NCBI GenBank assembly: GCA_029531795.1
Contig: JAPEIS010000014.1
Location: 2,108,001-2,172,000 of the forward strand
Length of the DNA: 64,000 bases
Direction: 5' to 3'
From: Sclerotinia nivalis
Taxonomy: Eukaryota; Ascomycota; Leotiomycetes; Helotiales; Sclerotiniaceae
Position 1 is the first letter of the stretch, and each line of letters opens with the position of its first letter. The notes below the pieces were generated by a model. It made no database searches. It had not been told where the DNA came from and was given only the letters and a program-made list of their open reading frames with translations. Both the position numbers and the translations under genes were made by a program. Positions 1 through 64,000 of the stretch are shown here, one piece after another.

Positions 1-480
1 GATGCATGATCGGTGGCTGGTGTTTGATGGATGCTGGATGGAGATGGAGATGGGTTTCGCAATATTCGGATCTCGTCAGGGAACTATGATAAGTCGTTAA
101 TGTGGTTCATAGTTTATGCGATATTATGGAGTGGTAGGGATAGGGATAGGATGGGGATTGGGATTATGAGAATATCTTGAAATTTTCTGCGCTGGTTGGA
201 TATCAATGTATTAATTGTAATTTTTCTATTCTAATATAATAATCGTAAATAAAAATCTATGATGATCAATAATAAACATCAACCTCCTCCTCCCTCAACC
301 CCGATATTCCCATTGCCATTGCCCAACCATCCCTCATACAATAAAAAACCCCAACCCTTGACTCTCATACTCCCCTACGCTCATCCATAAAACAAGAAGA
401 TATCTCCAACTCTAACCTCTGACCCTAACCCTATCTCACAACTCTCAAGTCCTGAATAAATACCTATTCACCAGTAAATC

Positions 481-520
481 ATTTCCATCCATTCCATCCA
501 TTCCATCCATTCCATCCACC
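481..520. repeat. Tandem 9-nt ATTCCATCC repeat
   Basis: About four near-perfect copies of ATTCCATCC lie head to tail in intergenic DNA. It is a simple minisatellite with no visible coding role. Confidence 0.8.
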
Positions 521-1218
521 CCATCCAACCCAGCTAAAACCTACCTAGTACATTTACATCACAATACAAATCCTCCTCCTCCTCCTCCTCCGTCAACAAT
601 AACACTCACGGAGTATATTCACAGCAAAGAATTGTATGTATGTGCAGCAAATGGATCTAGATTCCAGATTCCAGATTCTGAATCTAGTGTGGTTTTGATA
701 GGTTGTGTAAAGCTTGGTAATTATTTGAGCGTATAGTATGGATTGGGAGGATAGTATGTGTGGTATATAGTATGTGTGTATGGAGATGTATTTGATTTCA
801 AATGATAAATGGTGTTTATAATTCCAATTAGGTACCTACCTAGTAGCTAGAAAGATTTATTGGTATTATTCGCCTTGAGAGCCAAGAATCGTGATGAGAA
901 GAGAAGACTGTACAGAGGCCTAGATTTAGGTCGTTGATGCACATAAACAAGTACGTAAATCTCCTGCTGATGACGAACGGGTCGGTTAGAAAATGTATAC
1001 AGAGTAGAGCATGGAGGTGAGGTGAAAGTAAGCGCCCGGTTTATCTTCTCTTAACCTTCGATTCGGTTTTGACGCCGTTATGATGTCTAGAGAGAGTAGG
1101 TACTTTTTCAGCCCTTTAGAATCTGGTCCCTGTCCACGCATCCAAGTCTTGAAGTAAAAGCTTGAACCTAAAATAAAGACTTTATCCATCCATCCGTTCA
1201 ATCAATCAAATACCAACC

Positions 1219-1380
1219 CAAATCCAAATTCAAATCAAAATCCAAATCCAAATCCAAATCCAAATCCAAATCCAAATCCAAATCCAAATCCAAATCCAAA
1301 TCCAAATCAAAATCAAAATCAAAATCAAAATCAAAATCAAAATCAAAATCAAAATCAAAATCAAAAATCAAAAATCAAAA
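1219..1380. repeat. CCAAAT / CAAAAT hexamer array
   Basis: A run of CCAAAT hexamers (clearest at about 1240-1308) passes directly into a run of CAAAAT hexamers (about 1309-1365). The second unit differs from the first by one C-to-A change, so one array probably arose from the other by mutation and slippage. Confidence 0.9.
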
Positions 1381-2348
1381 CAACAACCCCAAAACCCCCA
1401 ATAACCGTTAAGGCTGGCCGGCATGACATCCTCACAATCCAACCTCTAGGTCCATCCATCCACCACAAACCGGCCACCCCGAAACCCTACATCTCTTCCC
1501 TTCCCTTCCCTACCTACTCTGTACAAAATGACCGGACACCGAAAATCACCTCGCCACTCGTGATTACATGACGAGTACTGTGACACCGAAAAGGAAGAGA
1601 GAGAGAGAAGTGAAAAAAAAAAGAAAAAAAGAGAAAAAAAGGCACAGACAGGGATTAAATAAATGAAACCCGATAAAGTAAGACGCTAGAAGGTTGACAA
1701 CGCGATGGAATAGATGAAAGAATACGCGTGGCGCCTTCTAGAAGGTTTCCTTTTTGGAAAATTGGGATTTTTTGGGGGGTTTGCGATGCATGGATCCATA
1801 TGTGTAAGATGTAAGGTTCCGGAGGGATTATTGTGTGTGATGCGGTGAGATGAGATTTGATGGTGCGGGATATTATTTTGAGTGGTGGTTTTGGTGTTGA
1901 TGGCATTTATTTGTAAATAAATGGTGTATGCATGATAATGATAGAAAAACTGTAGAATTAGAAGCGTAAAAAAGTCTTCTATTCAAATTCCATTCGCCTT
2001 CTAATTCTATTTCTATATCGGATCATGATATTTATTGGTGTGGTAATAGTGACGGCCAATATCCATAATACAACACTGCATACACTGCATACACTGCACA
2101 CACTGCATACAACACTCCATACTCCATTCCAATAAAGACACCGTTCTCAGCACCACCTTCGTCATCCTTATGCATGTTATACATATTCATTATTTATCCA
2201 TCGACCCATTCATTGCAATATACGGGAATAAATAATTACTAGGTAGTTGATCGGGAATTGTGAATTATGAGACAGGTTTGCTACACACCATACCATACCA
2301 TACTCCTTGCATCGTGATAAATTGACCGATTAATTGACCCCCATGAAT

Positions 2349-2415
2349 TAATGAGTGGATGAGTGAATGGGTGGATGAGTGAATGAGTGGATGAGTGAAT
2401 GAGTGGATGAGTGTG
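2349..2415. repeat. GAGTGAAT/GAGTGGAT imperfect tandem repeat
   Basis: Alternating GAGTGGAT and GAGTGAAT octamers run through this stretch. It is a simple repeat in intergenic DNA. Confidence 0.75.
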
Positions 2416-3487
2416 AAATGAGCCGCGCGCAAACGGAAGGAGAAGCTTGGTTACCTACCTGCCCTTATCAATCAATACATGCAAACGATGATTGTGAAGA
2501 GCCCGAATAAATACGAGGTACATACAGACTGTATATGATATGGTTGTCAAGTCAATAAGGAATTTCCACTCCAAACCCATCCAATCCAACACAATCCACA
2601 TCACCAACCCCACAAAAGCAAATCTAGACCTGCCCTCCCCTCCCCAGCCCATCCCATCTGAGCCATGTCCCAAGAATCGAAAGTTTGAAACATACCGAGA
2701 CTGGGTACTCCCGCATACTATCTCAAACATTTTTCAATCTTTTGCCCATTTTTTTATTATTATTTATAACTTTCTATTTTGTCTTTTTGGGCATACCGAG
2801 TAAGGGTTCTCCACACTCCTGGTCTAAATCTGACAGGTCACAGGTACATAGGTCACAGGTTGTAGATCATAGCTAGACCCTATCTATCTGGTACCAGGTT
2901 TCCATCGACTCCGTATAAAAGTGTACGGAGTTCATGGCTCGGTAACATTATGTGTCTCTTTACCGAGTATGAAAACCTCGGTTTAAGACTTTAAGACTAT
3001 AATAAGTAGATTGACCTGGTCGGATTTGCAGCGTCTAGACTCGTTTTCAGCATGCTTCGGGCTTGTCTGTTTCGTTTGCCTTGTCTCGTCTGTTTCTTAT
3101 GATTCATCTGATCAATCATATCACCCTGGTGATAGAGTCTGCCGCTCTGGGCATGAATTGTAGATGGTAGCATGAATTGTATCCTAGAAGTTTGAAAACC
3201 AGAAGTCCAGGAGCTTGAATCCTAGATGTTGGAAGGATAAGCAGAAGCATTTTCCTCGGAAAATTATGATCCAGGTGGTTTTCTAATGTTTTCAGGTACA
3301 TAGAATGTATTTACATATTGGGTTGAATGAGCTTTTATTTACGAGTATGTAGGTTAACCTTATAGAATTGGGTGGACATGTACATGTCGTGCGATTTTGG
3401 GTGTTAATGGTCAGATTCTTGAGGCGAGAATAGGACCCGATGACAACCGTGTTTCTTGGCGGTGGGAAGCCCGTGGGAAGGGAGATG

Positions 3488-3521
3488 TTTGATTTGATTT
3501 GATTTGATTTGATTTGATTTT
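3488..3521. repeat. TTTGA pentamer microsatellite
   Basis: About seven uninterrupted TTTGA units precede a short T/C tract. No coding context is visible. Confidence 0.85.
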
Positions 3522-3799
3522 TCCCCTTTGGTATGCAGCGATTTTTGATGCCCGGAGGTCTCGCATAGGTGAAGAGTCTATATCGTGATAGATATCGTAA
3601 TTCTCACCCCTAACTTGGATTTTCATATGCACGTGTCTCTATCTGTAATTGTACATCTTTGGTATGTGGAACTCTCTACTCGGCTCTAGATATTTCTAGA
3701 TATCGACGTTCGTGCCTAGAGTGTCGATCCAATATCTAGGTACCTAGGTACAATCTCACCTCATCATCCTCATCCTCATCCTCATCAATAATATCATTA

Positions 3800-3870
3800 T
3801 CCCGACTCAATATTCCGACTCAATATTCCGACTCAATATCCCGAGCCAATATCCCGACTCAATTCCCCGA
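3800..3870. repeat. Imperfect 14-nt repeat around CCGACTCAATATT
   Basis: Four to five imperfect copies of a unit beginning CCGACTCAATATT follow one another, with CCGAGC and CCCGAC variants. They follow a CATCCT-type microsatellite at about 3762-3785. Intergenic. Confidence 0.6.
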
Positions 3871-5200
3871 GCTAATTCTCCGTCAAAATCCCTCTTTCTT
3901 TCTTTCATCATAATCACATCTCACCTAATAGTCCATCCATAACCGATTATGCTATCCACCCATACTAACTCATTCTCACATGTTACCAATTCCCTCACCT
4001 ATCCCTCGACCGATTGGTCAATTCAAAACCTCTCATGACATAATTGAAATATGATCCAGTAGATATAAAACGATAAATGGTAAGATCAGATCCACTCTAA
4101 GCCTCATCCTGCATCCTTTTGAGATGGAGTGCATGAGTAGAAGTACGTGAAATGTATGTAGTGCATGAAGTGCATGAATCCTTCCCGCCAGGACATTTGT
4201 GCTTACTTTACTACAACTATGTTCCACTCTTTTACATAGATGATTTACATCATGATCTCTATATGCATCTATGGCTGAAAATACCAATGAGATCTACTCT
4301 GCTCTGCTCCGGTCAACTCTGAGAGATTGATGAAATATTGATTGTATCCTCAACCATACCCCAATAACCAAATACCTCAAAAAAACCCCATCTCCCCATC
4401 TCCATCTCCTCACCATAAATCTCACCACTATAATACCAATAACAACACCACACAAATTAAGGGTCCAAACTCAAACGTACATGATGCACCACCCTACCCT
4501 ACCCTGACCTATCCTACTCTATCCATCTGCACGATCATCGGCACTCGACTCGGGACTCAAGATCTTTCTGGACCTGAGTTCATTCGATCGCCAGATCTAT
4601 CGTTCTTTTCTTTCTTTTGGGTCATCGTATGTTTAGATAGATGCATATGTAAGTTATGTATGTATGAATTCTTCTAGAAGTCTCTTTTCCTTCCAAGGTC
4701 TTTCTTTCTTGGAATATCCGGTTTGGTGCTTATTGGAGGTAGCGTAGGATAGGATAGGATGGTGGGCTGGTAGGTATGAATAATGATGGGGAGGAGGAAG
4801 GTGGGAAGTGGGAAGTGGGGTCAGGTGGAAGGAAAAAAAAGGTTCGGCGTCTATTATGATGAAATGTGGTGTGATAGGATGTGATGAAATGATCGACATC
4901 GACAATGACAATGACACATTAGACGCGCGGGGAAGTTGTGGTTTCCTTCTAGAACTTTTGCGATGTTTCTACTTTTTCTTGATTTTCATGTGTTTCTATG
5001 GGTTAATACGTAATTGTACTTCGATATCTTTATTGAAAGCCATCTACTCACTCAAGAGGATGAAGTGGATCGGAACCTTTCGTATGGCAAATTTAGTAAT
5101 ACTTTTTGTTCTGGCGTTTGTGATACTGATTCCGGTGGCGATATTTCTTAAACCCAGTCAGTCATGCACATACCGCTTGCAGGGAATAAAGCAGATGTTC

Positions 5201-5229
5201 GAGTCTTTTTGAGATGTGCAATAGATACC
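5201..5229 (+). repeat. Isolated copy of the TTTTGAGATGTGCAA motif
   Basis: The string TTTTTGAGATGTGCAA occurs here, preceded by GAGTC. It matches the 3' core of the motif repeated across 16.7-22.4 kb but lies 11 kb away from that array. The final C of the usual TGCAAC is a T in this copy. Confidence 0.5.
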
Positions 5230-7450
5230 TAGACACCTAGGTACTTTTACTCTATATGCATGAGTAAAAGAGGTGGATTCATTGGTGATATAATTTACCC
5301 AGAACCAAAACTAGTTATAAAATTGTCCGTCGGTGAGATGAGGAAGGGGAAGTCGAGATTGGTTGGTGATGTAGCCATTGTTTATGTGGAGTTTAATAAC
5401 AGGTGTTATGGCGATAGTTCGTCATGGACTGACTCGTAATTTTCTGGATTTCGAATGATTGGGCATACGTGCTTGGAGGGAAGTGAAAGTTGCTTTGGGA
5501 TGTTCAATTGTAGATTACTTATCATTATGTTTTGCTTCAGTTTGATGTTCTCGTTGTAATAGCCTCTCCGAGGCTTAGATCAAGGCGAACCTTTTTTGGA
5601 ATTAGGGTAGAATGGGAGGGCGAGGGCAAGAGTAATGGGATGTGCAATAAATAAGTTTCTGTCGTTGTCTCTTTCATCTACCATTCGAGGCTCAGTGATG
5701 GATGGGCTCTTTGATACTGATGATTGGAATTGATTCAAATGCACATTGTTTCATATTTATGAGTATAGATTTTGACATTTGAAGGTTGGTAGTACGTATA
5801 TACTGTAGGCATTCCTGGAAGGTGATGTTAGGCTTGGATATAATGGTAAGTTGTATCATTAGCTGCATTATCCATTGTTCTAGGATTCGGTTGGTGTGGG
5901 AGTTAAGTATTTGGAAGTGGGAGATGCGATGTTTGGTGAAGGATGCCGGGGTTTCCATTTGGATATGTGCTTGGAGCTATGTGTGTGTTATTGTTTTGCT
6001 TGCTTGTTTGTTTATTGGATATTTTATCCTTTCTATGTGGTTGTTGATATGAAGCGGATAGGGAGAGTTGGTCGTGATGGGATTGATTGATTGATTGATT
6101 AAATTAACGTCTACACTGAGTCTAAGACTATCTAAGACGGCGGTCGTGATGGGATGTAGTGGTAGCGATAGTGCAGCTTCGATGGTTTGCTTAGTTGCAT
6201 AGGTGATCAATTACCTGATGATTCTAAATGTAGTGTATTGAAGTTGAAGTGTTGATGCTCTTTCTCGACGACAGGTGGGTTGAAATGCCAATGGCCTTCA
6301 TCGTAGTTATTAAGCTATTCTATTGTTCTCATTGGTTGTAGTTTATAGTTAACAGACATGAGTGGAAGATAGGTTGTAGGATACGAGACCTAAAAAGCTA
6401 AACCGACAGCTTTACACCAAATTAGTCTTTTATAAGTTTGAATGTAAATGGATAATGTCATATGTGTGATGGGAAAGTGAGGGATGGCATGAAGGAAGAG
6501 ATCGTGGGAGTATGTAGTAAATTGTGGTTAAGTCTTGAAAGGAAGATGCGCGAAGGTTGCGGAGATGGATGTAAAATGAGGGGAACCGCAGTAGCAGTGG
6601 GAAGAGAAGGGGTGATTGGGCGTTTATATGGTTATGTAATTTTTGGTTTGTCGATGAAAAACTAAACTGATTATAATCTTCTCAACTTTGCAGTGATGAA
6701 TGAGGTGGTCAATGTACTCGTTCTGCGAAAGAAACGAAAGCCGAAATATCTGTTCTTGAGGCTTCAAGACTCCATATTTTGTATGGATAAGAATAGAATA
6801 CTGCACGAAGAGAACCGAATTGTAAAGTACATCGTAGCAGCTGGATGAAGGATGGCTGATTGGACTATCCTATGGTCTCAAGAAGATTCTACAAATCCCT
6901 TTGGTTGAGCCTAGAACAATGGGACTTGGGTTGTCTATAAGGATGGTATTCACTTATTGATTTCATGTAGTGGCCAATTTCATCTATAGTACAATCATTG
7001 TAATTCACAAAGTAGCCAGGTTTCCTTTTGTTGCATGTCTACAAAAAGGAATATTGCCTATTCATCTATTCTCGAAGCTGCCAGCCACACCTTCAGCTTT
7101 ATCTGCCTCCAGGCTCATTTCAACTACATTGCTATTCGCATCGTTTTGCTTTATCCAAACACCTTTCATCACATGAAATGATTAAAATTCAAAGATAGAA
7201 GTGAATAGCACACGGTAGTCCCAGGGTACGATACTAGCGCTTGTTTGGCCCGCTTAGTCTACTAGCTTCTAGGTTCCAAGATTGTTGTTGTGAATTCTGA
7301 AAGGGAACCTGCTTGATATCTTGAGTATAAAATCTCCAACAACTTCAGAAAGATTCCTGATACACAAATCCTCAAAATCTTAATACAAAATTCCAGACTC
7401 AGCACAACCCACATCATTTCAACCAACATCACTGTAATAAAGTCACAGTC

Positions 7451-8444
7451 ATGGATTCTCCCAATACACCGCAGCCGCGCTCTGGTATGTAGATTCTTTC
7501 AAATTTCCTATTGCAAATATCTATATCTGCATGTATTGATTTCTGATGAACATTTAACCAGCAGACAAAGTCAAACTCAACACACCCTCGCAAATACCCC
7601 TCCCTGTAACCCCGGTCTCTGCACTAAAACTCAAGGAAGCAGCTCGGGTTCCTCTTCCTGAATCACCTATTCCAGTAGCCTCTATGGATAAGCTCAAGAT
7701 CGCAGATCACGTTTCTCTTCCCGAGACACCTCTACGCTCTTCAGGTATCAAGTTCCCATTCCTCATTCTTCTTCATCTATAATAAAGAGCTATCTGTACA
7801 AGATGCTAACAACGAATTTAGTTGTCAAGAAGCTCATAGTAAATGCTGCCGATGTTCCCCTTCCAGAAACACCGACACCAGAAATTTCCCCCCTCAAACT
7901 CGAAAATGCATCTAGGGTTCCCCTTCCCGAGACACCTCAACCTTTTGCCGGTATGAAATCTTCCTCAATCATTTTCCAGCATTGGCACACATAACGGCAA
8001 ATTATAAATACTCAACTGATAATTGTTACAGTGGCCGATAAGCTTAAACAAGCTATTCAGATTCCCCTCCCCGACACGCCTCCCCAGCTCGAGTCCACCA
8101 AATTTATCGACAGTATCATGGAAGCCTCAGATGATACCCTCAAACGCACTCTCGATAAATTCTGCGAATCCGATGTTGTACGACTCAGAGATATTGTAGA
8201 ATACGGATTCTTGTATCCACTTGTACGTTGTGGCAAAGTAACTACACTACAGCCAGTTGGGTTCAATGAGATTGATCATGGTTTGAAGTGGATGGCTTTC
8301 AATGAGTATGTTCATAAAAAAGCTTCTACTGACGAACTCCAAGGTTTCGTCATTGAGCTTGGTAATAGTGATGAGGAGCTCAAGAAGGAGATTCAGGAGT
8401 ATTTGAGCGTGTGCGCTTTCATTGCTAAATATACTGAAAAGTAG
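7451..8444 (+). CDS. Hypothetical protein with six PLPETP-type repeats (paralogue cluster member 1)
   Basis: Four exons: 7451-7484, 7565-7744, 7822-7950 and 8032-8444. They join in frame, always in phase 1, to 251 residues. Intron 1 has a CAGCAG tandem acceptor, so exon 2 may also start at 7562, adding one alanine. The N-terminal half holds six copies of a ~20-residue unit that ends in [IV][PS]LP[EDV][TS]P, with a Lys-Leu-Lys element and usually an alanine ahead of it. The TP/SP pairs would suit proline-directed kinases; that is inference. The C-terminal half (from exon 4) is charged, probably helical, with two segments resembling the KLR module of the downstream genes. Internal exons 2 and 3 are multiples of three, so the repeat-bearing exons can be duplicated or skipped without loss of frame. 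No signal peptide or membrane segment is visible. I do not recognise the family. Confidence 0.7.
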
Positions 8445-10085
8445 AGACGGTGAAGAATGTATGCCGAGTTGATTGGGCTCATGCACTTTGTTGGCAAGAA
8501 GGTTAGCTTCGAGCGTGGGTCAGGAATGGTTCAGTGGTAGTTAGTGTGGGCGTTGATATCCAGGTAGATCGGCGGTTTTTTATGCATGCGAGATTTTGCA
8601 CAGGGGTAATGGGATCAATATTCATTAGAGATGATATCTTACAGGCAAAGCAAGAATAATTGATTGCTACACTTCAAGTTTATATGCGTGAAATGATATA
8701 CAGTGTTGGTGAAACGTGCTTGCTTGTATTGTGATCGGAGTGTTCAATAGTCAGGGTCCGGATTAGATATTAACTCTCAGCATTAGAAAACAATTCAATA
8801 TTCAAAAATGAATTGGATATTTAAGATGATACAAGTGTTTCAATTGGATCGAGGGATCGAATCTTCCGATTGTTGGACTGTGGTGCCGTCATTGTAAGCA
8901 CTAAATGTAATTAGTACTATGAGGAAGAGTTATATTCCCCTCTCGAAAACTTTTCTTTTCTATTTCCTCGTTTATGCTATTTCTACCTTATGTTAATATA
9001 AAAAATATGCAGAATGTCTCTCTTACGAGCTATTTCTGAATTCTCAGAGGCGACTAGTGAAATTAATAAGCCTCCATAAAAGAGCTAGAATATCCTCGCT
9101 AAATTCAACTCAACTAGATTATAACTCCTTACTTTTACAAATATATGAAATCTATTTATATAATTGATTTTGATTAGATATATATCTCTTTGTAGCTTCT
9201 AGTCTATAAAGTATAATACTACTATTATAATTGCCATAACACATTTCAAGAATTGTATTAAATAAATCTAAGTAAATCTTAACTTCATCTCGCTTCAACT
9301 CTTTTTTTCACAACCATTACTATATGCTATCCAGCTATACACTATCGGTGTTTAATAATAACGATTTTTAAGAACAGAACATCTAGATAAAAAGTTAATT
9401 TTACTTTGCAACGTATTTCGTAATATAATTGGGCACGGTTATGGTATAAAATAGCACCTCGCATTCTTAGGTTAGATGAAATCTGTTCAGCAACAATAAG
9501 TCAAGTTGTGAATTATATTGACTAGCCTAAGGAGTTTGAACTTATTTGGAGAATCGAAAACTTTCGAGACTGGGGTTCGGTCTGTTCAAGGAATCCAAGG
9601 TTCCGGACTGCAACCTAATAAAACATTTTCGACTTCGGAATTTATTTGAAATAATGAAATCGATTTAAATATTTAAATCATTTTAGGAATCGACATTACT
9701 TCACGGACTACTAAAGCCTTGGGTGGATATTGGAAGAGGTCTAATAGCGACGTTATTATACAATTTCCTATAACCCTAGATAACATTCACGCTGGCCGAT
9801 GAGAGCAGTAGAGAAATGAATATTAATAAACTTTTTTCCTAGTATATTCAATGGCCACTTCCTCATTTCACCCACGCAAGAACTATGATTAGCTTTTGGA
9901 TACTTTTCTCTTTCCTTTCTCGATCACAACATTTATCTAAGATGTTTTCTGCAATTGGTTTGAAATACTTTCAACCAAAAAGCACAACAAACTCCATCCA
10001 CTATACTATCTTGCACAATCAACCCCATCATATCTCCCACCAAAATAGAACAGCCAACAACCAGACATACCTCCAGCTTTTAACC
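8445..10085. other. AT-rich intergenic region with transposon-like remnant
   Basis: No coding frame is supported. About 8900-9500 is strongly AT-rich, as expected of old RIP-mutated or otherwise decayed sequence. Near 9590-9722 there is a segment related to the 205-bp MITE at 32.3 kb (separate entry). Confidence 0.5.
9590..9722 (-). mobile_element. Diverged relative of the 32.3-kb hAT-like MITE
   Basis: The segment begins with CCAAGGTTCCGGACTGCAA. It then carries an AT-rich body with AATTTATTTGAAATA and TTTAAATATTT, the same order of elements as the reverse complement of the MITE at 32341-32545 (TCCGGACTGCAA, AATTTATTTGAGATA, CTAAATATTT). Its far end, CGGACTACTAAAGCCTTGGG, gives an imperfect terminal inverted repeat (CCAAGG...TCCG). 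No clean target duplication is visible, so the boundaries are approximate. Confidence 0.45.
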
Positions 10086-10473
10086 ATGGAGATGAAGAGA
10101 CTTCATGTGAAAGAAATCTTGGAAGGTATCTTAGCTTTTTGCCGTATAGTTGGAAATGAGCTAAGTAAGTAGAACCTTGGTGGCTATTTCGGCTTCTCCT
10201 GGGAGAAGCATTTCCTAATATATGATGATCATAGTACCCTCCAGGACACGGCGCGCTACACCGACCAATACTAAATTAAACCCTCCAACACCACTAATCA
10301 GAGGATACACCTTCGCGGAAATAATTAATGCGCTTTCACCAGACCACGTTCGAGATTCCTACATCAATAGAGGCAATGATCCTTTGACTGGAGCTACTTT
10401 TAAGAACTTCTGTGAGAGGGGGATTTACTTGAAGGAGGATGGCACTGTTGGTGTGCTAAACTTTCAACCTTAG
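10086..10473 (+). CDS. Small hypothetical protein (paralogue cluster member 2)
   Basis: Two exons, 10086-10164 and 10235-10473, joined in phase 1 across a 70-nt intron (GTAAGT donor, ATCATAG acceptor), give 105 residues. After a basic, proline- and threonine-rich stretch the C-terminus carries a short helical segment, then ERGIYLKEDGT and a terminal FQP. This ending is shared with members 3 and 4 (RERADGTFE; LIEEEDGTLEV...FEP). The start has an ACCATGG context. The frame is also open upstream of this ATG, so a longer N-terminus is possible. Function unknown. Confidence 0.55.
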
Positions 10474-11065
10474 CAGGAATGGATCTGTGGTTATGGATTT
10501 TTATTGTTGGCCATGGATTTATTTTGGTGGTGTGAAACTTCGTCAGAATAAGTTAGTCTTCTCTAATAAAGCGTTAGGACGGGGTTGATAGATGTGATGT
10601 ACAAAGCGGATATGCTAGATACTAGGCAGCGAATTTTTTACCTTCTGTTTCATGATATTGTAGTCTTACTCCTCATGGTGTGAGGTCCAACTGCTGAGGT
10701 TCAATACTGTCTACCTGAAAATATTATCCCAGTAAGCCGTAACTGGAGCTGATTATATCAAGACGAACATCTACAGTAGAATTCCCTTTCATTCTCCGAT
10801 GCCAGTACGGCAACAAGGTGGCTGTATTCCTATAACGTTGAATTCTGACGGCTATATCTTACTCAGAGGTCCTGAAATAGTCGCCTTCCTTCCACTCCGA
10901 CATGCAATTCTAACATGCAATTCTAACATAACATACAGCTTGTCCATCTGAGAAACATCCATTATTACCAATTCTACGAATATTTACAGCAATCAACTAA
11001 AGGGTTTCTCAGTGGAGAACAATATCTCTAGTTGGCCTCATATTAATCATATAGATCTAGTAGAT
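10474..11065. other. Intergenic spacer
   Basis: About 590 nt between cluster members 2 and 3. I see no open frame with coding character and no recognisable repeat, apart from a short direct repeat CATGCAATTCTAACAT near 10910-10930. Confidence 0.6.
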
Positions 11066-11712
11066 ATGGATTCTCACACTCATCACAATGAATATGCAAC
11101 TAGTATGGAGGCCCCTTCATTATGCAGAAAGAAATACTAACAATTTAAGTAGTATCCGGACCTCCTTCCCCTCCTTGGAGTGTATCATCCACACCACCAT
11201 CCGAACCCTCATCACAACCTCCATCTCCTCTGAGAAGATCCTCGTCACCAAAACCTCCCAATCTTCTTTCCTCTAGGGAGAAGGACCAAGAATTTATCAC
11301 CTATATGGTACAGAATAACAAAATCATCGCCGAAATGAAGGAGAAATCAACAAATGTCAAAAGCAAAAATATGGATTACGTTGGTGTAGCCGAGGGAGAA
11401 GATTTGGCCAGACAAGTCTTAATCTTGCAAGCTATTGGTAGTTCATCAAAAGACAAGCTCCGCAAAATTGCGTTTGCGCTTCAAAGTGATAGGGTCATCA
11501 GGAAATGGACAAAGACCAAATATGCTGGCGTCAAAGTCGAGTGGAAGAAGGTAATCCCTGAGCTTGTGGTGGGTAATAGGTTTGTCAGGAATTGGTTGAC
11601 GAAGATGTTATTGAGGGAAAGGGCGGATGGTACTTTTGAGATTAATGATGATGAAGACTGTTCTTCAGCCTTAGAAATTGTACGAGGCCATGGGAAAATG
11701 GGTAGGTGCTAG
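11066..11712 (+). CDS. Hypothetical protein with Pro/Ser-rich N-terminus (paralogue cluster member 3)
   Basis: Exon 1 is 11066-11102 and exon 2 is 11153-11712. The 50-nt intron has a perfect TACTAAC branch site and an AAGTAG tandem acceptor, so exon 2 may also start at 11150, adding one residue. The product is 198 residues. The N-terminal ~50 residues are disordered and rich in P and S (PPSPP, SSTPPSEP). The rest is charged and probably helical: a KDKLRKIAFAL module (the motif shared through the cluster) followed by RFVRNWLTKMLLRERADGT. The first residues MDS match the MDS start of member 1. Nothing suggests secretion or enzymatic activity. Confidence 0.65.
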
Positions 11713-12511
11713 AGCTTTTGCTTAAGGGGTACTGATCACGATGCATTGGGAGCTTTTTGTGAGATTTTATAAAGGAGTGCGAAGAGTGTGATTTTAGTAT
11801 TTGATGTTAATTAGTCTATAGTTAGATTGGATATGGCGCTTTGCTGATATCAGCTAATCAGAAAAATTGACTACTCTTTTGATCTCGATACATTGTGACC
11901 CTCATTGGAAACATACCAAAAATGTTCGTCTAGGCGTTAATATTTTAGTGAAGATACAGATATGAATATGATAGGAATTTTCAAATAAAAACTGTAGTAA
12001 CAAGACAAGAGTGCATATGAAACACAGGGTATGTTCGACACTTGATAGTTCGCAAGTTCGAGCCGGATACTGTGCCGGGTGGATCTTGAGGATGTCTTTG
12101 ATATCGACTAGGTCTTTGGGGCCGATGGAAATTAGTTTTATGATGGTGCTTAGGAGAGGGAATTATATTACGAAGTATGGCAGATAGATTCCATCTAACT
12201 AACAATTGTATAACCTTGCAAAACTACTCTACTCTCGTATAGGCTGCGTTGCAAATCATCATTTTGATAATCGCACGTACCGTTTCTAGTGGTACGGTAG
12301 TGAATATCAGAGGCCTAGCATGTACTAACCTGGCCTAGCGCTCAACTCATACCTCTTTCCTCTTCCCCCTCAACTTCAAACACAAAACACGAAGCAAAAG
12401 TTGAGTTTAAAATTAGAATCAACTCGAATCATTTCCCGAAAATCAACAAAGAGGTTTCTCGACGCAACGACAACTTCTATTGGGAAATAATCGCAAAGAG
12501 CGTTATTAACC

Positions 12512-13200
12512 ATGGCACGCACTGCTGCTGGTGAGGGGTTATTCAGGTCTGGTACGTGGTATCCCTTGATCATTCTCGTCGAAAGTAACTGAGAAAGCTA
12601 ACCAGTGAACTAGCTATGAGACTCGAGACATCTGAGGTTCAGGAAGTTATTGCTCGCCTTATCGACTACAGAGGTCTTGATGTGGAAGAAATTCAAGAGC
12701 GCGTCGAAGTCATAGGAGAGGAGCGAAGAAAAAAACTGGAAGAGAAACGAACTACTATGAACAGAATAATGGCAGCAATGCGAATTATTCCAAGATATAA
12801 ACTTCGAGAGCTTGTTACAGATATCCTACAAATTAACGATCAGAATCAGAAATGGCTTGTAAATGCGTGGGAAAACAAGTTCGATGAGCTTGATACTGAG
12901 TATGAGGGTGATCCTAATGAAGGTGATCCTCATGCATTGGTTGTATTCATGGATGAAAAATCGCCAATAACTCTTCGAGTACTGATTTCCGACATGGCTG
13001 GATCCAGCGAGTCCATCCGAAAATATTTCAAGGAGAAATTGTTGATCGAAGAGGAGGATGGTACTCTCGAGGTTCGACATTTTGAGCCACTCGAGCCAGA
13101 GCATTCCCCGGTACTCAGGTCATTTGAGCCAAAGGCCTCCCCAAATCTTGAGGCTGGGGTTCGGGATTCTTCTGGTGACTGGGACATCATCAATAACTAG
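12512..13200 (+). CDS. Hypothetical coiled-coil/helical protein (paralogue cluster member 4)
   Basis: Exons 12512-12551 and 12614-13200 join in phase 1 (GTACGT donor, ACTAG acceptor) to 208 residues. An in-frame alternative donor GTGAGG lies at 12531. The N-terminal third is a strongly charged, probably coiled-coil helix (IQERVEVIGEERRKKLEEK). It is followed by two copies of the cluster module, one at YKLRELVTDILQIND and one at TLRVLISDMAGSSESIRKYF. The second leads into the LIEEEDGTLEV...FEP ending shared with members 2 and 3. The tail contains two SFEPKASP-like segments. No known domain recognised. Confidence 0.65.
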
Positions 13201-14029
13201 ACTAGTCCAATCGAATCTGCTGCTGAATTTTGCAGGGGAAGATAAGTTCACAGAAGAAAACACTAGCACATAGATTGAGATTCGACCAATATCAAGCGCA
13301 GATTCTTGCATCAACATTCTGTGGTTTATGCCATCCCTAATTATCACAGTGATTTCTACATGTGCAAAGAATTGACAAAAGAAGAGTGAATATAGAGAGC
13401 GGAATAAATGCTCAATGAGAATTAGCTCATCTTAACTACCTACCAATATCGATTTCTTGTTGTGCTTCTTCTTGAATAGCTTCCTAATTTTTTTTTCTCC
13501 CTCCAACTTTGAACCACTCTGCATAAGAAATTATGGGTTAATCCAGTATATACATTGAAATAACTTGCGCACAAAAAATTTCACTTCGAGTTCTCAGAAC
13601 AACCAAGATTGCGAGTGTGTCAAATGGCTAGCAAAACTTCAAGATGCCTTTGAGACCGGCTGGAAGGTCAACTGGTACGCAAGTTTCCTTGGCTCTGTTA
13701 TCACATATAAGTGCCAACAGCTCTCTCAGATCAGCAAAGTCTCAAGCATGATGACAATATCCGATCGACGGAAGTCATCCAAGCGTTTTGGACAATTACT
13801 GTATTCAACAAGAAATCAATGTATGGTTGCCACGAAGTGCCCATATAGTAAGTAGTGAATATTTTAGGAGAAAACCAGAACTGACTTCTAAATCATATTT
13901 ACCTGCGCCATCTTAAAGCAATCTATCTTAAAATCCCAAGATGATGATGTTTCCTGGTCTTCGGGAAAACATTATTCCATAACAATAACAACCTCACATT
14001 GGCTCGGTTAGTAGCATCATTTGTCCACC

Positions 14030-14752
14030 ATGCCTAGGGATAAAGGGGCCTCAAAAGATAGTAAGAATTCTAAAATCTCCTTCTAACAAACAACTACTAA
14101 CCATAGTAGATGTTGACCTTTGGGTTGCGGATGTCATAGAGCAATCAAGCCCTCCACAGTCCTCCTCGGCGAAAGATGCAATACTCGGCCTCTCGCAAAC
14201 AAAGCTTCAAGAGATTCTCACCGAGATTATTAGAGAGAATGATTCCATCCGTCACGAATTTGAGAAGAAGGCTCTCGTCGAGCTACGCCACGTAATACCC
14301 TATCATTCATCAACAGAGATCGAGCTTGACGAAAATGCTGTGGAATCTCATCTTGGCCCAATCGATGAAGCTGCGAGCAAGGTTTTAGTACCTCGTTTTG
14401 CGATTTGTGAGAACGACACATGCGGAAAGATGTTTGATGTGTCCAGCAATAGTGGTAGGCTCTGCAGGCGGCATCTAGGATGTATGTACGTACGGCATCC
14501 TTTCTACTGAATGCATGCACAATACTGATCTAAATATGTATAGCTATTATGATATTCAAGCTTGCAGCTTGCTGGAAGCAGCACAACACTGAAGAATGGA
14601 CATTTGATTATTGGCATTACAGTGAAGAATACGCATATCGTGAAGGTTTTATGTGGTCATGCTGCGACGCGGATCCCGATAACCCGGGCTGCAGAAAGAC
14701 GCGGCACAGATCACGTTATCCTCAAGATCTAGCTAAAAGTCATCGCTATTAG
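14030..14752 (+). CDS. Hypothetical Cys/His-rich putative zinc-binding protein (paralogue cluster member 5)
   Basis: Three exons, 14030-14060, 14107-14481 and 14544-14752, all joined in phase 1, give 204 residues. Intron 1 ends in a TAGTAG tandem acceptor. The middle carries the cluster module (LSQTKLQEILTEIIREND followed by IRHEFEKK). The C-terminal half has the spacing C-x4-C, then C-x2-H, then a tryptophan-rich stretch and GFMWSCC-x8-C-x4-H. I recall this C...CxxH...WSCC...GC...H arrangement from uncharacterised fungal proteins; zinc binding is inferred. Compared with the other members this gene has gained an extra 3' exon that carries the WSCC part. Confidence 0.65.
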
Positions 14753-16682
14753 TCCTATTCTTGCGGGCAGATAATAAGGACAATGATTTTTTCAGAAAGA
14801 ATCTGGAGGAGAAATCGTTGATAAAACACGAAGGTACGATACGCCCGAGAAGTACTATGCTCGAGAATACCTTCATAGATGGAGATTGTGCACGCGAATT
14901 AGCTAAGCAAACGGCTCTATGGATATGTTTCAAGGTCTAAGGCATAAAGAAATAAATCTAGGAAGAACTATATCTGTGGATGATTCCGCCTGCTTTTGAC
15001 CTTATTGGAATAGTCTTTCTATCAATGCTTGCGAATATCATCACTCTCGCCACTATTGGTAAATTGTGACTTCAAACCTTTGAGTATGATCAATTGATTT
15101 AATCCGCTCTCTAATCACCGTGTATTATCTAATCCTTTCATACTTTTCATCCCACCGAGCCGGACTCCGAAAACTTTCTCATCTTCGATTCCGTCACTAA
15201 CCTTGTCAAATAAAGAACAACTAATGACCTAGGCCCCATCACTCACCCACTTTCATCCCACTATATATCTCCCCATCCCACATAATCCCGACCGCGCACC
15301 GACTCATCGCCCGAACTCCGACTTCGTCACTGAAAGTAACCTGCCTGAAAGCCGCATATGCGTAATTTCATCTCATCTAAACCAATCTCGTCATCAACAA
15401 AGAACCATTCTTCTCCCGAATCCATCTCACACGCACTCATCACGTTCCAAACACCTCGTCCGTATACCTCGCCTGATTACCTCGTCTGACGTCTGCTTCA
15501 TAAACTTGAAAAACACACAAAGAACTAGTAGAAACTTGCTGCTTTTACATGCGCTAAAATTGTCGTCAGGAACGTTCGGGAATAAGAGGACAAAGAAATT
15601 TTAGACATTTGCTGCTTTAATGAGGAGGTTAGTGGTGCCAGCTCGTAAGTAGTCCAATTAGAGAGCTGGTGACGAAATAACGGATGCGGTGGTAGAAAAG
15701 CTTGGGAATTTGATTGCGGAATTAGGTGATTGGAGCCGAGGAGGCCGAGGAGCAGGTGATTACTGAGTGAGAAAGGAATGAATGCCGAGGCTGATTCGAT
15801 GATGAAAGGGGGAGACAATGGAAATGAGCAAGAAGAGCACATTATGAGTACTATTTGGTGCTTCGGAAGGAATTCCGACTCCGTTTAAAGAAGAGCTTAA
15901 ATTTGGAACAATAAGGTGGCGAATTTTGTGAATTAGGACAAGAAAGATGAAAGTGGGCGGAATCCAGTTTTGGAGCGGACAATCGACATTGTGAGTTATA
16001 CGCGGATTAAAAATGGAGTATATTCAGTGAACGACCAGAATATAAACCTTGGATAATGACGAGTAAAGATGGACTTTGACAGGAAGATAAATTTAGAGCT
16101 GGTAAGTAATTATAGGCTTCGTGTGTATGGTCCTAACAGCGGGCGTTGTGGTGGATCTGATGGCAGAACGGAACGAGAAGGATCTCTTCCGTGAATAAAC
16201 AGTAAAATTATAACAATTGGTGACGGAAACTTGAAAATAGAAGGCGAAATATATATTTAATCGTCTCCGCACGTGTAGAATAAAAATAAAAGAACAGTAT
16301 GTAATGGAAAAGCGGAAGATCAAGATAAAAAGGACTGAATCTAAGTTTGGTTACTTTCCGTAACGTGTAGAAAACGTGTGGAATAATAGAAGATATAATT
16401 GGAATTAGAATTGAGTGAAGATTGAAATCAAAGGGAGATCCTACAACCAAAATCGAAAATCGAAAAATTAGTTCCAAAGTGATATGAATGAGGAAGTGGG
16501 AAGCAAGTAGACTGATTAGGTAAGTGGGGTGGCCCAGTACTAGTAATGCTGTCATGAGAGAAGTTTTCATGATACACCTGTGCCACTGCAGATATCTGAG
16601 TAGTCAATAAGGATAGATCCTACACTCCACCAATTTTCATCGTATTCAAGAACGCAATTACACAATTAGCACAAAGCTCAAA
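14753..16682. other. Intergenic region, no gene supported
   Basis: Roughly 15.1-15.5 kb is pyrimidine-rich on the plus strand and 15.7-16.5 kb is purine-rich. Short open frames exist on the minus strand (15525-15842, 16093-16570) but they read as hydrophobic low-complexity shadows. A loose repeat of GACTCCGAAAACTTTC / GAACTCCGACTTCGTCACT is visible at 15160-15340. Confidence 0.5.
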
Positions 16683-18900
16683 TGTTGCACATCTCAGAAG
16701 ACCGCGACTTCTCCAAATTCGTTAGCCATCATACCAAATTTCACTATTATACGGCTACTGTAATCTAATCTGACAACTTAAAGGATGAGGTCTATAAATA
16801 CGAAGTGATATAAGAATGGCAATGATCGCATAGTCGGCCGGTCTGGATGATGCTCGCAAAGCTGGGCCAATGTTCAGACATCTGAACCAAACTCAATTCT
16901 ACTCAATTCTGATGACCCTGTAAGTTTAGGGATTGTAGACGTGTATGTGTCAAATTCGCCTCCAAAGTTTAAGAAAAGAGTTCATGTATGCGCGAGTTAA
17001 ACGAGTTTAGAGAATAGAAGTGATGGCTCGGTCTTCGCGCACAAGGATGCAAGAGAATGAAAAAAGTTTTAATTCGACTTCTAAAGAGTTTCTCCTAATG
17101 ACCATATCCTTCCTCACTCTGTCTTGAGACCTATTAGCTTAACCAGAAAAGCCTTACCATCTCCTGAAGACTCAATGTTGCACATCTGAAAAGGCCGGCG
17201 ACCTTAATATCCCCAGTTGTCAACCACTACCAAGTTGCCATCGGAATCAAGAATCATTGTATAAGCCCATAATAAAAACACGCGGGATCCAAAAATGTAA
17301 GATCTTACATTCAAAAGTGGCAAAGGTCGCATCGGAGGTCTCGGCTATAATCCCACCTTCGGTCTCCGAGCGGGCTGTGTGATCACAAAGTCAAACACCA
17401 GGGGCTTACCATTAACCGAAAAATCTGGAAATCTGAGGAGCGGCGCTTACATTGCGCTCATCTAAACTAGTCACATCTTTTGTGGTTCCCGAGCGCGATG
17501 AGATATGCAGCGCTACTAGAAGACGCTTTGTTCCCTGGTAGTAATTCATAAAATTAGATGCTCTGGGTTTCTTGTGGTGTGGGATCTGGTACCCGGTTGA
17601 CTGGTGGGAGTAGCCGCCACAGCCACAAAGAAGGTGATTTTAACGGCCTCCGTAGTCATTGAACTGCAAATATATTGATTTTATCGACGAATACATCATT
17701 TTACTAATAAAAGGAATGAGAGTCGGTCGGTGGCCTTTTGAGATATGCAACAATCACTCGATCTAGCTTTACTAGCTCAAAAGGAAAGAAATCGTTGCAT
17801 ATCGTAAAATGGTCGCTATAAGGTCAGGTGAAAATGTACTTTGAAATAGAAAGATAATGTGGTGAGAGAAGTGCGGTTATTACATGCCGATGAAGCTCGG
17901 TGGTCTTTTGAGACGTGCAACATTGTGTTGTTTATGATCACTTGAGTTATTCTGGCATGAGGAAGCAACGAGGTAGAGTAATTACACTGATACAGGCACC
18001 ATAGCACAATCTTGCACGTTTGTTTAATGTTTTTGAGTAAGGATACCGATAGGATCTGTATTCGAATTTATGGTGGGATAACTTTTCACGTGGTTCAGTG
18101 AAATATAGAAAGATGAATTGTGCACACCCTGGCCAGTCCGTCCCTGGTCTATATCCTACTGACACACCCAGAATAAACTACATACAAAGAGTTGTCGGCC
18201 CTATTCATATCGGTCTCCGCTACTTCACGGGCTTGTCTCAACATTTCATAGGTAGCATCTCCAAATGTTGCACATCTCAAATGTCCACTGTTCCCTTCGA
18301 ATAACGTGAAACCATTGATTAGCTCAGTCATATGACTGGTGGACAGCCTCATTGAGGCCTCAATTAAATTTAATTTCCTCAGCCGCATGTTCCGGTCACC
18401 AAACGGCCTGTCAGAGAGGTAAAATCCATTGGCTCTTCCTTCACCAATATGTCTTGAGCTGCAACAATTCCCGATAACCGACGCTCTGAAGTACGAGAAA
18501 TATGATTTCCAGTAACATTCGGATTCCAGCAGCAAAATGATAAAAATATTGTCACCTGCCGTAAGCAGGCCAGGGCTCGGCCAGCGAAAAGGGAGGGCGG
18601 CCCCAGCTAACAAAGGAAGGGTATTTGAACGGGAGTTGTAATAACAGGAAGTGGGATATATTGAGAGCACCTAGCAGTAATACATACACGCACGCTAAGA
18701 GATGGCCGGTGACCTTCTGAGATATGCGAAATCAGTTGCCTAAGTAGTTTTATTTGCTGAGAGGTCGTTAATAAATATCCGAGGCTGGCCACGATTGGGT
18801 TGCGCGTGAAGTATTGCCTGGCATTGGAAGAAATCCGTATGGAGCTTAGATGGAATCGCTATCTATTGGTGAATGGAATTGGCATGAAGGTCAGAGGCCA

Positions 18901-18939
<39 letters not shown>

Positions 18940-21900
18940 AGTATTTAACGTCTGTGGGGATTTGTAAGGGGTTCCAAACCTTTCGAAGGGTATAGGGACG
19001 GGCAGTCTTGAGGGTGTTTATGTATAGAGGTCTGGTCCATTTCTACTTTTCTTTTCTTCTGTAAACTTGAGGGAGTTGTTCTGTTGTGTAGATTGCGGAT
19101 GCCGTCTATTGGTGTTCATCAAACAGACCTTCCTCGTCGGTTAGGTTGGTTTGTGGGTTAGGCTTAGCTCCAGAGTAGGAGGGGAGCTCCTGCTCGGGCA
19201 GGTATCTTTTAGTATTTCGGGTCCATCTGTTGTGGACCAGAGGGCATTTGAGACATGCAACAATAAAGCATTTGCTGATATTGTCCTAAACTCCATTTCT
19301 TTCTCTTTTCCTGTTTTCATGACATATGTCGAATCTTAGGTGAGAGACTTAAAACAACAATTACAAGGAAAATCAGTTTTCATCTTCAGTCTTTCAACAT
19401 TTTGAAATCTCCCTTCTTTGACTCCAACCACATCAATGCTTTTGTGTTCTAGCTGTCAAAAGACCTCAAAGAAATGCACAGCACTAGACCATGGGCTATG
19501 TAATCGAAAAGACATCGAATGTGAAAGGGAACTTAGCGTAAGACTCATTGAAGAATTTCTTCTCCGAGCTCTCATGTGCTCAGCACCTGGATCCCCTCGG
19601 ATTAGTATTGTGGATATCTGCAGTTAACTTAAAGTATCAACTAGCTCTAAGCTAAAGAGCCCTGCTAAAGAGCCCGGAGATATTATCATGGATACCTGTC
19701 TTCTCTAAAAGCCTTGGGATTCTCTCAAGTGAATAGCCGCGCATACGTTCTCGCCTTGCTCAATTCACAACATAGTGATGTGATTCTTCAGACGACGCAC
19801 GCCTATCTCGAAGCCTTTAAAACGAAGCTACCACGGACAAGAGATCTTCATACAATGGAACAAAATCTTGTCATTTCATTTCCATTGTGACTTACGGCCT
19901 CGAGGAGACCTACCCGGCCCACTTATAAATTCTATACGTCAAAATTCGAAGGCAAATAGGAAACAGATGGCAGAGAGGAGTCTGGGAATAAAAGTAGAGA
20001 AGGCCGCAGGCCTTTTGAGATGTGCAAACATTTGCCTTTGGGAAAATTGGGCGGGTACTCCGCGTGGTACTCTAAAAAATTCTTCTTTACTTCATGACGC
20101 CTCCACACAGACCCCATCAAACAACCACGAAGCCCTACTAGCAAGGGCAGCATGAACTTTCCATGCCCAATCAATTATTAAATGGGACAGAGACATTTGA
20201 GATATGCAACAAATATGTGATATTTCAGTAATGAAGGAGGATAATTTGCTTCTGGATTTCAGCATGTCATCTTTTTCACGGTGACCATAATCCAGACCTG
20301 ATCATTTTGAGATGAAGCATCCAAGTGGATCCTTAGGACGAGTCTGTCTATATGGTGAGGTCACCGGCCTTTTGAGGTATGCAACAAAATGTATTCTCTT
20401 GTTATTGGTTTGTTTTCTAAGTCGTAGGGGCTTTTGCTGTGATATCGTCTTCCTGGTCCCCTGGCTCGATCACTACCTTGCATTGGGGGGATTTCACCCT
20501 CGTAAAGGGACTTGATCCAGGTGGGGCTACTCACCTCCTTCCTTTCAGGTCGCCGATTGAGAGATGCAACAAAAGTTCTTTCGTTGAGAAGTGGGGGAAT
20601 ATCACTTGCCTTAAAGTCTTGTATAGCTCCACTTCGGTCTCGATCTCATTCGCCTTCGTACCATTGGATACTGTCCTTGGACATTCATCCAAAGGCTATT
20701 GCTGAACGGACACAGCCTGTGGAATCATCATATCGCCGATTAAGAAATGCAACAAAATCTTCTGTTAATTCAGCTTCCTGTCATTCATTCTCCATGCCCA
20801 GAGAAATTATGACTCGAGAGGTTGACGGGTGAAGTTTGGGTGGAGCCAAAAGATGAGCTTTCATTTTGACAAGTGGATACCCGGCGACCTTTAAGATATA
20901 AATTTGGAGAGAGGAGGATTTTCCAGGTCGCCGACCTTTTCGGGTTTGCAACAAAACGTTGTCTTTTCATCCAATTGAGCTCAAGTCGACCGTGAAGATT
21001 TTCATCTAGCTCGCCCCCACTTAGCACCTGGCATTGTTTCATCTCACTCAACCCCATAAAACTTCTTACTAATATTATCTTTATCGGCGACATCAATCCT
21101 TTGCAAGGAACCACCAGGTCGCCGACCTTTTCAGACGTGCAACAAATCCCATTCTTACTTGCTAGCAATCAATGTTGAACTTCTTCACAGAAGATGTCTT
21201 GGGCAATCAAAAAATCCGGCTAATCCCCGGACCCTGCTTTTTACGGAAGTTTCTCCGGAGCGAAGGAATAAGGTTGAATGGTCGCCGATATGGACAACGT
21301 AAATTTCGGTAATGTTGGATGAGACTCCACGATAGAAATCTCTTTTCTTGGTTGCATTCCTTCTTGAAAGAATCTGCCTTTATTGTACGTTCTTCAATAG
21401 TACACAGCAACAAACGCTCTTCTGCAGCCTTCCGGAAGTGACAAGTCTCCGCTATTCTATTCTTCAATGTGAACTTATCAGCCACCAAAATCAAGCCACA
21501 CACGCTGCATGAACAACATCAAAATTCATCGACGTCGCTCTTTCTCGGCTTTCTCATTAAATACCTCAACCTGTTGTCATCCTCTCAGACCCAACTTCAT
21601 TGCTTTTCGCAGGCGCTCTTGATGCTGCCACATCATCACGACCCCAATTCCGACCATAACCGAAAGTTTCTCCACGCTAGCCAATGATTACTATTGCTCC
21701 CAAATTGATGCGACCCCCGAGCCGGCCTCCTTTACATAGTGTGATATCCGAGTCGGGTGGAACTATTGGTGTCAATTATTTTTTACGAATCTTACAATAT
21801 TGAGGTCGGCGGCCTTTGGAGATGTGCAACATTTCTTTTTGATGAGTAATGATTGGAATGTTCGAGCTGGCATTTATCGAGCGATAAATTGCGATCGTGC

Positions 21901-22360
21901 CAGGGATGGAGGAGAAGGAATGAGATGAGGATGATCAAGAGACCTTTCCTGCGACCATGAGTTTATTTATGCTTACCCTTTGCTATTTGTGGATATTCGT
22001 TGCCCTTTGCTTGCAAAGAACCATAATTTCTAACTGTATCCCCTCAATACATTGGCTGAGGAAATCATCTTGCCAGCGCAAGGTTGGGTCAAGGCCATCT
22101 GAGATATGCAACAGTTGTATGCCGTCTACTTTCGTTCAAGGACAGAGTTTTTCAATAGTCTGTGAAGACCGCTGTCATCTGCAGGAGGTCGCATTCGAGG
22201 CCGGAGTGGGAAAAAATTCTCTGTTTACTCTAGGTTTGATGCCCAATAGCATCTAATTCCCAGGAAAATGCATTTAAGATATCTATTACTTGGTCTGCAG
22301 CACCCCGCTCGATAATATGGCCTGACCGTGGGTGACCCCAATGAGATGTGCAACAAATTG
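16683..22360. repeat. Array of ~20 copies of a ~29-nt interspersed motif
   Basis: The consensus is GGTCGCCGGCC followed directly by TTTTGAGATRTGCAACA and an A-rich end. The 5' half tends to a palindrome (GGTCGCCGACC in the best copies). Minus-strand copies start at 16683, 17176, 17793 and 18266. Plus-strand copies start at 17725, 17895, 18704, 19241, 20000, 20184, 20358, 20547, 20731, 20925, 21116, 21802, 22087 and 22330. Degenerate copies lie at 17483, 20294, 20880 and 21279. Between 20000 and 21147 the main copies start 184, 174, 189, 184, 194 and 191 nt apart, yet the DNA between them shows no obvious similarity. No long open frame spans the array. It may be a decayed ~185-bp satellite with a protected core, a cluster of protein-binding sites, or a set of short exons or peptides; function unknown. 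Confidence 0.8.
18904..18939. repeat. GAT trinucleotide microsatellite
   Basis: Twelve uninterrupted GAT units lie within the motif-array region between the copies at 18704 and 19241. No coding frame supports it. Confidence 0.9.
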
Positions 22361-23094
22361 ATGTTTACATATGGGTTGTGGTATGGATCATGCATGATCC
22401 AGATCTGGGGTGTAAATATGGTGCTAGCTAAGTGTCCTCTGGCTTGTAATTTCTTTCTATTTGTTCTGCTCATAAGGAAGTAATTCTTCAATTTTGCGCT
22501 GAGTTGCAAGATAATGTGTACCAATTTGAAAGCCTGAAGAGCTGTGTTGAGGTTTCAAGGAGAGAACATTATGAATTAGCTGTCCACTCTCTACATCATC
22601 TTTCTATGAGATAGGGGAAAGAATTCGCAAGCTGGGGTCCTAGGCTATACAACATAGTATCTACACCTTTAGCAGCTCAATGGCTTCATTACGTAATAGA
22701 AAGAAGAGCAATCCGTTTTTCAGAGAAGCGGTTTTCATATCAATCTCGATCAATTGAAGGTAGAATACTTGTTTCATATCGCTAAACCTCGTAGGCTAAC
22801 ACAATATATGTTATCAAAAGCGCTTTAGGCAGAGTTACGATTTTTGAGTTAGAAATACATCATCATACAAAATATATATTTAACTCAAATAAAACTGACA
22901 GCATAAAGATATGTTTGAGCGAGATATCAATACTAACTCTCATTCTTATATTAATGTCTAGCGCCTGGCTCCGCAGCCGCTATATAATACACCCAACCTT
23001 ACACCAACTGCAAAAAAAACACCAAAACTACACCGAAACCAAAAAACAAAACATATCCCCTCCAAAGATATGAAACCGATACACCACACCACCC
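22361..23094. other. AT-rich intergenic region
   Basis: This stretch holds no motif copy and no supported gene. About 22800-22960 is AT-rich. It separates the motif array from the minus-strand gene at 23095, whose 3' flank it forms. Confidence 0.5.
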
Positions 23095-23550
23095 TCATCT
23101 ATACCTGTCCCAAAGTTTTCGCTCAAGATTAGGATCACCCGCCGATTCTCTCTTGCACCAATCTTTTATCTCCTGCCCCGTCCAATTCCACAAAGGTCTA
23201 CCCTTTAGCTTATTCCTATCCTGTTCGTAAATGATATCATCCGCGCAGCTATCTATCAAGTCTTTCGCCCCTCCGGCACGACGACGGGCTTCTTTTTCAA
23301 GCCATTCTTGGAATGTTTGCTGGTGTTTGGGTTTTGGGATGGGCTTTACGTCGACAGTTCTGCTGCTGCCGGTACGTCTACCGCTGGAGCTGGAGGTGGG
23401 TTTTTCCTTCTCCTCTCTTCGACGCATTTCCTTGTAATAATCGTCTTTTTCGCTATTGCGTCCCGAAGTACCCCCCATTCCGCTCGTGACTCTGCGCTCA
23501 TCTCTGTGCTTGTTATCACGATTATCCCGTTCGCCAGCTGTTCTCGCCAT
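23095..23550 (-). CDS. Small, highly charged hypothetical protein
   Basis: A single-exon frame of 151 residues starts with ATG at 23550. The N-terminal two thirds are Arg/Lys/Glu/Ser-rich and disordered (RDNKHRDERRV, RRREEKEKP). The C-terminal ~70 residues look folded: FQEWLEKEARRRAGGAKDLI, then WNWTGQEIKDWCKRES and a tryptophan near the end. The arrangement suggests an RNA- or nucleic-acid-associated nuclear protein, but that is inference from composition only. An untranslated exon upstream is possible. Family not recognised. Confidence 0.55.
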   Translation of the reverse strand: MARTAGERDNRDNKHRDERRVTSGMGGTSGRNSEKDDYYKEMRRREEKEKPTSSSSGRRTGSSRTVDVKPIPKPKHQQTFQEWLEKEARRRAGGAKDLIDSCADDIIYEQDRNKLKGRPLWNWTGQEIKDWCKRESAGDPNLERKLWDRYR

Positions 23551-24340
23551 GTTTGCTATAAGGGGCGCAAATTAATAATTCTGATATGAAATATACTGTT
23601 TGGATTGAAAATAGATGATGAGATAAGACTGATAGGAGTTGTTGAAATCGCAAGTATTGGTAACTGGTATATTATAGTTTATAGAGGAGACGAAGAGTAT
23701 TATATAGGAGATCTAACACTGCAATAGGTCTACATGAGAAGCCCGAAAGAATTTCTACTTTCATGTGCGTCAGCAATATAGTGGTTGATTCGAGGTCATT
23801 GTACGTACCTTTGTGGAGAGAAACCTGTTGAAGTACATGCCCTAGCCCCGCCGGTGAGTACGAGGGGTTGATAGGAATTTTGAAACATGCACAGAGACAG
23901 GAGTTGTGTTTGAAATGATGGCAAATATTTAGACCAGAGTATATTATTGATATTTCTTCCAATTTGAATATAGGCTATGAAAATACATGCGGGGTCTCTT
24001 GTCGGAAACAGCCATACCTTTTATGTTTTTGTAAGCCTTTACGAATAGAGGGACTCGAAAAGGGATAAATTTAAGAGGAGTATGATAAGGAGAAATGGAG
24101 AGATTGAACCGAGTATTTCAGATAATGTTGAGTGCCAAAATTTTGGGGTGGAGGAGGTGAGTCATGTGACAGATTCGTCACGTGAACGTTAATGTTTCAT
24201 TATTGCTGACGAGTAGGGGCTGTGGCTGGCCAGATACTGTTACCACTTCTTCCCAATCTATCAAATTAAACCAAACTAGAACCGCGATCAATCTAAACCA
24301 TTTCGATCACGCCTTAAAATTCTGCGCAGATTCAACAGGA
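23551..24340. other. Intergenic region
   Basis: No supported gene. It separates the charged minus-strand gene from the peroxidase-like pseudogene. Confidence 0.5.
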
Positions 24341-25060
24341 TTAAACGCCGCATCCGAAAACGCGCAACCAAGCCACTCTCAAAAGCCTCCAACTGCGGAT
24401 GTGCAAGACTCTTAATAGTCCGACGCAACTGCGCAAGCGCCTATTTAATAGACGGTGTGATATCCGACAGAATATTAGCAAAAGTAGTAGTAATAAAAGC
24501 TTGCATAACCTGCGGCACGAAACATGCAAGATTATTGCCATGAAGTGGAGTAGCTGCCTTAAATGTGTCACTAGTGTAAGATTACCTATATCGACGCAGC
24601 GAAAATATTGACCTTTCCCGTGTTACCGACTGCCGCCGTGTCAGGGTGAAAGCCGATGTTCACGGCGGCATTGGCTGTGGTGGGGACAATACCGTAGGCG
24701 TTCTTGAAAGGTCGGTGGTACTAGTTGTTTGGGATGTGCTCTTGGCCTTTGTTCCAGAAGAAAATACATTCAGTTCGGTGGAGCCAAAGAAAGATTTGAG
24801 ATTTTGGATGTCGAGATAGTGGTTCATTTCTATAGCGCTGTAATTGGAGGAGAGATTGATGGCGAAAACGTGAGTTCCTGGGTGGCGAAGACGCTGGGTA
24901 TGAAGTTGAAAGGTAATGACGGTTCAAGATGGATTGTTATACGCGGATTGGACATATAGTGTCGTCCAGCGCTGTCTTCCAAGTTGTAGAGATTTGCGAG
25001 GGAGAGGTGTTAATCTCCGAAGAACGAATAGCTAACAAACAAGGCATTTGGCGTGCGTAG
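24341..25060 (-). pseudogene. Heme-haloperoxidase (peroxidase family 2)-like pseudogene
   Basis: Minus-strand fragments read in order like the C-terminal half of fungal chloroperoxidase-like heme-thiolate enzymes. A LDIQNLKSFFGSTELNVF segment is followed, after a frame change, by NKGQEHIPNN, an in-frame TAG at 24723-24721 where the family has tryptophan (IPDNWYRR), then YHRPFKNAYGIV and VGNTGKVN. A plausible intron (GTAATC donor near 24585, GCAG acceptor at 24510) leads to a segment ending AHPQLEAFESG, interrupted by a second TAG at 24443-24441. The N-terminal exons with the PCP heme ligand motif could not be traced with confidence. Two stops plus a frameshift make a functional enzyme unlikely. 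Confidence 0.6.
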
Positions 25061-25668
25061 GTAAAGAAACAGTTTTGCCGCCATTGAAATAAGCATCAGG
25101 CCTTTTTCAGGTAGTACTTGACCCGAAAGATGGGAGTACCAACAGCGCAGAAGAAGATGCAAGGGACAGCCTTATTATCACGTGACATAGACACATTTCG
25201 CATCATGTGCTCACAGATGCATCCGGGTGTTTTGGAACCTGCAAAAGCAAACGCCCACGACATTTGAGGGGCAAAGGGTGACGGAGCTTTATAACTTTGG
25301 ACTTGTATATAAGACGGAGCAGAAACATTCCACTACTAGAATAACGGGGCTTCATAATCAAGGACTTTCTTTTAGATCCACCCTGTCCCATAGGACAAGA
25401 ACCAAATGTTGAAACAGATAAACTTCGTTGAGGTTACCAACATAAAATGATTTGGAATGACACTTATGATTGATCCTGTGGGTAATTTTTGCAAGTGTAT
25501 TATGAGATGAAAGAAATGATAAATACCGTAGTGAGGCATCTTAGGCAAAGCTAAGTCCTAGCCACGATGGGACGAGAATGTTGGAAGGTTTGTCGTTGTC
25601 GCATATCGCTGTCCGCACCCCGTAAAGCTTTGTGAAGACAGAAAAAATCTTGAAGATGGCCCATAGCC

Positions 25669-25837
25669 AATGCATTGGTGTTAAAGCTCTTCGCCACTAT
25701 GGAGTGAGATTGCATGGAAGTTTCTTGTAGTGTCTGTGACAAAATGTCGAAGGTGGCTTAAAAACAATGTATTGATATCAAAGTGTTAAAGCTCTTCGCC
25801 ATTATAGAATGAGGATGCACAAGAAGTCTCTCATAAT
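25669..25837. repeat. Diverged tandem duplication (~97-nt period)
   Basis: The segment at 25669-25732 (AATGCATTGGTGTTAAAG, then GCTCTTCGCCACTATGG) is repeated at 25766-25837 (AATGTATTGATATC, then TTAAAGCTCTTCGCCATTAT). Most differences are C/T or G/A transitions with the second copy enriched in T and A, as RIP or deamination would leave. Non-coding. Confidence 0.65.
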
Positions 25838-26196
25838 ATCGCACACACCATTCATCCCCATCAAAAATAACATGAAGTCCCAAAATCTATGAACATCTCT
25901 CCAATGAAAATACCACAGATCTTGCAATATTCGATGAACGTTAGGATAAGCATTCTTCTTCAATTGTCAAAATTACCGAAAGTTATCCTCACAACTTCCC
26001 CGGATATGCCAAGCAAATCGGCACAGGGATCGATTTGACGATTTATTAGTGCTTATTAGTCATGAAAAACAGGTTCTTCCACCTTATCAAATGTTTCTTG
26101 TTCATCCCCTCCAAAACCGGCGTCTTTGACCACAATAGTCAATAATATATAAAATGTTTTTGTTATACCTATAAATTCGTTATTAAATGATGCGAT
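25838..26196. other. Upstream region of the 26.2-kb gene
   Basis: About 360 nt without a gene. It probably contains the promoter and leader of the plus-strand gene that starts at 26197; no specific element is recognisable. Confidence 0.4.
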
Positions 26197-27921
26197 ATGT
26201 CTCAAGATACATCTGCCGGCATGGCAAATCATCTAGTTAATACATCGGACGAAGCAAAATACGACCCTCGCCATAATACTTCTGAACTAGAAGTCACTAC
26301 GGATACTAAAGAAGGCATAGAAGTTACTGCAGCTAAGATGGATTTGGAATCATCGGCATCTCAATTATTGAATAATTTATCTGTATCTTCATCAAATCAA
26401 GAAGAGCTCAAAGCTCCGGATAATCCCTCGCAATCAGACTCTGCATTACACAAAAGTTCTGATGTTGATAATGAGTCGAAATCGATTATTGATACGGCAA
26501 CAACAACAGGTGGAGATGAACGGAAAGTAAATGCGGAAAATACTAATTCAGGTAGGACGAACCGTTCAATCTTTACCCTTTACATCATGTGAATACTTCT
26601 TGGAAGGTATATTCTAATCATGCTTGCTTCCCAAATAGTCGCACCACCAATGTCTATCGTACGACCACTTGAAAAGATAAATCCTGCGACTGAAAACCAG
26701 CCTTCTACAACAACTACCACTACAGAAACTACAATATCTCCTAATACTCATCAAAATTGTCAACCATCAATAACCTCTATTTTTACAAATCCGCAAATCT
26801 CGAGTGACAACACCACTATTGCGAATCCCGCCAGCATCCCAAATAAAGAAATGAATGTCGTCAAAAGCAAGACAACTCGTCGGAAGATGGCTCGGGTCAA
26901 GGCACATCCAAATGCCTTGACAATTTACGAGGCTGAGCTGACAAGTAAGGACAGGGCGACGCAAAAAGAAGCTGTTCGGCAATACTTGGAGAAGAACGTG
27001 AAGGAGGACTGGAATTGGGTCTGGCCAGCAGAAGAAAGTGACCCTATCGATATAATGGAAGCATTGGTCAAGAACACTTCTTTGGACGAGGCCCAGAATA
27101 CTAGTATAGATAACCCTACATATAAGGAGGAGTGGCGAGAAAGAGATATCTGGGAAAGCGATCCTAGCGAGAGCGAGAGCGAGGATCCGACTTCCCCTAA
27201 GGGTCCCATCAACATTAATTCTCCGGATAAGGAAAGCCCTTTTCGATTTGACAGCCCTGATAGTGTAGGTCAAATGGTTAAACAAAGACAGGCCGCTCGA
27301 AGACGCCGACATAAAAAGAAGCTTGCCGCGGAAATGGAATGGAATACTGGGGTACATTGTTATGTAGAAAGACGTGATGCATGGACTTGTGCTCGACGTG
27401 TCCCTCCACCAACCGGACGAGAACCTCGCGGCATCGAAAATACACCAGTCCACACAAATGGGAACCCCCATCAAGCTGTAGACGACTTCTCGGATTCAGA
27501 AGGATGGGACACGGAGGTCCCGGTTGCTAAATCTCTTCTACCACCGGACAATGCAATGAGAGCGAGCATTAACCCCCAAGCTTATAGCACCATATACGAC
27601 AAAGTTATTATACAGTCATTGACACCTAGTTGTCCTATCAATCTATCCGATGTCATACAAAGCTGTGTACACGGATGGAAACGGGATGGTGAATGGCCCC
27701 CTACTTCATCTTTCCCTGAACCTAGTCTCGCAGGCAAGAAAAAGCAGAGAAGGTTAAGCATGTTGAGTATCCTAGGGTTGAATTCACCCGAGACCAAAGC
27801 ACCTATTCCGGTGGCAGAGAAAAGTCCACAGACGCCAAATTCAATCAAAAAGGGACTACAGAAGTTATGGAAACGCGGAGATAAAGTTAAAGCGGCGCCT
27901 GAAGGTGGGACAGGGGCTTAG
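26197..27921 (+). CDS. Conserved-type fungal protein with WNTG...RRDAWT motif, function unknown
   Basis: Two exons, 26197-26551 and 26639-27921, joined in phase 1 (GTAGGA donor, CAAATAG acceptor with a CTAAT branch site), give 545 residues. The first ~230 residues are Ser/Thr/Asn-rich and disordered. After a basic KTTRRKMARVK segment come a helical stretch with EDWNWVWP, an acidic SESESED tract, a very basic RQAARRRRHKKK, and around residues 350-376 the segment EWNTGVHCYVERRDAWTCAR. That last motif resembles a conserved block I associate with uncharacterised fungal proteins (R-R-D-A-W-T-x-A). The C-terminal region before KLWKRGDK is serine- and proline-rich. No catalytic domain is visible. 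A nuclear or cortical regulatory role is possible but unsupported. Confidence 0.75.
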
Positions 27922-28295
27922 AATTCTGGTATGGAAGAGATGATGCATATATCATATCAAATGTTTTGCAAGGAATGGCATGACATAGCATAGCATAGCA
28001 TGGCGTTTTTATGAGCGCGCCCGAGGCCGTTCAGGATGATGTTACGAAGGCATGTTGAATACGTGAATCCATTAGATTCACTCACTGTTGGATCAGGTTG
28101 TCGGGTTCACATGGCGATTATGAGATTATCTCGGGACTATTAATATGGTGTATCTATTATTTTCCAAGATCTATTTTGGGAGTTTAAGTCTGTTGATTGC
28201 TACATACATCATAATAATCCCTCATTCCAAACCCAACCTAAGCGGACACCTTTCTCCAAGCAAGACCTACGATAACTCCACTCCTCTATAAAGAC
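27922..28295. other. Convergent intergenic spacer
   Basis: The 3' flanks of two convergent genes meet here. A short GGCATGACATAGCATAGCATAG tract lies near 27977. No gene. Confidence 0.5.
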
Positions 28296-28538
28296 CTAAG
28301 ATCTCCTCCCATCCGATCCACTCCCACTGTTACCGCCACCACCGCCATTCCCATTCCCATTCCCATTCCCATCCGCACTGTCACCCCTCTCCGCATTCGT
28401 ATGCGGAAATGCATAGTCCCAAATCATATCGCGCAATTCAGGCGGTAATCGATTAAAACATGTAAAGGTTCTAGGTGGTGGTGGTGAGTACCATTCGCAT
28501 ACTTCCCGTCCGTTGAAGATGTAAACTACGTATGGCAT
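28296..28538 (-). CDS. Short 2EXR-domain protein
   Basis: The ATG at 28538 sits in a CCCACCATGCC context and opens an 80-residue frame. Residues ~23-46 (FTCFNRLPPELRDMIWDYAF) match the 2EXR motif, an F-box-like N-terminal element common in Leotiomycete and other Pezizomycotina proteins. Normal family members continue for 200-400 residues with more conserved positions. Here the frame runs into an asparagine/glycine/serine repeat coded by a CCCATT microsatellite and stops. It is therefore either a truncated family member or one whose 3' exons were lost. The frame stays open upstream of the ATG through the 9-nt minisatellite, so a longer N-terminus cannot be excluded. Confidence 0.5.
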   Translation of the reverse strand: MPYVVYIFNGREVCEWYSPPPPRTFTCFNRLPPELRDMIWDYAFPHTNAERGDSADGNGNGNGNGGGGGNSGSGSDGRRS

Positions 28539-28584
28539 GGTGGGTGAGGTTGTGGGGAGTTTGAGGAGTGAGGGTTTGGGTTGG

Positions 28585-28690
28585 GTGAGGAGTGTGAGGA
28601 GTGTGAGGAGTGTGAGGAGTGTGAGGAGTGTGAGGAGTGTGAGGAGTGTGAGGAGTGTGAGGAGTGTGAGGAGTGTGAGGAGTGTGAGGA
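28585..28690. repeat. 9-nt minisatellite (GTGAGGAGT, about 12 copies)
   Basis: An almost perfect head-to-tail array of the 9-mer GTGAGGAGT lies immediately upstream of the short 2EXR gene. All three minus-strand frames are open through it (Leu-Leu-Thr, His-Thr-Pro and similar), because a 9-mer without stops keeps any frame open. Coding there is therefore not evidence of a gene. Confidence 0.9.
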
Positions 28691-28920
28691 GGAGGGGTAA
28701 GTGGTGGTATGGGAGCTGGTGCTGTGGTGTGGTTGCGTAGGGTTTTGAGTTGGTTATTGTGGTTGTGGTTGTGGATGTGGTTGGAGGGTAGATTTGGACT
28801 TGGACTTGGATTTTGGACAAGGTGTGTGGAGTGGAAGGTGTGTTGATATGAGATGAAGGGTTTTGTGATGGTTGTTGGAGGGCGATGTGATGTGAGGTGA
28901 TGTGAGGTTGACGGCAAGTG

Positions 28921-30096
28921 CTTTTTATATTAAGATGATGGGTACCGGATGGATGATACTAGAAGGAAGATGTTCGGAATTCATGGAAGTCAAGTTAAGT
29001 CTCACTTTTTTAAAGTCGAAGACACACGAAGTTTAAAGAAGAGAGTTGATCAACACAGAAATTGAAATTGGAATCGGAATCGGGAATGTCTTTGTAGATT
29101 GTATTCTTCGCTAAAATGGCGCTTCGAATATTTTCTTAGTTTCGAGGATCTCGTGGAAGAGGAGCAGCTTCTGGAAGATTTTTGTTCGCTTAATGAGGGG
29201 GTTGAGTTGAGCTGAGTTCGGTGATTGTGTATCTGGGTATGGGTCATGAATGATATCTAACCCTAATACACAACCCTCGTTTTTTTTAAAAAAAAATATC
29301 AACAAAGAATGCAAAGAAAGTCCTCCGAAAAGTCCTCAAACTCAAAGATTTGCGTTCGCATGTACGTACCAGATTACATTGAAGTTTCTCGTTATATATA
29401 GCAGCTAATTACGAATAATCCGAATTCACGCACGTTCTGAGTTTATCCAGAGTTATCTAATGACATATCATGAAATGGACAATTATGCTATTGATATCAC
29501 TGTGCTACAGATTCAGATACAACCATATGTTAAAATAGCATCGTAGCTAGAGAGACACTTGCCATAAAAGTCTGAATCTGTGTCAGGATATTCGGGAAGA
29601 TGAAGGTCTTTAGACTTTGGCCCTCAATCTCGGATAAGTTGCGGGTATGCAAGAGTCAGGGGAGCTTTATGGCTTTAACAGGTATGCTTGTTTGTTGGTT
29701 GTTGGTTGCATGTATTGGTTGTCGAATGAGCTTGATACCCATCCAGCCGGAAGCGAGGTTCACGTACATGAGAAGATCCACAAAATCCTTGTTGCCTGGC
29801 AGGACCATATTCATATACCTATTTAGGAAAGTCATTTTTCCATTTAAAGGTTTCCCATTTACCTCTTCCTTTTTGCATTTTCTTGCATTCTTTTTTTCAT
29901 AAATTTGCTCGGAAAAATGGTCTTCATGTTACGGGTCGGAGGTAGACAATATCCGATTAGTCTATCTATTGTTCTGAATTGCCTAATGGCAATTGCAACC
30001 TCATACCTATATTTGTGCACCTCTCCAATTACACCAACCCCAAATGAAGCATGGCCTTGCTCGCCAATTGAAGGCACTCACCGATCACCATCATCC
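28921..30096. other. Intergenic region
   Basis: No supported gene. Short frames on both strands (29050-29314, 29600-29902) lack coding character. Confidence 0.45.
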
Positions 30097-31105
30097 ATGG
30101 AAATTCTCAGGTTCTGTGAGGATTGTGGCGTCCCAATACCCGACGGCTACGATCCGGAAACAACTTGGCTCCCACTTTACAACCGCAGGACTCCATACAA
30201 TGAGGATGAAATTGTCAAGCTTATGAATGAAATTGCTCGAAATGTTGTCAAACTTGCCGGTGTTCCTGAAACTGATGTTTTATAGCCTCCAGAAGACGGT
30301 CATTCTCTCAATGAAACTCTCTGTGATGAGTTAAATGTAGCCGTCTCGGCGCTTGCCATCCCTGATAAGCACATCATATTGTCGTATCAGTCTTTTTGCC
30401 ACAAGCTCTCTCTTCCGCGTTACTGATGACGGCGGATTGCGCGGCAGTCGAATTGCTCCCATCAGTGAAATGACCCATGGCGAACCGGGCTCGGTACTGC
30501 CACACGATGTACTATTAGCTGCTGGAGATAGAGATTCCAGCTTTATATTTCTCGACATAATAGAGAGTAAGTGGAGTTTACAGCTGATGGTGAAAATACT
30601 GTGTTGCCAAGTACTAATTAACAGCAAAACTTAGATACAATACGAGTTGCCGATGGTGATGAATCACCAGATTTCATGAATCCGCCAGGCACACCACTTG
30701 AAGTTCCTGGAGACCCTTTCTTCTACCGAAACTTCTGGCCCAGACACGCTCCGACTTTTCTTCGCATGCAGCTGAATAAGATTAAAGCTCTGGATGTGAT
30801 TCCAATAGGGAATTCCTTGGTCTGGGGGGAGTTTATAGATTTTGAGGAAGAATGGTTGGTAAGTGATAGATCCGACTAAATGAGCCACGATCATGCAAAT
30901 AGTGTAAGTAGTAGGTGCATAGCTAACACTATCACTGCTCCTATAATAGTGACGCAAAATCAAGCATTCCCTTGATGGCACCTATGGTTGGCCGGGTCAT
31001 TTTCAACAAGAAGCTTGGAAAAAAGATCGCGACAAAGTCTGGGATGATGCACAGCATGAATTTCAGGGTATATTGGGCCATCCTACTGTATTGAGGTTTG
31101 TTTGA
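30097..31105 (+). pseudogene. Decayed gene of unknown family (two in-frame stops, one frameshift)
   Basis: A frame opens at ATG 30097 (CATCCATGG context) with a cysteine pair in MEILRFCEDCGVPIPDGYD. It reads into an in-frame TAG at 30283-30285, after which the same frame keeps coding character (PPEDGHSLNETLCDELNV). Near 30415-30430 the sense moves to the +1 frame (VTDDGGLRGSRIAPISEM). A normal-looking intron (30567-30634) and a second (30859-30949) follow. The last exon opens on an in-frame TGA, then encodes KIKHSLDGTYGWPGHFQQE and ends at 31105. Both stops fit C-to-T changes (CAG to TAG, CGA to TGA). The segment FYRNFWPRHAPTFLRMQLNK looks conserved but I cannot name its family. Confidence 0.55.
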
Positions 31106-31807
31106 TTGGAATCACTATTGCGATGTACGACTACAGCTGCATCGTGGAGTAATTATATATAGCTTTACACATAAAAATGAACATACTCCCCAACTAGCGT
31201 CCGCCCATTATATACACAAGCATAGCGTATCCATTTATACATAACGCACACTCTTGCACTCTCATGTCACTTACTATTCAAATTTTGAACCATCAAGGAA
31301 AAGAGTTTGAGGTGATACTGACTGTGAAAAAACCCCTGGGCCGAGTTGAGCTCTGTTGAAGGTTGCGGCACATATGACGGCAAGATCTAGTGATACAAGT
31401 AACTCGTTTCCTTCTGATCAATTTGGTACTGCGCCGTCGAACTTTCGAAAGACTGATACAGGGAAGTAAGGGAGGCTAGTTTATGCAACGAAACATTAAA
31501 CCAAGGTGGTATAGATTATCGGGAATGTTTGACACTCTGTAAAAGTTTACCTGCGAAAAGGTCACGTATTGAAAACACGTTGTGTTCACCAGATAATTCT
31601 ATCTATCAATGCCGAAAATGGCATTTCAGAGTCTGCTTTTTGTATTGAAAATATGACGATATTGATCACCCCCAAGACTTGCCTAAAGGATCGACAATTG
31701 AGATGATGTGACCTCATAATTCACGCGGTCCGGGTTTGCAGGTGGTCTGCCCTAAGCTTCCACTTCCACTTCCACTTCCACTTTGACAAATCCCCAGCAA
31801 ATCAAAC
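31106..31807. other. Intergenic region
   Basis: No gene supported between two decayed loci. A short CTTCCA repeat lies at about 31757-31780. Confidence 0.45.
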
Positions 31808-33443
31808 ATGGGTGAGATATCAGCCAACTCACCAGTCAAGAAGGTGAAATGCCGAACTTTGCGATGAGACTTTGGAGGCAAGTTCAGGAATAGCGATTAA
31901 GCTTGAAACCCTTGATCATGTTGCAGGTATCGAGCGCGTCAAGCTTGGAGAAGATGCCGCAACCGCATCAATCAAAGCCGAAGAATTGCTCCTTAAAAAT
32001 GAGGAGTTTAATGTAAAATCTCTCATTTCCGACCTTTAAAAGTTCAATATCAGTTAGCGTATGATTGGCCATATGTGTAGATGCTATCTTGTTGCACCCC
32101 CTGGTCATCGCTGAGAAGAATTTCAGGTGGTCCTCTCAAACTCATTAATTTGAACTCTGCGTCAAAGAGAGTACTATGAAAATCCATGTGTGCCTGGATT
32201 GATGAAGAATAAGAGGATATTTATGAACGACGCTATCGTAAACCTTCCATCAGAACCGATTTTTTAGGAACCCGAGAATATTTTACAGATATTGAGCAGC
32301 TTTTGCATGTGTCTCAAGGGCTTCCAATCGCTTTTGAGCTCACGGTGTCCAATGGTCCGGACTGACAGACTAGATTTAAGCTTTCAATGATCGAAATTCT
32401 TTGAAAATTTGAATATTCTCATCATATTTAACATTTAAAAAGTTTTAAAAAGTTTCAAATATTTAGATATAATTCTATCTCAAATAAATTCAGGAATTCA
32501 AAGTTTCTTATTGTTGGATTGCAGTCCGGACTATTGGACACCCTGTTTGAGCTTGCCTTCTATCTGTGTGAAACATCCTACATGAATAAATAACTACAAG
32601 GTAACAATGAGTACCATCAAACCCAGTTGTGGTGCTTGTGACAAGCTCGTACACAAACTTTGTCTCCGGATGAAGAATGAAGATCCGATTTTAGGCTCGC
32701 AGGACATCTTTCCCGCGTGTATGGCCAACGGCAGCATTTCAAGGTAGACTATAATGGGCTCATACCACACTTGTCACGATCTCGAGACCTTTTAATGGGC
32801 TGGGTAGACGGACCATCCGCTGCACAGGATATTGGCTGATTATGTCCATATTCATATGCTGAGTGTGTAAACAAGCCTACCGGTTGTAAAAGAACCAAAG
32901 AGTTCGAAGAAGCTGCTGAGCTTCTATTTCCCCAAATTAATAAAGCTATCAAAGAGGAGAACTCGACTTTCAGACCGGTCGATGCCACGGAAATGCTTCA
33001 CGAAGAGATTGAAACTATTGGTCACTTCGGATATTTTCCACAATCATATGAGCTGTTCTCATCTTGGATGCCAGAAGTGATATCCAATGTAAAACAGAAA
33101 TACGATGATCTCCACGCAAAAATTAAAAATGCTCATGCTGCTGTTGAGCGTAGGCTCAAAGTTTTCGTCAGACATGGATCTGGTCCCACTAAAGATGGAA
33201 AGCCTAGGTCCACTCTATGATTGGGATGGTAAAAGCGCATTCTATCAATGACAATGACAATGGCAATGCAAAAGGGATTTCGATCCTCCGGAAGACGATT
33301 TCTTGAAGGCACTACTTCAAAGAGTGAGGGAAAAGGATTTGTCATTGAATAAGGGTTACTACGAGCGTATGAAGAGGTGCATTGAATACCTCAAAAAATA
33401 TGGAAGGATGTCGTCAAGGAGCTCGACGGTCTGGGTTAGATAG
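31808..33443 (+). pseudogene. Decayed gene(s) of unknown family, interrupted by a MITE
   Basis: Coding-like plus-strand segments occur in order but in shifting frames. ATG 31808 opens MGEISANSPVKKVKC, which stops after about 20 codons, while the next frame continues with LEASSGIAIKLETLDHVAG. A further segment has an in-frame TAA at about 32207, then continues up to 32340, where a 205-bp MITE splits the exon; the frame resumes after the second target-site copy. From 32608 a cysteine-rich frame (CGACDKLVHKLC...FPAC) shifts to CPYSYAEC...TGCKRTKEFEEAAELL, with an in-frame TGA, and ends at 33220; a last open piece ends near 33443. One or two ancestral genes are possible. The cysteines suggest a zinc-binding domain, family not recognised. 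Confidence 0.5.
32341..32545. mobile_element. hAT-like MITE, 205 bp, with 8-bp target duplication
   Basis: The ends are CACGGTGTCCAATGGTCC on the left and, read on the opposite strand from the right, CAGGGTGTCCAATAGTCC; the inverted repeat continues as GGACTG, ~24 bp with two mismatches. The 8 bp TTTGAGCT occur immediately outside both ends (32333-32340 and 32546-32553). An 8-bp duplication and CAGGG-type ends are typical of the hAT superfamily. The interior is AT-rich and has no transposase frame, so this is a non-autonomous element. It sits inside a coding-like exon of a decayed gene. Confidence 0.85.
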
Positions 33444-33823
33444 ACTTCGCCAGAAATATGAAGCCATCAAAATCCTTAACGTTTTAATTTGACATATACA
33501 ACAGAGTATTATCATAAACAAACGAGATCTGGATTGTATATATGAAGTGAGGTTGGATTCATGCAGTGCAGTGCAGTCTGAAGTAACAGCTAACAGCTTA
33601 CCCCTGTCAAGATTTCTTGGCGCTCGCGTCCAACGCGACATGCTCCATACAGCAGTAGCAAATTTACAGATTCCACCACCATAATCACCACCTCCACTTA
33701 CTTTCCGCCATTTCAAAATTCGAAATTTAATACCATAATCAAACATCTAGCACCGCAGAACCACATTCGAGGTTGTCTGCAGGGTTTTTTCTCCGTCCCA
33801 TCCCGCCATCCCTCCCAATCAAT

Positions 33824-35163
33824 ATGGCGGACTCACTTCACAATGCTCCTATAGTGCTAGATAATGGTTCCGGTACAATTCGAGCTGGGTTTGCCGGTGA
33901 AGATCTACCAAAATGTTATTTTCCTTCATTTGTTGGAAGACCGAAACATTTGCGAGTGCTGGCAGGTGCCTTGGAAGGAGATGTGTTCATTGGACAACGA
34001 GCGCAAGAATTAAGAGGACTTTTAAAGATCAAATACCCACTGGAACATGGCATAGTTACGGATTGGGATGATATGGAGAGGATATGGGAATACGTTTATG
34101 GAGAAGGCCTTAAGACCTTGAGTGAAGAGGTGAGTTCTTAGGTCCAAATCTAAGGTGGAGGTGTTTGTTATTTCTTCTTATCTGGCAAGTCTAGTAATAT
34201 CGCAGATGACTGATATTATTTATGCAGCATCCTGTCTTATTAACAGAACCACCTCTCAATCCTCGAAGTAATCGAGATACAGCTGCACAAATTTTATTCG
34301 AAACCTTCAACGTCCCCGCTCTATACACATCAATTCAAGCTGTTCTTTCGCTATACGCATCAGGACGAACGACTGGAATAGTACTTGATGCTGGCGATGG
34401 AGTTTCACATGCAGTTCCAGTATACGAAGGCTTCGCCATGCCGAGTTCAATACGAAGGATAGATGTGGCTGGACGAGATGTTACAGAGTATATGCAAACT
34501 TTATTACGGAAGGCTGGATACGTTTTTCATACCAGCGCGGAGAAAGAAGTCGTGAGGATGATCAAGGAAAAAGTAAGCTATGTGGCAGGAGATCCGAAAA
34601 AAGAAGAAAAGGAATGGTCGGGTGCCAAGTTAGGGGATGGAAAGCTTGTGGAATACGCATTACCGGATGGCAATAAGATCAAGGTAAGGAACAAAGGATT
34701 GATTCACAGTAGCAAGGCTGACAATGTCACAGATTGGAGCAGAACGATTCAGGGCACCCGAAATTTTATTCGATCCCGAAATTATTGGGTTGGAGTACCC
34801 AGGTATCCATCAAATTGTGGTGGACGCAATTAATCGCACAGATTTGGACCTCAGAAAGTCCCTATTTGGCAATATTGTTTTGTCTGGTGGGAGTACTTTA
34901 ACGAAAGGTTTTGGAGACAGATTACTACATGAAGTGCAAAGATTGGCAGTGAAGGATATGAGAATCAAGATCTTTGCTCCACCAGAGAGAAAATACTCAA
35001 CCTGGATTGGTGGTAGTATCTTGGCTGGCCTGAGTACATTTAGAAAGGTATGCTCTAAATCGTGAATTTCCTTCGGGAAGATTGCTAATTCATGTTGCAG
35101 ATGTGGGTGAGCATTGACGACTGGCACGAGAATCCCGATATCATTCATACGAAATTTACATAA
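33824..35163 (+). CDS. arp1: Actin-related protein Arp1 (centractin), dynactin filament subunit
   Basis: Four exons, 33824-34129, 34228-34683, 34733-35047 and 35101-35163, all joined in phase 0, give 379 residues, normal for Arp1. Arp1 forms the short actin-like filament of dynactin, the activator of cytoplasmic dynein in nuclear and organelle transport along microtubules. The phosphate-1 loop ([15 protein letters not shown], residues ~12-26), the phosphate-2 region ([20 protein letters not shown]) and the adenosine loop ([15 protein letters not shown]) are all present. The opening [11 protein letters not shown] and the [16 protein letters not shown] segment favour Arp1 over conventional actin. 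The end at IIHTKF is typical. The start has the only in-frame ATG near a plausible leader. The next gene converges on it from the minus strand. Confidence 0.95.
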
Positions 35164-35644
35164 TCAACTCCTGACTCTAACGGTTTTTGGCAATCCACGT
35201 CTCCATCCACCAGCCATCCATTTTCTGTATCCAAATAATACTCGAACCAAACTATCCACCTTGTGAGTCCAAGACTCTACGCAGCATCCTCTTCTCCCAC
35301 ATATTCAACTTTAGCACGGTTTAATCTGCATATGACCTACCCTGCATTTGACGGCGCAGGCTATTTGGTTGGCAGGTCAGGAGCTTGGAATGCTTTTTAT
35401 GCTCTTTGCATATATTTATGAATGTACAGCTATGCTATGAGAAAAGAATAACTAAATTCAAGATACCCATTTATGAGCTGATATGTTTTGTTTCGCGTTA
35501 TTTATTATGTCGTATGTGATGGTGTGATAATTTGAAGACGTATTCAGCACCAATTGTTGTTTAGGAGTATCTAGACATTCAAATTACTTGATCTGGCTGT
35601 AAGTTTTAGTTTTCTACACTAGTCGCGAGTTTATATCATACATA
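35164..35644. other. Convergent 3' intergenic spacer
   Basis: About 480 nt between the convergent arp1 and mrm1-like genes, presumably with both 3' UTRs. No other feature seen. Confidence 0.5.
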
Positions 35645-37585
35645 TCAGAAAACCTGATTCTCATTGAGTTTTTCTGTTTCCACCTCAACTTCCTTAACTG
35701 CTTCCTCGACAGTCTTTCTTGTCGTGTGTCTCATAAAAGCATCACATAACATGCCAGTTGCTACACTAACATTTAAACTATCGAGTTTACCTCGCATACC
35801 TGCACCCTTGATTGAAATATGCACATCAGCATGATCTCTCAAGCTTTTGCGCAAACCTTCGCCTTCGCCTCCGACCATTAATATACAAGGATCCTCTCGT
35901 AATGGATCTTGGAGTTTGTGGGACCAGACGAATTCTTGAGAAGTTGCGGGCCACATGTACCTCGAATCTGCTTTTCCGAGAGCAGGTGGTGCGACTGCTG
36001 CGTAGGTTTTCCAGCCAGAGGCTTGGGAGTCTTTGATGAAGCCTCCGGGTTTGTTAACAGAGAAGATCTCGATGGTTTCGGCGGCGCCGGCAGAGGCTTT
36101 GAAGACGATGGGGGTGAAAGAGGCGCTGTTGCGGGTGGATATTGCGACGGCTGTTACACCCATGAAGAGTGCTGTGCGCAGGATGGCGCCCAGATTTTGC
36201 GGGTCTTCTATGCTGTCTAAGAAGAGAATAAGGGGTTTGCGACCAGTGGAATCTTTGGGAACTTTGATTATGGTGTCGCTACCGTTGACCTCGATTTCCT
36301 CGCGGGATTGGTGGTCGGGGGCGAGTTTGATGGCGAAGCTGTCGTCTTGGTCGATTACCGAGCCGAGACTTATAACGGGTAGACGGGGAAGGGGGGATGC
36401 TTCGAGAATATATCCGTTGTGTGGACGGCCTTGGCTCATTTTGTCGAGGGTTCGTAGCCAATCGTGTCCCTTTACTATGGCTACCTCAACTCCTTTCCTC
36501 TGGGCTAACCTTGCTAGAACTCCGTCTCGGTCTCCGTTATGACGATCTTCGCCCTTGTGAATGTAGAGTTTGTAGAGCTTTCTGGTCTTTCTTCGCCGTG
36601 TGTTCAGGGCAGCTTCGACGACTGAGGTGCCGTACAGGAATTCCGAGGCTGGTGTGGTGTATGGTATGGCAATTGGCATCTTTTTGGCGAAGGAGGAACT
36701 GGTTTTGGGCGGCGAAAATTCAGAAGGATGAGATTCTGAGCTAGGTTCTGACCGAGGAGATGAGCGGGGAGATTCTGATGATGATCCAGATCTAACTGCT
36801 TTGACCGCTAGTCGTTCCTCGCGTGTAGGATATTTCGAAGGGTACGTGAAACCTTTCCCCCACTTTCTGGGACCTTCATATCCTATTTCGGATATCTTGC
36901 TTACCTCTTCGAAGTTTGGGTAAGATTTCTGCTCATGCTTCCGGATGTCACGGGGTAACCCGAATGACTTATTGAAAGAATCCTTCTCATCAGTACGGCG
37001 TTTCTCTGGAAATTCGTGAGATCTACTGGTGGATCTCTTTTGGGAACCAGCTGTCTCCTCTCCAGACCCATAAGAACCATAGGATTTCTTTACGTAACCA
37101 GGCTTGCCGCCTCGAGGCTCCTTGTACGTGTCAAAAGATTCTTCTCCATAGGAATCCTTGGTTCTAAGCCGCTTGGAATTTTCAGACTTTCCTTCCCAGT
37201 GATTTCCTCTATCCTGACGGTCTTCAAAAGGATAGGACTTCTTATATTTTGGTTTCGATTCATCATCGCGGTCATTCCCCTTGAATCGTGTATGCATAGA
37301 CTTGTTCTTGCTCCCTAGATCATCCACAGAGCCACTATCGTGCCGTGCCTTCGAATATGAATCTGATCTAGGAACCTGAAATCCTCGACCAGCACCATCA
37401 TTCTCCCGACTAGGGCGACCTTTGTCCTTCTCTCTAAACCCAACTCCTTTAGACTTCCGAAGCCCACGGTTTATTCCAGAATTGATAGAAGCATATCTTA
37501 CAGAGCAAGAAGATGAATATAGAGGTTGAAGAATGAAACTTACTCTTTTCGAAGCTTTTGCTCCTTTCAAAAGGATTGTACTCAT
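35645..37585 (-). CDS. mrm1: Mitochondrial rRNA 2'-O-ribose methyltransferase, Mrm1-like (SpoU family)
   Basis: An intronless frame of 646 residues from ATG 37585; an earlier in-frame ATG at 37621 would add 12 residues. I prefer 37585 because MSTILLKGAKASKRVSF looks like a mitochondrial presequence. Residues ~40-270 are a charged, disordered linker rich in R, K, S and G. An SpoU substrate-binding-like segment follows (EFLYGTSVVEAALNTRRRKTRK). The SPOUT methyltransferase fold carries its three motifs: NLGAILRTA, MVGGEGEGL and LNVSVATGM. Mrm1 methylates the ribose of a guanosine in the peptidyl-transferase centre of mitochondrial large-subunit rRNA. The length exceeds the yeast protein because of the linker. 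It shares a ~560-nt divergent upstream region with the remodeler gene. Confidence 0.9.
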   Translation of the reverse strand: MSTILLKGAKASKRVSFILQPLYSSSCSVRYASINSGINRGLRKSKGVGFREKDKGRPSRENDGAGRGFQVPRSDSYSKARHDSGSVDDLGSKNKSMHTRFKGNDRDDESKPKYKKSYPFEDRQDRGNHWEGKSENSKRLRTKDSYGEESFDTYKEPRGGKPGYVKKSYGSYGSGEETAGSQKRSTSRSHEFPEKRRTDEKDSFNKSFGLPRDIRKHEQKSYPNFEEVSKISEIGYEGPRKWGKGFTYPSKYPTREERLAVKAVRSGSSSESPRSSPRSEPSSESHPSEFSPPKTSSSFAKKMPIAIPYTTPASEFLYGTSVVEAALNTRRRKTRKLYKLYIHKGEDRHNGDRDGVLARLAQRKGVEVAIVKGHDWLRTLDKMSQGRPHNGYILEASPLPRLPVISLGSVIDQDDSFAIKLAPDHQSREEIEVNGSDTIIKVPKDSTGRKPLILFLDSIEDPQNLGAILRTALFMGVTAVAISTRNSASFTPIVFKASAGAAETIEIFSVNKPGGFIKDSQASGWKTYAAVAPPALGKADSRYMWPATSQEFVWSHKLQDPLREDPCILMVGGEGEGLRKSLRDHADVHISIKGAGMRGKLDSLNVSVATGMLCDAFMRHTTRKTVEEAVKEVEVETEKLNENQVF

Positions 37586-38141
37586 TGCATTGATAGTGCC
37601 ATTATGAGACTTTTCACACATCAATATTGATAGTAGATAAAAATTGAAATTTTGGTAGTCGGAATATAGTATTACCGAACCCGACCTCGGGGAATTAATC
37701 CTTGGTGTTCAAGGACGCGTTTGTCAAAATTCACCAATTTGACTGCATCGCGAATTTATGATTCATCAACCTCAGTAAATGTTTTAGATCGTAGGCATCT
37801 TGATTTTTCTTTTCTTTTTTCACGCAAATTTCCTTTTTTTGTGAATTCAGCCGCGTTTCTTTTCTGCACCATCAACGAACTTTGTCACTAGATCATACCG
37901 CGTCAACACTTGGTTGACGGGTACCAAAATTCACAAGGATTTTTCGAAATATAGTCGCAAGTAATCTTTGATCACACAATATTCTGTTCACTTCTTCTAG
38001 TAATAAGTATGAAACCCAGTTATGTGATCTTTTATATGCTAATATTTTAATTCAGGTACTTGTAAAGTCAAAACCTAAGAGTGCGACGATCCATTTTAAC
38101 CAAACAAACGAGTCCTCCGGTCCCACAGTCCTACCAGCAAT
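37586..38141. promoter_or_regulatory. Divergent promoter region between mrm1-like gene and remodeler gene
   Basis: The two genes are transcribed away from each other from this ~556-nt segment. It contains T/C-rich tracts (TTTTTCTTTTCTTTTTTC near 37803) of the kind found in fungal core promoters, but no specific factor site that I can name. Confidence 0.5.
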
Positions 38142-41100
38142 ATGGCTCAGCTCGGCCGTGTTGCTGATAGCAATGAGTCGGAAAGCGATCCAGGCGAGTC
38201 AGTAAATTCTCAAAACCTCCATACACCAGTCACAGAGCTCAACCGAAAGCCCGAGTCTGTCTCGGCGCATCAAGATGGAGAAGCAAACGGCAGTACAGGT
38301 GAAGACGGAGATGAGGAGGTAAACACATATGAGGACGCAGATGAGGACGCAGATGAGGACGCAGATGAGGACGGAAATGATCAAGTTGACGAAGATGAAG
38401 ACGAAATTGAAGAGGAAGATGCAGATAACACAATCGTCGTCATGGTCCCCGGGCCTAAGAACCCTGAAGAATATGTGCCATATCAGGAGGATGACACAGT
38501 AAATGCGGTATTGGAAGAGTTAACTGGCTCTGATGGCGAAACTTTGTACAAAGTTGAGTACGGAGATGAGCGAGAAGAGAATGTAAGTGAGATTTTTCTG
38601 TAATGCACCCTGTTGTACTTGAAGCAGCTCTCAAAGCATTCAGCATGTGCAATTTTTGCCCTCAAAATTGACAGTCCATCCATGGAGCGCTTGATCGTCC
38701 TCTAAAAGAAGCCCAAATTTACGCGGCCTGAAGGCCTGACATTTGCTACCATTCTTGCTACTCGGCTTCCTTTCTACTTCTCTTACAGCAGCCTTCTATA
38801 TTGTTGAGTTTAACTCTGATTTTGGTACGGAGCTCGGCGGGTTTGAAGAATTTACTCTTATTTATTACGGTTAATATCTCAGCAAAAACTCCAAGGTAGT
38901 CCTTGTTGTTAAGAGTCTGCTACCATACCTAACGTATCCTCTTTGAGTTTCAATTTATTTATCAAGATCAAACTTGGTCCATTCAGACACTTGCCCACCC
39001 CTCCTCACATCCATCTTACTTGAGCCAAATCTCTATCCTCCCCATTCTAGTAGTCATGGAGCCACCAGTTCCTTCCCCTGTGGGCGGCAGTAAACTGCGC
39101 GTATGTATATTGACGACTACTTTATTCTGTCACATTACTAAATTCATATCATCTCTATACTTTTTCGCATCATGAATTACTACTTTCAAGAGTGGATCTC
39201 TAACTTAAGCAAACCACAGGTCACGTTCAATAGGCTATTGCATCTTCCAAACGGTAACAACGCCTTGGATATTTTCAACAACAGAGATTCATTGGACTCA
39301 ATTGTGGTTGAGAATCCATCAAATTCTAGTCGGAGAATGTCTTCCAGGGCTGGTAAACGTCCTCGCCGACCGCCGACCGACAATAACTTTGTTGATATCA
39401 GCAATGTTCAGCTAAACTCTGACGATGACAGTTCCACAAAAAATGGAAAGAAGAAGCGACGTCTTGTAAACAAAATGTTAACTGTTGAGATTAAAAAAGC
39501 ACGCCGAAGCACTCGGTTTAGTGGTCGGCAGCCTTCGCGGCCCATCTTCGATGACGATGAAGATGACGATGACGAGGATGTCAATGACCCCCAATCGGGA
39601 ACTGTTCGTTCAAATGGTGATGGAACTCGAAGATCAGGACGTGCAGCAACAAGATCTGCTGCTCCAAGGAAAGCAAATACGCTCGCTAGCTATATGGAAG
39701 AAGATGAAGACGAGCTTGCTGGTGATTTGCAAGTCGATTCTGAAGGTAGCGATATAGCCTATGCTAAACTAAAGAGACGACGCGCAAGCAACGCTCGTGC
39801 TGTTGCTTCAAAGCCTAACAAACGTGGACGAACAAAAGCTCGGGGCAATCAGTCTGATGATAGTTCTGAGTGGTTACGAGAGCGTCCGTCTCGCATATCT
39901 GGACGTGGAAACAAAACCGGCAAAAACATGAAGGAAAGAGACGTTGATGAAGAAATTTATGCCGATGAGGTAGCCGGAAAGAGCACACCTAAAGTCATCA
40001 GCATACGAGAAATATACCAACCGATATCCGTGAATTCTCCCTTCGGTTTAATTCATGATCAAGACTGCGATGTTTGCGGTGGAACAGGCAAGAATTCCAA
40101 TAAAGGAAGAAGTAATCTTATTTACTGTCAAGGATGCTCTTCCTCCATACATAAACTTTGCCTAGGATATCGAGCAGGTCGGGAACATATGGTCACTAAG
40201 GTTGGCCACGAACATTTCGTTATGCAGTGTCGACGCTGTATCGGTCTAGCCGTCAAGAAAGATCCCCTTGCCCCACGACTTGGTGATTGTAGTAGCTGCA
40301 ATGAACCTGGACCATCCTGTGCTGCATTCTCCGTAAAGAAAACCGCGAAGCAGGAAGAGAAGCTGAGGGAAGAAAACAACGGTGATGACCCAATCACTAG
40401 TGTTCGCGATGACCTTATCAACAATCCAGACAATGTCCTATTTCGATGCCGAGGATGCCAGCGTGGGTTTCATTTTGAACATCTACCACCACGTTCTAAG
40501 AAATCAACCATCCCACACAATGCCGATGATCTACGCTCTCAAAGAATCCAAGAATATACTAAGAATTGGCAGTGCAAGCAATGCTCCCAGAGTACCACAA
40601 AACTGCAGACGTTAGTTGCATGGAGACCATCAGACCGCAAGTCTTACAAGGAAGGTGACGACTTTGACACTTTTCGTGAGGATGAAAAGGAATATCTTGT
40701 CAAATGGGATGATAAGTCGTATTTCCAATGCTCTTGGATGCCTGGCGCATGGGTTTGGGGAGTTGCTGCGGCTTCTATGCGGAAAGCTTTCATTCGTCGA
40801 GACGAGGGTGCCAATATGTCTCCAAAATGGACCAAAGAAGAGGCGATCTCTGAGGAATACCTACGAATGGAGATTATTTTTGATGTCGAGTATGATGAAT
40901 ATTTCCAACCAAAGTCCGAAGAATACGACAAGGCTCATATCAACGATGTTGTTCAGGTTTTGGTCAAGTTTAGAGGATTAACCTATGATGAATCCGTTTG
41001 GGAGGAACCTCCATCCCCAACTGAAGCTGATCGCTGGAGTGACTTTGTCTCAGCTTACAATGAATACGTCATGGGCAAGTATTTTAAGCAATCACCTGCA

Positions 41101-43498
41101 AGTGCTGTAAAAGAGCGCATCGATGCATTTCGTTCTCTGAACTTCGAGAAGAAGGTTGTTTTAAAGAAACAGCCTGCTTCGTTGATTGGTGGCGAGATGA
41201 TGAAACACCAAATGGAAGGTCTGAATTGGCTACTGTTTAACTTTCATCGACAAAAGAACGTTATCCTGGCTGATGAGATGGGTCTTGGCAAGACGATTCA
41301 GGTCATCGCCTTGATTGCCTCACTTGTGAAGGACAAACCAAAGGTAAGTGCGGAACAAATCCTCGAGTAACTCTACTAACAGCTCGTGAGTGCTCCCCTT
41401 TTCTCGTTGTTACACCAAACTCGACTTGTCCAAATTGGCGTCGCGAGATCAAAAAATGGGCACCTGGTCTTCGTGTCGTTGCATACTATGGTGCTAAATC
41501 TGCTCGAGATATGGCCATGAAGTATGAAATGTATCCCAATGGCTGCTCTGACCTCCGTGCTGATATTGTGGTAACATCCTATGAAGCACCAGTCGATGAC
41601 TCCAGTAGGGCCTTCTTCAAGAAAGTTAAATGGGCTGGTATGATTGTTGATGAGGGTCAACGACTGAAGAATGATGGCAATCTTCTCTATGGCGCCTTGA
41701 CAGCTTTGAAAATACCATTCCAAGTTCTTCTTTCAGGCACACCGTTGCAGAACAACAAGCGAGAGCTCTTCAACCTTCTTCAATTCTTAGATGACTCTAT
41801 CGATGCCGCAGAATTGGACGAAAAATATGCTGAGCTAACGAAAGAAAACTTGCCAGAACTCCATGAGCTCATCCGACCTTTCTTCCTCAGGCGCACCAAG
41901 CTTCAAGTGCTGAAGTTCTTGCCTCCTATGTCACAAACGATCATACCGGTGTCCATGAGTGTCGTGCAGAAACAACTGTACAAGTCAATCTTGGCAAAGA
42001 ACCCTGAGTTGATCAAATCAATCATTGGTAAAACGAACAAGGCTCTCCGCCCTACGGAACGAGGGAATTTGAACAACATTTTGATGCAACTTCGTAAATG
42101 TCTTTGTCATCCTTTCTTGTATAGTTCGGCTATCGAAGAGACTTCACTGAGTCACGAAGCTCTCCATCGAAATTTGATCGATGCCTCATCCAAGTTTCAA
42201 TTACTGGAAATCATGCTTCCAAAGTTGCAAGCTCGAGGACATAGAGTTCTTATCTTTAGTCAATTTTTGAAGCAACTCGATCTTGTCGAAGACTTCTTGA
42301 ATGGTCTTGAGCTTCCTTTCCAACGTTTAGATGGTACCGTTAGCACACTTGAAAAGCAAAAGAGGATCGATGCATTCAATGCACCCAACTCAGAACTGTT
42401 TGCATTTCTCCTCTCTACCAGAGCTGGTGGTGTCGGCATCAATTTGGCAACTGCAGATACCGTCATAATCATGGATCCTGATTTCAACCCACATCAAGAT
42501 ATTCAAGCTCTTTCTCGCGCTCATCGCATTGGTCAAAAGAAAAAGGTACTTGTATTTCAGCTAGTGACTAAGGGTAGTGCGGAAGAGCAGATTGTTCAAG
42601 TTGGACGTAAAAAGATGGCTCTTGATCAAGCTCTTATCGAAAGTTTAGATGTAAAGGACGATGCAGGAGACAATCTCGAGGCAATTCTTAGACATGGGGC
42701 AGAAGCTGTTCTTCTTGATGACGATAGCAAAGATGTTTACTACGATCCGGCATCAGTTGATGAGCTTCTGGATCGTTCTCAGGTCGAAAATACTACTAAT
42801 GATGACAACACCGCAGAATCTCAATTCTCACATGCTCGTGTATGGATCAAAGACAAGGGAGACCTGTCAGAGGATTTTGGTGAAACTGAGGCTGAACCGG
42901 CTGCACCAAAAGCGCTGCTATGGGATGCTATCTTGAAACAACGTGCGACCGATGCTGCTCTGGAAGCTGCTAAGAACATGCAAACATTTGGTCGTGGAAA
43001 GCGCGCTCGACAGGTCAGTTCTATTACAATTCATTCTACTACGTCATAGTCCTTTACTAATTATTTAGACCGTTGACTATGAAAAGTCACAGCCTGAGCT
43101 AATGGAACTGGACGGTCCTGATGGCTCGCCTCGAAAAGATGGTCGACGAACTCGAAGATCTCACAGCGATGATGAATTTGCTGGTCATGGTGCAAAGGAA
43201 TCTGAAGCTGAGGAGTCGGACGCATATGAAGACGTCGATCCCCGAGAATTGGAAACCGGTCAGCCAAGAGCGAAAGGTACGAAATCAAAAAATCGTCTTT
43301 ACACGTCCATCTTCCAATGAATCAAAACGCAAAATGGACATTCCAGGCGGTAATAAATTACGCCTCGGATCGCTCACTCCTACTTTGTCACCCCTTAAAA
43401 AAATTAGTAAGCAGCAGCAGCAAGGCTCCAAGTATCAACCAGATAGCTCTGTGATGAGACCAACAAGACCTGGCAAGAAGCATCTGCTCGTGCAATAA
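38142..43498 (+). CDS. CHD/Mi-2-type chromatin remodelling ATPase (Mit1-like)
   Basis: Predicted exons: 38142-38582, 39220-41343, 41391-43013, 43069-43276 and probably 43347-43498 (about 1515 residues). Exon 1 is acidic with four 12-nt repeats (GAGGACGCAGAT); its end (YKVEYGDEREEN) joins VTFNRLLHLPNG to form a Tudor/chromo-like fold. Then come two Cys-rich PHD-like clusters (from CDVCGG, residue ~429, and FRCRGCQRGFH) and a chromodomain region (EYLVKWDDKSYF ~638; VLVKFRGLTYDESVWEEP ~728). The SNF2 ATPase has DEMGLGKT (~834) and DEGQRLKN (~942, in place of DEAH), and the helicase C domain has RAGGVGINL and ALSRAHRIGQ (~1200). Order and content match fungal Mi-2/Mit1, the remodeler of the SHREC silencing complex. 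Intron 41344-41390 skips an AG three bases after the CTAAC branch and uses the next one. The 3' end is uncertain: the frame changes after 43276. Confidence 0.85.
39056..39100 (+). other. Possible alternative first coding exon inside the remodeler's long intron
   Basis: Inside the unusually long (637-nt) first intron an ATG opens a 45-nt frame (MEPPVPSPVGGSKLR). It ends exactly at a GTATGT donor and, spliced to the same acceptor at 39220, stays in phase 0. This would give a protein lacking the acidic N-terminus. A T/C-rich stretch with ATTCTAG precedes it. Transcript evidence is needed to tell it from chance. Confidence 0.35.
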
Positions 43499-43861
43499 TA
43501 TCGTGGTGAAGATGCAAAGCGTAGTAATGACGTTATATCGTCATTGACCTACCCACCATAACTCCTCGTTAAAAATTGGGGCATTCGCAGAACTCAAAGA
43601 ACGTTAAGAAGCAAACTTGCAAAGGAGTTTCTAAATAAACCTAACAGCCAAGCCGATGCTTCAGATAGATCCGTCAAAAGGTCGCCACATTCTAGCCCAA
43701 AGCAGAATGTTACATCAGGCGGTGTTCGTGTTCCTGCAATGCTGTCTTCGAATTCTGTCAAGGAACAGGATTCGTCAAACCATTCTTTGTAATCTTCTAC
43801 TTCTGCTCGTAGTTCATTTGCAATTAGTAACAAGTTCGTTTAATCCACTAACAATAAGCAG

Positions 43862-45882
43862 TTGACAACTATATCGGAGAGCGCCAAGGACCACCCGTCG
43901 CAATCCAGAAGATTTTCAGAGACTATGAAAAATGGCGGCAAGTGAGCACTAACAACAAACACATATTTCCAAGTACTTGGCAGCTACAAGAGTGGCTTGA
44001 TCTAGGCCACGAACTCCTCGAAAGCTGTACCCGACATGTTCAAGAATTAGAACAACCGAATCAAATGCAAGCAGATGTTGAGAGGCAATATAGGTATTTG
44101 CAAGAACGTATACGAGGTGTTCTTGATCAACCACAATGGTGGTATAATCAAGAAGAGCAAAAAGCTCAGGAATTTTGGCAGGCAGTCACGCCGCAATTGG
44201 TACAAGATAGACTTCAACTGCACAGAGACACCGCACAATGGGTTCAAGCGAGAGATCAGTTGGTCCGACCATCGGGTAACCGTGACGCAGACTACTCACT
44301 GCAGCTACAAAATTACCAACGACAGTCTGGAGAGTGGCTTGATCAGGGCGACAAACTGATCGATGGTCATAATCGACTTAAACAATTCTGCGAACGAGAG
44401 GTAGAGAGACGAGAGGATCCAAAGTCGCGATATAGGATGCTTTGTAACGAAGTACGAGGTTTCCGACAGGCTTGTGATAGTGAACGGAAGATACGGGAAG
44501 AGTTGATTCGACCACGCGGGGTCAACCCGTGGGGCAATGGCCGAGAAGAGCGAAATATTCAAGAACAATATCTGGCCGAGGGAATGACTAGGGCCCAAGA
44601 ACCACGCACAGGCACAACCAATCCCTTAATAGTTAGCAATGCAGTTAAGAATCCAAGTAGCGGAAACCCCCTGTTTGGTGGAGAGGAGGTTGGCTGGGAG
44701 GAAGAATTAGAAAACTCTGCAATCCAGCAACAAGAGCAAGGAACCAACGGCGAGACGAAGAAGCGAAGACCTTACAAGAAACGCAAAGCCGCCGGGGGTC
44801 AAGCGGTCGACAGCTCCTTCAGAGATCAACTCGTGGAAGCAGGAGTCCCCCTGATCAAAGAACTCGAAGAGTACTTTGAATGGCTGGCAAACCACCCACT
44901 GGTCCTCCCAGCCAACAAGAACGATGAACACTACTACGAACAACTTGAAGAGTATGAGCGGCAAATAGGAAAGCGGGTCCAAAAATCAAAGCAATTTGAA
45001 GATGCTTTTGATGAACAATTCCGGGTACAAAGACCGCGTGATGCAGAGCGAGCCAGGCATGATTTGGCTTACAAGAAACGCAAAATAGCCGAGAAAAAAT
45101 CAGGTGAGAAGTATATTCCTATCGAGGACCACGCACCACGCATACAAGAGCTCGACCGACAGTTACGAGACAACATGGAACGTCAGCAACAAGCCAGGTA
45201 CTATGTTATCCAACTAAGATATGTCGAGGAACATGCTCGATTAGCGCGCAATCGCCAGAAGGCAGGATATCCAGAAATGGCACCAGAATATGCGCAACCC
45301 CTCCCTCAGGGAACACCTTCCAAAGTTCTAAAAGAACATCTTAACAAGATGGCTCTGCCGCTTAGCGATCCACGATACCCGCCACCTCTCCCCGAAGAAA
45401 CTTCTAAAATGTCTATGCCACTCGGCGGACCATCCGGGCAACATGCAAGAGATCCCATTCAAATTGATTCAGATTCCAATATATCAAAGAGATCAAGTCC
45501 GGTCATACGATCCATTCCAGCCATAGAAATACCAGTGAAGCGCAAACGAGGTCGTCCTCCTGGATCCACGTCATCCCTAAATTCCTCCATGACACCGGTA
45601 CCAACTCTTGCTGGATACATGCCACCTCAGCTGACTTCCTCCCCATCACTGGCACCAATCTCCTCAGGTTCCTCCCGACCTAAAGTGTACTTTTGCCCAA
45701 ACTGCAATTTTGCTTTGTCAAAGTTGGTGCCTTCATGTCCTTGCAGCGCTCCTACCGCCAAGATCCGTCTAATGCTCGATAATTTGAAAGGGATCAAAGA
45801 ATACTCTGAGCAAGTGGGGCTTGCACACAAAGTGCTGAAGGAAGCATTGGCGTCAAGATCGACTCCCCAAACTTTCCCTTAG
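43862..45882 (+). CDS. Helical protein with C-terminal CxxC...CxC zinc-finger-like end; possibly the remodeler's C-terminus
   Basis: The frame is open from an acceptor-like site (ACTAACAATAAGCAG, exon from 43862) to the stop at 45882, about 670 residues. It has no ATG before residue ~68 of this exon, so the start must lie in an upstream exon. The N-terminal part (NYIGERQGPPVAIQKIFRDY, then WQLQEWLDLGHELLES) is followed by long Gln/Arg/Glu-rich helices and a basic KKRRPYKKRKA segment, a probable nuclear signal. An AT-hook-like KRKRGRPPGS comes next. Near the C-terminus lies FCPNCNFALSKLVPSCPCS and then a helix (IRLMLDNLKG). The last elements resemble the zinc finger plus helix that ends Mit1-type remodelers, and the gene begins only ~360 nt after the remodeler's predicted stop on the same strand. 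One large gene is therefore plausible, but the intervening 43276-43861 contains stops I could not splice out cleanly. Confidence 0.6.
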
Positions 45883-47263
45883 AAATAGGAAAATGGGGAT
45901 TTTGGGTCACGCTCCTTGTCTCGGTCATCAAATTCAATGGTCTCTCCATTTCTGCTTGATATCACGCGGCACTTTGAACCTTGACAAAACTCTCTCCATT
46001 AAATCTTATGATGAATAACCTGGTTACTTTTTCTTTAAGCTTAAACTTCACGACACTTTATTTTTTCACGCTCCATGCAATAATTTGCTTCGTTTCTGCA
46101 TTACTGGAGTCATGATGCTGGCCTCGACGGAGCAGATCTTTCTTTTCATTTCTTCTTTCCTTTTGAGACTTCAAAGATTCTGGAGATAAACTGAGCAATC
46201 AGATGGCGTTTCATGGCGTGCTAGATAAATGGTGGACGGTTGCTAGATGACCCTTGCAGGTGTTAAGTTGAATATTCATGTGCCTTTGAGGAAATTGAAT
46301 GATCTGAGAGGAGAGGAATGAAGTATGGTGAGCGAGATAAATCAAGCATCAACAAATGATTTTGCAAAATCAAAAAGTATAGATACAGAAATATTCAACA
46401 ATAAATAATACAATTAGAAACAATATATTAAAATTGAGATGGCTAAAGGATGACTGATGGCAATTGTGATTTACGCAGTATCCACCAGTAAATGAGGCAA
46501 GTGCTTTTATATTAAATGCAACGAACATTCGTGGGAAAAAATGGATATCTCCTCATTCTCCCTTTTTCCATTATCTTTACCGGGCGAGAAATGGTTATCA
46601 GGAGATAGAATTCCTACTTGCGATACAAAGGTCGTGGATATTTGATATTTCACTAAGTCATGCAACGTAATGTGGGTGCTAGGTAGTTGGTATTTATAAA
46701 ACTAAGACGGGGTCAGATTCTGATGACTACGATATACTAGGTAGGTTGTTAATGATGAGAAGCTCAGCTGGCTCTTCTTTGGTAGGTAGGGGAGGTAGGT
46801 AGTTAGATGAGGAAACTGGTATATACTACTAATTTTGTTGATTTGTGTTATGTGACGGGATATGATGGCCTGGGAATCGGGATATTGGAAGTCTAGTGGC
46901 AAAATTCATGATGGCTATTTGGTTATCATGCAATTTTTTGAATAAAAGACTAGTAAAGAAAAATAAAAGCTTTACATGTGCTGTGCTGTGTTTGTGATCT
47001 TATTTGTATTTATTTATTTATTGTTTATTGAAGTTAATTAAACTTCTTTTCCTTCATTGGGTACTAACTAGTAGGTATTTGTATTTGTATTTGTATTTGC
47101 CTTGCAGATTCTCGCAGGAATAAACTAAATCACACCATATGCTCGAGTGCATAAAACCATGATGTCGAGCAAGCAGTTAAAGGATCCCAAACCATGACAT
47201 CAAGCAACCAGTTAAAGTATCCCAAGCCCGGATCACCTAACTCAGACCGCAAAACTCACTTAC
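45883..47263. other. Convergent intergenic region
   Basis: About 1.4 kb with no supported gene. It contains AT-rich stretches, GGTAGGTAGG-type repeats near 46780 and a run of ATTTGT units near 47075-47098. Confidence 0.5.
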
Positions 47264-48971
47264 TCACTCCCCACCCATCTTCACATCGCCCTCAGCACTA
47301 TCCATATCATGCACCATCTGTTTCACATTCCCATCACCAACCTCAGACTCAGCCTCCCCAACCCGTACCTTCTTCCTCTCCCTCTCATCACTCTCCGCAC
47401 TAGCATAATTACCAAAAACCCCCTGGTTTTCTCCATATGTAGAACTATATCCAATATATCCGCTCGCGGAACTTACATCGCTCATACCTGCGTATCCAGA
47501 TGGTCCATTGTAATTCTTTGCATGTGCATCTATAGATGTATTATATACTGGAAGAATGGAGGATGATTGCGGGGAATATGGTGGAGGATTATCTGTATCT
47601 GTCTCTATATCTGCATCTGCATCTGCGTCTGCATCTGCATCTGTATTGGCAAAAGAGGTATTCATATGACCAGCCCAGAAACTCGTATGTACATCGATAG
47701 GCATAGCGTGGTATGTAGATCGATTTGCATCAAATTTTGTAATCGATATCGGAGCCTGCATCTCAGACTGAGCTAGAGCCTGAGCTCGAGTCTTGGGCTT
47801 GGGCTTGGGAGATCCGAGGTCCATGGCGTTGTCTGTGTATGCGGAACCGGAACCATGGTGTTTCTGTGGTTTGCCCGTCATGTATTTAGTGTGCGTGCCT
47901 GCGGCAGGTGGGTTGAAGTTAAAGCGTGAGTGAGGGGTGGTGGGATGGTAGGTATCGGTGGCTCCTAGAGCGTTGGCGCTGTAACCTTGGTACAAACCTC
48001 CATTGTCCGGGGAGTTAATACCTGTTGCTTGAGTTGTGTTATTGGGATTTGCAACTGTGGGGTCGGAGAAAGAGCGGGAGGAGGTTGTGGACCAGGGAAT
48101 TGTGTTACCGGGGTCGATCTTTACTCTTGAGTTGATGTTAGTTTGTGGATATAATATCTGTAGAAAAAGGGGGGGTATACTTAGGTTCTAGCTTCCAATC
48201 ATCATCACTTATCTCATCATCGCTACGTGGATCATCTAGATCGTTAACAAAATGATTGACAGTCTTTCTTCCCACCGCCGGTTGTTTTTTCTTGATCTGC
48301 TTCTCAATCTTGATTCTCGGCTGTCTCTCTTTCTTCGTCTTCTCCTGCCACTCTCTAATCTTCGTTCCTCGCTCCTTGTGACTGTTATCAACATCAACAT
48401 CAGCATCATCAGCTTCAATTTTCATCCTATCACATGGCTGGTTAGTCACAGACAAAACTTATACAATCAGTTTTTCTGGCAAGAGTGGAATCAGTATAAA
48501 TGTAAACATACCCGTCTTCACCAGCACTACTATTTACATCTATGCTATCAGTTCTCTCACGAGGCTTGTCACGATTATCGCTCTTCCATTGCTCCCAGCG
48601 TCTTCTGGGACCGTTGGGATCGCGCTCAAATTCATAAATAAGACGTGTGCGGTAGGAGCCATGACGAAAGACGCGGCCGTCATCGAGTAGTTGACCTGGT
48701 TTGAGGAAGCAAGTGTTGTGGATGGTCCTGTGGGACAAGTATGGTTAGTTTTGTCTTATGGAAGAGGAAGATGGAAGATAGATTGAAGTTGATAGGCTTG
48801 AGATGAATGGGAGATGAAATTGATGTAGAGTTTGAAAGTGTAAATGTAAGATCTCGACGTGACGATGAAAATAGCAAACAGATAAATTCGCAAGATTAAA
48901 ATATACACACTGATCAAAATGTAAAGAATGGAGGATTATACTAACTTCAATGCATAAGTATCCGACTTCAT
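47264..48971 (-). CDS. Multi-exon hypothetical protein with disordered C-terminal half
   Basis: Four exons on the minus strand, 48971-48946, 48727-48512, 48426-48181 and 48125-47264, all joined in phase 2, give 449 residues. The consistent phases and the CTAAC branch sites in the introns support the model. The N-terminal ~70 residues look folded and conserved (TYALKTIHNTCFLKPGQLL, then DDGRVFRHGSYRTRLIYEFE). A very basic helix follows (REWQEKTKKERQPRIKIEK). The C-terminal half is Ser/Thr/Gly/Tyr-rich, with an Asp-Ala dipeptide tract coded by an ATCTGC microsatellite (about 47600-47642). It ends in a charged region (ERERKKVRVGEAESE). Probably nuclear, from the basic segment and disorder; no domain recognised. 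Confidence 0.75.
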
Positions 48972-50039
48972 CTTAACACAGGGAAATCTATCTTTCTGCT
49001 TGATTGTATGTTGAATATGATCAAAACAAATGGTTTCAACCATGATATGACAACCGCAAACAGTGTAATGGATAAGAGTTTCTCTACACATCTTTGCGGC
49101 GTTGTATTTGTAGAGATATGTGTAGATGATTTATTTGAGGAAAGAGGATCAGATTCAAATGGATAGATCGTGTTGTGACGGATTTTCAAAGTTGGGTTTT
49201 GAATTGAAGAGGAGGACAGGAAGGTAAACGATACAGTTATTAATATAATTTTGTATAAAAGTTATCAGCATAAGCTCAATAATCAATAAGAACAGTCTTT
49301 CTGATGTATAGTTATTGCTTACAAAGATCGACGAATGTCGGAATTTTTCAAGATAATTCAAGACTAATCTGGAAGAAAGGTGGTTGTTGTTGTTGAACAA
49401 TCGGAAAGTGAGCGCACAATTTACCTCTTGTTGCTCAAGAGATTACAGAAGAACGTTCCGGAATCAGATCATCTATAGGGCATAATTATTTCAAATGTTA
49501 AATAAGCTACAGGATATTTTCTTTTATGGGATGATAGTAGGGGTATTGCTATGTTGATAGTGAATAGAGCGTCTGTGGTGTCTCGATTTGGATAGGGATT
49601 TCATGATAATAATAGTTTGACTTCAATGGAGGATTATGGTAAAAATAATTTATTTTGCTTTATGGTATTTAGTTAAACCATCTATGTATTAGAAAAGCTG
49701 CTTGGAAACATAGAATCTTCAAGGGGATTATAGCAAGATTGCAATTCTATCAAGTAAATATAAAACGATTCAACAGCAGAAGGTATTCTGAAGCTTCCTT
49801 CTTTGATTCACAGAAAGTAGACTCTCAACGAGTATATTTACAGCGAGAACATTTACATACCACCCCCACTCATATTAAGAATCTAGAAAATATTGCAATC
49901 CTCGAATTTAGAATAAAATGAAGCATTTATCTTAATACCATGCTAACTACCTGATCTGCCCAATAATGTGATATCCAGGCAAAGAAACTATTATAACGAA
50001 TTCCTGTCCCCAAATCACTGTGAACTTCAACTCCCTTCC
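48972..50039. other. Intergenic region between two minus-strand genes
   Basis: About 1.07 kb, AT-rich. It should contain the promoter of the 47.3-kb gene and the 3' UTR of the 50-kb gene. No open frame with coding character. Confidence 0.45.
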
Positions 50040-53000
50040 TCAATCCGACGTCAAATCAATAGCAGTCTCCCATCCATTTCCGCTTGTCAGATCGACAACT
50101 GTATTGGGGCCGTTTCCTTCCATGACTGTATCCTGGTGTTGAGCTGGCGCTGGCATATCTGCAATGAAGGATTGAACTTGTGGTTGGGATCCGAAGATGC
50201 CTACATCTGTAAAGTTAGATTAGATGGTTCTCGTGGTAGTGTTTGTTCCGCTCAATTATTACCGATAGAAGTAGCTGAGATGGGGAGGAGGAGAATATAC
50301 CTATGCTTTGCGATCTACTGCCATTTTCTACCTTCATATTCATTTCATCATCCGATTTGTAATCTGTAAGCTCTCCATCATCACTAGAGTTGCTCTTCAT
50401 CGGGCCTCTGACTTCAGTTGTTTCGGCAACAAGCTTTCCTTCAGTTTGGTGCTCTTCGCCATCACCCCTGTTACTCATCGATTGCCTTTGAAGTTCAAGT
50501 TCTCTAGCCTCTCGCTTCGCAAGCCTTTCCTTTTGGGATGGGCTTTATAATTGGTTAGCGAATACAAATAACATGATGGGTGAAGACCAGGTTTCCTACT
50601 TCTTTCTTACATGACGTCGACGCTGACGTCCCGAGTTTGCTTCATTCTGCTTCCGACTATGCATGCCACCTTGGCTAGCCGTCATCGACATGTTCATATC
50701 TATTGAATATATCATAAGCTCTCATAATTCTCCTTTCATTAGGTGTTGAACTTACCGGAATCAACATCCGTCAAATCGTCATCATCGCTCGCTTCCTTTG
50801 GCATAGAGGCCATTGTGCTATCAATAATGCCTGCGCTAGTTGATTGTTTCTTTCGATATTCGTCACTATTTACGTATGCAGTAAATTTTCTTTTGCGGAA
50901 CTTTGCTTTAGTTTCCTTCGACGTCTTGGGAAACTTTGTTACATAAGACGCATGGAAGGAGTATGGGATTTTGACGGACTCCGGATCAGGAACATCACGG
51001 CTTCCGCTTGCTTTTCTCAACGCTTTTATCCTAGCATCATACGTCAGCATGTTTGTTATTCAGAAGCCAGTAAGACATGTACTTTGCCCGATATAGTTTC
51101 TCTCTCCGAAAACTTCCCCGCCCCCCAGACACCTCATCATTCACGGTCGGCAGACCATGGATATTTCCGGATCTCAGTCGTTTATATTTGTTCTGGTCTT
51201 CATGGTTCTCGACTTGAAGCTCGGCACCGTCAGACTTCTCAACATCCATGCTTGGAATTAGACCAGCGTAGTAGAGATCTCTCGTTCGCTTATTACGTGC
51301 CTCCTGACTCTCGACTTTAAGCTTATCTTCGCCAGACTTTCTCTTCTTAGCATCCATATCTGGAGAAAGACCGGAGTACTGAATGTCTCTCTTTCTTTTT
51401 TGCTGTGCTTCATTGTCAGCTTCGTCACCAGACGCCGCAGCGTCTTCTGTTGCTTGGTATTCAAATGGATTGCTGATTATTTTCTGTTGGCTATTTGTGA
51501 TTCCTGCATGATCAGTATGATTTGAGAGGTTACCGCCTTCACCAGCTTGCACTTGCTCTTTGAGTGTTTCGCCATAATTGAACGTCTGCTGCTTCTGTTC
51601 TTTCTGTTCTTCACGAGTTTTCTGGTCTTCTCGACGCTTGGATGTGCGCTCCAGTGCCCTGATCTTCTGATCGAACCTTTTATTTGTTAGCGAACACAAA
51701 CGGAGTGCAATAGGTGCAGATTAACGTCCTTACTTTCGAGCTAGCTTTACTCGTACCCTGCTTTGGGCGTTCTTACTAAAATACGTGAGCTTTCATGTTC
51801 ATCTAAAGCAGGATAAATATTCGTACCGCTCTGCCCATAACTTGTCTTCGTCATCCTCGATACCATTCTCTTCACCCTCATTAGTGGCAAACAAGCTGAT
51901 CTGGCCCAGAACCTTTTTCAAGCGGCGATCTGCTAAATGTAGTACTGCAAACCAGCTCTCGCGAGCTATATTTTGTTCCCCACTCGTAAAGTTCTGTAAA
52001 TATGTCTCCAACCTGTCTTGATCACTAAGTATACCTACCATCAACTCGTTCTCACGCTTCGATTTGAGGAACTTAGGTAATCTAGAAGGACGCGACTGTT
52101 CCGATGTACCTGAAGGCCCATCGCGACCTCGAAGTAATGCCTCTGTATCGGACTCGCTATCAAAATCATCCTCCTCGTCGTCTTCATATTTATCTGGATG
52201 CTTGACTCTTCTGTTACCTGCTTGCGAGCTCCTTGCAACTTCTCCACCAGCAGTCACGTTTTTGCCGTAAAGTTTGAGATGCTTCTCATCAACCTTGTCT
52301 TTCTCCTTCATCCACATCTCCCGAACGATCTCTTGCTGCGAAACTTTAAAATCTTGTAGAAAGGCATTAAGTTGATGGGGATCGTTTAGAATATCTCGCT
52401 TGTTCCTGTTGCCTTGTATCTTTGACTGTTCTTCGATCTCTTGGAGCTTTCTCAACGCCGTTCTTTCGGGTCGTTCTTGTAAATGGCTTGACTCTTGCGG
52501 AAGGATATTGGGTTTGATCTGAGCCTGTAGAACACTCTGTGTTGTTTCTTCCTGCTCGAATGGGATCTTCGACTGTTCTGGAATTTCTTGGGACTTCCTG
52601 ATTGCTCTTCTTTCAGCTCGTAACTTATTCCCACTTAGATTCCAATAAGGATCAGATTTAGGGTCTGAAAGCCTTGTCTGGTATCTTGATATGTGGCTTA
52701 GCTCACGAGGTGTCAAGAAGTCCTTGCGTCCAGGATCTGAGAGTTTATGCTGGACTGCCATTTCAACCTCTTCGGTGGGTTGTTTGATTGAAGAATAATT
52801 GTTGAAGTTGCTATCATCAGACTCTGGTAGAGTATTGTTGTACTCCTGAGAAACCACAAATTCAGGCACTCCATTCCATGGTGTGGAAAGCGGTGCACTG
52901 GTAGATGGGGCATTATCTTGTTGTGCATGTATGTGCACATTGACGTCTTGGGTACTATCTTCAGCAGACTGGGCAGATTCTTGCGTTTGATTGTTCAAAT

Positions 53001-54345
53001 TGCTTTCCCGAATGGCAACTCGTTGGTTGTATGTATTCTGCAGAAAGTTGTTTCTCTTCTCGTCTCGCTCCCTCTTGCGTCTGTCTTGCGAGCTTTCAAT
53101 TGTATGGGCAGGAGCCAAAGACACTTCCCGTGGAGCAGGTACTCGTGTTCCCACGTTCGCAGCTTGATTCGCGCCATCCATACTATGCTCATCACCCCTA
53201 GCGCTTGTAGTGTCAGCAGTAATAAGATCCATTAGACTTTGCAAGTAGTTGTCTAATTGTGCTGTGAGTCTCTTTCTTTCCTTTTCCTGTTTCTCTTTTA
53301 GGATTCGCGCCAACTCCCAAACAGGCATCACCCTCGGTCCAAGTGGGACAGGTAGTGGCGTTGGAACATTCGCAGTTGATGGCCCACCAAGTCTACTTGT
53401 CTCCTTCTTTCCTTCTTCTCTCCGTAAATGTGCTGCTTCCCAAAGAGACATATTCCTCAAGCCAATTGGGACAACTGGTGATGTGCTAACAGCTGAAGCC
53501 GATGGCGACGCAACATTATGTTGAGCTTCACGATCTGTTAGTGCTGTGAAGTGTCCTATATGTCGTGGTTGATCAATATTTGGAATTGAAGCTTTTCTCT
53601 GGTATCGTGGCTGACCGACGCTTGGTGGCGAAGGAGGCATATATTGACCATTTGCTGCGGTTTCTCTCTGATCCTTCAGTTGTCTCCACTTGGCTACAGC
53701 ATCACTAATGTTGCCAACATAGTGATTGGTCGTGTTGGACTGTCTAGTCAGATTAGGCTCGGCCGAAAACATTTCGTCCTTCACCAGTTGGACATCTTTG
53801 TGGGTTTGACTCCTCTCAGTAAACTTAGTTCTTTCTTCCATCGCTGTGTTCTGGCCACCGGTGACTTTTCCCTGTTCGGCCAACGTGACCCAATCTTTAT
53901 CTCTCCAATCTACCAGCTTGCTGTCTCCATCCCACTCACGATCATTCCACTCTTGAGCAATGGGGACGTAATCCTCGGGCACAAAGCGATCTCCGCCTCT
54001 AAGTAGCATATCAACGTTGGTGCAATTAGTCCATTCTCGGTCGCGAAGTTCAAACCGTGCAGCTGAACCTGGCAGCAAGGTACAATTAACCTCTCCGACA
54101 AAGTCGCCTCCCCACATTCTTTCGCAGACAGTTTCGAAATCTTGAGTTGGGTGGCTTTTGCAACTGCATCTTGATTGTCTGACGTGGATATGCTCGGATT
54201 TTAAGTTGGGACATTTCAGCGCTGATTCGACGCGATCTCCAGGAGGACTAAGTTCGTTGCTATTGTGTGATCCGACGGAGCAGATCAATACATGACTGTA
54301 TTGTGCCCAACAATTTTCGTACGTCGTGAGCCTGAACATACACAT
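50040..54345 (-). CDS. Large disordered hypothetical protein with SUMO-interacting-like C-terminus
   Basis: Predicted exons on the minus strand: 54345-51827, 51775-51734, 51676-51083, 51030-50756, 50699-50611, 50542-50301 and 50206-50040, about 1300 residues. The first four junctions and the last one are phase-consistent. The junction between 50611 and 50542 is not: the donor leaves phase 0 while the next open frame needs phase 2. Exon 1 starts with ATG 54345, has a cysteine-bearing N-terminus (CKSHPTQDFETVCERMWGG), then long charged, Gln/Asn/Ser-rich helical stretches. Short repeated segments (PVVPIGLRNMSLWEAAHLRR and PVPLGPRVMPVWELARILKE) suggest an internal duplication; RLPKFLKSKRENELMVGIL and LNDPHQLNAFLQDFK recur as another pair with the pattern L-Q-x-F. 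The C-terminal 20 residues contain VVDLTS and AIDLTS. I do not recognise the family. Confidence 0.65.
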
Positions 54346-55701
54346 CGCGGCGGTGATTTGGTCCAGTAGTGGTTGCCGTGTTTGTTTGTGTTGAGGAATA
54401 AGCTCAGCTCTCTTGAGGGAAGGTTTATTTCATGTTTATTTCGGCCTCGCGATGTTATGGCGCTAAGCAAATTAAAGGTTAACTTTTAGAGAAAGTGAAT
54501 TGAATATGATGAGTGGTTGTATGCGGAGTGGATGCAGAAGTGAAGTTTGATCAAGTGAAGTCGGGAGGTCATCACCTGACTGTTGGCGACAGTAAAAGAA
54601 ATACTTCTCAATCGGCGCGAAAATCACATTAGATACTAGGTATATAACCTTTGGAGCTTTATAAAACTGATTCGGATTGCTATCATGGAAGTACACTATT
54701 CAGTAACTTTAGAGGGTTAAATGTTTGTATCTACTCGATACAGAGTTTCTAAGCCAACTTGAAAAGTTAGCATCGCCATATCTAGCACCGACCGCCTTGT
54801 CCACGAGAGTTCCCATATCTCACTCATCATCCTACTAGCCTCAACTCTACTTAAAGTACTGATCCTTAGCACATGTATCATAAAGATGAAGGTAAATATT
54901 GTTTTATTGCCACTTACTTCCAAGTAACTGTAGCTGCCATTCTTGCCACATCGAACACATAGCTGCTCATTGAGAGTACTGATTTGCACCATTGTGCCTA
55001 CCAAGTATCAACCCACGACCAGATGTAAACACGCCTAGCAGCACCATAAACTCCCCACCACACTCTTCCCTACATCATCCCTCATCGCTACCCCAGTCCA
55101 GCCAACACCACTCACCTTATCCCTACCCCACAACCCACCACAATCCGGAGGCGCCATACCGTCATGCTCAAAACACCTCGTTTCGCATTCATAGCTACCC
55201 AAGTCACTGTTAACCTGCTGACCAACAAAGCTGCTTTAAGCAATCAAGTATGATACCCTGTAAATGAATGTCAGACCCGAATATAACACTGTATCAGGAT
55301 GTACCCAAGTCCGGGCTGGGATATAGCATCGCTAAGGAGAAGCGAGTCAGCCAGGAAACTTCGATCATGGCATGGGCTATGGCTTCGAGTTGGACGCACC
55401 ACGGAGGTCGGCATACTGTAGATCGATATCATAGCATCGTCACAGACTTGAAAGGACGGCAGGGTTAATACCACAGGATAGATGAGCATTAAGTCATTTA
55501 CCTCTTTCACAAAGCAGAGCACATGTAGATCAAAATACAAGCATGCAAAGAGCGCAGGAATCATTACCGCCTATTTACCTATCCATCAATACTCAACCAT
55601 TATAAAATAAAAAGAAGGAACGCCTCAAGTATATTGGTGCAATCAGACCTCAAAAAACATCTCTTGATAGACTACGCCTATTGCTATTACACCTTACAAA
55701 A
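54346..55701. other. Intergenic region
   Basis: No gene is supported. A weak minus-strand possibility at ~54992-54917 (a cysteine pair in VRCGKNGSYSYLE ending at GTAAGT) is too short to call. Confidence 0.4.
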
Positions 55702-56034
55702 ATGCGAAAGTCCATTCATTCCCTATCCTCCTTGCCCTCCATACCCTGCACAACCTCCCCTTGCAAGCAAGAAGCAACGATGAGGAAGAGCAGACGTAAC
55801 GCACGCAGTAAGCACCCTTATGAATCAGATCCATTCTTGACCGCACGCATAAAAAAGAAGATGAGGAAACAACAAAAGATCTTGCGAGAAAAAAGAGACA
55901 CAGAGAAGAAACTAGCGTGGCACAATTTGCGGAAGAAAAGAGACATATTCATCCGTTCGTATGCCCCGAGATATTTGTGTCGGAACCCAGATGTAGTAAG
56001 AAAGAAGTGCTTGATATTGTTGCGAGGAACTTGA
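55702..56034 (+). CDS. Very basic small ORF, doubtful gene
   Basis: From ATG 55702 an open frame of 110 residues runs to 56034. It is very rich in Lys and Arg (RKSRRNARSKHP, RIKKKMRKQQKILREKRD). The composition could be a small nuclear or ribosome-associated protein, or just A-rich DNA read in frame. It converges on rho1 with a 190-nt gap. No intron or conserved motif supports it. Confidence 0.25.
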   Translation: MRKSIHSLSSLPSIPCTTSPCKQEATMRKSRRNARSKHPYESDPFLTARIKKKMRKQQKILREKRDTEKKLAWHNLRKKRDIFIRSYAPRYLCRNPDVVRKKCLILLRGT

Positions 56035-56225
56035 AGACATGGTCCACGAATTATCAATCAAGAAGATGATAGATTAATATGCCGATAAAGAAGAGCCATG
56101 CACAGTCTGTAAGCACATATTCCTTCTCGCTAGCATGAAATCCGTCACCCAACCGAGCGAGCTACTTTCGCAGTAAAATAAAATCCGATCGCATTAGAAA
56201 AAGAGAAGAGTCGATAACAGTAGCT

Positions 56226-57194
56226 TTACAGAACAATGCACTTCTTCTTCTTCTCCTTCTTGGTCAAGAGTGCAGCACGAGTAGCATGTTCGAAAACCTC
56301 ACGCACACCCTCATTGGTCTTTGCTGAACACTCAAGAGACTTGTAAGCACCGATCTTATCAGCAACACGTTGAGCCTATTGATAGGAGAGTTAGCACGGT
56401 TTCTCTATTATCCACTTCGTTCTCTATCAAGCAGCTGTCTTCAAAACGCGCTGTATCTGATTTATCCTTACCTGATCTTCCGAGACCGGGGTTTGGTTGG
56501 TCTTGTGTAATTCCTCGATGGTCTTTGGGTCGTGGCGCAAATCCTTCTTGCATCCAACGAGGATGATTGGGAGGCCCTGGCAGAAATGGAGGACTTCAGA
56601 GATCCACTGGTTAGGCACGTGTCAGCAGTTGTCTTATCAGAGCAATAGCAGATGGAATAATCTATCAATCGTACCTTCTCCTGAACGTTATCAAGGGAAT
56701 CGGGGGAGTCAACGGCGAAACAGATCAAGATGACATGCGAATCTGGATATGATAGAGGTCTGAGACGATCGTAATCTTCTTGTCCAGCCGTATCCCATAG
56801 AGCCAACTCAACGTGCTTTCCATCAACTTCAACATCGGCGACATAGTTCTCGAAAACGGTTGGGACGTAGACCTATAGCAGAATATGCATCAGTTATTGA
56901 TTCTGATGATGTAGTGATAATCCATCAATAGCTTCGTTGGCGATATCAACAGTGATTGACACGATGGCCGCGTTGTATTTGATTCGCATATAATTGTAAG
57001 GAGTCGGTGTAAAGCTTACCTCTGGGAAGGTTCCCTTGGAGAAGACACTGACAGATTTGTTAGTAGGTATAACTTTTTATCATTTTTTATCAACTGGAAA
57101 ACCGTTGAAAGGAGATGGGTACTTACATCAACAAGCAAGTCTTACCACAAGCACCATCTCCGACAATAACAAGCTTTCTTCTGATTTCCGCCAT
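56226..57194 (-). CDS. rho1: Rho1 small GTPase
   Basis: Five exons on the minus strand, 57194-57127, 57047-57020, 56872-56675, 56606-56472 and 56375-56226, join with consistent phases to 192 residues. Rho1 is the GTP-binding switch that activates beta-1,3-glucan synthase and protein kinase C in the cell-wall integrity pathway and directs polarised growth at the plasma membrane. The P-loop GDGACGKTC (residues ~12-20), switch I effector segment VPTVFENY, switch [13 protein letters not shown], base-recognition CKKDLR and ECSAKT are all present. The protein ends in a polybasic KKEKKKK and the CAAX box CIVL, which predicts geranylgeranylation. The sequence around [15 protein letters not shown] positions ([20 protein letters not shown]) is Rho1-like rather than Cdc42- or Rac-like. 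Intron 1 splits the P-loop exon after CLL. Confidence 0.97.
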
Positions 57195-58880
57195 TTTGGC
57201 AAAGGTTGTGATAAGATTTGTTAAAGAGAGCGACTATGTGAAGTTGTTGATTAAATTGTAATGTGTGTAAACAGATCGTATGGGTCGTTGCAGATGAAAG
57301 TTCATTAATTTGGAAAGGTTGTTGAAGGTGGAAATGAGTTCAAGAAAGGCAACCTTTGGAGAAACCTAATAGCGTCGGTTCGAAATGTTATTGCCTTAAG
57401 CGTTGTGATTGTAATTGTAAGGCACTCAATTATTCATTTGGTTTGGTTACTATGGGAATCATTCCAGCATAAATAAGAAAAACCTGGGCTATGGTTCAAC
57501 TAGGCTGATGCGGTGAATCAAGCAATTGAGTTGGATTGGATGGGATGGGATGGATACGCGTACCAGGAATATTATAATCAAAGAGATGTCATGATTCATT
57601 TCATTCATGATGTCAACAGTATTCCTGCCTGCTTACTGTAATTATTCTGTATTTATTTATTTATTTATTTCATCTTCATTACCTAGGTACCTACCTAGTT
57701 GCTATCTATTTTTATGTCAAATGGTCAGATATAGGGGACACTCCAACTCCATAGGTATTTACTCCTCAATCATTACCCTAGCCACCAACTAAGGGGCTAC
57801 CAAGGTGATGTACTGCATTCTCCACGTATTCTGCACCCATCACCATTGACTCTTTCAACCTCACATCATGCCATCCATCATGGATATGAAACAAAAGACT
57901 GATGACAATAGACAAGGAAGTCAGCCATTCCACGTTTGTTTACAACTTTATATTTATTCCTTTCTTCTTCGCCTTTCTTAAGATTTTCTCAGATTCAGTA
58001 TACTTCCGTTCGAAAGGACTTTTCTCTCTAAATATTTCCGTGCCGTACTTTAATACCGGTTTTTACTTAGTACCCGCATTTGATATTCATTTGAGCAGGT
58101 CCAACACCAATGATTAGGTACCTCAATATATTCAGGAGCTAGGGACAACCCTTTTATTGTAACTCTGAAATCAATATCACTCACTGTACGGACAGGACAA
58201 TCTTAGAGGAGATTTACATCTGTGTGGAGTAAAATAGTGGTTAGTAGCTACATAGCTTGCATGCTTCCTTGGCGATTCCCTATTTCTTTCTTTCAATCCC
58301 CTCCTCCTGAGTTCTGATTCCTGCACCTAAGACCTGGGTAGAGTCTAGACTCAATGAATGAATGAATGAATGAATGAATTACTTGGGTCCATATGCTTCA
58401 CCATATGGCTCTGATTACGGGGCTGCTTCCATCAGATGTATTTACTGGCCTTGTACTGCTTCCATACTGTTTCACATCACGACGCCTTTCAATTATGATG
58501 AACGTTAAATTATCTACCGGTGACTTGCCTTTCATCGAGAAAAGCACGTCCCCGACTTCAGGAGACATCCGTTAAGTTTACGCACACCAGATGGGGCTGA
58601 GCTCCTAGACAATCTGCGCCTCACTCCCTCACTCGCGCCTCATTTCTACCAACCAAAGAAAGATAGGACAGGATAGGATGTACAGGACTGCGAACACACA
58701 GCGGCAGGACTTGCGAGGATTCCGACGCGCTCTTCTCTTTGTTGTGACATAATTATTCTTTTCGCCCTGTTGATGTCATTCCGGCATTTCATGAATACGA
58801 TCCGTATTCAAATCTATTGTCCTGAATACAATAACAACATTTAGATGATTCAATGAATGAATCTGCCTCATATCTGAAAG
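57195..58880. other. Long intergenic region upstream of rho1
   Basis: About 1.7 kb, mostly the leader and promoter of rho1 (minus strand). It contains a TTTA microsatellite (57650-57668), CCTAGGTACC palindromes at 57681-57699 and 58114, and a GAATGAAT tract at 58352-58379. No gene supported. Confidence 0.5.
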
Positions 58881-58889
58881 ATATACTTT

Positions 58890-58980
58890 GATTGGCTAAC
58901 CTCATTTGGCACATCAACTTATACGCCATTTGCCCCTGAACCAATTAAGAACTAATTCAGGTTCCGATATGGCCACGTGA
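58890..58980. promoter_or_regulatory. CCAAT boxes and CACGTG element upstream of uL24m
   Basis: ATTGG at 58891 (reverse CCAAT), CCAAT at 58941 and CACGTG at 58974-58979 lie 130-220 nt before the preferred start of the mitochondrial ribosomal gene. CCAAT is bound by the Hap complex, which controls respiratory genes in fungi; CACGTG is a bHLH (Cbf1-type) site. The assignment is by sequence match and position only. Confidence 0.4.
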
Positions 58981-59110
58981 CTATGTCCCGACCATGAATT
59001 ATGCACTAACCCAAATCTCACTAGCCCAATATCAACGAAAGCTCCATCCAAAAAAAGTTGAACCGGCCACCCTCACCAGCACCAAACGAATCCCCCCCTC
59101 CCCCGCCACC

Positions 59111-60372
59111 ATGCAAAAAGTAATTCGGCGTACGATACTTGCCGAAAAGCAAGCCGTCCGCCGGCTTGCAAGGCGGCAGCGCAAAAATGAACTTGACGAG
59201 TTTGCGATTCGACAGGACAGGATGAGACAATGGAATGGGGACAACCTAAAACGGGCAAAGGAAAATAAGGTGGTGCGAAGGGAGGATTGGGAATTGAAGG
59301 AGTTGGCTCCGAAGAGAGATGTGGGTTCAAAGGCCGATAAGTATGGCAGTGTTCAACCGGAATTCATGGAGGAACCAGCTGCGAGGAGGAAAGAAGTCTT
59401 GGAGATACTGGACATATGGGGTGGGAAAAAACATCTAAACATTACGGTGGGGGATAGGGTGGTTGTGATTCAAGGGCGAGATAAGGGAAAGATTGGGAAG
59501 GTAGAGAAAGTTGATAAACAGAGGGCGGAAGTTTTTTGTGAGGGATTGAATATGGTACGTTTTGAGATCTCTCGTGCCATCCACTCTCCAATTACCCCCA
59601 CCACGAATCCTGTATTGGCACACACTAAGATAATCATCAGATCGATCTAGCAATGCCCGAATGGATGTTATCAGAGGAAGACCAAGACCGCCGTGCCACC
59701 CGCTCCCTCCCCCAAGGCATCTCCTTGAAAAATGTCAAACTAGTATTTCCCTATACCGACCCCATAACCGGTCTGACCCGCGACGTAATCGCCAAAAAGC
59801 TCGCCCACCACAGAATGTTCCGAGACCGCTACGCCCAAACCGTTAAATGGCAGCGGATAATCCCCGGTGCCGGTGACCGTCCCAATATAATAATTCCATG
59901 GCCCAAAAATGAACCTCGAGAGAAGAGGGACTATGATTGCGATACCCTGCGAATGGAGGTGGAAGAAAAAACATTCGTGCCCACACTCCTTACACCACCG
60001 ATGCCCGGGAGTGTAATTGATGAGTTGAGAAATAAATATTCGGTATTCAGGACGAGACATGATCCCGAATATGTAGAGAGTAAATTAGAAGAAGATAGAC
60101 AAAACGAGGCGAAGAAGAAGACGATTGCTTCAATGAGGACGCCATTGAAGGAACTTAACAAGAGAGAAAGAACACTACGAAAAGCGAAGGGCAAGGGTAA
60201 ACTTACTCGAGGCATGTTATTGAGGATTGGAGAGGTGATCTCCCGGAGGAGAGGAACGATCATGAGACAGGTGGGTATTAGCACGGTTGAAGGGGCCGCA
60301 CCTACAGAGGCTGTGGAAGCTGGCATCACTTCTCCACCTACATCTACGTCTACAGAGTCAGTGGCTGCTTGA
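59111..60372 (+). CDS. Mitochondrial large-subunit ribosomal protein uL24m (Mrpl40-like)
   Basis: Exons 59111-59554 and 59641-60372 joined in phase 0 give 391 residues. The correct acceptor is the CATCAG at 59635-59640 (product ...GLNM-IDLAMPEW); the nearer-looking TAG at 59650 would break the frame. I chose ATG 59111 because of its GCCACCATG context and the presequence-like MQKVIRRTILAEKQAVRRLA. An in-frame ATG at 58994 would add 39 residues. The KOW motif (VGDRVVVIQGRDKGKIGKV) sits around residues 111-129, as in bacterial uL24, with a fungal-type C-terminal extension. The protein binds 23S-like rRNA early in mitoribosome assembly. The last ~30 residues are a Thr/Ala/Ser-rich tail. Confidence 0.93.
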
Positions 60373-60590
60373 TGATTATGCATGTATATTATGTATTTGG
60401 GAATGAAAAAAAAATGTAAATGTATGGAATACATGGCACATGGACCGTTCTAAGGCATTCGTGGTGTTATAGTATATATCAAATTCAACACACATAGTTT
60501 CTATCACTTCGATCCACCAACATCCAGTCATTAATATTAACGGTAGGGTTCGTGGAAATCATAACTTTCTTTTACTAAACTGTCAAAAAA
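60373..60590. other. Short convergent spacer between uL24m and elp1
   Basis: Only 218 nt separate the two convergent stop codons, so the 3' UTRs are likely to overlap. Confidence 0.6.
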
Positions 60591-63500
60591 CTAAGTACCC
60601 AACAACGATAATTTTTCAAAAGCAGAAAGATGAGGAGCTTCCTTCTTTCGTCCCGCCGCTTGTAGACTCTCGGCGTAGACTGCATCGCCACCTACTGGTC
60701 TATATTCCTGTCCTTCTGTAACAACTTGTTCGGGCCCATTTGCATTTCCATTCCCATTTCCATTCTCATTCACATCTCCCACCGCACCAAAAACCTCCCC
60801 AACACAACCCTTACACAAACCCACAACCTCCACCATGCTCGCCTCGACAGCCCTCGCCCTCTCCCACATACCCCTCCTCACCAACCCCACAACCAACCTC
60901 TCAACCTCCCCTCTCGAATCCTCCACTCTCGTTATCAATCTGCCTACACTAGCCACCAAATATTCCTCTTCGTAAACACTTCCTTTTTTACCCCTTGCTC
61001 GCTTCCTCTCTTCTCTCCTCCTGTTTTTGCTCGTTGCTCTACTTACGCCCGTTCCTACGGTTCCTACGCTACCATTACCGGTATATCGTGTAAAGAGCGA
61101 GCGATTTGTGGATACGCGGGATGAAGCTGCGACGGAGATATCGTCGGGGATTTCGCCATCGCCTCCTCTTTCTCCTTCGTAGAAAGCGAGGGGGTCTGCT
61201 AGGGCTTTTTGTCTGAGTTCTCTGATTCGTGGTACTTGGGCTAGTAGTTGTGCTTTGCAATCTGCTAGGAGTTCTGTGCTTGAAGCGAGTGCGTCGCCAA
61301 GACCGGGGTCGATAACTGATTCGAGGAGATCGGGTCGAGCTTTGAGGGCAATGAGATGGAGGGCGTCGGCGAAGAAATATCCCTTGCAGAAGGTTCTACA
61401 GGCGGTTTCGAGGGAGGAGAGGTAGTCGAGCTGGATGGTTGCGGCGGCGTAGTAATCTTTGCTTTCGATGAGAGCGTCATATAATGTGCTTGCTAGCTCA
61501 GTGAGTGCAGAGCCACTCATTGGATTTCCATCTGAGCCGCCGGTGAGAGCACAGAAGAGAGTCTCACGCCATTGAGAAGGTCCGGAGGCGAGGTAGCAAG
61601 ATGTGGCTTTTGCGTAGTTGTGAAGGGATTCGTAAGCGAGAGCTGCTTCTTTGTATGACGATTTAGATTCGAGATATTGGGCATAGAGGGCTGTTATGAC
61701 CGCGAGGGGTTCAGGGTTGTATCGGTAAATAGCTAGAGCGGTTTTGTAGAGTGCGTGCTTTTGAGTATACTTTTGTAGTTCCTCGAATGCGTTGAGTTCG
61801 TGGAGATGATTGAGTGCTTTGGTATGGCGCGATAGGTAATCGTCAATGCTATATTTACGACGTAATTCGGTCATTTGTTGTAGATTTTGCATGAAAGGAA
61901 GATATTCTCTGGGATCTTTTTGCGACTGCTGGGCCACTAAAAGAGCGAGGTCGAGGTTATAGAGACCGAGAGCATTCTCGTATAATCTGTTGACATCTGC
62001 TAAGAAACAGATATGCTCAACGGCTTTATCGGCCAAAGCTTCATCTTCCTTCATCAATTGTGCAACAACCAATAAACCGTCATCCAACGCAGGTGGATTC
62101 TTGCACACATTAGCTGTAATGATGTTTTGTAAGTTGGTTGCAGTGCGAGTCTTGAGAACTTCAAGAACAGCGTCGCAAATCTTATTGACCTTTGAAGTTT
62201 CCGTGGCTGTGATATCAACAGTGGCATCCTGGGATGTAGCACCATTGGTGGTAGGCACTACATTACCATTTTGAGGCACAACTCTTGTTTCTTTGTACAT
62301 CGTCTGAGTAACATCTTCTTCTCTCAATGACGAAAGGAACAAATCAATGTAAGTGATCTTCTTGACTTGATCAATGAAAAGAGCAACATTTGACAAAAAC
62401 TGCTCTGGAGCGTGATCGTATAAAATGTTCATATCCACTCGTTGCGTTCTGCAGTGAGTGAAAGCTTTTCTGTAATTTTTTTCCTCAATAAGTTTCCTAA
62501 TACCTGCAAGGACCATTGCACGAGGGAATATAGTCTCCAAGTTTCCTCGAGGCATTTGTAGAATAAGACTAAGAGATGTTGGCATTGCGGTGACTAGTCG
62601 AGCACCTCTTTCAATGCTTCTACATCTTTCATCAATTTCCGGGTCATCGGGTGGAACTTCAAGATCTGGATAGTATTAGCATTGAACTCCATGCGACGAA
62701 AATCAAGAAAAACATACCATAAACTTTTGTGATGTGCACAAATTTGAGGAGATGTGTGGTGGTAGTAAATATAAGATGTGCTGGTGTGACAAGAAAAGAT
62801 GTGCAATTTCGCACCAGTAGGCGCGTGTTTGCAAACAAATGGCCATTTCTAGACAATCCAAAAGCTATGCGACCGTCTCCAGAGGCATTTGGGCCATCGC
62901 CGAAAGGTATGATGTCTACCCAAGGTAACCGCTCAGAGAAATTGCAGAAAGACAACGACGCATCGCCGAAAGCTAAACTATGAAGGTCTCCGGAGCTAGT
63001 TTGAACGTATGGATGCATTACACCATCTTTAAGAAAGCTTGACAATATCGATATAGAAGATGTTGGATTGTTCTTAAGAGCTCTCTCTTTCATCTCACCA
63101 GGCATATCAGTGAGGTGATATCCCTGAATGACAGGACCAGTTTCAGTTCGCCCCAAAGCGAGTACCTCACTCTTGCCACTGAAAGTAATTTGTTGATATA
63201 TGGTAGTCTTGGTTGCCGACTCAAATTTGAATTGACCCGACAATGTCGGAGTAGGTGCAACGCGTTTAGTGACATCTAACTCAAAAACCGAAATGCCCTC
63301 TTGATGCAGAACCGCAAGCAATGAAGCATCCGCGTTGATGGAGACATCGATGACGTTTGATTGTATTGTTACTTCGTGATGACCCATGGGAGGGGGAACA
63401 TTAGCTACTCGGAAAGGGGTTACCATGAGATTTTGCCCATCGATAACAGCGAGCACCCCAAAGTCATGTGGTGGCGCCAAAGTACCGCGAGCTGTTGTGA

Positions 63501-64000
63501 GGATATACTCTGCAAGATCAATAGTGTCCTCAGCAACAGATAAGAATCTCAGCGGCTTTTCTGGATGCCAAGCTACAGGGTTAGTAGAAAGCAATGGAGC
63601 GTGGTGATTTCTGATCTCTTGCTTTAGATACCAATGGTAGTTACCCATTGTCCATAATTGAGTACAGTCCGCCATCACGACAGCCAGCACCGTAGAATCA
63701 GAATTCCAAGCCAATTTGATGTTCTGATTAGGGAGTTGACGTTGTTCTTGAGTAAGTCGGAGACTGAATTCTCCATGTCTTAGTCCGTTACGTTCAAAGA
63801 ATACAACATCAATTCTCTCCTCAAGTCGTTGAATTCCTGCAATCAGATTTCCTGAAGGTCTCCAGCTCAAAGCACCTTCCAGACCATCCACAGGCTCGCT
63901 GACACTGTCAAGTTCGCCTTCTCTTGAGTATACTCGAATTATACGACGGGAGGCCGATTCGATTTTAGAAATAGCTAGGTAAGCGCCATCACCTCTCCAG
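60591..64000 (-). CDS. elp1: Elongator complex subunit Elp1 (Iki3/IKAP), 3' part
   Basis: The gene enters from the right edge on the minus strand: exon (>64000)-62718, a 52-nt intron, then 62665-60591; the join is phase 1 (Tyr-Gly/Asp-Leu-Glu-Val). About 1118 codons are visible, against ~1300 for the family, so roughly 200-250 N-terminal residues lie outside. Elp1 is the scaffold of Elongator, which makes the cm5 precursor of wobble-uridine modifications in cytoplasmic tRNA. The first visible part is beta-propeller sequence (WRGDGAYLAISKI, DGLEGALSWRPSGNLIAG). After the intron comes the alpha-helical region (RGNLETIFPRAMVLAGIRKL and the NYRKAFTHCRTQRVDMN block), which is diagnostic. The basic KNRRREERKRARGKKGS, linked to tRNA binding in the family, is present. 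An Asn/Gly repeat near the C-terminus is a local expansion. Confidence 0.97.

Follow-up and report, generated by a model that had tools for sequence, protein, structure and literature searches.

The gene-less array at positions 16683–22360 of the window (the whole 64-kb stretch of DNA analysed here) is probably one of many satellite-like arrays dispersed between genes, in which a double-stranded DNA site, composed of a constant core and an array-specific arm, is bound cooperatively by a putative protein or protein family. Each unit would keep a site of roughly 25–50 bp, namely the constant 12-bp AGAYRTGCAACA core and a 5′ arm particular to the array or array type. The binder would be a sequence-specific DNA-binding protein, or a related family whose members would read the core through a common part and the arm through a variable one; adjoining complexes would touch one another, so that close sites are kept on the same face of the helix, and long-period arrays would have a spacing of about one nucleosome repeat.

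Copies of the motif in the window

The window array holds 18 recognisable copies of arm plus core and two decayed ones, listed below together with an isolated core found outside the array. Positions come from motif scans, except for the two decayed copies, which were read directly from the letters.

16683–16710, minus strand: arm and core copy, core exact
17176–17203, minus strand: arm and core copy, GGTCGCCGGCC arm exact, core exact
17725–17752, plus strand: arm and core copy, core exact
17793–17820, minus strand: arm and core copy, core with 2 mismatches
17895–17922, plus strand: arm and core copy, core exact, AGACGTGCAACA
18266–18293, minus strand: arm and core copy, core exact
18704–18731, plus strand: arm and core copy, core with 2 mismatches
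19235–19262, plus strand: arm and core copy, core exact
20002–20029, plus strand: arm and core copy, core with 2 mismatches
20184–20211, plus strand: arm and core copy, core exact
20359–20386, plus strand: arm and core copy, core with 1 mismatch
20544–20571, plus strand: arm and core copy, arm shortened, core with 1 mismatch
20727–20754, plus strand: arm and core copy, core with 1 mismatch
20883–20904, plus strand: decayed copy, arm remnant, core lost
20926–20953, plus strand: copy with arm GGTCGCCGACC exact, core with 3 mismatches
21117–21144, plus strand: arm and core copy, core exact
21280–21298, plus strand: decayed copy, arm GGTCGCCGA, core damaged
21804–21831, plus strand: arm and core copy, core exact
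22086–22113, plus strand: arm and core copy, core exact
22328–22355, plus strand: arm and core copy, core exact
7029–7040, minus strand: isolated exact core AGACATGCAACA, outside the array

Allowing up to three mismatches, TTTTGAGATRTGCAACA has 21 matches in the 64-kb window, 16 of them within 16683–22360, versus a mean of 0.62 and a maximum of 4 in 100 dinucleotide shuffles; leaving its fifth base free adds two copies, at 20738 and 20937. The 12-bp core alone, with up to two mismatches, gives 20 matches in 16600–22400 (first-order Markov mean 1.59, maximum 5) and 27 in the remaining ~58 kb, where just one is exact (7029). Three core matches in the array (17501, 18010, and 21173) are without an arm and are, thus, taken as probable chance matches. 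No ATG-started ORF of at least 120 aa was found in 16683–22360 and no tRNA gene in the window; the only tandem repeats that TRF reported in the array are a (TGA)n run and a 13-bp pair, not homogenised units. The seven copies at 20013–21128 follow one another with start-to-start spacings of 182, 175, 185, 183, 199, and 191 bp.

The original prediction, made from the letters of this stretch, had described about 20 copies in 5.7 kb of gene-less DNA, with those at 16683, 17176, 17793, and 18266 on the minus strand and the others on the plus strand. Our count agrees with it, and the matches withstand the shuffled-sequence control that it had proposed; its near-regular period is also retained, at 175–199 bp instead of the 174–194 bp given then.

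The core and its spacing across the genome

The exact AGAYRTGCAACA core is in excess in the 50.3-Mb genome of this Sclerotiniaceae fungus, with 641 copies versus 7 for the reversed controls, and it is clustered. On contigs C1, C2, and C3, to which the clustering counts apply, 202 exact sites make up 104 loci, about one per 143 kb; 71 of these loci have a single exact core, 19 have at least three sites (0.25 expected under uniform placement), and neighbouring sites lie on the same strand in 85 cases versus 13 on opposite strands. The surroundings of the core are T-rich before and A-rich after it and, in 156 pooled sites, information does not reach beyond the core and the bases close to it. Such a frequent 12-letter word, often found in small arrays that have adjoining sequence particular to them and close copies whole helical turns apart, suggests an undescribed protein-binding-site system.

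These counts do away with one objection attached to the original prediction, that of a common word spread evenly through the genome. The shared core that it had postulated stands; the upstream part is particular to this array: the GGTCGCCGGCC arm with its core (up to three mismatches) occurs in five places in the whole genome, every one in the window, and this arm is a marker of the window array only. The occurrence of the core genome-wide and an upstream half differing between arrays had not been foreseen.

Close neighbours are spaced by whole helical turns: same-strand neighbours 45–106 bp apart fall at multiples of 10.5 bp. For same-strand spacings of up to 140 bp in the retrieved loci, R(10.5) was 0.31 (n = 60 after merging, p = 0.004), and pairs outside the retrieved DNA gave V = 0.36 (n = 43, p = 0.0003). 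Tested by locus, phasing was found in the 32 loci outside the retrieved DNA (p = 0.0004) and in the 15 retrieved ones (p = 0.046); over all 47 loci, 35 of them positive, it exceeded all 5000 nulls. The phasing table had 91 rows, from which one non-adjacent pair was dropped for the pair test and a second one for the by-locus test. The fixed 10.5 test was significant, and so was the pooled scan with the period left free (none of 300 nulls reaching it); under a free period, neither half was significant alone (p = 0.127 for the new and 0.147 for the seen half), nor was the scan of all retrieved spacings up to 260 bp (p = 0.293). Only three core-free tandem repeats served as a phasing control. Phasing was absent from spacings of 140–260 bp (R(10.5) = 0.09, p = 0.45), and the longer spacings peak at 150–200 bp without phase.

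Among 200 same-strand neighbour pairs 21–260 bp apart in the retrieved loci, none is closer than 47 bp, as expected from a site of up to about 45 bp; one exact-core pair 33 bp apart is the exception. The whole-turn spacing could alternatively originate from a duplication mechanism preferring whole turns. Regarding nucleosomes, to which the arrays may be linked, there was no clear 10-bp peak in dinucleotide power around the cores (3.4 at 10.2 bp upstream and 5.1 at 13 bp downstream, both values being without a null).

Arms, flanks, and alternative explanations

Many arrays carry other “arms” at the same position 5′ of the core, and one arm type occurs with its core on six contigs. In most arrays tested, arms persist beyond flank similarity: between units with non-aligning flanks (same-array pairs closer than 150 bp being dropped), arms are more alike than background in 20 of 29 arrays and not in the other 9, where diverged pairs average an arm identity of at most about 0.28 for a background of 0.277. 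Within arrays, 575 of 1837 pairs have flanks like unrelated DNA, and their arms are at least 50% identical in 16.9% of cases, versus 2.7% of 1500 sampled between-array pairs. The within-cluster identity excess extends to about −35 in 25 clusters; in 48 type-1 units, counted after 24 of 72 candidates without arm similarity were dropped, it breaks off abruptly, with the edge lying between −33 and −37. Genome-wide, 17 matches to the type-1 arm were found, versus 0 for the control. In an arm-only scan, a partly circular test, 58 of 64 matches in type-1 loci are followed by a core with at most two mismatches, and 31 matches without a core were found in other loci (26 over all loci with the reversed model). 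A core kept while spacers diverge, as first proposed, is, thus, borne out by unit comparisons within arrays; the two options then offered, an old satellite with a selected core and an array of binding sites, appear to be the same, namely satellite-like units that would keep a site.

It is unlikely that these are neutral polycore minisatellites, in which the core either signals or results from the recombination or slippage that seeds tandem duplication, and the arms are the sequence that neighboured the founding core. Human minisatellites sharing a core provide a precedent, and ours are indeed head-to-tail arrays of differing units with a common core; units are array-specific, periods are many (about 50 to 200 bp), and the core is present in 10 of 13 TRF rows of period 30–130 in 302 kb of array-selected DNA, with several rows overlapping. 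These 10 rows lie in other array loci, and some arrays are, therefore, locally homogenised. The 9 of 29 arrays with arms at or near background also fit this explanation, while the other 20 exhibit constraint outside the core, with a sharp edge in type 1. Whole-turn spacing speaks against neutrality as well, since it is seen from locus to locus and also at different lengths inside a single array (62–63, 74–75, 94–95, 123–127, and 135 bp in L032).

We give slightly less credit to a short REP/BIME-like mobile element of ~45–160 bp, spreading between genes and multiplying locally, with the core as its fixed part. Arm types do recur at distant loci in four of the five locus pairs tried (L045/L048, 166 nt at 74%; L046/L064, 47 nt at 85%; L012/L041, 86 nt at 78%; L052/L025, 102 nt at 69%; no arm likeness for L049/L063), and cross-locus arm matches of at least 19 of 30 number 490 versus 8 with reversed arms, mostly for type 1. 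Also in its favour, most of the unique coding-like ORFs beside the arrays (13 of 17, with two belonging to the same copia element) have their 3′ end towards the array; this orientation is based on crude gene calling, which yielded no flank for many of the 21 array rows. However, an unsystematic look at the units revealed no target-site duplication or partner transposase; no gene family recurs beside the arrays, as comparing 1212 stop-to-stop ORFs all-against-all returned only LINE, copia, and other repeat pieces; and mobility alone leaves helical phasing unexplained. Pieces of one LINE, which we take to be Tad-like, lie in or near arrays L009, L010, L015, L029, L033, and L035. A transposon target preference was set aside because the target duplication of the L029 copy is unlike the core and another LINE piece lies elsewhere in the window. 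Coding repeats were rejected, the spacings not being divisible by three; open frames running through the core were at most 26–117 aa long in each of 20 single-site loci (601 bp apiece).

Ordinary promoter or enhancer clusters of a transcription factor regulon are very improbable. Cooperating transcription factors typically have homotypically clustered and helically phased sites, which counts for this reading, but flanking ORFs mostly turn their 3′ ends to the array, arms differ from array to array, and the 20 flanking ORFs scanned have no theme in common (zinc transporter, phospholipase D, ankyrin protein, GTPase, RdRP-associated domain, GCD14, tRNA synthetase, MED6, permease, and reverse transcriptases; 7 of 20 without a Pfam family). 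Least credible are clusters of small non-coding RNA genes with the core as promoter or processing element, comparable to the upstream motif of nematode piRNA genes: same-strand clusters with one common motif and variable neighbouring sequence fit this reading, but the type-1 arm, the only type folded, has no RNA fold (no pairs by RNAalifold; single-sequence folding not above shuffled, mean z −0.26), Rfam gave no match at the gathering threshold in the window and none at E ≤ 1 in four loci, and helical phasing points to double-stranded DNA.

We keep to cooperative binding of a putative protein at the arrays, whose purpose may be architectural or silencing rather than promoter control. A bolder version, which we put forward with considerable doubt, is that the dozens of arrays form an addressing system: a 12-bp anchor plus an own address per type would be read by a co-evolving family of DNA-binding proteins, assembling on one helix face as iteron-binding proteins do on plasmids and, at selected sites between genes, nucleating a state that organises chromatin or chromosomes. 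Fungal heterochromatin and centromeres are usually described through AT-richness and repeats, not through a defined short box. If confirmed, a filamentous fungus would possess genome-wide, sequence-defined chromosomal arrays with measurable rules (core, address, and whole-turn spacing); the survival of a common box in otherwise unrelated satellites, otherwise discussed for CENP-B, would become testable, and the core sequence would be a handle for fishing out its putative protein.

Comparison with known systems

A literature search outside most subscription journals returned nothing on such arrays, and the exact motif strings only in papers judged unrelated. The B-box (GGTTCGANTCC) of TFIIIC clusters, which act as boundary elements, has two matches in the 302 kb, both more than 200 bp away from any exact core. 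Plasmid replication iterons are direct repeats with a common half, a replicon-specific half, and whole-turn spacing; unlike them, the core arrays are chromosomal, with longer spacing and, among the loci inspected, no link to a replicon or Rep gene. Bacterial REP/BIME are hundreds of intergenic elements of ~35–45 bp, often grouped, near gene 3′ ends, in which a constant head is joined to a palindromic part that differs by type. The core arrays resemble them in being intergenic, grouped, near gene 3′ ends, and built from a fixed and a type-specific part, but their host is a eukaryote and their arms are weakly enriched in dyads (stems of at least 6 in 32/347 versus 13/347 shuffled, the sites not being independent). 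Polycore minisatellites, reportedly described by Jeffreys and colleagues in 1985, also have one short core common to unrelated tandem arrays; here, in contrast, arms outlast spacer similarity in most arrays tested, and spacings reach 200 bp and more, the short ones being whole-turn.

The closest known design is that of the CENP-B box (consensus TTCGNNNNANNCGGG), itself with no match in 302,516 bases (36 loci, L009–L044, plus the window; two for the reversed control). A centromere role is not supported: with each contig divided into 20 bins, loci occupy 18 on C1, 15 on C2, and 14 on C3, which speaks against confinement to centromeres. In contrast to CENP-B satellites, the core arrays are short, scattered along contigs, and flanked by genes, the box is in many of them accompanied by an arm particular to the array, and close sites are helically phased. 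According to PMC8997354, CENP-B derives from a transposase by domestication, dimerises, and can connect separate boxes through a loop. What the core arrays have in common with mammalian centromeric satellites is a short box kept in satellite units, a protein reader, proposed in our case, and, for part of the window array, a nucleosome-length spacing.

The core and its arrays

In the 50.3-Mb genome (31 contigs; the window is C14:2108001-2172000), three variants of the 12-bp core, AGATATGCAACA, AGATGTGCAACA and AGACRTGCAACA, occur 322, 172 and 147 times, against 2, 2 and 3 occurrences for the reversed controls, that is, 641 versus 7 in sum. The original prediction of about twenty non-random copies in the window is borne out: we found 21 motif matches at ≤3 mismatches in 64 kb, with 0.62 expected for the whole window; 16 of the 21 lie within 16683-22360, and 18 recognisable copies plus two decayed ones were counted in all. 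The strands assigned to the copies were correct, and the near-regular stretch was confirmed, with spacings of 175-199 nt. One protein encoded in the window is 93% identical to a protein of Stromatinia cepivora, 88% to one of Sclerotinia trifoliorum and 86% to one of S. sclerotiorum, which places the organism in the Sclerotiniaceae.

Clustering was assessed on the complete site lists of contigs C1-C3 (14.9 Mb) with a linkage distance of 3 kb. The 202 core sites form 104 loci, with 71 single-site loci versus 186 under uniform placement and 19 loci of at least three sites versus 0.25; neighbours within a locus are on the same strand in 85 cases and on opposite strands in 13. Loci are spread over 18/20, 15/20 and 14/20 bins of C1, C2 and C3, respectively.

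Features observed in and around the arrays:
Window 6085-6141: LINE piece; others lie in fetched loci L009, L010, L015, L033 and L035
Window 18903-18939: perfect (TGA)12 run within the window array
Window 26620-27921, +: gene for a Gag1-like clamp domain protein, ~4 kb right of the array
Window 39172-43049, +: PHD / MIT1-chromodomain / SNF2 remodeler gene, ~17 kb from the array, a closeness that is probably coincidental
L029:898-2161: 5'-truncated copy of this LINE, bearing RNase-H-like ORF fragments and a (TGAT)n tail; it lies within an array and has a target duplication of 12 bp
C4:2552900-2553900 (L039): inverted core pairs, 31 bp apart, the two cores having a single intervening arm in common, four times
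C18:379037-379352 (G000, from the gap-pattern search): five consecutive 61-63 bp spacings

Arms upstream of the core

The half upstream of the core is array-specific. GGTCGCCGGCC followed by the core (≤3 mismatches) has five matches genome-wide, each of them within the window, and the 15-bp window arm alone (≤1 mismatch) has seven, four in the window and three scattered (control 1). The same core is preceded by different arms in the loci compared, twenty of 10 kb and sixteen shorter, picked for multiple cores. Among the profiles of 26 array regions (4 to 24 sites each), some show little arm signal in a fixed column register (e.g., L018a, L034, L035 and L038); the clear ones include the following.

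Clear arms in profiles of array regions (locus, arm)
L032: TCTCTGGGCAAGAA
L016: CGGACTATCCGAAATCC
L015: TATGTCATTnTGCATGAAACTC
L043: GAACTAAAA
L021: GGTGAATAATG

The type 1 arm, CTTGTCAGGATGAGCCTTGTAA (≤3 mismatches), recurs on eight contigs, at 17 places in all (control 0); the core follows it on C1, C2, C3, C8, C9 and C12, and no exact core was found at the C7 and C11 places among the matches listed. In a sample of 20 single sites, arms known from other loci occur too (L045/L048, L046/L064, L052/L025), and L063 has the type 1 arm.

Within-array excess identity (25 clusters) peaks at −11 to −5 (0.16 to 0.22) and has faded by about −35; downstream it is lower, about 0.05 to 0.09 as far as +50. 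In most arrays tested, arm similarity outlasts flank similarity. Of 1837 within-array pairs, 575 have a flank alignment at the level of unrelated DNA (diverged pairs); in these, mean arm identity is 0.341 versus a background of 0.277, and the arms reach 50% identity or more in 16.9%, versus 2.7% of the 1500 between-array pairs sampled. By array, with some loci pooling two different arrays, diverged-pair identity is 0.39 in the window array (66 pairs) and 0.50, 0.52 and 0.45 in L009, L013 and L030, but 0.16 in L019 (3 pairs) and 0.31 in L023 (9 pairs), likewise type 1, and ≤0.28 in 9 of 29 arrays. Type-1 information, 1.14 bits at −33, is down to 0.05 at −37 (48 units). We consider arm and core to form a unit of up to ~45 bp.

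Spacing between cores

The first-seen spacings (62-63, 74, 94, 125-127 and 135 bp) are whole multiples of ~10.5 bp. In the fetched loci, 86 same-strand spacings ≤140 bp, or 60 once near-equal values within a locus were merged, gave R = 0.31 at 10.5 bp (p = 0.004) and a best period of 10.45 bp (scan p = 0.047); up to 260 bp, R was 0.18 (p = 0.018; scan p = 0.293), and spacings of 140-260 bp alone showed no phasing. Genome-wide gap-pattern searches returned 48 pairs at 45-75 bp and 43 at 76-106 bp, with none in either control. The 47 pairs outside the fetched loci (43 merged), some of which had already appeared in earlier core-site lists, gave V = 0.36 (p = 0.0003) at 10.5 bp and phase 0. This period and phase had been set with the help of the fetched loci and of textbook B-DNA, the phase by hand ahead of the gap-pattern searches. 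When these new pairs were pooled with the seen ones of the fetched loci (81), 10.50 scored highest among periods of 7-14 bp, with 0 of 300 nulls as high; with the period left free, neither half was significant alone (p = 0.127 for new and 0.147 for seen pairs). With loci grouped by hand, a block shift per locus gave p = 0.0004 for 32 new loci and 0.046 for 15 seen ones, all 47 together exceeding 5000 of 5000 nulls; there was no signal at 9.5, 10.0, 11.0 or 11.5 bp. Core-free tandem repeats numbered three, too few for a phasing control.

Same-strand neighbours have a lower spacing limit near 45 bp, with the exception of one exact-core pair 33 bp apart (C6:1874838 and 1874871). A second mode at 150-200 bp matches the nucleosome-repeat length, and that length could point to a nucleosome link; dinucleotides around the cores gave no support for it.

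Possible roles and comparison with CENP-B

No tRNA gene or Rfam family was found in the window, no Rfam family in four array loci, no consensus fold for type 1 arms, on which the fold test was run, and no long open reading frame. Arms show a weak excess of dyads (stems ≥6 in 32/347 versus 13 after shuffling and 14 to 18 for each of five control windows). The absence of an RNA signal, the whole-turn spacing, the ~45-bp limit and an arm and core of at most that length together argue, with moderate certainty, for protein complexes on double-stranded DNA, which would contact adjacent complexes. Array-specific arms would then require a single protein whose second domain is under loose constraint, or else a set of paralogues. 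The odds given to these readings rest mainly on the spacing result.

As to purpose, the arrays could be promoters, a reading disfavoured by their flanking genes, which have no common theme and mostly present their 3' ends to the arrays (13/17, a crude count). On these grounds an architectural or silencing role ranks highest, though with low certainty. Our search, which covered few subscription journals, found no account of these arrays.

Among known systems, the CENP-B box, a single box retained in satellites, comes closest in design. In PMC8997354, CENP-B is described as transposase-derived and dimer-forming, and its boxes as apparently of independent origin in several lineages. The arrays differ from that box in sequence, its consensus having no match in 302 kb of array loci and window; unlike CENP-B box satellites, they lie at more than one place per contig (C1-C3).
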